Source: Caldalkalibacillus uzonensis (GTDB lineage Bacteria; Bacillota; Bacilli; Caldalkalibacillales; Caldalkalibacillaceae). From it: a stretch of 64,000 nucleotides of DNA. A model generated the notes under the pieces. It was not told where the DNA came from and searched no databases. It was given only the letters and a program-made list of their open reading frames with translations. Made by a program: the position numbers and the translations under genes. Positions within the stretch are counted from its first letter, which is position 1. Every line of letters starts with the position of its first letter. The stretch spans positions 186,001 through 250,000 of the forward strand of contig NZ_JAUSUQ010000003.1 of the NCBI RefSeq assembly GCF_030814135.1, written 5' to 3'. Positions 1 through 64,000 of this stretch are shown one piece after another.

Positions 1-747
1 TTTAGGAGCATCCCGGAAAGTAATGTGCCACACCTTGCTTTTGACAAGACTGACACGGCCCATCTGTGCTGCTAACCACAGAGCAACAACCGTGAAACGG
101 GCCGGAAGCCAATTAAGCACATCATCCATTCGTGCAGATGCCCAGCCAAACGCTTTGTAACGCTCATTCCGGTAACCCACCATAGCATCCAAGGTGTTGA
201 CGGCCCGGTACACCATGGCCAAGGGAGCCCCGCCAATCAGGGTCCAAAACAAAGGAGCCGTAATCGCATCCACGCTGTTTTCAGCCACCGTTTCCACCGC
301 TCCTCTGGCAACCTCTCCCTTGTTTAAGTGGTCTGTATCCCGTCCTACAATTTCGCCCAGCTTGTCACGGGCTGTTTCCAACTGCCCTGCTTGGAGGGGA
401 CGGTAAACCTCCATCGCTGCTTGATGCAAACTTTTAATGGCAATGCTGGTCCAGATCAACCCTATTTCCACTAACATCCCCACTCCTGTATGGAGGCGGT
501 AAGCTCCCCATACTGCCAACCAGCTTAGTCCTCCAACCACAACCACTACTGTAGTCAACAATCCAATTCCCTTTAACCTGCGGTTTGTTCCCCTGTTCCA
601 CTTCCCTTCCAAAACAGCAATAAAGCTGCCCAGCCAACGCACAGGATGGGGTAAGCGGCGAGGATCACCAACGAGAAGATCAAGAGCTATCGCTCCTGAA
701 AGGATAATCAGCAAATGGATCCAAGCTGGTGTCAGTCCCGCCAACAT
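1..747 (-). CDS. cbiB: Adenosylcobinamide-phosphate synthase CbiB (3' end outside window)
   Basis: Reading the minus strand from an ATG at 747 gives 249 uninterrupted residues running off the left edge. Near the N-terminus is the family signature ALDLLVGDPRRLPHPVRWLG, and further in VAENSVDAITAPLFW and NTLDAMVGYRNERYKAFGW, all hallmarks of CbiB/CobD membrane proteins. CbiB joins an aminopropanol (phosphate) linker to adenosylcobyric acid, giving adenosylcobinamide (phosphate), and works at the membrane. Several hydrophobic segments are visible. Usual length is about 310-320 residues, so roughly the last 60-70 are missing. It starts 9 bases after the btuD-cbiZ fusion, so it is the fourth gene of that operon. 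This fits the chemistry: CbiZ makes cobyric acid from salvaged cobinamide and CbiB re-uses it. Confidence 0.95.
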   Translation of the reverse strand, partial: MLAGLTPAWIHLLIILSGAIALDLLVGDPRRLPHPVRWLGSFIAVLEGKWNRGTNRRLKGIGLLTTVVVVVGGLSWLAVWGAYRLHTGVGMLVEIGLIWTSIAIKSLHQAAMEVYRPLQAGQLETARDKLGEIVGRDTDHLNKGEVARGAVETVAENSVDAITAPLFWTLIGGAPLAMVYRAVNTLDAMVGYRNERYKAFGWASARMDDVLNWLPARFTVVALWLAAQMGRVSLVKSKVWHITFRDAPK

Positions 748-756
748 CTATACAAT

Positions 757-2241
757 CTAACCTCTTTCTGCAGAAGTTACCCCAAGCCGGCGCCAGTACT
801 TCTGAATCGCTTGTAGTGTTGCCTGGTAAACCAGCTGGCCCAGGGCTTTGCCCAGTACGGTGGCCGATCCGGCATACGGTGTTTTCTTACCGCGCTGGGT
901 AGCCGCAATCACCACACTGTCTGTGGAGGTGCCAGTGGCTAGAGTGCCAGTAGCCTTATCTTTCACCTGTAAAGTGGCAAGGGCCTTTGCCTTGGCTTCT
1001 GTCGCCGTCATCACCGCATTGACAAACGCACCGTCGGTCAGGTGGCCATCAATAAACACCATCGTGTTGATCGTGCCAATTTGTCTGAGCGTCTGCAGGT
1101 CATGGTTTTGGGAAATATCAACGGCATTGCCTGTTCCGGCCGTGACCACGGCCAGCAGTTGAAAAGGGGCTTCTTCCCGCTCCAAGAGGACGTAATCTTC
1201 CAGATCAACCGCTGTCATCATGCCAATCGCCTGCTGAACAGGAATGGATCGCTCTTCTAGCCAGCGCTTTACATCTGACTCAGGGTTGGAACAGTTATAG
1301 TGCTTGGGAACGTGGAAATTACAAAAATGAGCCGCCCAACTGATTCCGCTCCCCCACACACTGTTAGCCATCACTTTTAATGGATGGTCAAAACACAAAT
1401 AAAGCAGCTTTTCGTCCTGGGTTAAGCGGTACCCTGCTAACAGGGAAGGAGATGCTTGGCCCTGCTCCTCTTTTGGCGTCAGCATAAATTGTGGCTTATC
1501 CAGCTGGGGATGGGCCTGGGCATTGACCCGCACCCGGTAGATGTCTTCAATACGGTCCTCGTCTTTGAGGAGATGAACATCATTGACCACTTGCAGATAA
1601 CCATCTTTCATCAAGCCCAACCGATCCGCATACAAAGCAGCTACATTAATGTCGTGCAAAATAGCAAATACGGTTAAGGCTTTGCTGCGCTGCCACTCTT
1701 TGAGCATGTTCAGCAAGTTAAAGGTATGCTTTAAATCCAGGTGATTGGTTGGTTCGTCCAGGAACAGAAGCTGAGGCTCCTGGGCCAATGCTTTGGCCAG
1801 CAGCACCCGCTGTTTTTCCCCACCGCTCAACAAGCGAAACGGCTGCTTGCGATAGTGGGCCACATGGGTGGCTTCCATGGCCTCTGTGATCACCCGTTCA
1901 TCTTCAGCCGACAGCCAATTGAACAAACCATGCTGATGGGGGTAGCGTCCCAGGGCCACAATTTCTTCCACTGTAAAATCAAAGGACACGTGCTCTTCTT
2001 GCCCCAACACACTGATCAGCTTCGCCTTCTGTACACTCCCATAACGGGCCAAGGGAGTTCCATTTAAGCAGATCTCTCCCTGCTCAGGAGACAACACCCC
2101 GGTCATCAACTTCAGCAGCGTCGATTTACCACTGCCGTTAGGACCAAGCAGGGCAAAAAACTCCCCCTTGCGCAAGGTTAAGTTGATCTGTTTAACCTTA
2201 AATGCCTCATAGCCCCCACTCACCTGACGAAGTTCCATCAT
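757..2241 (-). CDS. Cobalamin ABC transporter ATPase fused to CbiZ adenosylcobinamide amidohydrolase
   Basis: A 494-residue, two-domain protein. Residues 1 to about 255 are a FecE/BtuD-type ABC ATPase: Walker A GPNGSGKST at 33-41, signature LSGGEKQR near 138, Walker B LLFLDEPTNHLD near 157. Residues from about 270 to the end match CbiZ, with the conserved stretches SWAAHFCNFHVPK, GMMTAVDLEDYV and VTAGTGNAVDIS. CbiZ hydrolyses the amide bond of (adenosyl)cobinamide to release cobyric acid, so the protein couples corrinoid import to remodelling. The same fusion is known from Bacillus YvrA-type proteins. The gene overlaps the 3' end of btuC by 4 bases and precedes cbiB. Domain assignment is firm; the exact imported corrinoid is inferred. 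Confidence 0.93.
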   Translation of the reverse strand: MMELRQVSGGYEAFKVKQINLTLRKGEFFALLGPNGSGKSTLLKLMTGVLSPEQGEICLNGTPLARYGSVQKAKLISVLGQEEHVSFDFTVEEIVALGRYPHQHGLFNWLSAEDERVITEAMEATHVAHYRKQPFRLLSGGEKQRVLLAKALAQEPQLLFLDEPTNHLDLKHTFNLLNMLKEWQRSKALTVFAILHDINVAALYADRLGLMKDGYLQVVNDVHLLKDEDRIEDIYRVRVNAQAHPQLDKPQFMLTPKEEQGQASPSLLAGYRLTQDEKLLYLCFDHPLKVMANSVWGSGISWAAHFCNFHVPKHYNCSNPESDVKRWLEERSIPVQQAIGMMTAVDLEDYVLLEREEAPFQLLAVVTAGTGNAVDISQNHDLQTLRQIGTINTMVFIDGHLTDGAFVNAVMTATEAKAKALATLQVKDKATGTLATGTSTDSVVIAATQRGKKTPYAGSATVLGKALGQLVYQATLQAIQKYWRRLGVTSAERG

Positions 2242-3311
2242 CGTACAAACCCCTTTCCGGCTCGTTCTCTCAGCAAGAGAAAAGCAAAAACCGGTGCACC
2301 AACCAAAGCCGTGATCACGCCAACAGGCAACTCCTGAGGTGCAATCAGCGTGCGGGCCAACAGATCAGTCAGAGCCAGGAAACTGCCCCCGATCAAAATA
2401 GACAGCGGCAGCACATGCTTATGGTCTGGCCCAGCAAGCAAACGAACCACATGGGGAATAACCAGCCCCACAAAACCAATCGTGCCAGACACGGCCACCG
2501 CCGATCCGGTTAAAAGAGAGGCACCGATCAAAATCAATAACTTACTTCGCCGGACCTCCACTCCCACATGGGCAGCTGAATGTTCACCCAAAGCCAGGGC
2601 ATTCAAATCCCGGTGATGAATGAGTAACAGGACTATCCCCACCACCAAAAAAGGCAGAAACAAAAGCACATAGTGCCAGCCCCTCATGCCCACACTGCCA
2701 AACAGCCAAAACAAAATGCTGCGCAACTCTTCGCCGCTCAAGGCCATAATCAAAGAGATAAGTGATCCAATAAAGGCACTGATGATTATCCCAGCTAACA
2801 CAATGGTTTCAATGGCCAGACCTCTACCCGACAAGCGGGTCATGCCGAATACCAGGAATAAAGCAAACAATCCGCCCAGGATGGCAAACAACGGCAGCGT
2901 AAACATACCGAACAAACTTAATTGAAAAAAAATAACGATGACAGCACCTAAGGCGGCGCCGGAGGACACCCCAATGGTGTACGGGTCAGCCAGGGGATTG
3001 CGCAGCAAGCCCTGAAAGGCTGCTCCGCTAATGGCCAAGGCACCGCCAACCCCAAAAGATAAGAGTACCCGGGGAAATCTGATGTCCCAGATGATCATCT
3101 CCACATTAGCTGGAATATCCTCCCCCGCCGCCCATCCCGTCAACTTGTGAATGATAATATGAATGATATCTGCCACGGGAACTTTGACACTGCTCATAAA
3201 CAGGGCCAGGAGAGCGGTCACCACGACCAGCCCTCCGCTAAAAACATACAGCCAGCCCTTATTCAGTAAAAATTTCGGGATAAATGAGTTTGGCAAGGGT
3301 CTCCACTCCAT
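2238..3311 (-). CDS. btuC: Cobalamin ABC transporter permease (BtuC/FecCD family)
   Basis: A highly hydrophobic protein of up to 357 residues with about ten membrane segments and FecCD/BtuC signatures: RFPRVLLSFGVGGALAISG, NPLADPYTIGVSSGAALGA and GTIGFVGLVIPHVVRLL. It forms the membrane channel for the BtuF-bound corrinoid. The ATG at 3311 lies 53 bases inside the btuF 3' end; a TTG at 3296 is an alternative and would still overlap, so translation is probably coupled to btuF. The 3' end overlaps the ATPase-CbiZ gene by 4 bases. Assignment to corrinoids rather than siderophores rests on the riboswitch upstream and on the cbiZ and cbiB neighbours. Confidence 0.92.
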   Translation of the reverse strand: MEWRPLPNSFIPKFLLNKGWLYVFSGGLVVVTALLALFMSSVKVPVADIIHIIIHKLTGWAAGEDIPANVEMIIWDIRFPRVLLSFGVGGALAISGAAFQGLLRNPLADPYTIGVSSGAALGAVIVIFFQLSLFGMFTLPLFAILGGLFALFLVFGMTRLSGRGLAIETIVLAGIIISAFIGSLISLIMALSGEELRSILFWLFGSVGMRGWHYVLLFLPFLVVGIVLLLIHHRDLNALALGEHSAAHVGVEVRRSKLLILIGASLLTGSAVAVSGTIGFVGLVIPHVVRLLAGPDHKHVLPLSILIGGSFLALTDLLARTLIAPQELPVGVITALVGAPVFAFLLLRERAGKGFVR

Positions 3312-4287
3312 CCATGATGCGTGGTCCAGGACGTGTCACGGTATCGTTATCCACGTCAAACACCTGCTCGTGCTGCACGGCAGGCACTTGACTCCAGCCG
3401 TCACGACTTAGCACTTCTTCAACAGGATTGTCAACATAATAACCGTAAGTGGTAATGATCACCTCAGGTTCCAGCTGGACAATTTCTTCCTCAGTTATGG
3501 CTGCCCATCCTTCCACACCGGCAGTTGCTGCTGCATTAACGGCATTGATGGCTTCTAACATTTCATGCATAAAAGTTCCTGTCCCTGGTGTGTAAATATC
3601 AGGACGGGGGGATACTTCCACCCACACTTTCTTTGGCTCGTCTACTTCCTGTGCTTTCGCCTTAATCTCTTCCAGACGGCGCTCTAGATCACTCACCAAG
3701 GCCTCTGCTTCTTCAGTCGTGCCGGTGACCCGAGCGATCAGACGGATAGACTCATACACATCTTCAAACCTCGTGGCATCAGTATCTACCACCACAACAG
3801 TAATGCCAGCCTCCCTCAATTGATCCAGCACATCCGCATAATTGTCCTGGTGGTGAGTGGTGACAAAGATCACATCAGGCAAGAGACTTAAAATTTTCTC
3901 CACATTAATCTCCTGTGCTCCCACTTTCTCTTTTTCCAGTGCTTCCTCAGGATAATTGGAATAATCATCCACGGCGATCACTTTATCTCCCAAACCAAGG
4001 GCAAAAACCGTCTCTGTAATACTGGGGATCATGGTGATCAATGTTTGCGGTTCATCCTCAATCGTCACTTCAGTCCCTGAACCGTCAACAATGGTAGCCG
4101 GAAAAGTCCCTTCCCCTTGTGAAACTTCCTCCTGATCCGTTTCTTCTTGACCTGGCACATGCTCTTCCTGGCCATTCCCGTTGTTCCCTTCCCCATCAGT
4201 TGCTGTTCCGCATGCTGCAGCTAAAACCAGGACAAAAGAGAGAACAATTGCTAATAACCCCCACTTTTTCCATCCCATCTGTAGCAT
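3259..4287 (-). CDS. btuF: Cobalamin-binding lipoprotein BtuF
   Basis: A periplasmic-binding-protein-like lipoprotein of 342 residues. It has a positively charged N-terminus, a hydrophobic stretch and a lipobox ending LAAAC (Cys at residue 26), then an acidic, low-complexity Glu/Gly/Gln linker and a class III binding domain (TLITMIPSITETVFALGLGD, typical of BtuF/FepB folds). It should be anchored to the outer face of the membrane and deliver corrinoids to the BtuC permease. The ATG at 4287 is used here; a second ATG four codons on (MGWKKWG) is possible. It is the first gene after the cobalamin riboswitch and terminator, so it heads the operon btuF-btuC-btuD/cbiZ-cbiB. Confidence 0.93.
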   Translation of the reverse strand: MLQMGWKKWGLLAIVLSFVLVLAAACGTATDGEGNNGNGQEEHVPGQEETDQEEVSQGEGTFPATIVDGSGTEVTIEDEPQTLITMIPSITETVFALGLGDKVIAVDDYSNYPEEALEKEKVGAQEINVEKILSLLPDVIFVTTHHQDNYADVLDQLREAGITVVVVDTDATRFEDVYESIRLIARVTGTTEEAEALVSDLERRLEEIKAKAQEVDEPKKVWVEVSPRPDIYTPGTGTFMHEMLEAINAVNAAATAGVEGWAAITEEEIVQLEPEVIITTYGYYVDNPVEEVLSRDGWSQVPAVQHEQVFDVDNDTVTRPGPRIMDGVETLAKLIYPEIFTE

Positions 4288-4359
4288 CTTCTACACCCCT
4301 TTGTGATGTTATCTATATTGTCTTGCAGATTGGCAACACCACTGTACGTCATCAAGCAT

Positions 4360-4393
4360 GAAAAAAACACCTTTCCTTCAAGGATAAGGTGTT
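4360..4393 (-). terminator. Intrinsic terminator of the btuF cobalamin riboswitch
   Basis: On the minus strand AACACCTTATCCTT pairs with AGGAAAGGTGTT and is followed directly by a run of seven T. It lies between the riboswitch aptamer and btuF, as expected for the expression platform: cobalamin binding should favour termination. A smaller hairpin of related sequence (ATCCTT/AAGGAT, about 4451-4471) just upstream could take part in the alternative pairing. Confidence 0.85.
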
Positions 4394-4480
4394 CACTTAA
4401 AATAGCCGGCTTACGCAGCCCAGTGCTGCACAATAAGTGCTAGTTTTAAGCATCCTTTTCCTCGAAGGATACTTAATCTG

Positions 4481-4671
4481 GCAAATAGGCAGGTTTCCTG
4501 ACTCACGTTTCCTCGCCTTGCTTCGCCTTCCCATGAGACAAGGCTCACAGTGGCTTGTTTGAAGCAGGCTCAACGCTCACAGTGGCGGGACCGTGCCGGA
4601 CTTTCACCGGGCTTCCCTTTTAACCCGAGTGATTTTCCTTCTTGAAAAACACTCAAGGCACCTATTTGCGA
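4481..4671 (-). promoter_or_regulatory. Cobalamin riboswitch upstream of btuF
   Basis: On the minus strand the segment starts and ends with complementary arms (GGTGCC..., GCCTATTTGC) and contains the conserved cobalamin aptamer core: GGGAAGCCCGGTGAAAGTCC, then CGGTCCCGCCACTGTGA (the B12 box), and near the 3' end AGTCAGGAAACCTGCC. Together with the downstream terminator it should switch off the btuF operon when adenosylcobalamin is plentiful. Confidence 0.95.
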
Positions 4672-4727
4672 GATTATGTGATTTTCCGCAGAAAGATCGT
4701 GTTGCAAATCTACTATGCTGCACATCT

Positions 4728-4756
4728 ATTATAGTTAAGTTTGTGGCCGTTGTAAA
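4728..4756 (-). promoter_or_regulatory. Sigma-A type promoter for the btuF operon
   Basis: On the minus strand TTTACA (4756-4751) and TATAAT (4733-4728) are separated by 17 bases. Transcription would start near 4722, about 50 bases before the aptamer core. The -35 box begins 10 bases beyond the putP stop codon. Confidence 0.8.
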
Positions 4757-4765
4757 TGATTAAGG

Positions 4766-6274
4766 TCAATGATGTTGGTTGAGAGGTTTTGTTGCTTGCT
4801 CAAACTCCTCCTGAATCTCTTGTGCAGGTTTCTGTTCCACCAAGCTGACCAGCACAATCATGACCGAGGCAACGATAAAGCCCGGCACAATACTATACAG
4901 TGTAAACTTCTCTGCAGCCTCCCATAAAATCACGGTTAAGCCACCTGAAATAATCCCAGCCATTGCACCGCCTGCAGTCATACGCTTCCAGAACAAAGAA
5001 AACAGCACAGCTGGACCAAATGCGGCACCAAAACCAGCCCAGGCATAAGCAACTAAGCCTAGTACTGTATTCTCGCTATCCCAGGCCAACATGAGTGCAA
5101 TAAGGGCAATGACAAGAACAGCAATACGTCCAACCCACACCAGTTCCTTGTCGGTTGCTTCTCTGCGGAAGAAAGTCCGGTAGAAGTCTTCTGTCAACGC
5201 ACTGGAGGAAACCAGGAGCTGGGAGTCAATGGTACTCATAATGGCAGCCAAAACAGCAGCCAGGAGAATACCAGCGACCCACGGATTAAACACCGTTTGC
5301 ACCATAACCAGGAAAACCGTTTCAGGATCAGCCAGTGCTTGATCCCCGCCAAACATGGCAATGCCAACAAAGCCAACAATAATGGCACCGTATAAGGTGA
5401 TCACCACCCATGTGACAGAAATCAAACGGGCAGCGGGAATATCCCTGTCAGAGCGGATGGCCATAAAACGGGCCAGGATATGGGGTTGCCCAAAGTAGCC
5501 CAATCCCCATGCTAAAGCAGATATAATCCCCACAACACTTAAGGTGCCAGCCGATTCCCACACACCATCAACAAAGTTCACATCAGCTGCCACATCCAGC
5601 AGGTCCGGATTGGCTGCGCCAATCTTGCTGAACAGGGCATCAATACCGCCAACATAACTGATGGCCACAACAGGCGCCACAATCAGCGCAATAAACATTA
5701 ATGTCCCTTGGAAAAAGTCTGTCCAGCTGACGGCCAAAAAGCCTCCCAAGAAAGTATAACCTACGATCACCAAAGCACCAATCAGTAATGCCGTTGAATA
5801 ATCGATGCCAAAAGTTGCCTCGAACAGTTTTCCGCCCGCTACAAGGCCTGAAGCCGTGTAAAAGAGGAAATAGACCAAAATAAAGACAGCAGAAATAACG
5901 CGCAACAACTGGCTTCTGTCCTTAAAGCGGTTTGAGAAATATTCAGACAATGTAATCGAATCCCCGGCAATCTGTGTATAACGGCGTAACCGCTGGGCCA
6001 CATACTGCCAGTTTAACATTGTCCCTGTCGCCAGACCAATGGCGATCCAGATACTCCACATGCCCATCCCCGATGCATAAGCGGCTCCAGGCAATCCTAA
6101 CAGTAACCAGCCACTCATATCACTGGCCTGCGCGGACAAGGCTGCCACCCAGCTGTTTAACTTTCTTCCCCCAAGAACATAATCAGATAAAGTGTTTGTC
6201 CGACGATACATATAAATCCCAATAATCAACATCCCAAGCAGATAAGCCAAAAATGTGAGATAAGTGGCACTCAT
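4766..6274 (-). CDS. putP: Sodium/proline symporter PutP
   Basis: A 502-residue, sodium:solute symporter family (SSS) protein with about 13 membrane segments. Family features visible include YVLGGRKLNSWVAALSAQAS near residue 32, the segment SGWLLLGLPGAAYASGMG and the C-terminal KPAQEIQEEFEQ tail. Length matches PutP/OpuE (about 490-500). It imports proline with sodium. It sits downstream of proline dehydrogenase and P5C dehydrogenase genes, which supports a catabolic rather than osmoprotective role. Its ATG overlaps the stop of a 38-residue ORF (ATGA), so the two are translated together. Confidence 0.94.
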   Translation of the reverse strand: MSATYLTFLAYLLGMLIIGIYMYRRTNTLSDYVLGGRKLNSWVAALSAQASDMSGWLLLGLPGAAYASGMGMWSIWIAIGLATGTMLNWQYVAQRLRRYTQIAGDSITLSEYFSNRFKDRSQLLRVISAVFILVYFLFYTASGLVAGGKLFEATFGIDYSTALLIGALVIVGYTFLGGFLAVSWTDFFQGTLMFIALIVAPVVAISYVGGIDALFSKIGAANPDLLDVAADVNFVDGVWESAGTLSVVGIISALAWGLGYFGQPHILARFMAIRSDRDIPAARLISVTWVVITLYGAIIVGFVGIAMFGGDQALADPETVFLVMVQTVFNPWVAGILLAAVLAAIMSTIDSQLLVSSSALTEDFYRTFFRREATDKELVWVGRIAVLVIALIALMLAWDSENTVLGLVAYAWAGFGAAFGPAVLFSLFWKRMTAGGAMAGIISGGLTVILWEAAEKFTLYSIVPGFIVASVMIVLVSLVEQKPAQEIQEEFEQATKPLNQHH

Positions 6275-6387
6275 TGATCGTTACCCCTTCCTTCTTTAAC
6301 ATAAGTCCAAACCGCCCAGACAATGAGCAACGGCATGGGCACAACCAGCCAAAACCAGGTTGCCGGCGTCAAAGAAAACGCTTCCAT
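6271..6387 (-). CDS. Small membrane protein translationally coupled to putP
   Basis: A 38-residue ORF starting at ATG 6387, with AGGAG eight bases upstream; an ATG two codons earlier is too close to that site. One hydrophobic segment (ATWFWLVVPMPLLIVWAVWT) is followed by a short charged tail. Its TGA overlaps the putP ATG as ATGA. Small single-span proteins encoded just before sodium:solute symporters are known in Bacilli and other groups, for example the small subunits of two-component SSS transporters. By position it may be a partner or stabiliser of PutP. No function is proven, but the ribosome binding site, coupling and membrane character make it a credible gene. Confidence 0.72.
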   Translation of the reverse strand: MEAFSLTPATWFWLVVPMPLLIVWAVWTYVKEGRGNDQ

Positions 6388-6488
6388 TTTCATAGCTCCT
6401 TTCTTATCTATTTAAGGTAATTAATAACATTAATATCCATATAACTCCCACAAAAATTCTGCATCTTGTGAATACAATGGGGGGTGAA

Positions 6489-6529
6489 ATTGGAGAGCAC
6501 CTCCAGGGTTACTCTCCAATCTTATTATA
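6489..6529 (-). promoter_or_regulatory. Possible putP promoter -10 box and 5' leader hairpin
   Basis: On the minus strand a TATAAT lies at 6529-6524, with only a weak -35 match (ATGATT, 16 bases upstream). Just after it ATTGGAGAG (6520-6512) and CTCTCCAAT (6497-6489) form a nine-pair stem with a 14-base loop. The stem could be a weak terminator after rocA (the tail is TTTC only) or a stabilising hairpin at the 5' end of a putP transcript. Confidence 0.4.
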
Positions 6530-6603
6530 TCACGTTTGAACGCCTAATCATGTTTTGTATATTATGGTAAAAACGATATAAGTTTGTATTTTAATTAGAT
6601 AGT

Positions 6604-8151
6604 TTACAAAATTTCAGAGACCGCTTTTTTCAACAGGAAGTTTAAGAGATAATCCTGATCCCCTGTTTTGGCGTTCGTACCGGACATATTAAATCCGCCA
6701 AACGGATGAACACCAACGATTGCACCTGTTGACTTGCGGTTAAAATACAGGTTGCCCACATAAAATTCTTCTCTTGCTTTTTCCAAGTTATAGCGGTTGC
6801 GAGAGTAGACCGACCCGGTTAAGCCGTACTCCGTATTGTTGGCAATCTGCAGGGCATGGTCAAAATCTTTAGCTTTGATAAAGGCCACAACCGGCCCGAA
6901 AATCTCTTCCTGGGCAATACGGGCATTGGGATCCACGTCAGCAAAGATAGTTGGCTGCACAAAGAATCCTTCGTCAGAACCTTTCTCACCGCCTGCCAAC
7001 AAACGCCCTTCTTGTTTCCCAATTTCAATGTACTCCAGAATTTTGCTTTGGGCTGCTTCATCAATGACAGGTCCGGTGAAGGTGTCTGGCTTGCTCACAT
7101 CACCAACTTTTAATTGCTCCGTTTTTTCCACAACCAATTGCAGCACTTGATCATAGACGTCTTCCAGGATAATCGCCCGTGAGCCGGCGGAACATTTTTG
7201 GCCTGAGAAGCCGAAAGCTGAGGCGACAATGCCTTGGGCCGCTGCTTCCAGGTCGGCATCTTTGTCAACGATGACGGCATTTTTACCGCCCATTTCAGCC
7301 ACAACCCGCTTAATCCATTTTTGTTTGTCAGAACGTTTGGCAGCCAGCTCATTAATGCGCAAGCCCACATCGCGGGAACCGGTAAAGGTGATAAAGCGGG
7401 TTTGCGGATGTTCAACCAGGTAATCCCCAACTTCAGAACCGCTGCCAGGCAAGTAGTTGACGACACCAGCCGGAAGACCTGCTTCCTCCAAGAGTTCCAT
7501 AAACTTATAGGCAATGACCGGCGTAGCGCTGGCTGGCTTTAACACCACTGTGTTACCCGTCACAATGGAGGAAACCGTCATACCGCACATAATGGCCAGC
7601 GGGAAGTTCCAGGGCGGAATCACGATACCAACGCCTAATGGAATATAAAAGGCTTCATTATCTTCTCCAGGCAAACGGGTTAATTCCTGCGGCTGGGCCA
7701 GACGGATCATGTCGCGTCCGTAATACTCCAAGAAATCAATCGCTTCCGCGGTATCTGCATCTGCTTCTACCCAAGATTTCCCGGCTTCTTTGACTAACCA
7801 GGCGGAAAACTCATGTTTACGTCTTCTTAACAGGGCAGCTGTTTTAAACAAGTAGCGGGCCCGGTGTTCAGCGGGAACACGTTTCCACTCTTCAAATGTT
7901 TCAGCTGCCACTTGAATCGCTTTTTCAGCCAAGGCTTGATCCGCTTTGGAGACGCGCCCAATCACTTCCCCCTTTTTGGAGGGGTTAACCGAGACAATCT
8001 TTTGCTCCGTGGTGATCCGTTCCCCGCCAATAATCAGCGGATACTTTCCCTCCAGCTCACCTTCCACTTTTTTCAAAGCCGCTTCAAAATCAGCCCGGTT
8101 TTGCTCATCCTTAAAGTTGGTGAACGGCTCTGGCTTAAATGCTTCTAACAT
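6604..8151 (-). CDS. rocA: 1-pyrroline-5-carboxylate (L-glutamate gamma-semialdehyde) dehydrogenase
   Basis: An aldehyde dehydrogenase of 515 residues, the usual length of Bacillus RocA/PutC. Visible features: NAD-site region [11 protein letters not shown], catalytic glutamate in [12 protein letters not shown], catalytic cysteine in [12 protein letters not shown] and the C-terminal [14 protein letters not shown]. It oxidises P5C/glutamate semialdehyde to glutamate with NAD, the second step of proline breakdown. The start is placed at ATG 8151 because AGGAAAGGATGG lies just upstream; the in-frame ATG at 8160 falls inside that ribosome binding site. It lies 23 bases after the proline dehydrogenase gene, so both come from the sigma-54 promoter at 9200. 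putC would be an equally valid name. Confidence 0.95.
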
Positions 8152-8174
8152 GTGAACCATCCTTTCCTAAAAGT

Positions 8175-9092
8175 TTATTTTTTCAACATGCCCTTCAAGA
8201 CAAAAGCGACGTTGGCCGGCCGCTCCGCCAGTCGGCGCATAAAGTAGCCGTACCAGTCGTTGCCATAGGGCACGTAGACACGCACACGGTACCCTTCTTC
8301 TACCAAGCGCAGCTGCAGTTCAGACCGGATGCCATATAACATTTGAAATTCAAAACAATCGTATGGGACGTTATTTTTCTGAACGAATTGTTTCGTATAA
8401 TCAATGATCGCCTCATCATGGGTGGCCACAGCGGCATAGCAGCCGTTTTCCAATTGCAGGCGAATCAGCTTTTTGAAGTTGTCATCCACATCCTGTTTTT
8501 CAGGATATGCCACTTCAGGAGACTCTTTATAGGCTCCTTTCACCAAGCGCAAGTTGGTTTTCAACTGAGCCAGATCCTGTACATCATCGGCACTGCGGTA
8601 CAGATAGGCTTGGATTACGGTGCCTACGTTGTCGTAGTTTTGTCTTAACCGTTTGTATATGTCCAGTGTATCTTCCAGATGAGCGTAATCTTCCATATCG
8701 ATGCGTACAAAGATGCCCAATGCTGCAGCTGTTTCCATGATGCGGTTCATATTAGCCAAACACAAGTCTTTGGAGATATCCAGGCCCATGGAAGTCAGTT
8801 TTAAAGACAAGTTGCAATCCAGCTTCTCCCTGGCCATGCCTTCCAAAGCAGCAATACAGTGATCAGCCATATCATTGGCTTCCTGTTCGTTGTAGACAAA
8901 TTCCCCCAGATGATCCATCGTAGCCATCAGCCCTTTGGCATTTAAGCCATGGATCACTTGCAAAGCAGAATCTAACGTAGCCCCTGCTACAAACCGGCTG
9001 GCCCCCAGAGCCAATCCATATTTCTTAGCCAGGCGATTCAATGTTTTGTTTTTTGCCATAAAGAGGAAAAAGTTTTTCATCACCTGTTCCAT
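8175..9092 (-). CDS. putB: Proline dehydrogenase
   Basis: A monofunctional, FAD-dependent proline dehydrogenase of 305 residues (typical for Bacillus PutB/FadM). Signature regions include LNLSLKLTSMGLD-type barrel strands (here CNLSLKLTSMGLDISKD), VRIDMEDYAHLEDT, NLRLVKGAYKE and, near the C-terminus, VRVYVPYGNDWYGYFMRRLAE, the FAD/proline binding motif. It oxidises proline to P5C and passes electrons to the quinone pool. The start at ATG 9092 follows AAAGGAGG at the right spacing; the longer reading frame to 9113 includes the ribosome binding site. First gene of the proline catabolic operon, divergent from the sigma-54 activator. Confidence 0.94.
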   Translation of the reverse strand: MEQVMKNFFLFMAKNKTLNRLAKKYGLALGASRFVAGATLDSALQVIHGLNAKGLMATMDHLGEFVYNEQEANDMADHCIAALEGMAREKLDCNLSLKLTSMGLDISKDLCLANMNRIMETAAALGIFVRIDMEDYAHLEDTLDIYKRLRQNYDNVGTVIQAYLYRSADDVQDLAQLKTNLRLVKGAYKESPEVAYPEKQDVDDNFKKLIRLQLENGCYAAVATHDEAIIDYTKQFVQKNNVPYDCFEFQMLYGIRSELQLRLVEEGYRVRVYVPYGNDWYGYFMRRLAERPANVAFVLKGMLKK

Positions 9093-9182
9093 GTGTTCCC
9101 CTCCTTTGCACAACTTTTCACTGTGCTAATTAGTCTTTCGCCATATAAAGTGCTTTCAAGTGAAAAGTTCCATTTTCTTAAC

Positions 9183-9200
9183 AAGCAAATTTCATGCCAA
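9183..9200 (-). promoter_or_regulatory. Sigma-54 (-24/-12) promoter of putB-rocA
   Basis: On the minus strand TTGGCATGAAATTTGCTT carries GG (-24, 9198-9197) and GC (-12, 9186-9185) exactly ten bases apart, close to the consensus TGGCAC-N5-TTGCA. It lies about 90 bases before the putB start and the divergent gene encodes a sigma-54 activator, so promoter, regulator and target agree. Confidence 0.88.
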
Positions 9201-9251
9201 CTTTATCATTTCACTAAAATGTTGAAAAAACTCATGTTGATGGTCACTGCT

Positions 9252-9280
9252 TTGTCATTTTTCGCTATTGCATGTATAAT
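9252..9280 (+). promoter_or_regulatory. Sigma-A type promoter of the sigma-54 activator gene
   Basis: TTGTCA (9252-9257) and TATAAT (9275-9280) with a 17-base spacer, about 80 bases upstream of the regulator. Downstream, AATCTAAACAGATT (9333-9346) is a short imperfect palindrome that could be part of an upstream activating site, which is a guess. Confidence 0.65.
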
Positions 9281-9367
9281 ATATTTACACATTTGTATAG
9301 AATTTGTTTAGTTTCAATCCATTTATGTCTAGAATCTAAACAGATTTGAATTGGAGGGTCAGGGGAG

Positions 9368-10798
9368 ATGGGTCTACGTCAGTACCAAGAATCCCGTTTC
9401 TTTTTGGACGTATTAAACCGAGTCAGCAATGAGGCTATTACCATGGTTAATCTGGAAGGTGAGGTCCTGTTTTGGAGTGTAGCTGCGGAGCAAACCTATA
9501 ACATCAAACGAGAGGAGATTATTGGCAAAAAAATCAAAGATTTCTTCCGGCAAGAAGACCTGATTGTGTTAAAAATGCTGGAGACAGAACAGCCTGTTAG
9601 GGGTATTTACCACCGTCCCCGTCCAGATAAACATGTTTTAATCAATTCAGCCCCTGTTTATGACGATGAGGGGCGCTTAATCGGGGCGGTTTCAGTGGAA
9701 CAAGATATTTCCCAGTTGGTCAAGTTAAATGAGGAGCTGTCGGATGCCTCCCTGCAGCTTGATCAGCTGAAAAGTGCGGTCTCCCAAAACCATGCTGAAA
9801 GTCCCTTTTCCCAAATTAAAGGGAAAAGCAGGACCATTCAGGAGGCCATACAGATGGCCATGAAAGTGGCCAAAACGGAAGCCACGGTACTGATCACAGG
9901 GGAAAGCGGCGTCGGCAAAGAACTTTTTGCCCGGGCGATTCATGAAGCCAGCCTGCGCCATGACCAACCTTTTGTGCCCATTAACTGCGGTGCCATCCCC
10001 CCAGCCTTGTTCGAAAGTGAGTTGTTTGGCTATGAAGCAGGGGCGTTTACAGGTGCGTCCAAAGAAGGGAAAAAAGGCAAAATAGAGCTGGCCTCTGGGG
10101 GGACCCTGTTTTTGGACGAAGTGGGCGAACTGCCTATGGACATGCAGGTCAAACTGCTCCGTGTCCTGCAGGAGCAGGAAGTGTACCGTATCGGCGCCAC
10201 CAAACCGCTGCCGGTTAATATCCGGGTCTTGGCTGCCACCAACCGTAACCTGGAGCAAATGGCGGCTGAAGGAACTTTCAGAGAAGACCTGTACTACCGT
10301 CTCAATGTGGTCTCTTTGTCCATCCCTCCCCTCCGTGATCGTCTGGAAGATATCCCGGAACTGGTGCAAATGTTCATTAACGAATTTGCAGCCAAGTACC
10401 AAAAGCCGATTCCCTCACTGGATAGCCAAGTGATGGCCCTATTCTTACAATACCATTGGCCGGGCAACATTCGCCAGCTGCGTAATGTGGTGGAGCGCTT
10501 GATCATTTTGACGGATGGGCAAGAGATCAAAGAGGAAGATGTCCGCTATCTCTTTCCAGTTGCTGAAAGTTCGGGACGACAGCAATATGTATCCCAACCA
10601 GCAAACGATTTCTCTACCTTCCGCTTCAACCCATTGTCAGTAGAGAAAGAGGCTTTAGAAAAGCGGCGGATTGAACAAGCCTTGAAAGAGACCTATGGCA
10701 ATAAAAGTGCCGCAGCCAAAAAGCTGGGTATTTCCCGGGCAACCCTCTATCAGAAGTTGAAACAGTATGGGCTAAGTTGGAAGCGGGAGGGGCGGTAA
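9368..10798 (+). CDS. Sigma-54-dependent PAS/AAA+/Fis activator of proline catabolism
   Basis: A 476-residue enhancer-binding protein. Residues about 10-115 are a PAS domain, about 150-380 an AAA+ ATPase with Walker A GESGVGKE at 178-185, the sigma-54-contacting loop GAFTGA at 225-230 and Walker [12 protein letters not shown], and about 435-476 a Fis-type helix-turn-helix ([20 protein letters not shown]). It is a RocR/PrdR-like architecture. It should bind upstream of the -24/-12 promoter at 9183-9200 and open it for sigma-54 polymerase when its PAS domain senses an inducer, probably proline or a derivative. GGAGG ten bases before ATG supports the start. The effector is inferred from the neighbours. 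Confidence 0.9.
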
Positions 10799-10877
10799 GG
10801 GGAAAGCACAGTAAAAAAATACTGTCCTCGAACATATTCAGCGGCATTCTATTTGTCAAATCACATATTTTTGGTAT

Positions 10878-10923
10878 AAGTAATCCACTACCCAGCTTGG
10901 CCGAGCGGGTGGATTACTTTTTT
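10878..10923 (+). terminator. Rho-independent terminator after the sigma-54 activator
   Basis: AAGTAATCCAC and GTGGATTACTT form an 11-pair perfect stem around a GC-rich loop, followed by TTTTTT. It ends the activator transcript and insulates the ECF sigma operon. Confidence 0.93.
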
Positions 10924-11063
10924 ATTTCCCGGACGGTCCGGACGGCCAGTTGCAGGACTCCACCAAGAAGATTCCTCCGGTGAAAAGTAGTATAAGCAAT
11001 CCTAGTACATCCAACGGTCTCACCCCCTGTACACACGGGGTTCAACTTTCTAAACAAAGAACC

Positions 11064-11089
11064 TGTAACTTTTGCCCTGCCCATTTGTC
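11064..11089 (+). promoter_or_regulatory. Candidate ECF-sigma promoter of the 11-14.5 kb operon
   Basis: TGTAAC (11064-11069) followed by a T-run and, 16 bases on, TGTC (11086-11089) resembles Bacillus ECF promoters (TGAAAC/TGTAAC-N16-CGTC). It would start transcription about 58 bases before the first gene, giving an autoregulated operon. The -10 differs from CGTC at its first base, so this is a hypothesis. Confidence 0.42.
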
Positions 11090-11153
11090 ATTACTAGTGA
11101 AGGTTACTTCCCAATCAATACATGCTGCATGCTTAGCTACACTGCGGGGTGAG

Positions 11154-13220
11154 ATGATGATCGAATTCCTCATGATGTTTGTTGAACATATGCAACGTTA
11201 TGTTCCCTTGAGCTTATACACCATGTACCTGATGGGAATCAGTATAACCATGTTAGGACTTATCCAGTTGTACCATCTCCTGTTTGACCCGCATCAAGCA
11301 GAAAAACAGCTGCTATGGATGGGGATCATAGTACGTGTCCTCATGTTTGCAGCTATCACCATTGAGTTTGTTCATCACTTCAGTCACTACTCGTTGCAAT
11401 ATATATCGTATTGGGATGCAGACACGATTATCAATCAATATATGAATATTCTGTTTTACAGTTATATTGTGGTAGCCGGTATTCACTATATTCTTAGTTT
11501 GCCTTATCAGAGATGGTTCGGTTTTTTTTACACCTTTGACCTTTTTCTGGTGCTTAACCCTATTTTGCTTATCTTACCGGGGGTAGAGTTAGAGGAATTC
11601 TTTAGAGATCCGGTGGGTTACCTGTTTATATTACTTGTTCTGTCTTTGGTTGCTGCTTTGTATTTGTTTTTTGAGCTTTATTGGCGACGGGGATGGAAAG
11701 TTTATGGTCTCTTTTTCCTGCTGACCGGAGCGGCAACATGGGTGGTTCACACCATTCCATTAGATATGCTCGTTCCTGTCTTCACCTTTTTATTGTTGCT
11801 CGGCATGTATGAAGGAACCAAACATTTTATCTGGCCTTGGGTAATTAGGCATACTTATGGTTTTAAACGTGGATTAAGATTGGTCTTATGCAATGTCCCT
11901 TTGTTGCTGATCATGTCAGCAAATCCGTTTTATAATGTGTGGCTGTGGGCGGCTGCCAAAGCCAGCTATCCTGTAGAACTGGCCTATCGGGAAGAGGTGA
12001 CTATCGCCACGCTAAATGAGGTTGAACAAATAGCCCGGCAGGCCACAGGCAACTGGGAGGATAACATCATTGTCATGCAAGGCTATATTGAAGATTTTCA
12101 TAATATATACCGGTTACGATTGGGTGAATATCACCTGGATTTTAACGGGGTCTCCGGCAAGTTACTCAACCTGTCCCGCTCGCTGGGGAGGGATGAAGCA
12201 GAAGATTCTCTGCTTCATTCCCACAGCACTCTGCTCAATCAAGAAAAAATTAAAGCTAAAACCATCGATTGGCTGGCATCGGTCGGGTACACCTTTCATC
12301 CTGAGTACCACCACATGGACATTGAAGAGGAAAGGGACCATTTTTCCGTTCACATTTACCGCAAATGGTCCGATGGAGAACTCCAGAGAACGGAGCATGA
12401 TTGGAGCGCTTTCCTGCGCTGGTCTAAAACAGGGCAGATTGATCATTTCTCTTCCGGTATTGTTTTTATGCTGGATGATTACGAGCAGATCAAGCTGAGT
12501 GAAGAGCAAGTTGAGCAGGTCATCCGCCACTGGTATGAAGGGTTAGGGCAACCAACACCAGCTTACCAGTTGAGCCACGCTTCCTTTTGGTATGATGGAG
12601 AAGGACCATCACTCTGGATTGATACTGGACATGGCGACCGCTTGACACTCAGCGGTCTGACAGGAGACGTCCTGGCCTACAACCGGGCTGACGAGGAGCA
12701 AACCCCCCCTGAACAAGCGGCTGGACAAAGGCAAACTGCTGCTTCAGACATTGCAGCCGCGGCAGAACAATGGGCAGCGCAATGGGTGAGGGACTGGTAC
12801 GACCAGCCCTATACACGAGTCGAAACTGAAGAACCAGGACTCTTTTCCTGGCAGGCCCGGGACCAAAACAGTACAGGACTCACCCGTCATGTTGATGTCA
12901 CACTAGATGAAAAAGGAGCATTAGTCTCGTTCAATTACTCTGTTTATGCCGATAGAGAGGAAACATATCAGCAGAATCGTTTTCCTGTTTCCCGCCAGGA
13001 GGCATTACAGCGAGTGAAAGAAAAATACCCTCTCCTCTCTCTTTACGCCCAACGGATCAAACTGGCCTGCGTCATCAACCGTTCAGGAGAGGTTGACCTT
13101 AAGTGGCTCGTTGTATTGATGCCCTTTGCCACGCAAGAACACCACTTGTATTTTGTCGATGTGCAAACGGGAGAAATAACACCTTTAGCAGACTATAAGC
13201 AAAGCAGGGATGATGGATGA
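11154..13220 (+). CDS. Polytopic membrane protein with large C-terminal exported domain, function unknown
   Basis: A 688-residue protein that I cannot name. Residues 1 to about 270 contain roughly seven or eight hydrophobic segments (for example YLFILLVLSLVAALYLFFEL and PVFTFLLLLGMYEG). The remaining 400 residues are hydrophilic and resemble repeats of the PepSY/YcdB type: alternating short helices (EVEQIARQATGNW, RQEALQRVKEKYP) and beta-rich stretches ending in a phrase like YFVDVQTGEITPL. PepSY-like domains often sit outside the membrane and inhibit or guide proteases. The start is placed at ATG 11154 after CGGGGTGAG; the frame is open back to 10950 but that part is unlike protein. Its stop overlaps the next gene by 4 bases, so it is the first gene of the sigma operon. 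Confidence 0.8.
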   Translation: MMIEFLMMFVEHMQRYVPLSLYTMYLMGISITMLGLIQLYHLLFDPHQAEKQLLWMGIIVRVLMFAAITIEFVHHFSHYSLQYISYWDADTIINQYMNILFYSYIVVAGIHYILSLPYQRWFGFFYTFDLFLVLNPILLILPGVELEEFFRDPVGYLFILLVLSLVAALYLFFELYWRRGWKVYGLFFLLTGAATWVVHTIPLDMLVPVFTFLLLLGMYEGTKHFIWPWVIRHTYGFKRGLRLVLCNVPLLLIMSANPFYNVWLWAAAKASYPVELAYREEVTIATLNEVEQIARQATGNWEDNIIVMQGYIEDFHNIYRLRLGEYHLDFNGVSGKLLNLSRSLGRDEAEDSLLHSHSTLLNQEKIKAKTIDWLASVGYTFHPEYHHMDIEEERDHFSVHIYRKWSDGELQRTEHDWSAFLRWSKTGQIDHFSSGIVFMLDDYEQIKLSEEQVEQVIRHWYEGLGQPTPAYQLSHASFWYDGEGPSLWIDTGHGDRLTLSGLTGDVLAYNRADEEQTPPEQAAGQRQTAASDIAAAAEQWAAQWVRDWYDQPYTRVETEEPGLFSWQARDQNSTGLTRHVDVTLDEKGALVSFNYSVYADREETYQQNRFPVSRQEALQRVKEKYPLLSLYAQRIKLACVINRSGEVDLKWLVVLMPFATQEHHLYFVDVQTGEITPLADYKQSRDDG

Positions 13221-13570
13221 TGAATCACCAGCAAAGTTTGACTGAACAGTGTGCTATATTTCGTGATCTTTATGCAGACTATCAAGCAGATCATGTGGAA
13301 CAAGAAACGAAGCAATGGATGGAAGAACATCTGTACCAGTGTGGTAATTGCCAAGAATGGATAACCCTAGGAGGAACATCCCAAACGGCAGGAGAGGATC
13401 AACATGAACCAGGGGAAAGCTTCTCCGTGCAGCAAACATCATCTGTTCATTCATCATCCTTAACCAAGGAAGAGCTGAAAACCATCCGGACAGCAAAGCG
13501 CATGCTTTGGCTAGGCATTGGGCTAGTCACAGCTTTGTCTGTCTGGGTAGCCTTCTGGTTCTACTTTTAA
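13217..13570 (+). CDS. zf-HC2 anti-sigma-like membrane protein (first copy)
   Basis: A 117-residue protein with an N-terminal HxxxCxxC zinc-binding motif (EEHLYQCGNCQEW), a Ser/Gln-rich linker and one C-terminal membrane segment (MLWLGIGLVTALSVWVAFWF). This is the shape of zf-HC2/RsiW-like anti-sigma factors that hold an ECF sigma at the membrane. It overlaps the 3' end of the 688-residue gene (ATGATGAAT region) and is followed 32 bases later by the sigma gene. Having the anti-sigma-like gene before the sigma, with a second one after it, is unusual. Which one binds the sigma cannot be told from sequence. Confidence 0.8.
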   Translation: MMNHQQSLTEQCAIFRDLYADYQADHVEQETKQWMEEHLYQCGNCQEWITLGGTSQTAGEDQHEPGESFSVQQTSSVHSSSLTKEELKTIRTAKRMLWLGIGLVTALSVWVAFWFYF

Positions 13571-13602
13571 ACTTAAGCGCTTGAAGTGTAGGGGTATTAA
13601 TC

Positions 13603-14148
13603 ATGGACAACTATTTTAGACAACTAGAAAAATTTTATGAGCAATACCAGCCAGAAATATACGCCTATCTCTATCATCAAACAGGCCGGAAAGAGATCGC
13701 TGAAGAATTATGCCAGGATGTCTTTTTGAAAGCTTACCACGGGCTGCCCTCATATCGGGGGCAAGCTTCTATCAAATCATGGCTGTACCGCATTGCCCAT
13801 AACCATTTTGTGACCTGGTACCGCCGGGAAACAAGATACCGTATGGTACCCATCAAAACAGAGCTCCTTCATCAACTCGAGGCAGATCATGATTTGCCCC
13901 ACAAATCTTTAGAGCAAAAAGAAGAAAGTGAGCATGTACGGCGTATTTTGAACCAACTGAAAACAGAGTTCCGAACCGTCCTGATTTTACGAGACATACA
14001 GGAACTAGCTTATCAAGAAATAGCGGATATTCTAGGCTGGAGTTTGCCCAAAGTGAAAACCACCTTGCATCGGGCGCGGCTGCAGTTTCGTCTGGACTTT
14101 GAAAAATACGAGCAAGGACAAGTTGTTAATCAAAGACGGAAAGGATGA
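13603..14148 (+). CDS. ECF (sigma-70 family) RNA polymerase sigma factor
   Basis: A 181-residue ECF sigma factor with only regions 2 and 4. Region 2 is about residues 13-80 (AEELCQDVFLKAYHGLPSYR, then IKSWLYRIAHNHFVTWYRRE). Region 4 is about residues 120-175 (TVLILRDIQELAYQEIADIL, LPKVKTTLHRARLQFR). Length and motifs match the SigW/SigX/SigM group, but I cannot place it in one subgroup. Flanked by two zf-HC2 proteins, it probably answers a cell-envelope signal. A TAGGGG nine bases before ATG serves as ribosome binding site. Confidence 0.93.
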   Translation: MDNYFRQLEKFYEQYQPEIYAYLYHQTGRKEIAEELCQDVFLKAYHGLPSYRGQASIKSWLYRIAHNHFVTWYRRETRYRMVPIKTELLHQLEADHDLPHKSLEQKEESEHVRRILNQLKTEFRTVLILRDIQELAYQEIADILGWSLPKVKTTLHRARLQFRLDFEKYEQGQVVNQRRKG

Positions 14149-14153
14149 GACAA

Positions 14154-14483
14154 ATGAAATGTTCCTTAGTACGTGATTTACTCCCGCTGTACAGAGAAGA
14201 GAACTGTCGTCCTGAAACAATACGGGCAGTAGAAAAGCATCTAAACACCTGCCCCCATTGCCACAAATTGTATAAAGCGTTGGACCAACCGCTTAAACTC
14301 AAGTCATTACTTGGAGAGAAGGAAGCACCTCTCAATGTGGACACGGCTGCTGATACAGAGCCCAGCAACTTGCAGCAACGGGAATTTTGGCGGCGCTACT
14401 ATGGCAGATATTTAGTGAAAGGAAGTCTGCTGTTTTTAGTGCTATATCTCTTGCTGGTGGCAGGCGGAAAAGTATTCTCTTAA
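14154..14483 (+). CDS. zf-HC2 anti-sigma-like membrane protein (second copy)
   Basis: A 109-residue protein beginning MKCSLVRDLLPLYREE, the common N-terminus of zf-HC2 anti-sigma proteins, followed by the HxxxCxxC site (EKHLNTCPHCHKLY) and one C-terminal membrane segment (GSLLFLVLYLLLVAGG). The start at ATG 14154 has GGATGAGA upstream, which itself includes the sigma stop codon; an ATG at 14145 overlapping that stop is the alternative. Of the two zf-HC2 proteins this one has the more canonical sequence, so I take it as the likelier cognate anti-sigma. Its stop is one base from the stop of the converging gene. Confidence 0.85.
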   Translation: MKCSLVRDLLPLYREENCRPETIRAVEKHLNTCPHCHKLYKALDQPLKLKSLLGEKEAPLNVDTAADTEPSNLQQREFWRRYYGRYLVKGSLLFLVLYLLLVAGGKVFS

Positions 14484-14484
14484 T

Positions 14485-16173
14485 TTAAAAGGAATCCCAG
14501 TTCAACCCATGCTCCAGCATAGATTTAAATTCAGCCAGAACAGGAAGATGCCGTTTTTCCAACTTAATCCTTAACAACTGGCAGACAGGTTGCAAGCAGG
14601 CATAAGCCTTATCGCTCTCCACTTGAATAACAGCGGGTATATAACCTAAGCAGTCAATCAGTTTGTGTAATTCTGAGTATAGCTTGTGAACCTCAGCGTT
14701 GTGCTCAGCAAGAGCAAAGCTGATGACCATTCCACTTTTGCCATCAAAAAACAGACACATTGTGGGAAAGTAGGGACGTTCACCTTTTCGGTTCTGCACA
14801 GGTTCTGTCATGTAATCAACATGGCAAATCAGCTCATGTGGTTTGCGTTGATAGGCCTTGCGCACCCTTTGCCAGGTGAGGCGATCCATGTGGTTCTGCG
14901 CTTTTTGAAACAGCTGCTGACGATACTCATCATCTAACTCCGCTAATGTCACACTCACATCCACAGTGCCATCCTGCCAGTTCCAGCTATTACCCTCTTT
15001 GACAGATATGCGGGCAAACTTGGTGTTCTGTGCTGTGTCTAACAAGGCCGGATTCTCTTTCACCCGTTGGCAAACGTTGATGGACTGGTATAAGACCCGT
15101 GTCATTAACCGTGCTTCATCCTCAGTGATATACCAAGGCAGATAACCAGGTGTATAGTTTCTGAATACTGGCCATTGATGGCGTCCCCTGTATTTTAAAC
15201 CTAGCCTTTTGATCAGCCGGTAGTCAAACTCACTCAACTCTTCACGGTTGTCGAAGGAAAGCAGTATACCTTGTTGCAGATGAAGCATGTCTTCGTCTGA
15301 CCCGATTCCATTCTGCATCATCATTAAAGAGCGTAAGCCCGGCTTGCCAAATAAGATCAATAAACCATACATATCTCCACCTTCACCCAGCACACAACCG
15401 TATCCCGTCTGTCCCGTTTGGCCATCAACAATGGCAAAATTGTCCACATCGGACATCCATTGCCACGGAGCAAGGGCCTTATACTGATTAGCCGCTTCAA
15501 ACAGTTGGCGCCAGATGAGGTCCTGTTCAGTCAATTGTTTTATTTGAGCCGTTCTGTGTGGGAGCGTGGAGCCTGATGAAGTTTGAGCCTGGGTTCTTTG
15601 CTGTAAAAATTGGGGGCTGTTTAAGCTCTTTTCCCTCTTGGCAAAAAACTGATTCAGCTCACCTTGCCAGCGTAGATTGGCCGCTTTGTCCTGGGTTGGC
15701 AGCCATTTGGCCTTGATGCAGCGTGGATATACCTTTTCTCTTTGTGGTTCCATAATAGCTTTGACTTCAAGTATATATTGAAGATCCAAACCAAAATCAG
15801 AAGTGTACACACATGTATCTCCTACATGCTGCAGCCATTCTCCCAGCTTTTCTTGTTCTTCATCCAACACTAAGGTCTGTCCGAACAAATCAATTCCCTT
15901 TATATTCTGATTGCCAATAAGCACCTTATCCCAGAAAGGAGAAAACGAGCCAAACAGCGAATCAGCATGTTCACCCGGCTTGCCTTCCAATTGTTGCTGT
16001 TTGGACTCCGGGATGGCGGGAACTTCAAACTGGTGCAGATGGATGTCATCGGGGTCAATGATCAGTTGCATGATATGATGTAATTGGGCAAACGTGATAT
16101 CCCGGTCTACCAGTATACGACACCATACGGGTGGTCTCGATCCTTTCAACCTTATTTTCAGCTCATAAATCAT
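14485..16173 (-). CDS. PRiA4-ORF3-like (IS1096 TnpR-like) domain protein
   Basis: A 562-residue protein. The first 180 or so residues match the plasmid pRiA4b ORF-3-like family (YELKIRLKGSRPPVWCRILV, HHIMQLIIDPDDIHLHQFEV). The central and C-terminal parts (around residues 220-400 and 420-560) look like two uncharacterised domains found in Bacillus proteins of the same length, with motifs such as YGCVLGEGGDMYGLLILFGK. No catalytic function is known to me. A full AGGAGG lies nine bases before ATG 16173, inside the last codons of the DUF2797 gene, two bases away, so both belong to one transcript. Not a mobile element itself despite the family name. Confidence 0.75.
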   Translation of the reverse strand: MIYELKIRLKGSRPPVWCRILVDRDITFAQLHHIMQLIIDPDDIHLHQFEVPAIPESKQQQLEGKPGEHADSLFGSFSPFWDKVLIGNQNIKGIDLFGQTLVLDEEQEKLGEWLQHVGDTCVYTSDFGLDLQYILEVKAIMEPQREKVYPRCIKAKWLPTQDKAANLRWQGELNQFFAKREKSLNSPQFLQQRTQAQTSSGSTLPHRTAQIKQLTEQDLIWRQLFEAANQYKALAPWQWMSDVDNFAIVDGQTGQTGYGCVLGEGGDMYGLLILFGKPGLRSLMMMQNGIGSDEDMLHLQQGILLSFDNREELSEFDYRLIKRLGLKYRGRHQWPVFRNYTPGYLPWYITEDEARLMTRVLYQSINVCQRVKENPALLDTAQNTKFARISVKEGNSWNWQDGTVDVSVTLAELDDEYRQQLFQKAQNHMDRLTWQRVRKAYQRKPHELICHVDYMTEPVQNRKGERPYFPTMCLFFDGKSGMVISFALAEHNAEVHKLYSELHKLIDCLGYIPAVIQVESDKAYACLQPVCQLLRIKLEKRHLPVLAEFKSMLEHGLNWDSF

Positions 16174-16175
16174 TA

Positions 16176-16982
16176 CTATCCTCCTGTTGAAACTACCTTT
16201 GCTTGCACATGATACCCACAGTACTTTTTCATATTAATCACGCCGTTTGTAAATAACAGATACTGGCCTTTGATACCAATTAACCGGTCTTCAATCTTAG
16301 GCTGCTTGTCCAGATTGTAAGACTTGATTTGACCCACCGCTTCCAGGATGGGATAGGTAAACTGGACAATCTCCTCTTCAGTTAGGACATAGTGCTTAAA
16401 TGACTCCGGCACAAATTCAAGCACATCATCCCGAACCTGTTTGAGGTCCACATCGTTAAATTCCCCTTTGAGCATTTTGCGCCAATTGGTTTTGTCTGGC
16501 AAGTAATCAGCCAGGGCCAGTTCAAGCTCTCCGGCTGTTTTGCGGTTAGGCACCTCAGCAATAGGAATCGCCTTGATCGCTCCCTGATCAGCCCAGCGCT
16601 TTAATTCATTGTTTTTACGGGTCAGGCCCACTTTCACGTCACTGCTTAAGGCCAAATAAACATAATGGGGAATCATGCAGTGCTGTTCCCCAAATGTTTC
16701 ATCCCGGCATGTCCCTTCGTCAAAGTGACACAAGCTGGGCTTGACAATACACATGTCATTTTCCGGCCGCTTTTTAAAACAGACGTAACAGCTGCCGTTG
16801 TTATACGTTTTTTTAATCTTGCGCCCACAATACACACATTCGATCTCTCCTGTAAACTGAAGACGAATCTGTTCGCCCAATACATGGTTCAATGGAAGTG
16901 TTTCATCCCCTAACTGTAAAAAATATTGCAAAGGATCCCCGTATTGATGGGTCAATCCCTTAACCATGCCGCTTGCTTGCAT
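16176..16982 (-). CDS. DUF2797 family protein with zinc-binding cysteines
   Basis: A 268-residue protein of the DUF2797 family. Two CxxC pairs (ECVYCGRKIKK and CYVCFKKRP) suggest a zinc ribbon at about residues 50-75. The conserved block VYLALSSDVKVGLTRKNNEL resembles the GIY-YIG-like start of this family, and further on comes LIGIKGQYLLFTNGVINMKK. Function is unknown. The start at ATG 16982 follows AAAGGAGG; the open frame continues upstream to 17135 but overlaps the MFS gene. It overlaps the end of the MFS gene by 31 bases and so is probably co-transcribed with it. Confidence 0.8.
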   Translation of the reverse strand: MQASGMVKGLTHQYGDPLQYFLQLGDETLPLNHVLGEQIRLQFTGEIECVYCGRKIKKTYNNGSCYVCFKKRPENDMCIVKPSLCHFDEGTCRDETFGEQHCMIPHYVYLALSSDVKVGLTRKNNELKRWADQGAIKAIPIAEVPNRKTAGELELALADYLPDKTNWRKMLKGEFNDVDLKQVRDDVLEFVPESFKHYVLTEEEIVQFTYPILEAVGQIKSYNLDKQPKIEDRLIGIKGQYLLFTNGVINMKKYCGYHVQAKVVSTGG

Positions 16983-18250
16983 GATGTGAACCTCCTTTGC
17001 TCCCTGAACACCAGGCCGCTGATGAAGATAAACAACAGCATGCCCCCAATTGCATAGTACAAACTGCCTTGGGCAAACCACTGAATGAACAATCCACCAA
17101 CCAGCGGACCTACTATACTCCCTATGGCAAAACAAACCGCAGCCATCACATTTCCTGTAGGTAAAAGGCTCTTGGGCAACAGATCAGCCAGATAGGCAAC
17201 CCCCAGTGAGAACAAGGAGCCAATCAGTGCGCCCGTGATAGCAAAAGTGCCCAGCAACAACCACATATTGTGCTCCACAAACACAGAACTGATAAAGGTT
17301 AACGCCCCCGTTCCGGTGACGATCAACAGCAATCGCCGACGCCCAATACGGTCACTTAAAATCCCCAGCGGCAATTGTGTGATCAGACTGCCAACCACAA
17401 ATGAAGACAGAAGGATCGCGCTCCAGCCAATATCTATCTCCGACCGCAAGGCGTAAACCGGAAAGTTGCCATGCAGCGCCGCTTCCAAAAAACCATAACC
17501 AAAGCAAGGCAACAACGCAAACCAACAACGCTTAAAAACTGTGCGATAACGCTGCCAGGTCCCAAGACCGGATGCGGTTTCTACATGGGACTCCGGCCAC
17601 TCATTGCGCAGCGTGATGAGCATCAACCAGGCTAACACATTGGTGACCGTGGCCACAAAAAAAGGCAATAGCTCATTAATTGTTAACAGGTGCATCATCA
17701 AGGGGCCGATGCCGAATCCCAGGCCAAAGGCCAAGCCATAAATAGCAATCTGACGTCCCCTTTTCTCAGCCGGGCTGGTTGAGGTGATCCACACTTGAGT
17801 GGCAAAGTGAATCATATTGTCTCCCATGCCGACAATGACCCGCAGCATGAACCAGAACCAAAACACCTGCCAGAAAGGAAATAGTATAATAGAAACCAGT
17901 ACCAACGTTAAGCCGATCACAATGACCGGTTTGTAGCCATAATTACGTACAGGGGCTTCAATAAAAGGGGAGGCCAGCAGAATGCCAATGTACAGTGCGG
18001 CGGCATTCAAACCGTTAAGCGCTGGAGGTACACCAATGCCCTCCAGCATCACAGCCAGGACAGGCAACAGCATGCCCTGGGAAAAGCCAGCAATACCGAC
18101 CATCACCACCAGTACCATAAACCGGTAAGTGGGATGATTGGGGCTTGTCATTTGTTCCGGTGTGGATTTATTGTGATGTTCACTTCTGTGTTCAGTTGCC
18201 TGTGGACTTTCTTCCAATCTGACAGCCCCTTTCCTTCTTTCACCAGCCAT
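16952..18250 (-). CDS. MFS transporter
   Basis: A major facilitator superfamily protein of up to 432 residues with twelve hydrophobic segments. The MFS loop motif between segments 8 and 9 is clear (LGILSDRIGRRRLLLIVTG). The first 35-40 residues are hydrophilic and His/Ser/Gln rich. A TTG at 18217 has AAAGGGG eight bases before it and may be the true start, shortening the tail; ATG 18250 has no obvious ribosome binding site. Substrate unknown; the family includes drug and sugar efflux pumps. First gene of a three-gene minus-strand unit with DUF2797 and the PRiA4-like gene. Confidence 0.85.
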   Translation of the reverse strand: MAGERRKGAVRLEESPQATEHRSEHHNKSTPEQMTSPNHPTYRFMVLVVMVGIAGFSQGMLLPVLAVMLEGIGVPPALNGLNAAALYIGILLASPFIEAPVRNYGYKPVIVIGLTLVLVSIILFPFWQVFWFWFMLRVIVGMGDNMIHFATQVWITSTSPAEKRGRQIAIYGLAFGLGFGIGPLMMHLLTINELLPFFVATVTNVLAWLMLITLRNEWPESHVETASGLGTWQRYRTVFKRCWFALLPCFGYGFLEAALHGNFPVYALRSEIDIGWSAILLSSFVVGSLITQLPLGILSDRIGRRRLLLIVTGTGALTFISSVFVEHNMWLLLGTFAITGALIGSLFSLGVAYLADLLPKSLLPTGNVMAAVCFAIGSIVGPLVGGLFIQWFAQGSLYYAIGGMLLFIFISGLVFREQRRFTSCKQAAWLRD

Positions 18251-18312
18251 ACGTTTCTTGCTGTGATCTTCTACTAACTGTCAATCTATCATATTGACTT
18301 ATGTTTTGTCTA

Positions 18313-19473
18313 TCATGAACAAACCGGCTTTAGGCGTGCGGTGAAATGGCGCAGAATGGGGGCTTCATACACCAACTGTAAACCCTTATGCTCCCCGCTT
18401 CCTTCCATCACAGCTGACAATCCCTCAGCCACCACACGCATGTGATTGTCCGTATACGTACGTCTGGGAATGGTCAGACGCAAAAACTCCACCGGTGAAC
18501 ATCCATCTTCCCCTGTTTGAGGGTGGCGGCCGTAAAGTAAAGAGCCAATTTCCACTCCCCGGACACCCGCTGCCATATACAACTGGCAAGCCAGGACCTG
18601 GGCCGGAAACTGGTCCTTGGGAATGTGGGGATACACCTGACCCGCATCAACAAAGATCGCATGGCCTCCCACCGGCTGCTGAATAGGAATCCCTCGCTTG
18701 ATTAAATCCTCCCCTAAGCGCCTCACCTGTCCGATCCGCTGTTCAAGATAGTCCGGTTCGATCACCTCGGTCAGGCCCACGGCCAAGGCTTCCATATCCC
18801 GCCCGGCCAAACCGCCATAGGTGGGAAACCCCTCATAAGCGACTAGCCTGGCTTGGCACTCTAAAGCCCACTCCTCGTTCTCCTTAATGCCCAGTAAACC
18901 ACCAATATTGACCAACCCGTCCTTTTTGGCACTCATGGTAAACCCATCACAATAGCGGAACATTTCCCTCACGATTTCTGCGATGGTTTTGTGGGTATAC
19001 CCTTCTTCACGCTGGCGGATAAAATAGGCGTTTTCAGCAAAGCGGGCCGCATCCAAAATAAGCGGAACATTATACTTCCGTGCCAGCTGATAAGCCTCCT
19101 TCAGGTTGGTCATGGAAACAGGCTGCCCACCTGCCCCATTGCATGTGACGGTCATAATGATCATGGCCACACGGTCACCTTCTTTTTCCAAATAGGCGGA
19201 TAACTGAGTGAGATCAATGTTACCCTTAAACGGATGAGGGTTCGCGCTCTGGTAGGCCTCCTTAATCACCAAGTCGATGCCTTCCCCACCAGCCAATTGA
19301 ATGTGAGCACGGGTGGTATCAAAGTGCATATTGCCCAACACCAGCGGCTTAGCCTCGTTGATTAACAAGGGAAACAACACTTGTTCCGCTCCCCGGCCCT
19401 GGTGGACAGGCAAAATATAACGGTGTCCAAACAGCTGTTGGCTCACTTCCTTTAAGTGCTGGTACTGCTCTGC
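18313..19473 (-). pseudogene. 5'-truncated tryptophanase/tyrosine phenol-lyase family gene
   Basis: About 385 residues match the beta-eliminating lyase family: PVHQGRGAEQVLFPLL, TVTCNGAGGQPVSMTNLKE, DAARFAENAYFIRQREEG and the PLP-lysine region MSAKKDGLVNIGGLLG. Intact tryptophanases have about 460-475 residues; here roughly the first 80-85 are missing. Homology can be followed upstream to 19473 (AEQYQHLKEVSQQLFG) where a stop codon interrupts it, and no N-terminal coding sequence is recognisable beyond. A GTG at 19446 could start a shortened product but would lack part of the fold. I read it as a remnant. The broken end faces the catabolic cluster. Confidence 0.82.
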
Positions 19474-19724
19474 TCAGCTCAACAAGGGGATTTCTCAGCT
19501 CATCACAGAAACCCGCGCATGCACTCTTTGTAGCATCAACGCCGGGCACGATCTTATTTTCATTTTATATTTTTTAAATTGAACAATAAAACACTTTTTA
19601 AAACTATACATCCACTTTTCTCAGTAAATCATCAGAATCAGCTGCCTCAGATTTCAAGTAGCCCAAATGCTGCAAGCTGTTCAGCAAACCTTCACGAATC
19701 TCCCCCTCAATAGGGACAATGTCC

Positions 19725-21062
19725 TCAGGCCTGGGACAGTTGTTTCAGGTTCAACCCCTTCATCCGTTCTACATATTTACTTATTTGGATTAATTCCGTA
19801 TCGTTTCCTGGTGCTGCGGCAAGCATGACGGCCAACGGAAGTCCATTAGAGTCCAATGCAACCGGAATCACTGAAAGAGGACCTCCTAACACTGTCCAGG
19901 GTGTCGTAAAATTGGGAGGACCTGTTGTATCAAGCCTCTTCGGTGCAGATGCAGGAACAGGAGGAGATATCAGCACATCATAAGGTTGAAAGGCTTTCCA
20001 GGTGTCTGCTTTCATCTCCTCTATTAACCTGCGTGCCTTTTCATAGCTTTCTTTTGTTATGGCCATACCGCTTTCAACCAATTCCACAAAATGATGACCG
20101 ATGTTGGCTTTGTTGGTTTGAACTGTCGCACCGTGATATTCCGCCGCTTCATAAGCAACTACTTGCCTGTGTAATGTAATAAAATCATCAAACGGATGAG
20201 GTGGCGTAACCCGTTCTACAGCATGTCCCGCCTCTTCAAATAGTTTGGAAATTTGTTTTACCACTTTAATTGCATGTGGTGAGCCCTCTCGTTGATAAAG
20301 AGGGTCTTCTACAATCCCTACCTTTAATATTTTCACAGAATGATGAGACAGATTCATTTTTTCTTGATGACCGTGTTGATGAAAGACTTCATAGGCTAAG
20401 CTCACGTCATCCCAAGTCCGGCCAAAAAAACCAAGTGAATCAAAAGTTGGAGCAAGAGGAAAAACCCCATCTGTTGGGAGGTTTCTCCAGGAAGGTTTAA
20501 GTGCGCTTATTCCGCAATAAGCTGCCGGTCTGCAAACCGATGCAGCAGTCTGGCTGCCGATAGCGAGCGGGACCATTCCGGCAGAAACAGCAGCCGCTGA
20601 TCCGCTGCTGGAACCGCCAGGCGTATGGTTATGATTGAACGGATTTCTAGTGGGGGCCGGGTCGAACCATGTAAATTCAGTCGTATGGGTCTTACCCAGT
20701 ATAATTGCACCGAGTGCCTTGAGCTTAGCCACGATCTTTGCATCTTTTTGAGCCGGTTTGGCATGTTGAAAAACCTTGCTCCCTACTTGAGTTGGTAAAC
20801 CAGCCACGTCTATATTATCCTTTACTCCAATCGGAATGCCATGCAGCGGACTTCTAATCCTTCCTAGTCTCACCTCTTCAGCAAGGAGCTCGGCAGTCTC
20901 CAAGGCCCTTTTTCTGTCAACTAGTTTCCAAGCCTTAATGTCAGCCTCCAGCTGGTCAATGTGTTCCAGATGTGCTTTGACAATCTCTACAGGAGAAAGT
21001 ACACCTTTGGAAATCCGTTCTGCCATTTGGAGAATACTAAGTTGTGTAATTTTATCCATCAT
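19725..21062 (-). CDS. Amidase (amidase signature family)
   Basis: A 445-residue amidase-signature enzyme. The Ser-cisSer-Lys triad is visible: lysine in GIPIGVKDNIDVAGLPT, the glycine/serine block GGSSSGSAAAVSAGMVPLAIG and the nucleophile region GSQTAASVCRPAAYCG. It hydrolyses a carboxamide to acid and ammonia; a GatA role is unlikely because no gatB/C are nearby. Start at ATG 21062 after GAGGAGG; upstream residues to 21107 are not convincing. It follows the TRAP transporter genes at the end of the catabolic cluster, so its substrate may be a pathway intermediate or the imported compound. Confidence 0.9.
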   Translation of the reverse strand: MMDKITQLSILQMAERISKGVLSPVEIVKAHLEHIDQLEADIKAWKLVDRKRALETAELLAEEVRLGRIRSPLHGIPIGVKDNIDVAGLPTQVGSKVFQHAKPAQKDAKIVAKLKALGAIILGKTHTTEFTWFDPAPTRNPFNHNHTPGGSSSGSAAAVSAGMVPLAIGSQTAASVCRPAAYCGISALKPSWRNLPTDGVFPLAPTFDSLGFFGRTWDDVSLAYEVFHQHGHQEKMNLSHHSVKILKVGIVEDPLYQREGSPHAIKVVKQISKLFEEAGHAVERVTPPHPFDDFITLHRQVVAYEAAEYHGATVQTNKANIGHHFVELVESGMAITKESYEKARRLIEEMKADTWKAFQPYDVLISPPVPASAPKRLDTTGPPNFTTPWTVLGGPLSVIPVALDSNGLPLAVMLAAAPGNDTELIQISKYVERMKGLNLKQLSQA

Positions 21063-21248
21063 GTAAGCCTCCTCGACACCATTTTTTATTGATATGATCA
21101 CAATCAATTTTTAAACACGGGTTCATTTACTTTTTCATATATACATGATACGGTCCCTTATGTTGATGTTTATCTTACTGATGAACTGGTAAGATGCTTC
21201 TTAAAATTCACAAATAAACGCTTGCTCATGGTTATTGGAGTAATCCGG

Positions 21249-22388
21249 TTACTCGATTTCGTATGGTACGGGAAACTCATGCCCAGCATCAATTTGAAAT
21301 TGAATAAAAGCCCGCATTAGTTCCGTTCCTGGTAAACCGGCTTGGTTCATTTCCTCAGCGTAGTCTTGCGGCATTCCGACCAATCTCTCAGCCCACCGCT
21401 TCTCTTCTTCCAGTGGAAGATTAGAAATCTGAACCCCCTGCTTTTCCATTTCTTCGAAATTAGACTGTTCCACTTCTTTTGCATATTTAGCGCTTCGATA
21501 CGTAAATTCACTACCTACTTCTTCAAAAACTTTCTGAACTTCGGGAGGCAAGCTATTCCAAGTATCATTATTGACAACCAGCCCGCCCAGATTCATAGAA
21601 CCAAAATTAACATTTGTCAAATATTTAGCTTGCTCGTATAACCTAAATCCCATCACTGAGCTGGTAAAGATTACCCACCCCTCATAAACACCTGACTGCA
21701 GACTTTGATAAGCCTCGGTCAATGCGCTTTGTACGGGGATGGCCCCAGAGGCTTGTAACCATCTTTGGTTTGCAGAGGCGCCAGCAACCTTTCGTCCTTC
21801 CATATCTTCCATTTTCTCTACTGGAAAAGTCGTAATCAAAGAGTAATTCTCCGAGATCGCAAATCCCAATAATTTTGCGTTAACAGCGTCGTATTCTCCT
21901 GCAAATTCTTCAAATTCATCTTTCATTCTCATAGCCACTTCAGCAATAATTTCTGGATCACTGCTGGAAAAAGGAGTATTGAAACCCATGCTCGAAATCA
22001 TCAAATGTCTTGGTTGAAAAGCAGCAGTCATGAATCCTACATCCAAAATTCCTGCTTCAATCGTTTCCAATTCTCCACTCATGTTAGTAATAGTACCCCA
22101 ATTTTCAACCCAATTGATTTCATATGGCGTTGATTCTAAAGCCCGATCAACCTCTGGCATAAAATAATTTTTAATAGGATGCAGCCACACCGAACTTTCC
22201 AATGGAGCTCCAGCACCAATCCGCAAAGTAATCACGGTTTTTTCGGAATCACCTGCGACCTGAGAACCCTCACCACCATTCGCACTTTCACCACCCGTCT
22301 CCGTAGATTGCCCGCATGCAACCAGAAGCATTACCACGACCATGCTGACAAACAGAATGAGAAGACGTTCACGACTACTTGATCTCAT
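21249..22388 (-). CDS. TRAP transporter substrate-binding lipoprotein (DctP family)
   Basis: A 379-residue exported binding protein. The N-terminus is basic (MRSSSRERLL), then a hydrophobic stretch and a lipobox ending VVMLLVAC, then a Gly/Glu/Ser linker. The body has DctP features: GGLVVNNDTWNSLPPEVQKV near the C-terminus and the central GRKVAGASANQRWLQASGAI region that in this family carries an arginine contacting a carboxylate. Start at ATG 22388 after AAGGAGG. It captures the substrate, probably an organic acid, for the two membrane subunits encoded just upstream in the transcript. Confidence 0.92.
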   Translation of the reverse strand: MRSSSRERLLILFVSMVVVMLLVACGQSTETGGESANGGEGSQVAGDSEKTVITLRIGAGAPLESSVWLHPIKNYFMPEVDRALESTPYEINWVENWGTITNMSGELETIEAGILDVGFMTAAFQPRHLMISSMGFNTPFSSSDPEIIAEVAMRMKDEFEEFAGEYDAVNAKLLGFAISENYSLITTFPVEKMEDMEGRKVAGASANQRWLQASGAIPVQSALTEAYQSLQSGVYEGWVIFTSSVMGFRLYEQAKYLTNVNFGSMNLGGLVVNNDTWNSLPPEVQKVFEEVGSEFTYRSAKYAKEVEQSNFEEMEKQGVQISNLPLEEEKRWAERLVGMPQDYAEEMNQAGLPGTELMRAFIQFQIDAGHEFPVPYEIE

Positions 22389-22499
22389 TGGAAAAAACCT
22401 CCTTAGAGTAATCATGATTATACAAACCACCGTTGATCTTGAACATCAACGTGGTCTGTTTCCCCTAGGATAATCTTGGAGTGGTCTTACATGATCTGC

Positions 22500-23825
22500 T
22501 CAGACCTCCATAAAGCTCGGCAGCCAAGTAGCAATCTGGGGAAATAACAATATGAGCCCTATCACGAAGATCATCATTAAAATAAATGGAAAAGCACCTA
22601 TAAATATTTCTTCGATACTTGCCTTATCACCTAAAGCAGATTTCATAGAATAAACGACGAGCCCAAAAGGAGGCGTTAGCAATCCGATTTCTGCAGCGAT
22701 TACCACGAGCACTCCAAAAAGAATGGGATCAAACCCAATCGAATGAACAAACGGTAACATCATTGGCATCGTTATCAATAAAATTGACACAGAATCAAGG
22801 ATCGTTCCGAGTAATATGATAATGAGTAAAAAGATGATAATCAGTATTACAGGTGACACAGAAAGTTTCTCAATAAATGTGTTCAGTTCTGCGAGGACAC
22901 CGGTGACCCCCAGCATACGGGAGTACATCATTGCTGTTATGAGGAGTAAAAGAACACTTGCTGACGTGTAGCCCGTTTCAATGAGTATCTCTTTCAGCTT
23001 TTTGATTGTTAATTTGCGTTTAGATAGAACAAGAAGAAAGGCTCCAAACGCCCCAACAGCACCAGCCTCTGTAGGTGTAAACCAACCTCCATATAGCCCA
23101 CCGAGCATGACAACCACTAACACACCCGCTCCTAAAGGCTTGAGAAAAATTTTAATATTTTCCTTGGACCATCCCTGCTGGCCTTCAGTTGCCTTCTTTC
23201 CCCCCACTAATTCCGGTTTAAGCGTGGCCATAACATAGATTCCCACGCAATATGTGACAGCAAGAACAATTCCAGGTATCATACCTGCAATAAAGAGTTT
23301 ACCCACAGACTCTTGGGCGATCATGCCGTAAACAATGAACATGAGACTTGGAGGAATCAGCATGCCCAATACCGAGCTTCCGGCAACAGAACCTAGGGCC
23401 ATTTTTTTGTCATAATGCAAGCGTGTCATGGGATCAATGGCGACTTTACTAAAAACAGATGCCGAGGCCACACTAACCCCTGTGATTGTGGCAAACACAG
23501 CGCTGGCCCCAACGGTCGCCATCGCCAGTCCTCCACGTATTTTTCTGAGGAGGGCATGAAAGGCATTATAGATCTCGGTACTGGTCCCTGACATAGTGGT
23601 AAACACGCCCATCAAGACAAAAAGGGGGATTACAGCAAATGTATAATCATTTACAGCGGAATAAGCTGTATTACTTAAAATGGTCATACTTGTTTTGAAA
23701 TCTCCAATGGTTAACCATACCCCCAAAAAACTCATTAATCCCAAGGCAACAGCAACATGCATCCCCAAAAATATGAGAATGACTAGAAGAATAAACGTTA
23801 ACAGGCCTATTACGATGGATCCCAC
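22500..23825 (-). CDS. TRAP transporter large permease (DctM family)
   Basis: A 441-residue, 12-13 segment protein with DctM signatures: VIPLFVLMGVFTTMSG, GMLIPPSLMFIVYGMIAQES and TPTEAGAVGAFGAFLLVL. It is the sodium-coupled transport subunit of a tripartite ATP-independent transporter. It starts 3 bases after the small permease ends and is followed by the binding protein, the order Q-M-P. Confidence 0.94.
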   Translation of the reverse strand: MGSIVIGLLTFILLVILIFLGMHVAVALGLMSFLGVWLTIGDFKTSMTILSNTAYSAVNDYTFAVIPLFVLMGVFTTMSGTSTEIYNAFHALLRKIRGGLAMATVGASAVFATITGVSVASASVFSKVAIDPMTRLHYDKKMALGSVAGSSVLGMLIPPSLMFIVYGMIAQESVGKLFIAGMIPGIVLAVTYCVGIYVMATLKPELVGGKKATEGQQGWSKENIKIFLKPLGAGVLVVVMLGGLYGGWFTPTEAGAVGAFGAFLLVLSKRKLTIKKLKEILIETGYTSASVLLLLITAMMYSRMLGVTGVLAELNTFIEKLSVSPVILIIIFLLIIILLGTILDSVSILLITMPMMLPFVHSIGFDPILFGVLVVIAAEIGLLTPPFGLVVYSMKSALGDKASIEEIFIGAFPFILMMIFVIGLILLFPQIATWLPSFMEV

Positions 23826-23828
23826 GGT

Positions 23829-24350
23829 CTATGCCCCCTTGTCAGTCTTTGCCCGAGGTCTTCTTAGTGAATCGTACATACTCAACGCAAACTGCAACGT
23901 CATCAGCAAACTCCCCAGCAAAATTAGCGCGTATGTGGGAAACGTAGGAATGCGCACGTAATTTCCTTCAAAATTCCATGTTACGAATGCTCGATAAGCC
24001 GGTTCCAGTGTAGCGAAAAAAATCATTATAAAAACAATCATACCGGCCAAACTAGCCATCGTATCCAACACCTTTTTCCAATATTGCGGTACACGATCAT
24101 AAATAACCGTCGTGCGGATATGCCGTCCTTTCCTTAAAACGTGAGCGATTTGTAAAAACGTAAGACCTACGATTGAATTTTTTACGATTTCCGGAATCCC
24201 AGGAATGGGAGTATTAAATAATCCCCTCCCAACGACATCAGCAAAAATAATCACCATCAAAAAAACAATCCAAACCGCTCCGATAAAACACAAGTTTGCA
24301 ATCATTGAATCAAATATTTTTCTAAGCTTGTGACTTTGTTTATTTTCCAT
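23829..24350 (-). CDS. TRAP transporter small permease (DctQ family)
   Basis: A 173-residue protein with four hydrophobic segments and the DctQ features FADVVGRGLFNTPIPGIPEI and a following RKGRHIRTTVIYDR loop. It pairs with DctM. AGGAGG lies ahead of ATG 24350. It is separated from the amidohydrolase gene by about 250 bases containing a strong hairpin, so the transporter genes may have partly independent expression. Confidence 0.9.
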   Translation of the reverse strand: MENKQSHKLRKIFDSMIANLCFIGAVWIVFLMVIIFADVVGRGLFNTPIPGIPEIVKNSIVGLTFLQIAHVLRKGRHIRTTVIYDRVPQYWKKVLDTMASLAGMIVFIMIFFATLEPAYRAFVTWNFEGNYVRIPTFPTYALILLGSLLMTLQFALSMYDSLRRPRAKTDKGA

Positions 24351-24490
24351 AAAAGCACCTCCTCGGAAATGAGGCCACCTATTTAATCAGAAGACAACTT
24401 CAACATAAGACAAAAATAAACTCACTGATCATTTCGCAGGTGAAGGGCTGATATCCAATGTTAATGTTGATCCCTGCTAAGATATAGGAG

Positions 24491-24548
24491 ACACCTCTTC
24501 GGTATGGTAGTGTTTTGGACAAGTTCACTACACCAAACGAAGAGGTGT
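24491..24548. repeat. 58-base palindromic hairpin between amidohydrolase and TRAP genes
   Basis: ACACCTCTTCG (24491-24501) is the exact complement of CGAAGAGGTGT (24538-24548), and inside GGTAGTG pairs with CACTAC. On the plus strand it is followed by TTTTATATT; on the minus strand, the coding direction, no T-run follows. It could act as a partial terminator or RNA-processing site, or be the fused ends of a lost insertion element. Confidence 0.6.
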
Positions 24549-24601
24549 TTTATATTAACCCTGGGAAATAATTTTTCTCAAAAAAGGACCTATACCATTT
24601 T

Positions 24602-25966
24602 TTAGAGCAGCCAGAGGCCGTCAGGGTTCCCATACTTAGCAAATATGTGATCCCTTGCTTCCTTTGCCAATCCGAAAATACGATCCATGTTTTCTTTCAG
24701 CATCTTTCCGTCCCGCTTCACTGCCTGACCTGCTACAAAAACAGAATCCACATTACCGGCATGCGCACATTGCACTACAGCACCAATTGGATCATTCACT
24801 GGGTAGAGGTTCAAATCAGTGGTTCGAATCATAATGATATCCGCCTCTTTGCCAGGTGACAGAGTACCTATCTTGTGATCCAGTTTTAACACCCTTGCTC
24901 CTTCTGTTATGGCAAATTCAAGTACTTCTCTGGCTGTGAGATTCAACTTCTCAGGCATTTTTCCTTCAGCCAGCACCTTATCATTTATTCGTGCTCGCTC
25001 AGCTTGTAATGCGAATTTCATCTGCGCAAACATATCACCACCTGTGGAAGTGACCACATCAACCCCCAGTGCAGGCCTGCCGCCATTCTCCAGTATCAAT
25101 CCAGTTGGTGGATAGCCATGTCCCATCATCATCTCAACTTCCGGTGTTACCGAGATGGAAGCTCCAGCATCAGCGACCATTTTAAATTCTTCTGGACTGA
25201 TTGAATTGGCATGAACAAAGTTCAAATCCGGCCCTAATAGATCTGCCTGCTGGAGCTTTTCAATGGAGCGGTCAACAGATCCCCAGCTTCCAAAACCCAA
25301 ATGCATACTGCAAAGCACATCCAGTTCTCGTGCTAATTGAATATCATCAACTGCCGTATCCCATGAACTGAATTCTGGCCCTCTAATGGCCAGCGCCATT
25401 GTTAGCAATTGATCATCTGAAGAAAAATAGCTGTTCTTCACCCGCCGACTGTCCTCGGAATGCCTGATTTGACTTTCTCTGGACCAGTAGTCTCCGTCAC
25501 CCGGAATCCCGTATGCAAAAACAGCCCGGATCCCAGATTCTTGCAGTCCTCTGATCAATTCATAGGCATGGTCAGGAGAAATGATCATGGACCAATCCAA
25601 TATGGTAGTCACGCCAGCATCCAAGGCTTCCAGTGCTCCTAAAAGATTGGCGACATAGCCATCCTCCGGTCGCAACTTAGCTCCAATATTCCCAAAATAA
25701 ATGCTGTTCAAATACTTCATTAAAGACCAGTCTGCCCCAACATTGCGAATCACTGATTCCCAGGTGTGACGGTGAGTATCGACAAAACCAGGCATCACAA
25801 TCATATTTGAAGCGTCAATCACTTCGAAATCAGATCCAACTTCAATTCTCGGTCGGACCTCCACGATTTTGCTTCCTTCAACCAAAACATCCGCCTTTTT
25901 AAAATCTCCCAAAGTCTTATCAAGCGTAATAACACATCCGTCTTTAAAAAGCTTCTTTTCAGACAT
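24602..25966 (-). CDS. Amidohydrolase of the TRZ/ATZ/cytosine-deaminase type
   Basis: A 454-residue metal-dependent hydrolase. Metal-binding features are in order: HxH in VDTHRHTWES near residue 67, a later His in CSMHLGFGSWG, the His of NFVHANSISPEE and the Asp of ALGVDVVTST. The C-terminus has the typical composite sandwich phrase IGTLSPGKEADIIMIRT. Members deaminate or dechlorinate N-heterocycles (S-adenosylhomocysteine, guanine, 8-oxoguanine, triazines). Its position between the FAH-family gene and a TRAP importer suggests it opens or deaminates a nitrogen-containing substrate, but the substrate is unknown. Confidence 0.9.
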   Translation of the reverse strand: MSEKKLFKDGCVITLDKTLGDFKKADVLVEGSKIVEVRPRIEVGSDFEVIDASNMIVMPGFVDTHRHTWESVIRNVGADWSLMKYLNSIYFGNIGAKLRPEDGYVANLLGALEALDAGVTTILDWSMIISPDHAYELIRGLQESGIRAVFAYGIPGDGDYWSRESQIRHSEDSRRVKNSYFSSDDQLLTMALAIRGPEFSSWDTAVDDIQLARELDVLCSMHLGFGSWGSVDRSIEKLQQADLLGPDLNFVHANSISPEEFKMVADAGASISVTPEVEMMMGHGYPPTGLILENGGRPALGVDVVTSTGGDMFAQMKFALQAERARINDKVLAEGKMPEKLNLTAREVLEFAITEGARVLKLDHKIGTLSPGKEADIIMIRTTDLNLYPVNDPIGAVVQCAHAGNVDSVFVAGQAVKRDGKMLKENMDRIFGLAKEARDHIFAKYGNPDGLWLL

Positions 25967-26064
25967 CGTCCCACTCTCCTTTCCTGAACTTTTTTAGGGC
26001 CTGACAAATAATCCCTTAATCGTCAATCTCGCTTTCAACTATCTTCACAAAAGGATCTCCATTT

Positions 26065-27030
26065 TCATGATTTTCTGACAATTCGGTTTTCTTGAGTCCC
26101 TAAATTGATTTTTCCATCAGTGCTTTTGGCTGTACATTTGATCACATCTCCAACTTTCAGATAGTCAGGATTATTTTTTTGGCTTTTGATAATCAGCTCC
26201 ATTTTTTCATCATAGGGAGCAAAAGGATTCCATAGCGTCTCCAGCTCCTCAGATGTAAGTTTCAAGGCTACTCCTCCAGGAGTACCGGTAAGTAACAAAT
26301 CCCCAGGATACAGATTCATAATTTGTGATAGATGTGTCAAGGTTTCTTCAGGTTTGTATAGCATGAATGCCGTATTAGACGTTTGCCTTACCTGCCCATT
26401 TACTGACAGAGTAAGTTCAAGATTGTGAATGTAGTGGGCTTCATCTTGATCAAACAGATACAGAAATGGACCGACTGGACAAAACGTGCGGAAGCTCTTC
26501 CCTTTAAACCATTGTCCCTCCGCTAACTGGATGTCACGGGCAGAAATATCATTACCCAATACAACCCCCACCACATACTGGTGCAAATTCTCTATGGTCA
26601 CTTTAATCGGTTCAGTGATTTCCTTGCCGATAACTAGACCAACCTCAATCTCATAATCTAAAAGCTGAACATGATCCGGGAGGTAGATATCGTGATAAGC
26701 ACCAACCATGGAGCTAGAAGCTTTGGTAAAAATTAAATTGAAAGGAGGGCGTTGGCCTGTCAAGCCCGCTTCTTCCCTGTGTGCCCCATAATTGGCGCCT
26801 TGACAAACTATCTGGGCTGGTTCAGTCACCGGACTGAGGATCTCTACTTCAGCAAAAGATCTCCTCATTGGATCTTTAGTAGATAAAATGTTTTTGGCTT
26901 CATCCACTCCCGTTCTCAAAAAAGACGCCAATGTGTCATAAGTACCTGTAATTTCATAAATGATCTCTTCTTTGACAATGCCCCATTTAATTCGGCCTTG
27001 GTGCTGATAGCGAACAAGATGATATCCCAT
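26065..27030 (-). CDS. Fumarylacetoacetate hydrolase (FAH) family protein
   Basis: A 321-residue protein with FAH-fold features: the metal-binding acidic cluster in LLDYEIEVGLVIGKE, GNDISARDIQLAEGQW and, near the C-terminus, PGDLLLTGTPGGVALK. The N-terminal YHLVRYQHQGRIKWGIVKE is the extension typical of 2-hydroxyhepta-diene-dioate isomerases and acylpyruvases. Such enzymes act after ring cleavage, hydrolysing or decarboxylating the ring-opened product, which agrees with the dioxygenase in the cluster. Start at ATG 27030 after AGGAGG; the frame is open to 27075. Confidence 0.9.
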   Translation of the reverse strand: MGYHLVRYQHQGRIKWGIVKEEIIYEITGTYDTLASFLRTGVDEAKNILSTKDPMRRSFAEVEILSPVTEPAQIVCQGANYGAHREEAGLTGQRPPFNLIFTKASSSMVGAYHDIYLPDHVQLLDYEIEVGLVIGKEITEPIKVTIENLHQYVVGVVLGNDISARDIQLAEGQWFKGKSFRTFCPVGPFLYLFDQDEAHYIHNLELTLSVNGQVRQTSNTAFMLYKPEETLTHLSQIMNLYPGDLLLTGTPGGVALKLTSEELETLWNPFAPYDEKMELIIKSQKNNPDYLKVGDVIKCTAKSTDGKINLGTQENRIVRKS

Positions 27031-27128
27031 ACATTTTCCTCCTAATTTATTTATTTTTACAAACTCATGCCACATTAATTCAGATTAATATCAAGATCTG
27101 AGGACATAGAACTATGCCTGATTACCAT

Positions 27129-27671
27129 TTATGTTTGACCATTGACAAAATCAATGAAGCGGTTAACGACATCATCAAGAAAGGAAATCGTCTGTTGATG
27201 CACGAGTCGTCCATGATCATCGAGCTTCTCATGTACGAAATTGATCAATACTTCATTACCAGGCAACACTTTTGCTGAGAGACCTGGTGAAGCCAAAATT
27301 TGTCTCAAATGAATTTGTGCACGCACTGTACCGAGCATCCCTGGTGTAGAACCAATCAGCAAAACCGGTTTTCCCGTTAATACTTTATCAACACGGGACA
27401 ACCAATCCAGGGCATTTTTCAGTACTCCCGGAACAGAATGGTTATATTCAGGTGTGGCAATCAGTATGGCATCTGCTGCTGCCACACGCTGCTTAAACAC
27501 TTTGACTTGTTGAGGAGGGTCCTCTTCCACATCTTGATCAAAGTGCGGCAGATCTCGGATATGAAGGATTTCAATTTCCATTTTGCGTTCATAGCGCGAC
27601 TGCATAAACTCAACAACCTTTTTATTATAGGATTCTTTACGTAAGCTTCCGATAATGGCGGCAACATCCAT
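27129..27671 (-). CDS. NADPH-dependent FMN reductase family protein
   Basis: A 180-residue flavodoxin-like protein: phosphate-binding loop GSLRKESYNKKV at residues 8-19, then ATPEYNHSVPGVLKNALDWL near residue 72, the family signature. It reduces FMN or an azo/quinone substrate with NAD(P)H. In the cluster it could supply reduced flavin or reduce a quinone intermediate, but no flavin monooxygenase was seen nearby. GGAGGG stands nine bases before the ATG. It is the first gene after a promoter and operator-like palindrome at 27810-27844. Confidence 0.9.
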   Translation of the reverse strand: MDVAAIIGSLRKESYNKKVVEFMQSRYERKMEIEILHIRDLPHFDQDVEEDPPQQVKVFKQRVAAADAILIATPEYNHSVPGVLKNALDWLSRVDKVLTGKPVLLIGSTPGMLGTVRAQIHLRQILASPGLSAKVLPGNEVLINFVHEKLDDHGRLVHQQTISFLDDVVNRFIDFVNGQT

Positions 27672-27809
27672 TGTATTCCCTCCATTTCATTCATTATCTA
27701 TGTTTAAAAAATTTTTTCAATGATGAGATAGTTGAAATGGGTTATACTAGGTAACATAGTATTGATAAGTTTCCTCACCACATCCCATCATTAAAAATTG
27801 TTTATTTTT

Positions 27810-27844
27810 AAATAATAATATTATATTATTATTTATTCTGTCAA
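27810..27844 (-). promoter_or_regulatory. Promoter with AT-rich palindromic operator before the FMN reductase gene
   Basis: A perfect inverted repeat AAATAATAATA-TTA-TATTATTATTT spans 27810-27834. On the minus strand TTGACA (27844-27839) is followed by AATAAATAATA (27837-27827) in the spacer and by AT-rich -10 candidates. The palindrome overlaps the whole promoter, as expected of a repressor site, and the same element recurs at 28730 and 29917. Confidence 0.65.
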
Positions 27845-27868
27845 GAAAATTATTTTTTTGATAAATGT

Positions 27869-27912
27869 AAAAAAAGCCGCCTCTGGTCAAATGAGAACAG
27901 AATAAGCGGCTT
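27869..27912 (-). terminator. Rho-independent terminator after gntR
   Basis: On the minus strand AAGCCGC and GCGGCTT pair around a 25-base loop, followed by TTTTTTT. It separates the regulator gene from the FMN reductase promoter. Confidence 0.85.
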
Positions 27913-27954
27913 ACAACTGTCTGTTAATATTATCCACTAAAATTAAGAGCCTAT

Positions 27955-28686
27955 TTATATATTCTCTCCATCATTTCTTCTTTCAATTAATTCCACGACC
28001 CTCATGAGCAATTCATACATTTTTTGATATGCCAGATTTTCATCACGCGCGCATATCGCATCCATGACAGACTTATGTCGCGCCAACACTTCTTCTGACG
28101 GCTCTCCATACGAGGGGCTCGGATCTTCTTTCAAAGCACGTATCGTTTCCTGTCTACTTTGAAATAAACCAATATGTAATGTTTTAACCAAGCTGAACAT
28201 GATCTCATTGTGTGAAGCCATTAGGATACTATTATGGAACTCGTAGTCTGCTTTAACCCATTCTTCATCATTACCCAGTGTTTCTTCCAATCTTTGATAG
28301 CATTTTTGAATGTGACGAATATCTTCGTCCGTTGCGTTTTTTGCTGCAAGCTTTACTGCGGAAGGTTCGATCGCTAACCGGACCTCTGTAATTTGAAGCA
28401 AGAACTGACGCTTTTTTTTTGATCTTGAAGCCCATAACAAGACGTCCGGATCCCACCATTGCCAATCAGAACGGTCGCGCACCACAGTACCGACCTTGGT
28501 TGAGGACTCCACCAGCCGCCGGGCTATCAGTCCTTTTAATGCCTCGCGAACCACTGTCCGACTTACACCTTTTATTTCGCTTAACACTTCAACTTTTGGC
28601 AAAATATCACCGGGCAGTAATTCTTCATTGACAATCTGTTGGCCTATATCATGTAATAATTGTTCACTTAAATTTCGAGGTGCCAT
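27955..28686 (-). CDS. GntR-family regulator (FadR subfamily, FCD domain)
   Basis: A 243-residue regulator. Residues about 8-75 form the GntR winged helix (GDILPKVEVLSEIKGVSRTV, REALKGLIARRLVE). Residues about 95-230 are an FCD ligand-binding domain with the metal-ligand pattern D...H in KADYEFHNSIL, then H in LHIGLF and H in LARHKSVMDAI. It probably represses the surrounding catabolic genes until a pathway acid binds. The operator would be the AATAAATAATA element found at its own promoter and before the FMN reductase and dioxygenase genes. Own terminator downstream. Confidence 0.92.
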   Translation of the reverse strand: MAPRNLSEQLLHDIGQQIVNEELLPGDILPKVEVLSEIKGVSRTVVREALKGLIARRLVESSTKVGTVVRDRSDWQWWDPDVLLWASRSKKKRQFLLQITEVRLAIEPSAVKLAAKNATDEDIRHIQKCYQRLEETLGNDEEWVKADYEFHNSILMASHNEIMFSLVKTLHIGLFQSRQETIRALKEDPSPSYGEPSEEVLARHKSVMDAICARDENLAYQKMYELLMRVVELIERRNDGENI

Positions 28687-28729
28687 TATATCCCTTCTTA
28701 AAAATCTGTTTTTAAGAATAGACCAGTTG

Positions 28730-28784
28730 AATAAATAATATTTTTAGACTTTAACATTATACTCATAACGATACAAAGAGTCAA
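28730..28784 (-). promoter_or_regulatory. Promoter of gntR with downstream AATAAATAATA element
   Basis: On the minus strand TTGACT (28784-28779), 17-base spacer, TATAAT (28761-28756). The motif AATAAATAATA (28730-28740, plus-strand reading) lies about 10-20 bases after the predicted transcription start, consistent with autorepression. Confidence 0.72.
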
Positions 28785-28858
28785 TGTGCGGCACCTAGCA
28801 GTAGGCCCGCACTAAACCTTAACCAATCTCAACAGAGGTCTGCGTTAATAAAATTGAT

Positions 28859-28893
28859 AGCCCTTAGGCGTGCCAATAGGGGGCCCAAGGGCT
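28859..28893 (-). terminator. Probable terminator after the dioxygenase gene
   Basis: AGCCCTT and AAGGGCT arms with extra GC pairing inside; on the minus strand followed by ATCAATTTTATT. The T-run is interrupted, so strength is uncertain. It lies within the 286-base gap between the dioxygenase and gntR. Confidence 0.55.
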
Positions 28894-28972
28894 TTGATAC
28901 GCCATATCCTTTTGCAGGCATTGAAGTCCAGGATTCCTGTCTGATCTCATACATATTAACAATATGCATCAT

Positions 28973-29851
28973 TTAAACCAATGCCTTTTCAAAATCCACT
29001 CCCCAAACAGACAAGCATTCATCCGTACTCCACACCTTAGGTCTTTGCGGACAATCGCGGTGCCATGGACGCGGTTCAAAACAATTTAACTCTTTAATGT
29101 AGATATCCACATCAGTGAATAATTCAATTAGATTATTTTCTGGATCATAATGATAGGTTGCCACATTATGACCGGCACCATGTCTGGAGGGTCCCCACTC
29201 TATTTTGATATTATTATGACGCAAAATGTCTAGAGACTGTACTAAGTGTTGATAATTTCTCGTCTCAAATGCCAAGTGATGCATGCCTTCTTTTTCAGAA
29301 GTGAAAAAATTAAGTACGTGATGATCCTGGTTGCAAGTCATAAAACCAAAGTAAGATTCAATCCAATCTGTATTGATAAATCCTAATTGTTCATAAAATT
29401 CCACTTGTTTTTTGGCATCCTTTACTCTTAAAGACAAATGCCCAACCTTGTTGGGAACAATGCCAGAATTTTTGAAACCAGGTGTTGCTAAAGTCATCTT
29501 AGGATAAAGCTCCACAATATACCCTTCAGGATCAGTAAATTCAAGCAACTCTGGCACTCCTGGACTTGCATCAGTTTTTATTTCAGATTGAATACCGAGT
29601 TCTTTTAAATGATCCTGTGCTTCTTTGATAGTAATCGTATCTTCAAACTGGAAGCCAAAACGATTTATTCCTGTCTTATCCGAGGGTGTCAAGACAATAT
29701 TATGATGGTCAAGCGCAGTACTTAAATAAACCCTTCCTTCTCCGTCTTGCTCCGTAACTGTCAACCCTATTACGTCAGAATAGTACCTTGTCATACTTTC
29801 CATATCTCTAACAAAGAAATCAACATAACCTAATTTAAAAATATTTAGCAT
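28973..29851 (-). CDS. Extradiol-type dioxygenase (VOC superfamily, two repeats)
   Basis: A 292-residue protein with two VOC modules. The N-terminal module starts LGYVDFFVRDMESMTRYYSD. The C-terminal module carries the putative iron ligands: His in GHLSLRVKDAKKQVEFYEQL, His in GMHHLAFETRNYQ and Glu in NLIELFTDVD, in the 2-His-1-carboxylate order of type I extradiol dioxygenases. Catechol 2,3-dioxygenase-like enzymes of this length open a dihydroxylated ring. Start at ATG 29851 after AAGGAGAG; the frame upstream to 30001 is not coding. It is transcribed from its own promoter at 29892-29937. Ring-cleavage substrate unknown. Confidence 0.88.
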   Translation of the reverse strand: MLNIFKLGYVDFFVRDMESMTRYYSDVIGLTVTEQDGEGRVYLSTALDHHNIVLTPSDKTGINRFGFQFEDTITIKEAQDHLKELGIQSEIKTDASPGVPELLEFTDPEGYIVELYPKMTLATPGFKNSGIVPNKVGHLSLRVKDAKKQVEFYEQLGFINTDWIESYFGFMTCNQDHHVLNFFTSEKEGMHHLAFETRNYQHLVQSLDILRHNNIKIEWGPSRHGAGHNVATYHYDPENNLIELFTDVDIYIKELNCFEPRPWHRDCPQRPKVWSTDECLSVWGVDFEKALV

Positions 29852-29891
29852 TGTCTCACTCTCCTTCTTGTTAAAAATATAATATATTAAA

Positions 29892-29937
29892 AATAATATT
29901 TGTACTAATATTATTATATTATTTATTAAATTGTCAA
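29892..29937 (-). promoter_or_regulatory. Promoter with AT-rich operator before the dioxygenase gene
   Basis: On the minus strand TTGACA (29937-29932), then AATAAATAATA (29927-29917) in the spacer and TAATAT as a -10 candidate at 18 bases. The inverted repeat AATAATATT-N6-AATATTATT (29892-29915) overlaps the -10 and start region. Layout is nearly the same as at 27810-27844. Confidence 0.62.
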
Positions 29938-30019
29938 CTTGGAATTTTCCGTGCTTTGTCAAGGTCATTGTAGGTTTGTACAGACTATTCCCAATAAACA
30001 ATTTAAGCTCGAAGAGCTA

Positions 30020-30202
30020 AAAAGTGAATAACCAACTAAAAGTGGTACTGTCCATTTGGTAAAAATATACATTTAACATTCGTACGACCGTCTCGATGAG
30101 ACGGAACACATTTTCTGTCCGTTTCTGCGGTGTCCCTAAGAGTACCATGGAGTCGGACAAATCGGACTGTCTTTTGGAACCTCAAAGGTTTCGATGGTAG
30201 TG
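30020..30202 (-). pseudogene. IS4-family transposase remnant (middle/C-terminal part)
   Basis: Minus-strand translation gives TIETFEVPKDSPICPTP and, after a frameshift, MVLLGTPQKRTENVFRLIE, a characteristic block of IS4-family transposases from Bacillus. After this the similarity fades and stops accumulate. The matching N-terminal part lies beyond the IS21 element at 32707-33055 on the same strand, so an IS21 element sits inside this broken gene. The boundary near 30020 is approximate. Confidence 0.68.
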
Positions 30203-30235
30203 TGTGAATGCTAAATTAGAATTAACAAAAATCGC
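30203..30235 (+). repeat. IS21 left terminal inverted repeat
   Basis: Begins TGTGAATGC and ends ACAAAAATCGC; pairs imperfectly, without gaps, with the right end at 32674-32706. Confidence 0.7.
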
Positions 30236-30320
30236 TGGATAACAGTGAACACATTTACCATAACATTCCTCTCCCAGTATCATATCACTGAAAACATCAA
30301 AACGGTTGGGAGAGGAAAAT

Positions 30321-31914
30321 ATGAATAAAATGGAAAGGTGGAACATGTACCTAGAGATTCAACAGCTAAAGAAACTGGGACTTAACAAATCGCAATTGCC
30401 AGACGATTGGGGATTAGCCGCAATACAGTTTACAAATATATCAATATGACACCTGAAGAATTTGAAGATATGTTGGAGCACATGGAAGTGAGACAAAAGA
30501 AATTAGACTGTATCAAAGAGAAGCTCATCACCTGGTTGAAACAGTATCCCGACATTGCAAGTGCACAGATCCATGATTGGATTAAGGAGAGATATCCTGA
30601 CCTTACGGTCGGTGAAAGTACCGTCAGGTGCTATGTTAGTCAACTGAGAAAGGAATATAGCATTCCAAAAATAAAGACGACTCGGCAATATGAAGCGATT
30701 GAAGATCCACCGATGGGACAACAAATGCAAGTTGATTTTGGTCAGGTCACCGTGATGAACCAGTTTCATCAACCTCAGAAACTGTGGTTTATGGCTTGTG
30801 TATTATCCCATTCCCGTTACAAATTTGTGTATTGGCTGGACCGTCCCTTTACAACAGCAGATGTCATTCAGGCTCATGAACAAGCTTTCGCCTTTTACGG
30901 CGGTCTTCCTCAAGAAATTGTTTATGATCAAGACCATCTCATCTTAGTGAGTGAAAATGGTGGAAATCTTATTTACACAAAAAAATTTGCCAATTATCTG
31001 AAGCACAGGGCATTTAAGGTTCACATGTGCCGCAAAGGCGACCCGGAAAGCAAAGGAAAAGTGGAAAACGTTGTTGGCTATGTGAAAAAGAACTTTGCCC
31101 GTCACCGGACCTATTACAATCTGGCCCAATGGAGTGAAGACTGTCTGGCCTGGCTTGAGCGAACAGGCAATGGCAAAGTGCATCAGACAACCAAAAAAAT
31201 ACCGGCCGAAGTGTCCAACAGGAACGTTTTTACCTTCGCCCGGTCCAAGAAAAATACCACATCAATCAAGCTAAAGCCAGTATAACAAGAGTTGTCCGAA
31301 AAGACAATACCATTCTTTATGCCGGGAACCGCTACTCGGTCCCTCTAGGGACCTATGATGACAAGGGTAAAAGCGTTGGACTAAAGATTCAAAACGATAC
31401 CCTGACCATCTACGACTGGGAAACAGGCAAGGTACTTGCCCAACATGCCATTTGCCACGAAAAAGGCAAGTTGATTCAAAATACGAATCATAAAAGGGAC
31501 CGCAGCAAAGGGATTCAAGCGTTGATGCAACAAGTGGCCGGGCGTTTTCCAGAACCGGATCAAGCCACCCTCTTTTTGAAAGAAATCTATCAGCGGAAGC
31601 AGCGTTATATGAGAGATCAATTGCAAAAGATACAGGAAGTCATGAACAAAGCCAACCATCATTCTGAAGTGATTGGACAAGCTTTAGCCTACTGTCTGAC
31701 ATACCAACTGTACAGTGCAGCAGCCTTCAGCGATGCAGTGCAACATTTTATGCAACAAGCACAGAGACAACAAGCACACCAGCATGAACATCAACCTGAG
31801 ATCAAACCCACCATGCTCGGACATCAATCACACTCGGAAGTGAAAGCAGAAATTCGAGATCCTCAAGTTTACATTCGTATCCTGGAGGGAGAGAGCCTAT
31901 GTCAGAATGCTTAG
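30321..31914 (+). pseudogene. istA: istA transposase, broken by two single-base deletions
   Basis: The product would begin MNKMERWNMYLEIQQLKKLG and continue with a helix-turn-helix (LGISRNTVYKY), a DDE integrase core (QVDFGQVTVMNQF, DQDHLILVSENGG, CRKGDPESKGKVENVVGYVK) and a C-terminal region ending at 31914. Two frame changes are needed. At about 30397 CAATTGCC replaces the expected CAAATTGCC, losing one A. At about 31228-31232 one T is missing from a T-run, after which the correct frame resumes with YLRPVQEKYHINQAK. Both are in short homopolymers, so sequencing error is possible. If real, the element cannot transpose on its own. Confidence 0.85.
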
Positions 31915-32768
31915 TGCGACTGAAACACAGCTTGAAAACACTCAAATTGGCCTCCATCGCCGAAGTGATTGAGGAACAACTGATGGAAGCCGAAACAAAT
32001 GGATTCAGTTATCAACAGTTTCTGACGAAACTGTTGGGATACGAAATACGCAAGCGGGAAGAAAAACAATTGGCTAAACGACTCAAGTGGGCCGGCTTTC
32101 CTGTCCACCAATCCCTTGATGAGTTCGACATTAGCGCCCAGCCTGCCCTAAGCCGGCAGCAATTTCAACAGTTGCGTGAACTCTTATGGATTGAACAGGT
32201 TTATAACCTCATCTTATTGGGCCCGCCAGGGGTGGGTAAAACTCACCTGGCCATTGGCTTAGGAGTAGAAGCGATTCAGCAAGGATACAAAGTCAGCTTT
32301 GTGACCATGGATCATTTAATCGAGTTGCTGCGTACCCAAGAAGTAACAAGAAGCGCCCAAATCAAATTGAAAAGAATTACTCAGTCAGATCTTGTCATCA
32401 TCGATGATTTGATGTTTATGGCCATCAACCGGCATGAAGCCAATCTTTTCTTTCAACTCATCAACAAACTCTATGGCCAATCATCTGTGATCATCACCTC
32501 CAACAAAGGGCCGGAAGATTGGGGAGAGTTATTGGGTGATCCGGCCATCACCACAGCCATTCTGGATCGGCTACTCCATAAAAGCGAGGTGATTCATCTA
32601 ACCGGTGACAGTTATCGTTTAAAAAACAGGAAAACCATATTATTGGAAATGACTAGGTGCTCAAAATTATTTAGCGAAAATTGTTCAATTGTACTTGACG
32701 CTCACAACGTGTCACGCCTTCTCTGGATAAACACTCTCTTTATCCATAAAAACGAGACGCAAATGTAA
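31899..32768 (+). CDS. istB: IstB-like AAA+ ATPase of the IS21 element
   Basis: A 289-residue reading frame; the IstB helper ATPase fills residues 1 to about 250. Walker A GPPGVGKTHLAIGLG near residue 108, Walker B DLVIIDDLMFM near residue 164 and the C-terminal phrase HLTGDSYRLKNRKTILLE are family hallmarks. The ATG overlaps the istA 3' end by 16 bases, the usual translational coupling. IstB normally stops soon after the last motif; here the frame reads on through the right inverted repeat and 62 bases into the flanking IS4 remnant, so the natural stop seems to be lost. Confidence 0.88.
   Translation: MSECLVRLKHSLKTLKLASIAEVIEEQLMEAETNGFSYQQFLTKLLGYEIRKREEKQLAKRLKWAGFPVHQSLDEFDISAQPALSRQQFQQLRELLWIEQVYNLILLGPPGVGKTHLAIGLGVEAIQQGYKVSFVTMDHLIELLRTQEVTRSAQIKLKRITQSDLVIIDDLMFMAINRHEANLFFQLINKLYGQSSVIITSNKGPEDWGELLGDPAITTAILDRLLHKSEVIHLTGDSYRLKNRKTILLEMTRCSKLFSENCSIVLDAHNVSRLLWINTLFIHKNETQM
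32674..32706 (-). repeat. IS21 right terminal inverted repeat
   Basis: On the minus strand begins TGTGAGCGTC and ends CAATTTTCGC; the outer TGTGA and inner TCGC match the left end. Confidence 0.7.
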
Positions 32769-33055
32769 CTTGACACCAGATTTTGTTCTCCGAAAAGTGG
32801 CCCATTTGTAGTTTGTCAAAGATAGAGGGATCGTCGTTGAATCAATGATTTTCAGTGGCATTGGCCATCTGCGATTGCCCTTTAAACTTTCTTTCTCATG
32901 TAAATGAGCATGCAGAAACACCAGAGGTACGCTTTAGCTGTTAGCTTCTTAGTGCATTTGTCTTGATCAAGCACTTCAACGTGTTCTTCAAACTGTTGAA
33001 AATTAATTGTTGAAACCCATTTACCAAATGACGAAAATAGTGTATCCTTGTCCAT
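32707..33055 (-). pseudogene. IS4-family transposase remnant (N-terminal part)
   Basis: Minus-strand translation from ATG 33055 gives MDKDTLFSSFGKWVSTINFQ and EVLDQDKCTKKLTAKAY, then a shifted frame HEKESLKGNRRWPMPLKIID and STTIPLSLTNYKWATFR, which includes the first catalytic Asp region (IDSTTIPL) of IS4 transposases. An internal deletion of perhaps 50-60 codons lies between ESLKG and NRRWPM. The sequence is cut at 32706 by the right end of the IS21 element; the continuation is at 30020-30202. Confidence 0.75.
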
Positions 33056-33349
33056 AACTTGTGTCCTTTACGTTGGATTTGGACAGGAACGACCTGTACC
33101 TCCAGTGTTAAGGATTTTTTTGTCCTCCGGACAATATAACTCTGAACATTTTGTGTTTTCCCAATGATGGAATTAGATTAATGCAACGCTAGTGTAGGGA
33201 TATTTATGCTAAACTGCTTCATATAGGCTCTCTCCTTCCTTATTTGTTTTTTGGCCATTCTATTGTAATCGGAAAGAGAGCCTCGCTTCATGGATTTTTT
33301 TGTTTTTCTTCACCGCGCTTCGCTTGGTGTCCTCCCCAGATATTTTACT
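33056..33349. other. Non-coding IS debris with an inverted repeat
   Basis: No gene is convincing here. AGGCTCTCT (33225-33233) and a complementary AGAGAGCCT (33275-33283) form an inverted repeat over about 59 bases, extended by TTCC/GGAA. It may mark the end of another lost element or a terminator; a run of seven T follows at 33294. Confidence 0.45.
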
Positions 33350-33650
33350 CATACTGATAGTTTTTTTTTCCGGCCCTCAATCATCACAGGCCCAATGGAC
33401 TTCCAGTCGACTTGCATTTGTTCACCCGGAGCTGTCTCAAAGCGAACCGTGTATGATTTGTGATGCTGTTGACGGTATGGCTTCATAAAGTCTTTTAAAA
33501 TCGTACGACCGCTGATGTAGCCACGTCTTTTAATCTCATAGGTCTAATTTACTTTTTCGCTTCGTTCGTTCTTGCTTTTTGGGCGGTTGTTGAGCGTAAA
33601 TATATTTGCGTACTGTTTTTCTATCCAACCCAAGCTAATTGGCTCATTTT
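33350..33650 (-). pseudogene. Fragment of a second IS21-type istA gene
   Basis: Minus-strand translation gives LGLDRKTVRKYIYAQQPPKK, then after a frame break YEIKRRGYISGRTILKDFMK and FETAPGEQMQVDWKSIG, PVMIEGRKKKLSV. These are the helix-turn-helix and the start of the integrase core (MQVDW) of a different IstA. Deletions and stop codons show it is dead, and most of the catalytic core is absent. Confidence 0.75.
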
Positions 33651-33802
33651 TTGTTTGAGCCCAATTCATTTTTACACAAATATACGAACCTAACCCCGCT
33701 CATTGTGGTAGACGAATGAAAAGGGATGGATGAGGCGACACATCATGTGACAGTAGGGAAGCTTCTGAACGTATTACCTTCCAATCCGCACTCTTTACGT
33801 GT

Positions 33803-35299
33803 TATGAATCCCCCGATAAAGATAACGGTTACGACATTTCCGACTACTATTCAATCATGCCCAAAGCAGGCACGATGGACACGTGGCGCACTCTGCTTGA
33901 GGAAGTCCATAAGCGGGACATGAAACTCATTATGGACCTGGTGGTCAATCACACCTCTGATCAGCACCCCTGGTTCCTTGAATCCCGTTCCTCCCGCAAC
34001 AATCCTAAACGGGACTGGTACATCTGGCGGGACCCCAAGCCGGACGGCTCTCCGCCCAATAACTGGCGCTCCTATTTCACGCCGTCTGCCTGGGAATTTG
34101 ATGAGGCAACCGGCCAGTATTACTTCCATTCTTTTGCAGTGGAGCAGCCTGATTTAAACTGGGCTAATCCTGAAGTAAGGGAAGCCATTTACGATATGAT
34201 GCGTTTCTGGCTTGATCAGGGGATTGATGGTTTCCGCATGGATGCCATTGCCCTGTTGGCCAAACCTGAAGTATTGCTTGATGCGGACAAACCGGAGGAT
34301 ATCCGTTATCTGGCCAACAACCCCGGTGTGCATGATTATTTGCGGGAGATGCATGACAAAGTCCTTAAGCATTACGATATTATGACCGTGGGAGAAGTGG
34401 CCTTTGCTAAACCGGAACAGGGCATTTTATATGTGGCGGAAGACCGCCGCGAACTGCACACCCTGTTCCATTTTGAAGTGGCCGACGAAATGCCGCGCTG
34501 GGACATGAAACGTTTTAAAGAGATCCAGCAAGCATGGTACGACGTGTTCCACGGCCGGGGCTGGGTGTCCCAATTTCTCAACAACCACGATCATACCCGC
34601 CAAGTGACACGCTATGGCAACGACGGCCCTTACCGGGTGGAGTCAGCCAAACTTTTGGCCACCATGATCCACACCCTGCTTGGCATCCCCTATGTTTATC
34701 AAGGGGAAGAGATTGGCATGACCGGCGTCAACTTTGACTCGATTGATGATTACAATGATATCGCCATGAAAAACAAATACAAGGAAGAAGTGGCTAAAGG
34801 CCGGGATCCCCAGGAAGTGTTAGAAGAGCTGAAACCGCTCAGCCGGGATAATTCCCGCACGCCCATGCAATGGAATGACCAGCCCCATGCAGGATTTACA
34901 ACCGGCACCCCGTGGATCAAGGTCAACCCGAACTACAAGATGATTAACGTCGAGCAAGCCCTGGCTGATCCCAACTCCATCTTCTACTATTATCAACAGC
35001 TGATTGCTTTGCGCAAAAAGCACCCTGTGATGGTCTACGGGGATTACCACAACCTTTCTGGCGATGATGAACATCTGTATGTTTATACCCGCTCGCTGGA
35101 TGATGTGTGCTGGCTGATCATCCTCAATCACGCCGATCACCAGACCCCCTTTTCTCTGCCCAAGGGATTTGATGATGAGCACAAGCAATTGATTTTGGCC
35201 AACTATCCTGATGTGAAAGAACAGGACTCTATCCGCCATGTCACCTTGCGTCCCCACGAAGCGCGGATCTATCAGTATACTCACACTAACAATGGCTAA
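33803..35299 (+). pseudogene. 5'-truncated alpha-glucosidase (GH13, oligo-1,6-glucosidase type)
   Basis: Homology starts at 33803 with YESPDKDNGYDISDYYSIM and runs to the natural C-terminus, about 498 residues. All three GH13 catalytic residues are present: Asp in IDGFRMDAIALLAK, Glu in TVGEVAFAKPE and Asp in FLNNHDHTRQ. The intact enzyme (MalL type) has about 555-560 residues; some 50 from the N-terminus, including the first strand of the barrel, are replaced by unrelated sequence from the IS region, and no ribosome binding site precedes the ATG at 33857. It would act on isomaltose or maltose-type oligosaccharides if whole. Coding sequence downstream is undamaged, so the break is recent. Confidence 0.85.
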
Positions 35300-35342
35300 T
35301 CCATCATCACCACAGGCAGGCCGTGGTGTCCAACAACCCCCA

Positions 35343-35390
35343 GGGCTGCACCCAAGGGAAGAGCTTCCCTTGCGGGGCGGTCCTTTTTTT
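35343..35390 (+). terminator. Rho-independent terminator after the alpha-glucosidase remnant
   Basis: A long GC-rich stem centred on AAGGGAAGAGCTTCCCTT with outer GGGCTGC/GCGGTCC pairing, followed by TTTTTTT. Confidence 0.85.
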
Positions 35391-35428
35391 GTCGCTAAAA
35401 AATGACAAAAGTCGACATAAACACCCCC

Positions 35429-35498
35429 TTGACACCACCTGGCCCATGTTGGATATAATTGGCTTATAATGTTAACTGTTTAATTTATATGGTTAACA
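35429..35498 (+). promoter_or_regulatory. Biotin operon promoter with BirA operator
   Basis: TTGACA at 35429-35434, TATAAT at 35454-35459 (19-base spacer) and a second TATAAT at 35465-35470. Directly after this lies the perfect inverted repeat TGTTAAC-N15-GTTAACA (35470-35498), which matches the known BirA box of Bacilli (TGTTAACC-N14/15-GGTTAACA). Biotinylated BirA should bind here and block the operon. Confidence 0.9.
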
Positions 35499-35536
35499 TT
35501 TAGAACACACAGAAACACAGAAAGCAGGATGTCACC

Positions 35537-36046
35537 ATGAAAAAACTCACAGCTTACGATGTAGCCCAAATTGCCCTTCTGGCCAGCATGATTGCTGTCA
35601 CTGGATCATTTAAACTGCCCACTGGCATCCCCGGAGCAGAATTTCAGCTTTCGGCGCCCTTGGCAGTTGCCATTGCAGCCGTGTTCGGCTTCTGGCGGTA
35701 CATCACAGCAGGGATCATTGCCAGCTTTATTTTAATGCTGCTCGGTATTCATAACTTCATTAATTTTGAAATTTCAATGGTTTTCCGTCTGGTGGCCGGG
35801 GGGTTGGTGGCCATCCTAGGCCCCTCCCTTCCCGTCCTGTTGATGGCCGGCCCCGCCGGAACGGCTGCTGCCCGCTGGGTACTGGCCCTCACCCTGGGCA
35901 TTGACGCATGGCCCCTCCTTGTGGCTGCCCTGCCCGGTATGGTGTACTCCGTGCTGCTTGTCTGGCCCCTCTATAAAACGTTACAGCGGGTCAAAACCAT
36001 CGTGGAGGCACAATATGGCAAACACAAACACTCCCACTCTGTATAG
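35537..36046 (+). CDS. ECF-transporter S-component-like membrane protein in the biotin operon
   Basis: A 169-residue protein with five or six hydrophobic segments. The start MKKLTAYDVAQIALLASMIA is typical of small substrate-binding (S) components of ECF vitamin transporters; a basic/His-rich tail ends it. It is the first gene after the BirA operator and overlaps bioW by 32 bases. It does not look like BioY, the biotin S-component. Since the next gene, bioW, uses free pimelate and no bioI or bioC/H gene is in the operon, import of pimelate or a related biotin precursor is a reasonable proposal. The shared EcfA/EcfT module would be encoded elsewhere. Family call moderately sure, substrate inferred. 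Confidence 0.72.
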   Translation: MKKLTAYDVAQIALLASMIAVTGSFKLPTGIPGAEFQLSAPLAVAIAAVFGFWRYITAGIIASFILMLLGIHNFINFEISMVFRLVAGGLVAILGPSLPVLLMAGPAGTAAARWVLALTLGIDAWPLLVAALPGMVYSVLLVWPLYKTLQRVKTIVEAQYGKHKHSHSV

Positions 36047-36791
36047 CATTCGCATGCGTGCAGCCCAAGGGGGCCCCCATGAACAGGGTGGCAAACACAT
36101 TTCCGGCGGTGAAAGGCTGGTCCAGAGCCCAGATGTGAACCAGGCCGTGCTAGAGTTAATGGACAAAGCCAGCAATCACAGCAGAGGTCCGTTTGATTTT
36201 CTAAACCTGATTGTTGAAGAGATCCCATGGGAAGAGTTAAAGCTGCTTCCCCCGCTCCCCGTTCAAACGGAACAGGTTGCATCCGTTGAGGCGGGAAGAG
36301 ACTTAGCGCTTACTCTGGTGGGCAAGTGCGGTGTGTCTCCGGCAGCCGGAAAGCTCGGGTTACAACTGATCCAGTCCATGGGCCATGTGCGGGGGGCGGT
36401 CGTGCTCGATGCCCATACAGGGGAACGGCTGGATGACCGGGGAGAAAGGGGAGTCCGCGTCTCCCGCCTCGATTGGCGGCCTGGAAGTTATGAACGCTGG
36501 CTAGACCAGCATCCTGGCCTGACCAATCCCAGAACAAAAGAAGCTTTGGCCTTAGCCACCAAAGTAAGCGCCGCTCCAGGTGCCGTGGCTGAGCTGTGCT
36601 GGTCCGATGACCCCGATTACGTGACCGGCTATGTGGCCGCACCTCACTTAGGCTACTGCCGGATTACCAGGCTTAAATCTCCCGGTGAGGAGCATGGCGG
36701 GCGAGTCTTCTTTATTCATCGCTCTGTTGACCTGGATACTTATCTGACTTTCCTGGAACAAACACCCGTTTGGATTGGTTGGGAGGATTGA
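36015..36791 (+). CDS. bioW: 6-carboxyhexanoate-CoA ligase (pimeloyl-CoA synthetase) BioW
   Basis: A 258-residue BioW. The N-terminal block YSIRMRAAQGGPHEQGGKHI with SGGERLV is diagnostic of the family, and DERGVRVSRLDW-type sequence (here DDRGERGVRVSRLDWR) and GCVAAPHLGYCRI-like sequence (VAAPHLGYCRITR) follow. It activates pimelate with ATP and CoA to pimeloyl-CoA. ATG 36015 is preceded by GGAGG at six bases; the frame is open further upstream inside the previous gene. Three bases separate it from bioA. Confidence 0.95.
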   Translation: MANTNTPTLYSIRMRAAQGGPHEQGGKHISGGERLVQSPDVNQAVLELMDKASNHSRGPFDFLNLIVEEIPWEELKLLPPLPVQTEQVASVEAGRDLALTLVGKCGVSPAAGKLGLQLIQSMGHVRGAVVLDAHTGERLDDRGERGVRVSRLDWRPGSYERWLDQHPGLTNPRTKEALALATKVSAAPGAVAELCWSDDPDYVTGYVAAPHLGYCRITRLKSPGEEHGGRVFFIHRSVDLDTYLTFLEQTPVWIGWED

Positions 36792-36794
36792 GAG

Positions 36795-38148
36795 ATGTTT
36801 GATCATCAAGCATTGATTGAAAAAAGTAAACAGTATTTGTGGCTGCCTTTTACCCAAATGAAAGATTACGACCAGCATCCGCTGATTATTGCCAGCGGTG
36901 AAGGGGTCCGCCTGACTGACACGCAAGGCAAATCCTATTATGACGGCTTTTCATCTGTGTGGCTCAATGTGCACGGACACCGCAGGGCAGAACTGGATGA
37001 AGCGATCAGAAAGCAGCTTGAGCTGATTGCCCACTCTACTTTGCTGGGCATGACCAATGTCCCTGCCACCCTGCTGGCCGAAAAACTGGTGGACATCACC
37101 CCGCCAGGCCTGACGAGAGTCTTCTATTCGGACAGCGGAGCGGAAGCGGTGGAAATTGCTTTGAAAATGGCTTTCCAATACTGGCAAAACATCGGTCAAA
37201 AAGAGAAACAGACATTTATCACGATGAAAAACGGCTACCACGGGGACACCATCGGAGCGGTCAGCGTCGGTGCGATCGATTTGTTCCACCAGATTTATCA
37301 GCCTCTGTTGTTTAAGAGCTTTAAAGTCCCTTATCCTTACGTTTACCGTCATCCCAGCCGGGATAGAGAACAGTGCAAGCAGGACTGCTTACAAGCGCTG
37401 CATCACGTTTTGACAGAACACCACCAGCAAGTGGCAGCTCTGATTGTGGAGCCCATGATTCAAGGGGCAGGTGGCATGATCACCATGCCTCCTGGATTTT
37501 TGAGCGAAGTGGCCCGCTTGTGCCGTGAATTTGATGTCCTGCTCATTTGTGATGAAGTGGCCACCGGCTTTGGCCGCACCGGGCGAATGTTTGCCTGTGA
37601 ACATGAAGATGTCCGGCCCGACATTATGACCGTAGCCAAAGGGATTACCGGCGGGTATCTGCCTATTGCGGCCACCTTGACCACTGAAACGGTTTATGAA
37701 GCCTTTTATGCCGATTACACCGAACTGAAAACATTTTTCCACGGTCATTCCTATACAGGCAACCAGCTGGGCTGTGCCGTTGCTCTGGCTAACTTGGAGC
37801 TGTTTGAGCAGGAAAACGTAGTAGAACAGGTGGCCGAAAAAGCTGCCTTTATTGCCCCGTTGCTCCAAGAGCTTGCTTCCCTGGACCATGTGGGGGAGGT
37901 ACGCCAGATTGGCCTGATGGCCGGAGTGGAACTGGTTCAGGATAAAGAGACCCGCCAGCCCTTTGCCTGGGAAAAACGGATGGGCTACCGCGTCTCCCTC
38001 AAAATGCGGGAACTGGGCATGCTGACACGGCCTATGGGCGATGTACTGGTGTTTATGCCTCCACTGTGCAGCACCAGAGAGGAGTTGCAGGAGATGATCT
38101 GCATCATGCGCCAGTCCATTGAGCAGGTCACCCAAGGAGAACAGGTTT

Positions 38149-38156
<8 letters not shown>
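36795..38156 (+). CDS. bioA: Adenosylmethionine-8-amino-7-oxononanoate aminotransferase BioA
   Basis: A class III aminotransferase of 453 residues. BioA-type features: [10 protein letters not shown] near the N-terminus, [32 protein letters not shown], the PLP-Asp region [15 protein letters not shown] and the PLP-Lys region [14 protein letters not shown]. It transaminates KAPA to DAPA; the amino donor (S-adenosylmethionine or lysine) is not decided by sequence alone. It overlaps bioF by 8 bases. Confidence 0.94.
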
Positions 38157-40040
<1,884 letters not shown>

Positions 40041-40062
40041 TACTGTAAAGGAGGCGTGTGGA

Positions 40063-41094
40063 TTGTCAATATTTTCACAAGCACGAGTGAATGTATGGGA
40101 AGTATACGCTGATAAAGCTTTGCGGGGTGAAGTTTTAACCAAAGATGAAGCGTTTCATATCCTCGGTGCACCAGATGGGGAACTTCTGCCCCTGTTGCAA
40201 GCCGCTTACCGGGTCCGTTATCACTACTATGGCAATAAAGTGAAACTCAATATGATCATTAATGCCAAAAGCGGTTTATGTCCTGAGGACTGCGGCTACT
40301 GTTCTCAATCTATTGTGTCCAAAGCGCCCATCGAAAAATATCCCTTATTGGATAAAGAAACCCTGATTGAAGGGGCACGGGAAGCGGTAAGACGCAAAGC
40401 GGGAACCTATTGTATTGTGGCCAGCGGCCGCGGTGCAACGGACAAGGAGATTGAGCAAGTGGTCGAAGCTGTGAAAGCCATCAAGCAGGAAATGCCGCTT
40501 AAAATCTGCTGTTGTTTGGGTATTATCTCAGAAGAGCAGGCCCAAAAGCTCCGTGAAGCCGGGGTGGAACGCTACAACCACAACTTAAATACCAGTGCCA
40601 GCCATTACGGTCACATCACCACCACGCACACCTACGAAGACCGGGTGCGCACGGTACAACATGTGAAGCAGGCAGGCATCTCCCCTTGCTCAGGCTGCAT
40701 CATTGGGATGGGGGAAACCTGGGATGATGTGTATCATCTGGCCCTCAGCCTGAGGGAATTAGATGCAGATTCCATACCTGTCAACTTTTTGCACGCCATT
40801 CCGGGGACGCCGCTGGAGAATATGGATGAGTTAAATCCGCGCTACTGTTTGAAAGTACTCGCCCTGTTCCGTTTTATCAACCCTTCTAAAGAGATTCGTA
40901 TTTCCGGAGGACGGGAAGTCAACCTGCGCTCCCTGCAAGCGCTCGGTCTCTATCCGGCCAATGCCATCTTTGTGGGTGACTATTTAACCACGGAAGGCCA
41001 AACAGCCCGGGCTGACCATCAGATGATCGAGGACCTGGGCTTTGAAATCGAGTTAATGCATTATTCTCTAAATATGTCTTCTAATTCTACTTGA
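40063..41094 (+). CDS. bioB: Biotin synthase BioB
   Basis: A radical SAM enzyme of 343 residues with the cluster motif CPEDCGYC, the auxiliary-cluster region (YNHNLNTSASHYGHITTTHT, SPCSGCIIGMGE) and RISGGREVNLRSLQALGLYP. It inserts sulfur into dethiobiotin. I place the start at TTG 40063, eight bases after AAAGGAGG; the frame is open upstream through bioD but without a good ribosome binding site. The usual C-terminus is near DLGFEIE; here about 15 extra residues follow, and the last 34 bases overlap the 3' end of the opposite-strand Uma2 gene. No terminator is visible after it. Confidence 0.95.
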   Translation: MSIFSQARVNVWEVYADKALRGEVLTKDEAFHILGAPDGELLPLLQAAYRVRYHYYGNKVKLNMIINAKSGLCPEDCGYCSQSIVSKAPIEKYPLLDKETLIEGAREAVRRKAGTYCIVASGRGATDKEIEQVVEAVKAIKQEMPLKICCCLGIISEEQAQKLREAGVERYNHNLNTSASHYGHITTTHTYEDRVRTVQHVKQAGISPCSGCIIGMGETWDDVYHLALSLRELDADSIPVNFLHAIPGTPLENMDELNPRYCLKVLALFRFINPSKEIRISGGREVNLRSLQALGLYPANAIFVGDYLTTEGQTARADHQMIEDLGFEIELMHYSLNMSSNST

Positions 41095-41627
41095 AATCCC
41101 TTTAGTATTTCTGACTCAACAGTTCCTATTTCTTTCAATATATCCTTTTGTTGATAATGCCCTTTTTCATCTAGGACGTAAATTTGAACTGCGTTTAACA
41201 TAGGATTGATAATCCAATATTCCTTTACACCGTATTGCATATACAAATTCATTTTAGTCACTAAATCATTTGATTGATTAGATGGACTTAGAATTTCAAT
41301 AATTAAATCGGGAACTCCAACAAACTTATTTTCTTGTAAGCCTTGCTTATCACAAATGACGGATAAATCAGGCACTAATATTTTAGTTCCCTCTATGCCA
41401 TCCTTTTTGAGTTCAATGTCATAAGGAGCACTAAATACTTCACAATTGGTGCCTTCTAAAAAATTAAACAATTTTGCTTGTAATCTTCCCGATACTCTTT
41501 GATGTTTCGTGGAAGGTGATGGTGTCATCAAAACAATGCCGTCTACGTATTCCAACAAATCGTTTGTTTCCTCTCTCATTTTATAAAATTCTTCGAGACT
41601 TATTTTGCTTTTTTGAGGCAAATTCAT
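41061..41627 (-). CDS. Uma2 family (DUF820) endonuclease-like protein
   Basis: A 188-residue protein of the Uma2/DUF820 family with a PD-(D/E)xK-type fold: EYVDGIVLMTPSPSTKHQR near the N-terminus, VPDLSVICDKQG, GVPDLIIEILSPSNQ with a following Lys in VTKMNLYMQYGVKEYWII. The residues D, E and K are all present. Members are common in Cyanobacteria and thermophilic Firmicutes and their role is not settled; many are near mobile DNA. It is more AT-rich than bioB and the cob genes, and overlaps bioB by 34 bases tail to tail, suggesting a later arrival. Confidence 0.88.
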   Translation of the reverse strand: MNLPQKSKISLEEFYKMREETNDLLEYVDGIVLMTPSPSTKHQRVSGRLQAKLFNFLEGTNCEVFSAPYDIELKKDGIEGTKILVPDLSVICDKQGLQENKFVGVPDLIIEILSPSNQSNDLVTKMNLYMQYGVKEYWIINPMLNAVQIYVLDEKGHYQQKDILKEIGTVESEILKGFQVELEDIFRE

Positions 41628-41700
41628 AGCAACACCACCTTTGCTTACAAGTTTGTTAAGAACATTATACCACGAAACATCTATATATCATTCTTGCTCG

Positions 41701-42480
41701 TTAGGCCAGTTGGCCTATCACGGTTAACGGTGCCTTTAATTGCCGCTGGAGACGGCCGATCGCCTCTTCTGCCGCTGAAAAAATGACACAAGTGGACGGA
41801 CCGGCCGATTTCTCAAGATCAAGGGTGGTCCGCCCCTTTTGAACTTCCAGTTGAGAAGCGAGTCCGGCACTATTGGCCAGTTCCTGCGCTTCATACAAGA
41901 TTCCTTTGGAACCAACCGGCAGGATATCATGAACGTCGGGTTGCTGACGCAATATATACAGTTCCTCAATGGATAATATCTGAGGATCATCCAGGCGGAC
42001 GTCATCATCAGGCGCACTTTTGGGCCAGCCGGCACAAGCCACCCAGTCACCCTGACGTGTAGAGCCCGGAAAAAACCGGGCTTTTTCTGCTTTGCCCAGC
42101 ACGGTAATACCTACACCAGTTTGTACGGTAGGCACATTCTCCTCTGTACTGCCGGTAAACTGCACGTCCACGTCAAGCCCGGCCTGTTTGGCGTACGCTT
42201 TCAATCCTTGGACAATCTCCCTTCCTGCCGGATCCCATTCCACACTGAGCGTGTTGACCACGAGTACAGGGGCAGCACCAGCAGAAATAAGCTCGAACAA
42301 AGGCACCCGCAGGGCAAACGCACCGACAACAGCACCGTCTGCCTTTACCTTGTCATGCGGTTTACTGCCAATGCCCCCCACCGAATCACAGGCAACCACC
42401 ATCACCTCCTGCTCGTTCAGCTCCATGACCGTTAAATCTCTCACTTGGAACATTGTCGAATGTTTGCCCATCCCCACCAT
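41701..42480 (-). CDS. AIR-synthase/ThiL-like kinase, candidate alpha-ribazole kinase CblS
   Basis: A 259-residue protein of the PurM/ThiL/AIR-synthase type: VACDSVGGIGSKPHDKVKAD with the acidic ATP/Mg loop, the Ala/Val-rich VVGAFALRVPLFELISAGAA helix, QTGVGITVLGKAEKARFF and GDWVACAGWPKS. In Bacillales and Listeria a kinase described as acting on alpha-ribazole (CblS) is found among cobalamin genes and, as far as I recall, is of this type. This gene is the last of the cob operon, just after a corrinoid-type ABC importer. Start at ATG 42480 because GGAGGG precedes it; the upstream GTG overlaps that site. The specific substrate is inferred. Confidence 0.6.
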   Translation of the reverse strand: MVGMGKHSTMFQVRDLTVMELNEQEVMVVACDSVGGIGSKPHDKVKADGAVVGAFALRVPLFELISAGAAPVLVVNTLSVEWDPAGREIVQGLKAYAKQAGLDVDVQFTGSTEENVPTVQTGVGITVLGKAEKARFFPGSTRQGDWVACAGWPKSAPDDDVRLDDPQILSIEELYILRQQPDVHDILPVGSKGILYEAQELANSAGLASQLEVQKGRTTLDLEKSAGPSTCVIFSAAEEAIGRLQRQLKAPLTVIGQLA

Positions 42481-42538
42481 GGCTATGCATCCCTCCACAC
42501 CAAGCGCTGCTCAGATTGTGTTTTTATGTTTTTCTGCT

Positions 42539-43582
42539 TTATTCTGCCTTCTCCGGATAAAACCCTTTGATCAGTATTTCCAATGCTAAAGGAGCCCGGA
42601 TGCCTTCGGCAGCAGCCGATAAGGGAACGACGACGAACCGTTCATGCTGGATGGCTGGTACATTGTCCAGCGCTGGATGCCGCAGCAGGAAATCTATTTT
42701 TTGTTCAGCTGTCATCTCCCCGTAATCAACAACGACGATGACCTCGGGTGATCGTTCGACTACCTCTTCCCAGTTAACGGCCCCCCAATTTTTGTCCAAA
42801 TCAGCAAAAATGTTTTCTCCCCCAGCTAAGCGAATCAGGGTATTCATATAATTTTGTCCCACGGTAAAAGCCTGATCTTCCCCACTGTCGTAGACAAAGA
42901 CCCGGATTGGCTCATCCACCTTCCCAATCTGTTCCTGCAAGAGGGCAATATCTGTTTCCATCTGGGCAATCAGCGCCTTAGCCCGCTCTTCCACTCCAAA
43001 AATACGGCCGATGTTATGGATATCCTGGTACACATCCTCAATCGTCGGTCCCACGATCGTAGAAGAGTGATGCAAGTAAGCCGTCACACCGAAGGCTTCT
43101 AACTCCTCTACGGAACCAACCCCATTTTCACTAAAGGCGCTCTGCCATCCCGCATAAGCAAAATCCGGTTCAACCGAGAGAAACACCTCTTGGGATGGAT
43201 ATCGATCAGCCAGGACAGGGATCTGCTCGTAAGCTTCCTGAAACTGTGGCAAAATCTCATCATCCAAATAGGCGGTCCCCACCATCACCTCTTCCAGTCC
43301 CAAAGCCAGCATCACTTCGGTTACATGCTGGTTCAGAGTAACAGCCCTTTGCGGGGGCTTATCAAAGCTGAGTGTGCGTCCGTTATTTTCAATCGTGACC
43401 GGCTGGTACCCGCTGGCACCAGCGGGATCAGTCTGAGTCTCCTCACCAGAGGCCTCTCCTTCCGCCACAGTACCGTTCTCTGCCGGTGAGCTGCTGGCCT
43501 GTTCAGAGCTGCAGGCAGTCAGCACAAAGACAACTATCATGATAACGATAAGAAGAAGATGGCATTTGGGCAAACGGAACAT
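42539..43582 (-). CDS. ABC transporter substrate-binding lipoprotein (BtuF/FepB type)
   Basis: A 347-residue lipoprotein: hydrophobic leader and lipobox ending VVFVLTAC, then a Ser/Glu/Gly linker and a class III binding domain with ALGLEEVMVGTAYLDDEI, FGVTAYLHHSSTIVGPTIED and VVERSPEVIVVVDYGEMT. It belongs to the iron-siderophore/cobalamin binding protein family. Start at ATG 43582 after AAAGGGG. Together with the next two genes upstream it makes a second importer inside the cob operon. Corrinoid, cobalt-complex or siderophore transport are all possible; the operon favours a corrinoid. Confidence 0.88.
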   Translation of the reverse strand: MFRLPKCHLLLIVIMIVVFVLTACSSEQASSSPAENGTVAEGEASGEETQTDPAGASGYQPVTIENNGRTLSFDKPPQRAVTLNQHVTEVMLALGLEEVMVGTAYLDDEILPQFQEAYEQIPVLADRYPSQEVFLSVEPDFAYAGWQSAFSENGVGSVEELEAFGVTAYLHHSSTIVGPTIEDVYQDIHNIGRIFGVEERAKALIAQMETDIALLQEQIGKVDEPIRVFVYDSGEDQAFTVGQNYMNTLIRLAGGENIFADLDKNWGAVNWEEVVERSPEVIVVVDYGEMTAEQKIDFLLRHPALDNVPAIQHERFVVVPLSAAAEGIRAPLALEILIKGFYPEKAE

Positions 43583-43734
43583 GTTCTTACCCCTTTCTTC
43601 CAGAGCATGTATTTTGGATTGTTCCCTCACTGGCCAAACTGTTCTGGCCTGGCATGTCTTAAAACCAATCACTAATCCAAGCCCCAGCATGGTCCACATG
43701 CCAAGTTCCATAATTGTTTTCCTCCTTTCATCAA

Positions 43735-44520
43735 TTACTTATGGTTTCTTCCCCTTGTCTCCGTGGGGAAAAACGTAATCACAGGCTTGTTGAATACAGG
43801 ATGAGGGCGCACTTCGGCCTGCACCTGAAAGACCTCCGCCAAAAGGGATGGGGTGAGGACCTCTTCCGGCGTCCCGTCAGCTACTAGGTGCCCCTCTTTC
43901 ATCACCAGCAAACGGTCACAATACATGGCGGCCAGATTGAGATCATGCAAGGCGGCCAATACAGTGACTTCCAAGCTTTTGACCAGCTCCAAAATATGCA
44001 ACTGATGGTGAATGTCTAGATGGTTCGTCGGCTCATCCAAGATCAGATAGTCGGCACCTTGGGCCAAGACCCGGGCAATCTGCACCCGCTGTTTCTCTCC
44101 TCCTGACAAGCCGCTGTAAGGTTCATCCAGCTTATCCTGCAAACCAACCTGTTGTAAGGCCTGTTGCACCATTTCCTCATCAGCGGGAGTATCCGGTTCC
44201 AACAAACGCTTATGGGGGAAGCGCCCCATATGGACAATTTCCCGCACTTTGAATTCAAACAGAAGGGGAGCTTCCTGGCTGACAACGGCCATCTTCTTGG
44301 CTGTCTCTTTAAGTGGTATACGGCTTAGGGCCTCACCCTCCAATGTGACCAGACCGGCCTGGGGCTTAAGCACACGGTAAATCGTTTTGAGCAGCGTAGA
44401 TTTGCCGCTTCCGTTTGGTCCTACTAAGCCGACAAACTCTCCTTTGTTGACCGAAGCGGTCACTTGCTGAACAATGGTCTTACCCCCTACCGCTGTCGAC
44501 AACTCCTCCAGCTTGATCAT
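43735..44520 (-). CDS. ABC transporter ATPase (FecE/BtuD type)
   Basis: A 261-residue ATPase with Walker A GPNGSGKST at 34-42, signature YSGLSGGEKQRVQIARVLAQ near 137 and Walker B YLILDEPTNHLDIHHQ near 160. It lacks the CbiZ extension found in the ATPase at 757-2241. Its start overlaps the permease 3' end by 4 bases. Confidence 0.93.
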   Translation of the reverse strand: MIKLEELSTAVGGKTIVQQVTASVNKGEFVGLVGPNGSGKSTLLKTIYRVLKPQAGLVTLEGEALSRIPLKETAKKMAVVSQEAPLLFEFKVREIVHMGRFPHKRLLEPDTPADEEMVQQALQQVGLQDKLDEPYSGLSGGEKQRVQIARVLAQGADYLILDEPTNHLDIHHQLHILELVKSLEVTVLAALHDLNLAAMYCDRLLVMKEGHLVADGTPEEVLTPSLLAEVFQVQAEVRPHPVFNKPVITFFPTETRGRNHK

Positions 44521-45659
44521 CCCTGTTCACTTCCCCCAAAGCTATATTGGCGGCTGCGCAAAAGCCAAATGAAAAACGGCCCGCCACACAGTGCAGTGAC
44601 AATCCCGATCGGCAGCTCTTCTGGAGCCAGGATCATGCGGGCAAACACATCGGCCCAAATCAGAAAGATGGCACCTGCCAAAGCGCTGAAGGGCAACACC
44701 AGGCGATGGTCCGCTCCCACCACCAGACGAACCATATGTGGAATCATCAAGCCGACAAAGCCGATTGCTCCGCTGACAGCAACGAGCACTCCAGTGATCA
44801 AAGCGGTGACCATAATCAGGATTTTACGAAAACGGTGCACGTCCACTCCCAGTGTGGTGGCTGCTTCATCGCCCATTAATAGCGCATTCAGGGTTCTGAA
44901 CTGGATCAGCAGGTAGAACAAGCCAGCGGCGATGACCAGAACCGGAATCGTCAAGTACTCCCACCTGGCCCCAGCCAGGCTGCCCATCATCCAGAACAGG
45001 GCGGAGCGGATGGCTTCCTCGCGTGGGGCTGTCATGACGATAAAACTGGTCAGGGACGAGAGCACCATGGAAATGGCAATGCCGGCCAGAAGCAAGCGAA
45101 CAATCGAAATGCGGCCGCCTATCTGGGCGATAACAAATACCAGCATGACCGAAAGCAGAGCCCCGCCAAAGGCAGCCAACGCCAGCGCATATTGGCCCAA
45201 GAGACTGAATGCCCCGGCTACAATGACGGCCGTTGCCCCCACTGAAGCACCGGAGGAAACCCCCAAAATATACGGGTCAGCCAGGGAATTGCGCACAAGG
45301 GCCTGGATCGCAACGCCCACTGTGGCCAAACCGGCGCCAACCAAACCAGCCAAAAGCACCCTGGGTAAACGGATGTCCCAGACAATATGGCCGTGGGGCG
45401 TGCTCCAATCAGCCGTAACCGCTCCCCCAATCCAAGGCAGGTTAGCCAGAATAATCTGCCACACCGTGAGGGGCGGCACAGAGACCGGACCAATCATAAC
45501 GGCCACTGTCAGGGAGACGACAAAGGTAAGGCCCAACAGAGCCAGTCCTACAACCAGTTTAAACCGCTGTGTTTGATCCCGCTGAAACAAGGGGCGGTTA
45601 AAACCTGTTGCCAACGTTATTTTCTTGTTTTGATCTGTGTTTCCCATTGTTTCAGCCAT
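44517..45659 (-). CDS. ABC transporter permease (FecCD/BtuC type)
   Basis: A 380-residue permease with about ten membrane segments and the FecCD blocks RLPRVLLAGLVGAGLATVG, NSLADPYILGVSSGASVG and GAIGFVGLMIPHMVRLV. The start at ATG 45659 overlaps the cobA stop by 8 bases (ATGGCTGA); the frame is open to 45800 inside cobA but that part is unlikely. About 45 hydrophilic residues precede the first membrane segment. Confidence 0.92.
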   Translation of the reverse strand: MAETMGNTDQNKKITLATGFNRPLFQRDQTQRFKLVVGLALLGLTFVVSLTVAVMIGPVSVPPLTVWQIILANLPWIGGAVTADWSTPHGHIVWDIRLPRVLLAGLVGAGLATVGVAIQALVRNSLADPYILGVSSGASVGATAVIVAGAFSLLGQYALALAAFGGALLSVMLVFVIAQIGGRISIVRLLLAGIAISMVLSSLTSFIVMTAPREEAIRSALFWMMGSLAGARWEYLTIPVLVIAAGLFYLLIQFRTLNALLMGDEAATTLGVDVHRFRKILIMVTALITGVLVAVSGAIGFVGLMIPHMVRLVVGADHRLVLPFSALAGAIFLIWADVFARMILAPEELPIGIVTALCGGPFFIWLLRSRQYSFGGSEQG

Positions 45660-46503
45660 GCTGCCCACCACCGGATAAGGGAGCCAAAGCTGCAGCATGA
45701 AACTCCATACTCTTCGCCAGCCTGTCCCTGATGCGAACCACTTCCCCCACCACGATGACGGCCGGAGAACCGATCCTGCTGTCTTGCACCTGCTGTTCAA
45801 TTGTCTCCAATGTACCGGTGACTAACTTTTGCCTGGGTGTCGTCGCCCACTGGATCACCGCCACCGGAGTGTCTGGCGCCCTTCCATGGTGAAGCAAAGC
45901 ATGGCAAATCTCCGACAAACGGTTCATACCCATATAAAACACCAGGGTATCGATTCCTCTGGCCAGCGCAGCCCAGGTCCGTTCACACTCTGCACCATGC
46001 TGCCTTACTTCTGGTGTGCCCGTTTCTTTCGACTGTGCACAGGAGTCACCTTTTTCCCCGGCATGACCGGTCACCACAGCAAACGAAGAGGCATAGGCCC
46101 GGTGCGTGAGGGGGATGCCCGCCGCTGCTGCGGCCCCCGCAGCTGCTGTCACCCCTGGTACAATTTCAAAGGGAACAGCGTGGGCAGCAAGCCATTCAGC
46201 CTCTTCCCCCACCCGTCCAAAGACCGAGGGATCGCCTCCCTTTAAGCGGGTGACCACTTTTCCTTCCCGTGCTTTCTCCACCAGCAATTGATTGATCCGT
46301 TCCTGGCGCAACGTGTGCTGCCGGGGAGACTTGCCGCAAAAAATCAGCTCTGCTTGGGGAGAGGCATAAGCTAAGAGCTCAGGGCCGGCCAAGCGGTCGT
46401 AGATGATCACATCGGCCTCTTGAATGCATTCCAACCCCCGCACGGTAATGAGCTTGGGGTGGCCAGGTCCTGCTCCGACAAGATATACTTTGCCCGTTCC
46501 CAT
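45652..46503 (-). CDS. cobA: Uroporphyrinogen-III C-methyltransferase (SUMT)
   Basis: A 283-residue SAM-dependent tetrapyrrole methylase: VYLVGAGPGHPKLITVRGLE at the N-terminus, VIIYDRLAGPELL, TRLKGGDPSVFGRVGEEAEW and VPGVTAAAGAAAAAGIPLTH. It methylates uroporphyrinogen III at C2 and C7 to precorrin-2, the branch to siroheme and cobalamin. Most homologues have about 250-260 residues; here an insert of roughly 20 residues (GDSCAQSKETGTPEVRQHGA) follows VTGHAGEK. It lies 23 bases after sirC. Confidence 0.94.
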   Translation of the reverse strand: MGTGKVYLVGAGPGHPKLITVRGLECIQEADVIIYDRLAGPELLAYASPQAELIFCGKSPRQHTLRQERINQLLVEKAREGKVVTRLKGGDPSVFGRVGEEAEWLAAHAVPFEIVPGVTAAAGAAAAAGIPLTHRAYASSFAVVTGHAGEKGDSCAQSKETGTPEVRQHGAECERTWAALARGIDTLVFYMGMNRLSEICHALLHHGRAPDTPVAVIQWATTPRQKLVTGTLETIEQQVQDSRIGSPAVIVVGEVVRIRDRLAKSMEFHAAALAPLSGGGQHG

Positions 46504-46526
46504 CTGCTCACTCCTTCCTGATCACT

Positions 46527-47264
46527 TTAAATCTCATCCTCGCTTTGCTGCTGCACAGATTGCTTTAGAGCAGGATCAGAGTCACCATCTTGTCCGGCTT
46601 TCCTCTCCACTTCTGCTGTAGCACTTCCGGCCGCTGTACTTAACAGGCGGCGGTAACGTGCTGACCGTTCTTCCTGCTTTCCCTCTCTGGTTAAGCGCAG
46701 AAAAACAGGATCCAAAAGGGCGGCAAACAACCTTTGCCTCTGTTTTTGATCCGACACATGCTGCAATATTTCCTCGCGGCAGCTGGCCAAAAAATCAACA
46801 TAGTCGGCATACACATCATCATAACGTTCCGCCAATTCTGCTGTAATCTTCTTGGCCAATCCCGGACTGGCACCTGAAGTGGAGACGCTGATCGAGAGCT
46901 TTCCCCGCCGGAACGTCGTCGGGACAATAAAATGGCTTAAATCAGGACGATCCACTATATTAATCCATTGCTGTGGTTCCAAAGCATTGTAAACCGCTAT
47001 ATTCACATGTGGATCATTGGTAGCGGCAATCACCAGGCGTGCTCCCCTTATATCTCCAGGGTCAAACTGCTTGTCCAGCCACCTGATTTTCCCTTGCCTG
47101 GCCCACTCTTTGAGGTCAGGTGCCAACTGTGGACTGACTACTGTCACTTGAGCCCCAGCCTCCAGCAGTTTACCCACTTTCCTGGCCGCTACTGTTCCTC
47201 CCCCAATCACAACAACGGGCAGCTCTTCAATGTTTAAAATGACAGGATATCCCGGTTTATTCAC
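46527..47264 (-). CDS. sirC: Precorrin-2 dehydrogenase (SirC/Met8p-like)
   Basis: A 245-residue protein with an N-terminal NAD-binding domain (LPVVVIGGGTVAARKVGKLL), VIAATNDPHVN and NIVDRPDLSHFIVPTTFRRG, and the dimerisation region SVSTSGASPGLAKKITAELA. It oxidises precorrin-2 to sirohydrochlorin; chelatase activity is probably provided by cbiX in the same operon. An acidic, Gln-rich tail of about 40 residues is not conserved. The start overlaps the cobT stop by 4 bases. Confidence 0.9.
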   Translation of the reverse strand: MNKPGYPVILNIEELPVVVIGGGTVAARKVGKLLEAGAQVTVVSPQLAPDLKEWARQGKIRWLDKQFDPGDIRGARLVIAATNDPHVNIAVYNALEPQQWINIVDRPDLSHFIVPTTFRRGKLSISVSTSGASPGLAKKITAELAERYDDVYADYVDFLASCREEILQHVSDQKQRQRLFAALLDPVFLRLTREGKQEERSARYRRLLSTAAGSATAEVERKAGQDGDSDPALKQSVQQQSEDEI

Positions 47265-48370
47265 GCTCCCTCACCGTCCGTTACACCAGCTGATTGAAAG
47301 GTGGCCATTTCCCCGATCATGCGGCAGGCTGCTTCAACAAGTGGGAAAGCCACAGCAGCTCCGCTCCCTTCGCCCAGCCGCATACCCAAGTCAACTAACG
47401 GTTCTTTGTTTAATAAACGGAGGGCAACTTGATGTCCCGGCTCCTGGGAACGGTGGGCAGCAAGCAAAACATCATTGACATGGGGGCACAACCTGACGGC
47501 TGTCAGAGCAGCCACCGTACAGATAAACCCGTCCACAATGACAGGAATGTGATGCCTGGCTGCAGCCAGTATGGCCCCGGCCATTCCGGCAATCTCCAGC
47601 CCACCCACCTTGCTTAACACATCCACAGGGTCCTGTCCGTTGGGGCGGTGCAGTGCAAGGGCCCGGGCAATGACCGACTGTTTGTGGATCACCCTCTCTT
47701 GCTTCACCCCCGTACCCGGGCCCACCAATCCTTTCATTCGTTCAGCAAGTTCAGTTGTATCCGGCCCGGGATATGCACCGCTTGTATCACCACAGAGAAA
47801 GGCGGCCAGCATGGCACTGCTTGTCGTGGTGTTACCGATCCCCATTTCACCCACGATTAAACTTTTAATCCCGCGGTCAATCATGGCTTCTGCCCGCTCG
47901 ATACCCACTTCAATCGCAGCTACAGCATCCTTCAGCGACATGGCTGTTTCTTTTAAAAAATTAGCAGTCCCATAGCGCACCTTGCGCGAGATTAAGCCCG
48001 GGGCCGCAAGGGGCTGGGCCACACCGATATCTACCACTTCCAGCATGGCTCCAATTTGGCGGGCAAACACATTAATTGCCGCTCCTCCGTTAAGAAAGTT
48101 GTGCACCATTTGCGCTGTCACTTCCTGCGGATAAGCGGAAACCCCTTCTGCAGCGATACCGTGGTCGGCGGCAAAAACAATGATTCCCGGGGGAGACACC
48201 TGGGGTTTCATGTGACCCGTGATTTTGGCCAGCTCCACCGCGATCGCTTCCAACCGGCCCAAACTTCCCTTAGGTTTCGTTAAAGTGTCCACATAGCGGG
48301 CCGCCTCTTGACCCACTTGATCATCAACAGACGGTATCCTCTGGCAATAGCGATTCAGGCTTGCTACCAT
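47261..48370 (-). CDS. cobT: Nicotinate-nucleotide-dimethylbenzimidazole phosphoribosyltransferase CobT
   Basis: A 369-residue CobT: TKPKGSLGRLEAIAVELAKI, FAADHGIAAEGVSAYPQEVT, GEMGIGNTTTSSAMLAAFL and, near the C-terminus, the catalytic glutamate in LGMRLGEGSGAAVAFPLVEA. It transfers ribose phosphate from nicotinate mononucleotide to the lower-ligand base, giving alpha-ribazole phosphate. The stop overlaps sirC and the start overlaps cbiP, part of a chain of coupled genes. Confidence 0.95.
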   Translation of the reverse strand: MVASLNRYCQRIPSVDDQVGQEAARYVDTLTKPKGSLGRLEAIAVELAKITGHMKPQVSPPGIIVFAADHGIAAEGVSAYPQEVTAQMVHNFLNGGAAINVFARQIGAMLEVVDIGVAQPLAAPGLISRKVRYGTANFLKETAMSLKDAVAAIEVGIERAEAMIDRGIKSLIVGEMGIGNTTTSSAMLAAFLCGDTSGAYPGPDTTELAERMKGLVGPGTGVKQERVIHKQSVIARALALHRPNGQDPVDVLSKVGGLEIAGMAGAILAAARHHIPVIVDGFICTVAALTAVRLCPHVNDVLLAAHRSQEPGHQVALRLLNKEPLVDLGMRLGEGSGAAVAFPLVEAACRMIGEMATFQSAGVTDGEGA

Positions 48371-50001
48371 TGTCTCCTCCTCCTTGTTTGATAGCTTCTC
48401 ATCAATGCTTCAACTCGTTCTAATTGAACGTGTTTCTCCACTTCATCGGCGAGATAATCAAAGGCTTGTTCCCGTATGGCGGCAAATGAGACACGTTCTT
48501 TAAGCGGTGTCAGTCCTTTTTTCACCCGCAAATGGTTTAACAAAGTCCAGCGGAAGGCATCATTATGGAAAATGCCATGAAAGTAAGTGCCCATCACTGC
48601 CCCATCCTCGGTGATCAAACCATCAGTCCATGGCTCATTCCTGTGGTGGGCATCTTGTGCCGAGGCCTCATTTTCCCCTTCCCAATCCTTCTCCATGCTG
48701 TCACTTCTGTCCTCCACCTGGATCAAGGGGGAAGCACGCCCATGGGATTGGGCAAGAACCTGGGACTGGCCCATATGAATCTCATAACCGGCAACAGGAA
48801 ACGTTTGTCCGTCAAAGGTTAAGCGCCCCCTTGAGCGGACCGTTGTTTTGGTTCGGGCCATGCGGGTGACAAGGGGGAGCAGCCCCAAACCTTCTGCTTC
48901 TCCCAGAGGCGTCTCCATGTGGTCGGGATCGGCAATGGCCCGGCCCAGCATCTGGTACCCGCCGCAGATGCCAAACACGATACTTTTCTTATCCCAAACC
49001 AGCTTCCTGATCTTGTTGGCCAGACCTGTTTTTTTGACAAAAACCAAATCTTCAATGGTGTTTTTGCTGCCCGGCAAAATGATCAGATCAGGCTGCCCCA
49101 GTTCATGGACCGCCGTCACATACCGCACCTTGCAGTCTGTTTCCGCCATCAGTGGATCAATATCTGTAAAATTGCTGATCATGGGCAGCTTGACCACCGC
49201 AATATCCAAGTCCTTCTCCTGCTCTGGGTCCGGTTTGACATGATTGAGCACCACTGAATCCTCGGCCTCAATCCATAATCCGTGAATATACGGGAGCACG
49301 CCCAGTACAGGCTTTCCCGTATACTTTTCAAACCAGTCCAGACCCGGTTCTAGCAAGCTGAGATCGCCCCGAAACTTGTTGATAATGACGCCGATCACCC
49401 GCTCCCGGTCTTCCGGCTCCAGAAGCTCCAGGGTCCCTACCAGATTGGCAAACACGCCGCCGCGTTCAATATCGGCCACCAAGATCACCGGCGCATCCGC
49501 CATCCTGGCCACACGCATATTGACCAGCTCCCGGTCATTCAAGTTGATTTCCGCCGGGCTGCCGGCCCCTTCAATCACAATGCGTTCATACTCCTGGGCC
49601 AGCCTGGTGTACGCTTCCCTTATCACGGCCAAGCCCTGCCCGAAAAACGAGGTGCGATATTCCCCGGCTTTCATATTTTTAAGCGGACGGCCGTGTACCA
49701 CAATCTGAGCTTCCGCTTCCCTGGAGGGTTTAATCAAAATCGGATTCATATCGGTGGTGGCGGTCACCCCCGCGGCTTCCGCTTGCACTCCCTGGGCCCG
49801 TCCTATTTCCTTGCCGTCAACGGTAATATAAGAATTTAAGGCCATATTCTGTGATTTAAACGGAGCCGTCCGGTAGCCCCGCCGGGCAAACAGGCGGCAA
49901 AAAGCGGTAACCAGCACACTTTTGCCCACATCAGAACCCGTGCCCTGAAACATTAAGGGCAGGGCCATGCCGCGGGAAGATTCTTGCCGCTGGCTAGCCA
50001 T
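48364..50001 (-). CDS. cbiP: Cobyric acid synthase CbiP (CobQ)
   Basis: A glutamine-dependent amidotransferase of 545 residues. N-terminal ATP-binding domain: MFQGTGSDVGKSVLVTAFCR, SQNMALNSYI. C-terminal class I glutaminase: nucleophile Cys in FGICGGYQMLGRAIADP and catalytic His in GTYFHGIFHND. It amidates side chains b, d, e and g of adenosylcobyrinate diamide. A hydrophilic insert of about 20 residues (SDSMEKDWEGENEASAQDAH) lies before the last catalytic block. ATG 50001 overlaps the cbiA stop by 8 bases. Confidence 0.95.
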   Translation of the reverse strand: MASQRQESSRGMALPLMFQGTGSDVGKSVLVTAFCRLFARRGYRTAPFKSQNMALNSYITVDGKEIGRAQGVQAEAAGVTATTDMNPILIKPSREAEAQIVVHGRPLKNMKAGEYRTSFFGQGLAVIREAYTRLAQEYERIVIEGAGSPAEINLNDRELVNMRVARMADAPVILVADIERGGVFANLVGTLELLEPEDRERVIGVIINKFRGDLSLLEPGLDWFEKYTGKPVLGVLPYIHGLWIEAEDSVVLNHVKPDPEQEKDLDIAVVKLPMISNFTDIDPLMAETDCKVRYVTAVHELGQPDLIILPGSKNTIEDLVFVKKTGLANKIRKLVWDKKSIVFGICGGYQMLGRAIADPDHMETPLGEAEGLGLLPLVTRMARTKTTVRSRGRLTFDGQTFPVAGYEIHMGQSQVLAQSHGRASPLIQVEDRSDSMEKDWEGENEASAQDAHHRNEPWTDGLITEDGAVMGTYFHGIFHNDAFRWTLLNHLRVKKGLTPLKERVSFAAIREQAFDYLADEVEKHVQLERVEALMRSYQTRRRRQW

Positions 50002-51367
50002 GGTTCTGCCACTCCAGACAAGCCTCGATCCAGCGCTCCACCAAGTCAGGAGTCGAAGCAAAGTGCAAATGGGTATACCCGGCAATGAGCCCTTTGTACC
50101 GAATCCCTTCTGCCTTCTTCCCTCTCAATCCAGATGTGCGGTAAGCCGCCGGAAAGTCTCTGTGCCGCTCAAAAACCGAGTAATGAAACTCGTGCCCCTT
50201 GGCTTGACCACCGTCCGGAAGCAGGTAGTTGCCTGACTCTCCCGTTACCTCCCTGTAGCCCAAGGCAGCCAGCTTGTCCTGCATCTTCACTTTGCCCGGG
50301 ATGATGCCCACCATGTCATGCACTTTTCCTTCGGTGGTTTCAATGGATTCAGTCAGATACATAAACCCGCCGCACTCGGCCAGGGTGGGCATGCCGTTTT
50401 CAATCGCCTGCTTAACAGATGCCTTAACCTTCGTTTGCCCAGCCAGTTCTGCGGCAAACTCTTCCGGAAACCCGCCCCCGATATACAAACCGGCACTGCC
50501 AGAAGGAATCGGCTCTCCGGCTAAGGGAGAGAAAAAGGCCAGCTTGGCCCCGTAAGCCTCCAATAACTCCAGATTTTCCGGGTAATAAAAGTTGAAAGCA
50601 GCATCCTTGGCCACCGCAATCTGTACCTGTGGTTCACACTTTGGCTGGAACAGGCTGGCGTCTGCTCCAATCAGGGGTTCTGCCTGAGCCAAGCTCAATA
50701 CCTGCTCCACATCAACGGTCTGGGACACCCACTCGGCCAGCTGGTCAAAAAAGGTGTCCAGCTCCCCCCGCTCAATGGCAGGTACCAATCCCAGGTGCCT
50801 TTCCGGAATTTGAACCTTATCATTCCGTTCCAAATAGCCAATAACCGGAATACCGCATTCCTGTTCAATGGCCTGCCGTACCAGACGGAAATGACCTGAA
50901 CTGCCCACCTTGTTGGCCACAACCCCCACAATATTGACTGCAGGTTCCAAGGCTTGAAATCCTTTCACAATGGCCGCAGCGCTCCTGGCCATGCTGTGAC
51001 AATTGACCACCAAAAGCACCGGGCTGTGTGTGATCAAGCTGATCTCCGCTGTACTGCCCCGGTTATTCAACGGGCTTTTGCCGTCATAAAAGCCCATCAC
51101 TCCCTCAATAATGGAGATGTCGGCTCCTGCACTTCCCCTCTTCAGAATGGCCTTGACCACCCCTTCGTTAAACATCCAGCTGTCCAAGTTGCGTGAAGGG
51201 CGCCCCGTCACAGCGGTGTGGTAAGTGGGATCAATATAGTCTGGGCCGCACTTAAAGCCTTGGACGGTATATCCTCTTTTTTTCAACGCGGCCATCAAAC
51301 CTAGTGTCAGAGTGGTTTTACCCACTCCGCTGCCTGTTCCGGCAATGATGATTCTCTTTTCTGTCAC
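49994..51367 (-). CDS. cbiA: Cobyrinate a,c-diamide synthase CbiA
   Basis: A 457-residue amidotransferase with the N-terminal P-loop IIAGTGSGVGKTTLTLGLMA, GPDYIDPTYHTAVTGRPSRN and a C-terminal glutaminase domain (nucleophile in TLAECGGFMYLTE; His in KGHEFHYSVFERH). It amidates the a and c side chains of cobyrinate. 42 bases separate it from cbiG, the largest of the gaps in this part of the operon. Confidence 0.95.
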   Translation of the reverse strand: MTEKRIIIAGTGSGVGKTTLTLGLMAALKKRGYTVQGFKCGPDYIDPTYHTAVTGRPSRNLDSWMFNEGVVKAILKRGSAGADISIIEGVMGFYDGKSPLNNRGSTAEISLITHSPVLLVVNCHSMARSAAAIVKGFQALEPAVNIVGVVANKVGSSGHFRLVRQAIEQECGIPVIGYLERNDKVQIPERHLGLVPAIERGELDTFFDQLAEWVSQTVDVEQVLSLAQAEPLIGADASLFQPKCEPQVQIAVAKDAAFNFYYPENLELLEAYGAKLAFFSPLAGEPIPSGSAGLYIGGGFPEEFAAELAGQTKVKASVKQAIENGMPTLAECGGFMYLTESIETTEGKVHDMVGIIPGKVKMQDKLAALGYREVTGESGNYLLPDGGQAKGHEFHYSVFERHRDFPAAYRTSGLRGKKAEGIRYKGLIAGYTHLHFASTPDLVERWIEACLEWQNHG

Positions 51368-51409
51368 GTTTGATCCTCCTATCCTCGCATCCGGCTCTTA
51401 TCTTACGCT

Positions 51410-52552
51410 TTAGGCATGATGGAGACGGCCAACTGAAATGGTCACATTGCCCGATTTCTTCTTCACCAGATCAAGCTCATGAACACCGGTGTACACTTTG
51501 ACCGCCGGTTCACTGACGCCATACGCTCCGGTGTACTTGTACACGGCCTTTGAAGGTTGTTCAATGGGTACAGCGTTCAATTGTTCCGGACGATAGGTGA
51601 CAAACTCCCAGCCGTATTTCATGACAATGTCCAACAATCCCTGTTCATCTTTTTTCAAATCAATGGTGCATAACGCTTTGACACTTTTAATGGAAAACTT
51701 TAATTCAGCCAGCGTCTCCTTAATGACAGATTCGATTTCTTCAGCGCTGGTCCCTCTATTACACCCGACACCTAAGACAATCACTTTGGGCCGGTACAAC
51801 ACCCCATTGTCCAAAATGGCTTCTTCTTCCGCGTTGAGTATGCGGTGTGTCACCACCAGAGCAGCTTGCGGGTTCATGTCTAAAGCCTCATTTATTTTTT
51901 TAAACACTTGAATGTTGGCCGGCAAAGGACGATCATACGTCCACCAGTTCCGTTCCCCTGATTCTTGCACCACAGCCACCTGTTCTTCATTGACCACCGC
52001 GGCACTGACAGGTGTCAGCTTCTCAGCTGATTCCCATTCCCAGCCAAACTGGCGTCCAAACAGGTCAACAGCAATAGTCTGTTGCACATCGGAAGCCGTC
52101 GTCACCACCGGAGTTGCTCCCAGACAGGCAGCCACCTCCCGGGTCAGGGTGTTGGCTCCCCCCAAGTGTCCGGAAAGCACACTGATGGCAAATTGGCCTT
52201 TATCATCGACAACCACCACTGCGGGGTCCGTTTTTTTGTCTTTGAGCAAAGGTGCAATCATGCGGACGACAGCTCCAAGGGAAATCATTAAAATAAGACC
52301 TCTGTATGCTTGGAATAAAGCGGGCAATAAAAGACGGACACTGCCGTCAAACAGCTGGATGCCTTTCTCCGCTTCGTCCCCCTGTTCAAATTTGGACATG
52401 TAATAGATATCGGTTTGGGGCATGAGCTTCCCAAGTTCCCGGGCCATGCGCACGCCGTGCTTGGTAATGGCGACGACAGCAAAAGCACCTTTAGCCACAA
52501 TATTGGCCTCTCTGCCTTCTTCCAACTGAATCACCATCTGCTGGATCATCAC
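51410..52552 (-). CDS. cbiG: Cobalt-precorrin-5A hydrolase CbiG
   Basis: A 380-residue CbiG: FAVVAITKHGVRMARELGKL at the N-terminus, LILMISLGAVVRMIAPLLKD, VLSGHLGGANTLTREVAACL in the middle and the C-terminal IVLGVGCNRGTSAEEIESVI. It opens the lactone ring and releases the C20 fragment as acetaldehyde in the anaerobic (early cobalt) pathway. Its start overlaps the cbiF stop by 4 bases. Confidence 0.95.
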   Translation of the reverse strand: MMIQQMVIQLEEGREANIVAKGAFAVVAITKHGVRMARELGKLMPQTDIYYMSKFEQGDEAEKGIQLFDGSVRLLLPALFQAYRGLILMISLGAVVRMIAPLLKDKKTDPAVVVVDDKGQFAISVLSGHLGGANTLTREVAACLGATPVVTTASDVQQTIAVDLFGRQFGWEWESAEKLTPVSAAVVNEEQVAVVQESGERNWWTYDRPLPANIQVFKKINEALDMNPQAALVVTHRILNAEEEAILDNGVLYRPKVIVLGVGCNRGTSAEEIESVIKETLAELKFSIKSVKALCTIDLKKDEQGLLDIVMKYGWEFVTYRPEQLNAVPIEQPSKAVYKYTGAYGVSEPAVKVYTGVHELDLVKKKSGNVTISVGRLHHA

Positions 52553-53325
52553 TGCTCCACCCCCTGACGGTACCCGTGTGTAAAAGAGGGATCGTACAGC
52601 TTGGACCGGTAAGCAGCCAGCTTCTCCTGATCAGGCTCTAATGCCCAGCCTGCTAAAATCATGGCCTGGGAACGGATCCCGGCCTGGTGCATCTCTTCCG
52701 GCAAATCACGCAAAATGGTACGTATCACTTTTTGGTCGGGCCAGCTGGCTTTATACACCACAGCAACCGGTGTTTCTTCACTCCAGCCTGCCTCCTTTAA
52801 CTCTTGAACCACCTTTTTGGCTAATGTGGCACTGAGAAAGAGGGCCAGCGTGCAGTGATGACGGGCTAAATCCTTTAACTTCTCCCGCTCGGGCATCGGT
52901 GTCCTGCCCTCTGTCCGGGTCAGAATGACGGTTTGGGTCAGTTCAGGGATGGTCAGCTCTGCCCCTAACACTGCAGCCGCCGCAAAAACCGAGCTTACAC
53001 CCGGGATGATTTCATAGGCAATGCCGGCCTGTTTTAAGCGGATGATCTGTTCCATAATGGCCCCAAATACGGCTGGATCTCCGGTGTGGACGCGGGCCAC
53101 TACTTTTCCTTCCCGGACGCGGGGTATGATGATGTCCATCATTTCTTCCAAGCTTAAACCCGCACTTTTAATCACTTCTGCTTCCGGCTTGGCCTCGGCT
53201 ATCAAGCGCTCACTCACCAAAGAATCGGTATACATGACGACATCGGCCTGGCGCAACAGGTTTAATCCCTTGACAGTGATCAGCTCGGGATCTCCGGGCC
53301 CGGCCCCAATGATATACACTTTCAC
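52549..53325 (-). CDS. cbiF: Cobalt-precorrin-4 C11-methyltransferase CbiF
   Basis: A 258-residue tetrapyrrole methylase: [53 protein letters not shown] and PGVSSVFAAAAVLGAELTIP. It methylates C11 of cobalt-precorrin-4. The start is GTG 53325, which overlaps the cbiL stop as GTGA; the ATG at 53391 is inside cbiL and has no ribosome binding site. Confidence 0.94.
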   Translation of the reverse strand: MKVYIIGAGPGDPELITVKGLNLLRQADVVMYTDSLVSERLIAEAKPEAEVIKSAGLSLEEMMDIIIPRVREGKVVARVHTGDPAVFGAIMEQIIRLKQAGIAYEIIPGVSSVFAAAAVLGAELTIPELTQTVILTRTEGRTPMPEREKLKDLARHHCTLALFLSATLAKKVVQELKEAGWSEETPVAVVYKASWPDQKVIRTILRDLPEEMHQAGIRSQAMILAGWALEPDQEKLAAYRSKLYDPSFTHGYRQGVEQ

Positions 53326-54032
53326 CTTTTTCTCACCACCATCAGTGTTAAATACTCCAGCTCCAATCCGTCTAATTGCTTCACATCCCAAATCACTTCT
53401 TCATCTGATGTCACTTTGGTTACCACGGACGCACAGTGTCGAAGATCAAGTTCATCCAGCACAGACAAGAGCAGATCCAGGACCTTGGCCACCTTCAAAA
53501 AGACCACACAATCGTTCTCCAAGAGCACCTTGCGCAGCGTTTCCCGGTCATCTGTAGCCGGAACGATGGCGATTCTTTCCTCCCCATCGGCCAAATCGAT
53601 CCCTAACCGTGCGGCGGCTCCATTGATGGAGGAGATACCGGGCACCACCTGGATATTCACCTCGGGATGCTGTTCTTCCATGACCCGTTTCATATGAATA
53701 AAAGTGCTGTACAACAGGGGATCCCCCTCGGTCACAAAAGCCACGTCTTTTCCCTGCTTAAGGTACTCCCACAGGGTGGCAGTTGTGTTGTTCCACTCCC
53801 GTTCCAGGATGTTTTTATCTTTAGTCATAGGGAAGACCAAGCCCACCAACTGTTTTTCATCAGCCGGAATAAACCCTTCGGCAATGCGGTGCGCATAGCT
53901 TTTGCTTCCTTTCCTTTTTTTGGGGTAGGCAATAACTGGGACCTTCTGCAAAATGCGAAACGCCTTAACGGTGATCAGTTCTGGATCTCCCGGTCCCACC
54001 CCGACACCATACAATGTTCCTACGCTGCTCAT
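53322..54032 (-). CDS. cbiL: Cobalt-factor II C20-methyltransferase CbiL
   Basis: A 236-residue tetrapyrrole methylase with [58 protein letters not shown] and [20 protein letters not shown]. The YPK-KGSKSYA signature separates CbiL/CobI from the other methylases. It overlaps cbiET by 4 bases. Confidence 0.94.
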
Positions 54033-55243
54033 GTCTGGTCGCTCCTTTCTCTGGAAGCCCTCAAAATAAATACCGGATTAAGGGCAAGAAAGCGGTTCAT
54101 ATTTAAAATGGGCTTGCTTCTGGACACTTGAACTTGTGTCACCTGGGTGGCAAAACCCAGGGCCTTAAAAGCGGCCAAGGCTTGGGATAAGGTCTCAATC
54201 GTTGCTGCATTCAGTACCATCGTCCCGTGAGGCTTGAGACGGCTGGCACATGTGTTCAGCAAAGCTTCCAAATTTCCTCCTGTGCCCCCAATGAAAATGG
54301 CGTCAGGATCAGGAAAATCCTCTAAACCATCAGGAGCTTTACCATGTTTTAAAACAAGATCTGTCCGGAAGATCAGCATATTACGCCGGCACAACTCTAA
54401 ATCAGCTTCATTTTTTTCAATGGCATAGACAGCTCCTTCGCGGGCCAACCGGGCTGCTTCGATGGCCACGGATCCTGTACAGGTGCCAATGTCCCACACC
54501 ACACTGTCCGTCCGTAAGCCTAACTGGGCTAAGCTGAGCACGCGCACTTCTTTTTTGGTGATCAGGCCTTTATCCGGCTTGCGCTGGGCAAAAGCCTCAT
54601 CGTCGATGCCCAGGGGCCACTGTGGCGAAGGCCCTACCCGTTTTAAAACCACAACATTGAGCGGAGAAAAATGAAGTTCCACCATCTCGTCCAATGTGTA
54701 CCAGCCTGTACGCTCATCTTCCCCGCCCAGATTTTCAGCAACAAACGCTTTGTACTCGGTCATGCCAAACTTTATAAGATAAGCAGCAATGGCCTGCGGA
54801 CTGTTGTTCACATCCGTCAGCAGTACCACTTTGTCGCGGCCATCAATCCGTTGGGCCAGACCGGTCATTGGACGGCCATGCACACTATGGATATAGGCAT
54901 CTTGCCAGCTTTCACCCATGCGGGCAAAAGCCAGTTGCAGGGAACTAAGGCTGGGATACACCTCAACCGGCATCTGTTTGGCCAAATAACCCCCTATGCC
55001 GTAAAACAAAGGGTCTCCAGAGGCTAAAACCACTGTTGGACGGGTTTCTTCCTTTAAGCGCCGCGCCAAGTCTTTCAATCCGCCAGAAATTTCCACTTTT
55101 TCACCCTGGTAATCCGGAAAAAATGCTAAATGCCGCTTTCCCCCAACCAGGACCTGACTCTCCTCAATCCAGCGTCGATAAAGAGGAAGCAAACTCTGCT
55201 TGCCGTCGTCTCCAATGCCAATCACCTTAATGGCTTCTGTCAT
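54029..55243 (-). CDS. cbiET: Bifunctional cobalt-precorrin-7/6B methyltransferase-decarboxylase CbiET
   Basis: A 404-residue fusion. Residues 1 to about 205 are the CbiE C5-methyltransferase ([40 protein letters not shown]). Residues from about 220 are CbiT ([56 protein letters not shown]), which methylates C15 and removes the C12 acetate carboxyl. The same arrangement is CobL in the aerobic pathway. It overlaps cbiD by 17 bases. Confidence 0.95.
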
Positions 55244-56372
55244 TGATAATCGCCCTTCCTAGTAAAACGCCTTTAAAGGTAAAAATGACCGTTTCCAATT
55301 CTATCCCACCGTCAACCTCTTTTAAGCCGGCACGGCAGCAAGCCTCACACAGCTTTTCAAAAAAACGGGTGTACCCGTGCTCATGCATCAAGTTCCCCAC
55401 TTCCGCAGCTGTATTCGCCTGTCTGACCGCTTCAACAACCTCCGGAGAGGCCTCGCTGTCTTTCGCCAGTTCAGCTAAAAAATTAAAGTCAACCGGGGCG
55501 CTTTTGGAGTGGACCATCATCACCCCTTGAGCCACTTTAGAAAATTTGCCCATCATCCCTGCCAGAGAGACGTGCCTGATCCCTTGCCGTTTGCATTGTT
55601 TAAGGGCAAAACCGACAAAGTCTCCCATTTCGATAAACGCCTCCTCAGGCAGATGAGGATATAAGCCCATGGCGTGCTTTTCACTGCGTCCTCCCGTGGT
55701 TAAAACCAGGTGTTTACATCCGTTTAACCGGGCCACTTTAATCGCTTGGGCCACGCTGGCTTTATAAGCCGCCGTGGAAAAAGGCACAACAATGCCCCGG
55801 GTTCCTAATATAGAGATGCCACCGATAATCCCCAGGCGGGCATTTAACGTTTTTTCCGCTATTTTTTCTCCTTCGGGTACAGAGATGACCACCTTGACTC
55901 CCCGGGAGACCCCATGCTGGCTCAACACCTCCCGCACCGTGTCTGTGATCATTTTGCGGGGCACCGGGTTAATCGCCGCTTCTCCAACCGGCACGGGCAA
56001 CCCCGGCTTAGTCACCCGGCCGACGCCTTGGCCGCCATCCAGAACAATCCCAGGCTCAGCCAGCCACGTGACCGTGGCCTCAATTAAGGCGCCATGAGTC
56101 ACATCCGGGTCATCCCCGGCATCTTTGACTGTTCCGGCTGTCGCCTGCTGTGGGGAAAAATGGCAATGGGCCATCTGAAACGTGGCCTCCTGGCCGATGG
56201 GTAGCCGGATCGTGGCTTCCTGTTGCTGCTGCTGGGTGACTAAGGCCGTTAAAGCCGCTTTGGCCGCTGCCGTGGCGCAAGCACCCGTGGTGTAGCCGTG
56301 GCGCATCTTTTTTTCTGGATTGCTGTTTTCTTGTTTATTGCTTTCTTGCGCTTGGCGTTGTTCTGAACCCAA
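55227..56372 (-). CDS. cbiD: Cobalt-precorrin-5B C1-methyltransferase CbiD
   Basis: A CbiD of about 381 residues: [59 protein letters not shown] and [20 protein letters not shown]. The likely start is TTG 56372, preceded at eight bases by AGGTGG that overlaps the cbiC stop region; ATG 56423 lies in cbiC. A Gln/Asn-rich N-terminal stretch of about 20 residues precedes the conserved part and is not typical. Confidence 0.93.
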
Positions 56373-56373
56373 G

Positions 56374-57045
56374 TTACTCAACCACCTGTTCGGCCAGAAG
56401 GGATAAAGCATTGACAGCTGCAACTGTTACTGTGCTGCCGCCTTTGCGGCCAATGTTGGTGATATAGGGAATGTCCAGTTTGGCCAGCTCTTCTTTGGAC
56501 TCCGCAGCAGAAACAAACCCGACAGGAAGCCCAATGATCAGCCCCGGTTTGGCTTCTCCCGCTTTCACCAGCCGTATCAATTCCAACAGTGCCGTGGGCG
56601 CGTTGCCGATAGCAAAGATGCCTCCTTCTGCCTCCTTCACCGCTTTGCGCATAGCCATGATGGCCCGGGTCACATTGTGCCGTTTCGCTTCTTCAGCCAC
56701 ATCAGGATCAGAAATATAGACATTGACCTGGCTGCCGTATTTCTCCAAACGGGGTTTATTAATCCCCACTTGAACCATTTGCACATCGGCCACCACCGGC
56801 CGGCCCTGACGAATCGCACGCACCCCGGCTTCCACCGCCTGGGGATGAAAGATAAGACTTCTGCCTAGTTCAAAATCGGCTGACGCATGGACAATGCGCT
56901 GCACAACAGTAAATTCGGCCTCTGAAAAGTCATGGGCCCCAAACTCTTCCTTGATGATCTCAAAACTTTTACTTTCAATTTCCTGTGGCTGTATGGTGAT
57001 CGGTTTAAAGCCGCTTGAAAATTCCACGTTGCTTCTACCTCCCAT
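56374..57045 (-). CDS. cbiC: Cobalt-precorrin-8 methylmutase CbiC
   Basis: A 223-residue CbiC/CobH with catalytic His in VVQRIVHASADFELG near residue 52, ADVQMVQVGINKPRL, AIGNAPTALLELIRL and the C-terminal IGRKGGSTVTVAAVNALSLL. It moves a methyl group from C11 to C12, giving cobyrinate. 46 bases separate it from cbiJ. Confidence 0.95.
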   Translation of the reverse strand: MGGRSNVEFSSGFKPITIQPQEIESKSFEIIKEEFGAHDFSEAEFTVVQRIVHASADFELGRSLIFHPQAVEAGVRAIRQGRPVVADVQMVQVGINKPRLEKYGSQVNVYISDPDVAEEAKRHNVTRAIMAMRKAVKEAEGGIFAIGNAPTALLELIRLVKAGEAKPGLIIGLPVGFVSAAESKEELAKLDIPYITNIGRKGGSTVTVAAVNALSLLAEQVVE

Positions 57046-57091
57046 ATGTTTTTATCAAAAAGAAAGCACACCCGAACATGCTCAACTGCTT

Positions 57092-57883
57092 TTAGCGGAT
57101 AAAGTTACACCCCAGCAAGCAGGAACTCCACTGTTGCAGATGGTGCAACACCTCATCGTAAGTGTGATAACAAACCCCGTAGTCCACTTTGGGCCGTTTG
57201 ATCATAATCACCTTTATTCCTTTTTCAAGGGCCGCCTCCACCTTTTCATCCACCGCTCCTACTTTGCCGCTCTCTTTGGTGACCATCACATCCACACTGT
57301 AATGGTCATACAAAGCCTGATTTAATGCTTTAGAAAACGGCCCTTGCATGGCGACGATGTGCCGCTGTTCAATGCCCAGCTGCTCACATCTCTCCATATT
57401 TTCCTTGCGGGGCAGCAAACGGACAACAAGCGTCACCTCAGGGATCCCCAGCAGCCGGCGGGCAAAGATGTCCACTGTTTTGCTCCCGGTGGTGAGCATG
57501 ATGACACCCTTTTGTTGGGCTGCCGCCTCAGCGGCTTGTTCATAATCGTCAACCCAGATAATATGGGGATGCTCAAAGACCTGATTCTCCCGCTCATAGC
57601 GAATATAAGGAATATTGGCTTCCTGCGCTGCCTGGACGGCATTTTGTGAGGCTTGATCGGCATAGGGATGACTGCCATCCACCACAACCCGGCAGCCATG
57701 ACGTTTAATGACGTCGACCATCTGCTCTGCCGTCAGACGGCCAACGTGTACCTCAAGGCCAGCTTCATTCAGCCGCTTGGCCGCGCTTTCGGTCACCACC
57801 GAAGCCAGCACCCGGTACCCTCTATTCTTGATGGCCACAGCCAGTTCCCGTGCATCACTGGTACCAGCCAGCATAAATATCAC
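57092..57883 (-). CDS. cbiJ: Cobalt-precorrin-6A reductase CbiJ
   Basis: A CbiJ/CobK of 263 residues: MLAGTSDARELAVAIKNRGY at the N-terminus, VVDGSHPYADQASQNAVQAA, VMVTKESGKVGAVDEKVEAA and IKVIMIKRPKVDY. It reduces the macrocycle of cobalt-precorrin-6A with NAD(P)H. The start is placed at GTG 57883 behind AAGGGAGAGAT; an ATG three codons later is possible, and the ATG at 57934 would add 17 charged, unconserved residues. Confidence 0.93.
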   Translation of the reverse strand: MIFMLAGTSDARELAVAIKNRGYRVLASVVTESAAKRLNEAGLEVHVGRLTAEQMVDVIKRHGCRVVVDGSHPYADQASQNAVQAAQEANIPYIRYERENQVFEHPHIIWVDDYEQAAEAAAQQKGVIMLTTGSKTVDIFARRLLGIPEVTLVVRLLPRKENMERCEQLGIEQRHIVAMQGPFSKALNQALYDHYSVDVMVTKESGKVGAVDEKVEAALEKGIKVIMIKRPKVDYGVCYHTYDEVLHHLQQWSSCLLGCNFIR

Positions 57884-57945
57884 GCGTGATCTCTCCCTTC
57901 TTGCATCAGTGCCTCCTCGTGGCTGTTCGTCCACCTGCCGTGATC

Positions 57946-58842
57946 CTAACGATGTTCGTGATGGTGATCATGGTGATGGTGGTGATGATGGTGGTGATGA
58001 TCCATATGTTCCAGGGCATGGAGGCGGTACTGGCACAGATCACAGTTCATCCGCACCTCACCTGCAAAGGCTTCACGGACCCGCTCCAGTAAAATCGACT
58101 GCAATTGATCATGATAACCAAAATAGGGGGCCATGCTAATCTGACAAGAAGGATGTTGTTCTCTAAAGCGTTCAACCATACGGGCCATGCGCTTGATCAA
58201 CACACCTGTAAACAGAAAATAGGGAAGCACGACCACCCGTTTGGCGCCAAGCTGCACACAACGCTCAAATCCCTCCTCTAACAGGGGCTCAGTCACGCCC
58301 ATAAACGCAGTCTCCACCCATTTCACGTTCACCTTCTCCCACAGCAGCCGGGTCAGCTTATACAACTCACTGTTGGCATCGGGATCGGAACTGCCCCGGC
58401 CCACCACCAGTACCGCGGTTTCCCGAAGTGCTGCGTTGTCTTGCTCCTCTGTTAAACCAAGCCCGCTTTCCTTCAGCCTAGACAGCAAGATATCCACCGT
58501 TTGCGGATGCTGCCCCAGCGGCCGCCCGTAGTGAAAGATGACCTCAGGGTATTTACGGCGGGCTTCATCCAGTTCATGGGGGATATGCAGCTTGGAATGG
58601 CCAGCAGGAAGCAGAATGATGGGAATGACAGCCACTTCTGTTGCCCCGTCGGCCACACATTGCTCAATGCCCTCCATGATGGTAGGAGAGGCAAACTCCA
58701 GATAACAGTGATGCACAAGATAGTCCTCCAGTTGCGGCCTCATCATGTCAACAAAGGTGGCCACTTCCTGATTGCCTTCAGGATCTTTGCTGCCATGCCC
58801 CACAAACAGGACCCCTTTCCGTCTCTTTTCCAACCGTTTCAT
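57946..58842 (-). CDS. cbiX: Sirohydrochlorin cobaltochelatase CbiX (long form, His-rich tail)
   Basis: A 298-residue, two-module chelatase. Each module has the family pattern: GVLFVGHGSKDPEGNQEVA with AVIPIILLPAGHSKLHIPHE, and AVLVVGRGSSDPDANSELYK with VVLPYFLFTGVLIKRMARM. The catalytic histidines of the first module are in GHG and in GHSKLHI. The C-terminus has CDLC near residue 270, likely an Fe-S or metal site, and an extreme tail of ten consecutive His followed by DHHHEHR. It inserts cobalt into sirohydrochlorin, the step that commits to the anaerobic pathway. Start at ATG 58842 after AAGGAGG. Confidence 0.95.
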   Translation of the reverse strand: MKRLEKRRKGVLFVGHGSKDPEGNQEVATFVDMMRPQLEDYLVHHCYLEFASPTIMEGIEQCVADGATEVAVIPIILLPAGHSKLHIPHELDEARRKYPEVIFHYGRPLGQHPQTVDILLSRLKESGLGLTEEQDNAALRETAVLVVGRGSSDPDANSELYKLTRLLWEKVNVKWVETAFMGVTEPLLEEGFERCVQLGAKRVVVLPYFLFTGVLIKRMARMVERFREQHPSCQISMAPYFGYHDQLQSILLERVREAFAGEVRMNCDLCQYRLHALEHMDHHHHHHHHHHDHHHEHR

Positions 58843-58864
58843 CCGGTTCTCCTCCTTCCGGTAC

Positions 58865-60538
58865 TTAATCCCCGCAAGCCACTGGCTCCACCGTGATCGG
58901 CGGCCGCATATCTTGATATTTAAAGCCCTCAATTTCTTTGACGCGCTTGAAAAACTTATGGAAGCGCTCATTGGGATGTCCTTCTTCCACGTACAAACGG
59001 ACAACGCGTTCAATCAGGTCAACCAGCTCTTCAGGGGGGATGCCCTCTGCCACAGGCTGTCCCGGATGGGCTGTACGGCTGAGACCCTTACCGCCCAAAA
59101 ACAGGTCAAAACGTCCTTTGCGGTAGACAATGCCAATATCGTCATTCACCGCGCCGTAACAGGCCATGCCACATCCGTTAAACCCAATTTTCAAGGTTTT
59201 GGGAACCAAAAGGCCTCCCAGCCGCTTGTGCAGCTCTTCCGCATAGGGGATGGAGTCAAACTTTTCCCCATCACAAAAGTCACACGCTTTGATTTGCACC
59301 ACGTCGCCCACCGGTTCAACCAAAAAGCCGGCTGCTTTTAATTGTTTGACCACCCGCTCCGGATCCCGAGTGGGGATTTCCACCACCAGCTGATGATGGC
59401 GGCTGTAGCGGATGGACCCTTTTTCACCAACCACCTCGGCCAGCTTCTGCAATTGTTCGGGTTTAAACTGTTTGTTTGCCAGACCCGGACTGACCGCCGC
59501 TTCAAAGATCTCCTCTACCTGCCCAGACAGTGGGGCCTGGGAGGAAATGGCGGTTCCTTTCTGCGAAGTGATGGCTGCTTCTTGTTGAGGAGCAAGTCTT
59601 TGCCACGCTTCCATCGCCCACTGGTACGGTGTTTTTTCCGCCCCTTCATCAACTGCTTTCTTTTCTGTTCCTGTTGTTTCAGCCGGTTTTGCTGGTGCTG
59701 GCTTATCTGTCGCAGGCAAAGCCCACGGCTCCGCTTCTTGGCGCAGCCGCTCATGGGGTGCCAGGGGCTGTTCATCTTTATCCAGCGTGTATTTACGCTG
59801 ATACCCCCGAGGGGTAATCATTTTGCCGTCATAAACAAAGGTAGTCGAGTTACCGATAATCACCGTGGTTAGCATGCCAATTTCATGTTCCAGCATCTCC
59901 TTCAAAGTGGTCAGCACCACGTGCTGTCTCTCCCGATAAGCACTTTTGACCAGTCCTACCGGTGTTTCCGGCGAACGGTGAGCCAGTAAAATCTGCTGGG
60001 CTTCCAAGATTTGACGGGTCCGCCGCCCGCTTTTAGGGTTGTACAAAGCAATAACAAAATCAGCCATGGCCGCTGCTTCAATCCGTTTTTTAATCAATTC
60101 CCACGGGGTCAGATGGTCACTTAAACTGATGGTGCAAGCATCGTGCATCACCGGAGCTCCCAACAGAGAGGCACAAGAGTTGATGGCCGTTATGCCCGGG
60201 ATAATTTCTACCGGCACCCCCGTCTCTTCCCGCCATCCTTTGGCGATCAGCACTTCATACACCAGTCCGGCCATCCCGTACAAACCGGCATCACCACTGG
60301 AGATCACCGCCACCTTTTTCCCTTCTTCCGCCTTTTTAACGGCCGCCTGGGCCCGGGAAACTTCCTCTGTCATTCCGGTGCTGACAATCTCCTGGCCGGT
60401 TAAAAACGGGCTGATCAACTCAACGTAAGTTTTGTAACCGATAATCACGTCGCTCTCTTCCAGGGCTTCCTTGGCCCGGTAAGTCATATTTTGCAAATCC
60501 CCCGGACCGAATCCCACAACCATGATTTTGCCTGACAT
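58865..60538 (-). CDS. cbiH60: Cobalt-factor III methyltransferase CbiH60 with sulfite-reductase-like domain
   Basis: A 557-residue fusion. Residues 1 to about 245 are the CbiH/CobJ C17-methyltransferase: MVVGFGPGDLQNMTYRAKEA, VAVISSGDAGLYGMAGLVYE and HDACTISLSDHLTPWELIKK. A Pro/Ala/Glu-rich linker (about 255-335) follows. The rest resembles a nitrite/sulfite reductase ferredoxin-like domain with cysteines at 419, 422, 456 and 460 (CDFC and GCGMAC), probably holding a 4Fe-4S cluster. The same architecture in Bacillus megaterium (CbiH60) does the ring contraction to cobalt-precorrin-4. First gene of the operon. Confidence 0.95.
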   Translation of the reverse strand: MSGKIMVVGFGPGDLQNMTYRAKEALEESDVIIGYKTYVELISPFLTGQEIVSTGMTEEVSRAQAAVKKAEEGKKVAVISSGDAGLYGMAGLVYEVLIAKGWREETGVPVEIIPGITAINSCASLLGAPVMHDACTISLSDHLTPWELIKKRIEAAAMADFVIALYNPKSGRRTRQILEAQQILLAHRSPETPVGLVKSAYRERQHVVLTTLKEMLEHEIGMLTTVIIGNSTTFVYDGKMITPRGYQRKYTLDKDEQPLAPHERLRQEAEPWALPATDKPAPAKPAETTGTEKKAVDEGAEKTPYQWAMEAWQRLAPQQEAAITSQKGTAISSQAPLSGQVEEIFEAAVSPGLANKQFKPEQLQKLAEVVGEKGSIRYSRHHQLVVEIPTRDPERVVKQLKAAGFLVEPVGDVVQIKACDFCDGEKFDSIPYAEELHKRLGGLLVPKTLKIGFNGCGMACYGAVNDDIGIVYRKGRFDLFLGGKGLSRTAHPGQPVAEGIPPEELVDLIERVVRLYVEEGHPNERFHKFFKRVKEIEGFKYQDMRPPITVEPVACGD

Positions 60539-60686
60539 CGCTTATCCCTCCATTCTTCAGATTCACTCTCCCAACGATGGTTCGATCACTACCTCTTTTT
60601 TCAATTGGATCAATAATTAAAAGCTTCTGATTGAAGTCTTCCCGAAGAGGTTACAATCCTTTGTTAGCTGAAGCTTTTTACGCATG

Positions 60687-60720
60687 TTTAAGAAAGTATA
60701 GAAACATATACTTTCTTAAA
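60687..60720. repeat. Perfect 14-pair hairpin in the cob operon leader
   Basis: TTTAAGAAAGTATA (60687-60700) and its exact complement (60707-60720) flank six bases. No T-run follows on the minus strand, so it is not a simple terminator. It lies between the last riboswitch terminator and cbiH60 and would form in every full-length transcript. Confidence 0.75.
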
Positions 60721-60724
60721 CTGT

Positions 60725-60758
60725 AAAAAAAGACACCCTTCCCACGTGGAAGCGTGCC
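60725..60758 (-). terminator. Intrinsic terminator of the promoter-distal cobalamin riboswitch
   Basis: On the minus strand GGCACGCTTCC pairs with GGGAAGGGTGTC across ACGT, followed by TTTTTTT. It lies about 150 bases after the aptamer. Confidence 0.85.
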
Positions 60759-60908
60759 GTTGAAAAGGAATGATGAATCCATCTGCTACTTGGCCTTAAG
60801 TTTGCCCCATCAGAACACGCGCATGGGGCCACCCACATCGCCTGTGACGGATCCAAGGCCACATTCCCCATCAACTCTCCTATCCGCGTAGGAAGCTGAC
60901 CAGTCCAA

Positions 60909-61076
60909 CAGAGGCAGGTCTCCTGACTTATGGCTCATCGATTCCCATCTCCCTTCCCAGGTGATACACCCAGTGGTTTCATGACGGGTCTCTCCCCAAA
61001 TACAGTGGCGGGACCGTGCCGGATTCTCACCGGACTTCCCTTTTAAGCCCATTGGGCAACCCATGGGCACCTCTGC
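60909..61076 (-). promoter_or_regulatory. Cobalamin riboswitch, second (promoter-distal) copy
   Basis: Bounded by CAGAGGTGCCC and GCCTCTG arms on the minus strand. Core: AAGGGAAGTCCGGTGAGAATC, CGGTCCCGCCACTGTA (B12 box) and AGTCAGGAGACCTGCC. It should act after the first copy and give a second control step on the cob operon. Confidence 0.95.
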
Positions 61077-61131
61077 TGATCCTCTATGCAGTTGTAGCCA
61101 ATATAGTAGAGTAAATAATCACCAAGCAAGC

Positions 61132-61160
61132 AAAAAAGCCCTGGCCGGAGGACCAGGGAC
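61132..61160 (-). terminator. Intrinsic terminator of the promoter-proximal cobalamin riboswitch
   Basis: On the minus strand CCCTGG and CCAGGG (extended by flanking pairs) close a loop of eight bases and are followed by TTTTTT. It separates the two aptamers, so each has its own expression platform. Confidence 0.9.
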
Positions 61161-61318
61161 TGTGCATCTTTGTCTAAGCCAATCTATCTGTTCACCCATC
61201 AGACAAGTACTAACTTGGCAAAGATCTCCGTTACAGAGAGTAAAAAACGGCGAACAAAATGAAGGCATTATGACACCTTCCCCTTTATCCTTCCCACCGA
61301 AAGATAAAGTGACACAAG

Positions 61319-61493
61319 CTCTAAAAGCAGGTCTCCTGGCTCGCGCTTCATCTTACTCTTGCACCTTCCCGGTTGCTTTACAACCGGTGGTTTGCTGCAA
61401 TTTCATCCACGCTCACAGTAGCGGGGGCTGCATCGGATTTTCACCGATTTCCCTATTATCCCAAATGCATAGGTATCCGGGCACTTTTAGAGC
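61319..61493 (-). promoter_or_regulatory. Cobalamin riboswitch, first (promoter-proximal) copy
   Basis: Closed by CTCTAAAAGTG and GCTTTTAGAG arms. Core on the minus strand: AGGGAAATCGGTGAAAATCC, GCCCCCGCTACTGTGA (B12 box variant) and GCCAGGAGACCTGC. The GCTACTG box differs by one base from the GCCACTG of the other two copies in this window. Confidence 0.95.
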
Positions 61494-61518
61494 AGGTGTA
61501 TATAATTTTCTTAATTCT

Positions 61519-61547
61519 ATTAAACAAAAAATGTTCCCGTCTGACAA
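61519..61547 (-). promoter_or_regulatory. Sigma-A type promoter for the cob operon
   Basis: On the minus strand TTGTCA (61547-61542), 17-base spacer, TTTAAT (61524-61519). It lies about 25 bases before the first aptamer. Confidence 0.68.
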
Positions 61548-61566
61548 GCCCTATTTTTCAATATGA

Positions 61567-62034
61567 ACCAGTTTCATAAATCTGAGCCCAACGGCTCAAA
61601 GGATTTTATTTGTACAGCCGAAAATCTTTTATATATGGCTCAAAACAGGGTGGGTTACTTCTTTTTTGCCCTTGTGCTACAGAGGCCACCGCCCACCCTG
61701 CTTATGCAGTTGCCAGGTTTTATTCTATCATTTTTTATTATTTTCTCTATATTAAAACCTCAATACTTATTCACCCTTTGCTTGCGCTGTAGAAATGATT
61801 TTTCTATTTCGCTCTTGTCGTTACTCCAATTGTCATTTATCATTAAAATAATGGATTAGTATCAATTCACGGATAGATCGTTGAAACTGTTTGTTATTGG
61901 TTAATCATACGCCTGATAATCATTATTTTCGAAATTTATTGTTACTTAATTACTACCTCTAATTATTTAATAGATAGAAGTACTTCTTTATAAATACATA
62001 ACATAAAATAAGGTAAGCAAATTAGGAGGCCTTT
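61567..62034. other. AT-rich intergenic region with an inverted repeat
   Basis: No coding sequence is convincing in these 468 bases. CAGGGTGGG (61646-61654) and CCCACCCTG (61692-61700) are a perfect nine-base inverted repeat; read on the minus strand it ends in CCCACCCTGTTTTG and could be a weak terminator. The part right of 61740 is very AT-rich and presumably holds the aroD promoter, which I cannot single out. Confidence 0.5.
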
Positions 62035-62790
62035 ATGAAAGAACTTTTAAATGAAAATGAACTCCCGTGCATATGTACACCATTAACTGGTAAAAATAAA
62101 GCAGAAATTATCTCTGAACTAGTAACTATTGTTCCTAAGAATCCTGATTTGATAGAATGGCGTGTTGATTTTTTTAACGATATTGACCAACTTGATGAAG
62201 TGTTCTCTACACTACAGGAAATTTATAATCATAGCAATGGAATTCCTCTACTATTTACAATTCGCTCCCAAGCGGAAGGTGGACAAGAGATTCCTTTGCT
62301 TGAAGATGAACGAGTTGAGTTACTTTGTAAGGTGTGCGAAAGCGATTTCATAGATATGATTGACTTTGAGGTATCGAATAACCCTGAACACATTAAACGT
62401 TTAAGAGATGTTTCAAATAAACATCTAAAAAAACTTGTGTTATCTTATCATAATTTTGAATGCACACCTAAAAAAACAGAAATCTTTAAACATTTATTGA
62501 TGATGCAGTTTTATGGTGCAGATGTTGCAAAAGCAGCCGTTATGCCTAACAGCCAGGAGGATGTCATTACTTTATTAGAAGTAACGAAAGAAGCGAAAGA
62601 AACCTTAACCATTCCTGTTGTAACCATGTCTATGGGAGAGCTTGGTATAGTTAGCAGAATATTTGGCTGGTATTACGGTTCTGCTATTACATTTGCTGTT
62701 GGAGATAAAAGTTCGGCCCCGGGTCAAATTCCCATTGAAACACTTCAACAGATAATCCGAATGGTAAAAGATTCTATCGGATACGATTAA
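62035..62790 (+). CDS. aroD: 3-dehydroquinate dehydratase, type I (AroD)
   Basis: A 251-residue type I dehydroquinase: PDLIEWRVDFFNDIDQLDEV with the substrate-binding acidic/Arg residues, LLFTIRSQAEGG, catalytic His in KLVLSYHNFECTP, Schiff-base lysine in ADVAKAAVMPNSQED and the C-terminal SSAPGQIPIETLQQII. It removes water from 3-dehydroquinate in the shikimate pathway, or acts in quinate breakdown. AGGAGG lies seven bases before ATG. It stands alone, without other aro genes, and is clearly more AT-rich than the cob operon. Confidence 0.95.
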   Translation: MKELLNENELPCICTPLTGKNKAEIISELVTIVPKNPDLIEWRVDFFNDIDQLDEVFSTLQEIYNHSNGIPLLFTIRSQAEGGQEIPLLEDERVELLCKVCESDFIDMIDFEVSNNPEHIKRLRDVSNKHLKKLVLSYHNFECTPKKTEIFKHLLMMQFYGADVAKAAVMPNSQEDVITLLEVTKEAKETLTIPVVTMSMGELGIVSRIFGWYYGSAITFAVGDKSSAPGQIPIETLQQIIRMVKDSIGYD

Positions 62791-62796
62791 AAAACG

Positions 62797-62829
62797 AAAC
62801 CGAGTTTCCTTGTTTAGGAAGCTCGGTTT
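62797..62829 (+). terminator. Hairpin terminator after aroD
   Basis: AAACCGAGTTTCC pairs with GGAAGCTCGGTTT around a seven-base loop, six bases after the stop codon. The following sequence (CAATGTTG) has no T-run, so termination strength is uncertain. Confidence 0.65.
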
Positions 62830-62871
62830 CAATGTTGTAATAATTTTAAATTACTTCACTTTTATTAAGTT

Positions 62872-63056
62872 AAGTTGCGAAATGTCTCCTTTTCTTTGAA
62901 AAGAGGGCAAACGATTGGTGTAGTGGGGCGTACAGGAAGCGGTAAATCCACTCTACTGAAGCAATTGATAAGACAGTATCCTGCAGAGAAAAGACAAATC
63001 TTTATCTCAGGAGTTCCTATTGAAGAGATCCCGCTAGACGATTGCGATTGCACAGC
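62872..63056 (+). pseudogene. Fragment of an ABC exporter ATPase
   Basis: About 60 residues, VSFSLKRGQTIGVVGRTGSG then KSTLLKQLIRQYPAEKRQIF and ISGVPIEEIPLDD, correspond to the Walker A region and following strand of multidrug/lipid ABC exporters (YheH/YheI-like). The D-loop, signature and Walker B parts and the membrane domain are absent and the frame then degrades. It is an isolated remnant with no start signal. Confidence 0.75.
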
Positions 63057-63249
63057 TGGATCGGATATGGATCATGAATCTGTTGTTCCGGTTCTATGAT
63101 CCTCAACAAGTTATCCTCTCTAAATGATACAATATTAGAGAGTCGTATTAAAAATTACCAGTATGTTTCATAACATTTTAGGAAATAACTGAATACGCAA
63201 AGTCAAAATCTGAATATAAAACCTCAAATGGAAAGGATGTATTGATTTT

Positions 63250-63504
63250 ATGAGTGAAGAAACACGTCGAAAAGAGGCTGGGTTAAATAAAGACATAGCT
63301 CGTTGGACTGGCTGGATAGGTATTATTGTAGCTGTTATCGGTCTCTTTTTCGCTCCATTCTGGTTAGGCGGAACTGCTGTTGTATTAGGGATCATTACCC
63401 TGTTCAGCCCTATGAGAACATTAGCTTGGTGGTCCATTGTTTTGGGAATTGTAGCAATAGGTATTGGCTTCTTTTTTACCGGAGGATTTACACCACCTGC
63501 TTAA
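63250..63504 (+). CDS. Small membrane protein of unknown function
   Basis: An 84-residue protein: a charged N-terminus (MSEETRRKEAGLNKDIARW), then two or three hydrophobic segments (IGIIVAVIGLFFAPFWLGGT, VVLGIITLFSP, WWSIVLGIVAIGIGFFFTGG). AAAGGATG precedes the ATG at ten bases. I do not recognise a specific family. No operon partner is obvious. Confidence 0.7.
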   Translation: MSEETRRKEAGLNKDIARWTGWIGIIVAVIGLFFAPFWLGGTAVVLGIITLFSPMRTLAWWSIVLGIVAIGIGFFFTGGFTPPA

Positions 63505-63626
63505 TAAGCAAATATTTTGACTATATTCCCCCTACACAACAAAAGATAAAGAGTTCAATATCCCCTTGTAATAAAGGGGATATATCTATGCAATACAGTT
63601 AAATGTACTAAAAAGGGTGAGTAAAG

Positions 63627-64000
63627 TTGATATTCATTTACAATTGTTATGCCGGTACTCATTCATCGGCTTTAGCAGCTGCATATCACCTCGAAAAATT
63701 ACCTAATGACCGACTTCCCACGAAAGAAGAAATCCTTAATGTCGATATTTTTAATAAATTATCAACAGATGACTTTGGGAAAATTATTTTTCATGGAGAA
63801 GATAGAGAAGGAAATAAGGTTTATACTCTTGGAAGAGGAAGGTCAAAAGAAGTAATCCCCGCTCTTCAAGATTTATGTTTACTCCTTCACCGTCATGGAA
63901 ACCTCACAGAAAAAATCATTTTTTCTAATGCTTCACCAACGGTCCCCTTATCCATGACATTTGGTGGTCTTTTTTCAAGACGATTACGCCTTCATTTTAT
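63627..64000 (+). CDS. DUF3189 family protein (3' end outside window)
   Basis: From TTG 63627, with AAGGGTGA seven bases upstream, 124 residues run to the window edge without a stop. The start MIFIYNCYAGTHSSALAAAY, with HLEKLPNDRLPTKEEILNVD after it, matches the DUF3189 family of Bacilli and Clostridia, which has a conserved YxxxGTHSS motif and is about 150-170 residues long. Function is unknown. An ATG does not occur near this position in frame, which supports TTG. Confidence 0.75.
   Translation, partial: MIFIYNCYAGTHSSALAAAYHLEKLPNDRLPTKEEILNVDIFNKLSTDDFGKIIFHGEDREGNKVYTLGRGRSKEVIPALQDLCLLLHRHGNLTEKIIFSNASPTVPLSMTFGGLFSRRLRLHF

Follow-up and report, generated by a model that had tools for sequence, protein, structure and literature searches.

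The window, a 64-kb stretch of DNA, contains an ECF sigma factor gene in a row of four genes. The other three products are a 688-residue membrane protein and two small proteins of the zf-HC2 type, one encoded on each side of the sigma factor. The locus raises the question of whether the four genes belong together, and of what a large membrane protein and two anti-sigma-type proteins would do for a single sigma factor. The first-pass annotation had suggested that they could be a signalling module with an unknown large protein. The genes indeed run in the same direction, and their order is shared with copies in Bacillus, which bears out the reading as one module.

Identity and distribution of the operon

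The locus is almost certainly a divergent ortholog of the B. subtilis ylaABCD operon, in a copy outside the genus Bacillus. This assignment, drawn from sequence comparison, follows from the gene order, a reciprocal-best sigma factor, tree support, and a promoter kept in place and spacing. The features are listed in Table 1.

Table 1. Features of the locus by position in the window, with genes named after their presumed B. subtilis counterparts
Feature	Position	Strand	Length	Remark
Intrinsic terminator of the upstream PAS/sigma-54-type regulator gene	10878-10919	+		stem-loop, then T run
Candidate YlaC-type autoregulatory promoter	11064-11089	+		TGTAAC-N16-TGTC; conserved before ylaA in Bacillus
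ylaA ortholog	11154-13220	+	688 aa	
ylaB ortholog	13217-13570	+	117 aa	
ylaC ortholog	13603-14148	+	181 aa	ECF sigma factor
ylaD ortholog	14145-14483	+	112 aa	zf-HC2 anti-sigma factor

The genes overlap by 4 bases at the first and third junctions and are separated by 32 bases at the second, between ylaB and ylaC. Alignment with Bacillus YlaD allows an alternative start of ylaD at 14154 instead of 14145. The upstream terminator has a folding energy of -19.4 kcal/mol (z -4.1), which none of 200 shuffles equals or betters, and sets the operon apart from the preceding regulator gene. Because of this terminator, and because the gene after 14483 lies on the opposite strand, the operon is a stand-alone set. 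The adjoining region at 6604-10798 is a proline-use cluster, in which genes for a P5C dehydrogenase-type aldehyde dehydrogenase and a proline dehydrogenase are divergent from the PAS/sigma-54-type activator. On the other side, at 14485-17120, genes convergent with the operon encode two proteins, one with DUF7309/DUF6930/PRiA4_ORF3 and the other with DUF2797.

When Bacilli genomes were searched with the 688-residue protein, two long and weak matches (23%) came up in a single genus, at an E value of 1.4e-22. Their neighbourhoods encode, in order, a membrane protein of ~645 residues, an 89-residue protein, an ECF sigma factor, and a zf-HC2 protein, and sit between suhB-type and typA-type genes. 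This four-gene neighbourhood is that of ylaABCD in B. subtilis. The order ylaA-ylaB-ylaC-ylaD, in one direction and again flanked by suhB-type and typA-type genes, is seen in nine named Bacillus loci, including those of B. spizizenii, B. inaquosorum, B. tequilensis, B. halotolerans, B. siamensis, and B. nakamurai. The nine loci were retrieved with an alignment query; a single-protein scan of genome contigs beforehand gave none. Separation of the large gene from the sigma factor gene in relatives had been named beforehand as a test of the module. Every intact Bacillus copy, even the most distant, has the four genes together.

The sigma factor itself shows clear Pfam sigma regions 2 and 4 (5e-18 and 4.5e-14) and falls in the NCBIfam SigM subfamily TIGR02950 (1.1e-45). 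It is the reciprocal best match of Bacillus YlaC, at 51% versus 30% for the next ECF sigma factor of the same genome. In a tree, it branches just outside the Bacillus YlaC clade and is joined to that clade with 97/92 support. YlaC scores among 398 Bacilli genomes fall from 278 to 138 bits, a drop which implies that the next-best ECF sigma factors belong to other systems, as judged by the neighbours of those examined (L055 and L056).

The set, whose large protein the first-pass annotation called unknown, thus corresponds to an operon already known from B. subtilis (Matsumoto et al. 2005, as cited in PMC2585143 and PMC1976550). The idea of a wholly new signalling module is rejected, as the set is ylaABCD. 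In B. subtilis, YlaD regulates YlaC and ylaCD is Spx-dependent (PMC1976550), and the yla operon is under the control of YlaC itself (PMC10458515). In the literature on the operon, no assigned role was found for YlaA or YlaB.

Of 80 genomes searched in the Bacillus family, 26 contain YlaA, in some cases as a remnant, and these 26 belong to a single genus. It is absent from the other four genomes searched in the window's order, and among 398 Bacilli genomes no genus other than Bacillus and that of the window genome contains it. An independent search with YlaC gives the same distribution. The window copy appears to be an old and isolated branch, which could reflect either loss elsewhere or an old transfer. 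A mobile origin was considered and rejected; in the plasmid collection, the sole match was a short fragment of YlaA on a record of Bacillus velezensis.

In three Bacillus genomes, deletions with differing end points have taken out most of ylaA together with ylaB and ylaC (L058, 6818-7302; L109, 3210-3745, minus strand; L110, 1198-1737). The deletions spare the promoter region and ylaD, so that the anti-sigma factor is kept without its sigma factor. In two of the three, the join lies at or close to the ylaD start codon, and in one of them the first ~58 residues of YlaA are fused in frame to YlaD. Two more Bacillus genomes have a broken ylaA beside intact ylaB and ylaD (L106, 1316-3249; L107, 2559-4276), and in L107 ylaC is broken too. 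Judging from such copies, the operon decays repeatedly within the genus Bacillus. YlaD does not depend on YlaA, YlaB, and YlaC for its persistence, since three genomes keep it alone, which speaks against the complex of YlaA, YlaB, and YlaD proposed below.

The promoter and the two zf-HC2-type proteins

The candidate promoter is the single match to TGWAAC-N16-TGTC within the window. On its own it is not significant, as 22 of 100 shuffles contain one. An ECF-type promoter before the first gene had been proposed from the window alone, and the proposal stands, because almost every Bacillus copy has the same element in the same position. Of nine named subtilis-group loci, eight have TGAAAC-N16-TGTC 64-65 bases before ylaA, in the form TGAAACTTTT-N12-TGTCTA; the ninth locus deviates at a single base of the first hexamer. 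Further bases of the spacer are shared (TGWAACTTTT). More distant Bacillus copies likewise carry both hexamers ahead of ylaA. This conservation strongly suggests that YlaC reads the operon's own promoter. The extended pattern TGWAAC-N16-TGTCWWW occurs twice in the whole 3.88-Mb genome, the second time inside a coding region. A search for a wider YlaC regulon in the same genome thus gave two matches to the extended pattern, versus three for a reversed control pattern. Autoregulation has good support, and a wider regulon in the genome has none.

YlaD has a clear zf-HC2 domain (Pfam 1.9e-7, 31.5 bits versus a cut-off of 22.2) with the Hx3Cx2C signature. It is 30-38% identical to Bacillus YlaD and retains all zinc ligands. 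Its profile matches the structure of the anti-sigma-W factor RsiW (5wuq_C, E 7.9e-7). The protein is tail-anchored, and the chain stops 2-4 residues past the membrane helix. By its title, a paper by Kwak et al. 2018 (cited in PMC10100999) presents YlaD as a manganese-dependent redox switch.

The annotation had also placed zf-HC2-type proteins on both sides of the sigma factor. This holds for YlaB as well, the domain of which is below the Pfam cut-off (E 0.0036, 17.8 bits versus 22.2) and has a full signature. The Hx3Cx2C motif comprises H38, C42, and C45, and is accompanied by an N-terminal cysteine, C12. YlaB aligns with YlaD of the window over 37 residues of the zinc domain (E 1e-7, pairwise); a profile comparison of YlaB with YlaD is weak (E 9e-4, probability 22.6%). 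Like YlaD, YlaB is tail-anchored and ends 2-4 residues past its membrane helix. A structure model of modest confidence (pLDDT 61) consists of three short helices and one long membrane helix.

Window YlaB is 28% identical to a Bacillus YlaB (E 2e-9). The C-terminal membrane helix is conserved between them and ends in WF(Y/F)F. In Bacillus, the last ten residues, SIWMTVWFYF, are near-invariant, which suggests a specific helix-helix contact. The helix pattern and the histidine are also retained, and every zinc cysteine is gone in all Bacillus copies examined. Neither zf-HC2 nor any other known family was matched by the Bacillus YlaB proteins scanned. Because window YlaB keeps its cysteines and resembles the YlaD of the window in the zinc domain, the best interpretation of YlaB, a homolog of YlaD, is a paralogous anti-sigma-type domain on a membrane anchor, with a presumptive regulatory role. 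Bacillus YlaB looks like a worn-down second anti-sigma-type protein, a decayed paralog of YlaD. It could still bind a sigma factor, because class I anti-sigma domains often lack zinc (about 44%) and the binding of RsiW to its sigma factor is independent of zinc (PMC7406223).

Two other roles of YlaB can be considered. YlaB may be a relic without a regulatory role beside an ordinary sigma/anti-sigma pair of YlaC and YlaD, which would agree with the loss of the cysteines from all Bacillus copies examined and with the repeated decay of the operon. The relic is improbable: YlaB is retained wherever YlaC is intact, and its membrane helix is strongly conserved. There is similarly little chance that YlaB is a decoy whose anti-sigma-like fold would compete for YlaD or YlaC, giving it an anti-anti-sigma function, and which has lost its zinc site in Bacillus. 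A paralog of YlaD that is degenerate in Bacillus and tail-anchored like YlaD would suit such a role, but the window copy has the full zinc signature and could be a normal inhibitor.

YlaA and its possible part in the control of YlaC

Window YlaA is 22-24% identical to Bacillus YlaA over the full length and shares its topology, with a polytopic N-terminal part and a large C-terminal part. Hydropathy and the distribution of positive charges are consistent with about eight membrane helices within residues ~26-259 and both ends outside; a scan calls seven membrane segments, and the eighth is deduced from a comparison of two orthologs. The C-terminal outer part, of ~420 residues, is the sole outside part among the proteins of the operon.

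No solved relatives of YlaA were found by sequence, and its predicted structure is poor (pLDDT 49, pTM 0.33). In this low-confidence model, the outer part shows repeated helix-plus-strands units that resemble tandem PepSY domains. The best structural matches of the model are PepSY proteins: YpeB (5boi; Z 10.0, 12.9 Å over 201), CD1622 (4exr; Z 7.3, 2.1 Å over 61), and YpmB (2gu3; Z 7.2, 2.2 Å over 59). The match to the YcdB-type domain DUF4901 is weak (E 4.9e-5, 23.9 bits versus a cut-off of 27), and the DUF4901 profile gave no match in nine Bacillus YlaA proteins. Of the PepSY/YcdB-like outer part proposed by the annotation, the PepSY resemblance is therefore plausible rather than proven, and the DUF4901 assignment falls below its cut-off.

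In subtilis- and velezensis-type species, ylaA and the gene of an M4-type neutral protease diverge from each other (L010, 3744-5468; L011, 3847-5412; L058, 4933-6711). Propeptides of M4-type proteases carry PepSY domains. The adjacency is perhaps due to chance and is absent in more distant Bacillus copies.

An explanation of the whole locus, with just over an even chance of being right, is that it is a ylaABCD ortholog with an autoregulated YlaC, on which YlaA, YlaB, and YlaD have a hold that is released allosterically. YlaC would drive the promoter at 11064, and YlaD would hold YlaC at the membrane, a role known for B. subtilis and transferred here. YlaB would provide a second, paralogous anti-sigma-type domain, of zinc type in the window and cysteine-free in Bacillus. 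YlaA would most likely join YlaB and YlaD through their membrane helices into one complex, which would tighten or release its hold on YlaC by an allosteric change, not by cleavage.

A precedent is SigM, which is held by a YhdL-YhdK complex thought to act allosterically, without regulated proteolysis (PMC6827917, PMC11081497). That a membrane complex of YlaA, YlaB, and YlaD controls YlaC in the same manner is a tentative analogy, rated somewhat short of an even chance. It is doubtful whether two paralogous anti-sigma domains, of which one bears zinc and the other has lost its zinc site in Bacillus, share one sigma factor in a three-protein complex whose PepSY-bearing polytopic member, YlaA, controls the hold without proteolysis. 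SigM also qualifies the statement that an ECF sigma factor normally has one anti-sigma factor: two zf-HC2-type proteins are encoded here, but plural anti-sigma factors were already known from YhdL and YhdK (PMC6827917). Controlled proteolysis of an anti-sigma factor, one of the routes that had been envisaged, is less likely than was implied. Because YlaB and YlaD end so shortly after their membrane helices, they offer a site-1 protease no outer domain, and release by site-1 proteolysis is unlikely.

The main rival reading, itself rather unlikely, makes YlaA the output. YlaC would control its own operon only, and YlaA would be the sole effector of a response to redox or manganese in the cytoplasm, sensed at YlaD's zinc site; the PepSY-like outer part of YlaA would then stabilise or inhibit an envelope enzyme. 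The redox switch announced in the title cited in PMC10100999 would place sensing in the cytoplasm without YlaA, which counts against the complex. It favours YlaA as output, as do the tie to oxidative stress (PMC1976550), the action of PepSY proteins on cell-wall enzymes (PMC10653890), and the finding of no further convincing promoter copy in the window genome. However, this rival leaves YlaB unexplained, even though its gene sits between ylaA and ylaC, shares 4 bases with ylaA, and encodes a near-invariant membrane helix. The natural deletions in Bacillus do not choose between the YlaA-YlaB-YlaD complex and YlaA as output.

Comparison with known systems

B. subtilis has seven ECF sigma factors, and YlaC is one of the least understood. 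As the operon itself is already known, the main value of the window locus is the light it sheds on YlaB. The distant copy, with its intact zinc signature, reveals the nature of YlaB, which the Bacillus sequences by themselves do not show. A small gene that lacked an explanation thereby becomes a second anti-sigma component open to testing. For such tests, a conserved promoter element and several natural deletions are now available as well.

The window operon and B. subtilis ylaABCD have in common the gene order, the promoter element and its position, and four homologous proteins. They differ in four respects. First, window YlaA is only ~23% identical and has a longer outer part. Second, window YlaB has the full Hx3Cx2C signature. 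Third, the neighbours in the window are proline-use genes and a regulator, not suhB and typA. Fourth, the window genome belongs to another order of Bacilli.

The sigM-yhdL-yhdK system likewise comprises an ECF sigma factor and two membrane anti-sigma proteins, is autoregulated, and is released by a route other than regulated proteolysis; for the window, the corresponding complex is conjectural. YlaC also scores in the NCBIfam SigM subfamily. In contrast to the window operon, sigM-yhdL-yhdK has no large outer-domain protein, and YlaC forms a separate clade. The SigW-RsiW system resembles the operon in the zinc domain of its anti-sigma factor (E 7.9e-7 between YlaD and RsiW). RsiW is released by stepwise proteolysis, and YlaD differs in having no outer domain. 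YpeB and YpmB/TseB may share PepSY-like units with the outer part of YlaA (Z 10.0 and 7.2, in the low-confidence model). Neither is linked to a sigma factor, however, and proteins of the YpmB/TseB type have a single membrane anchor, whereas YlaA is polytopic.
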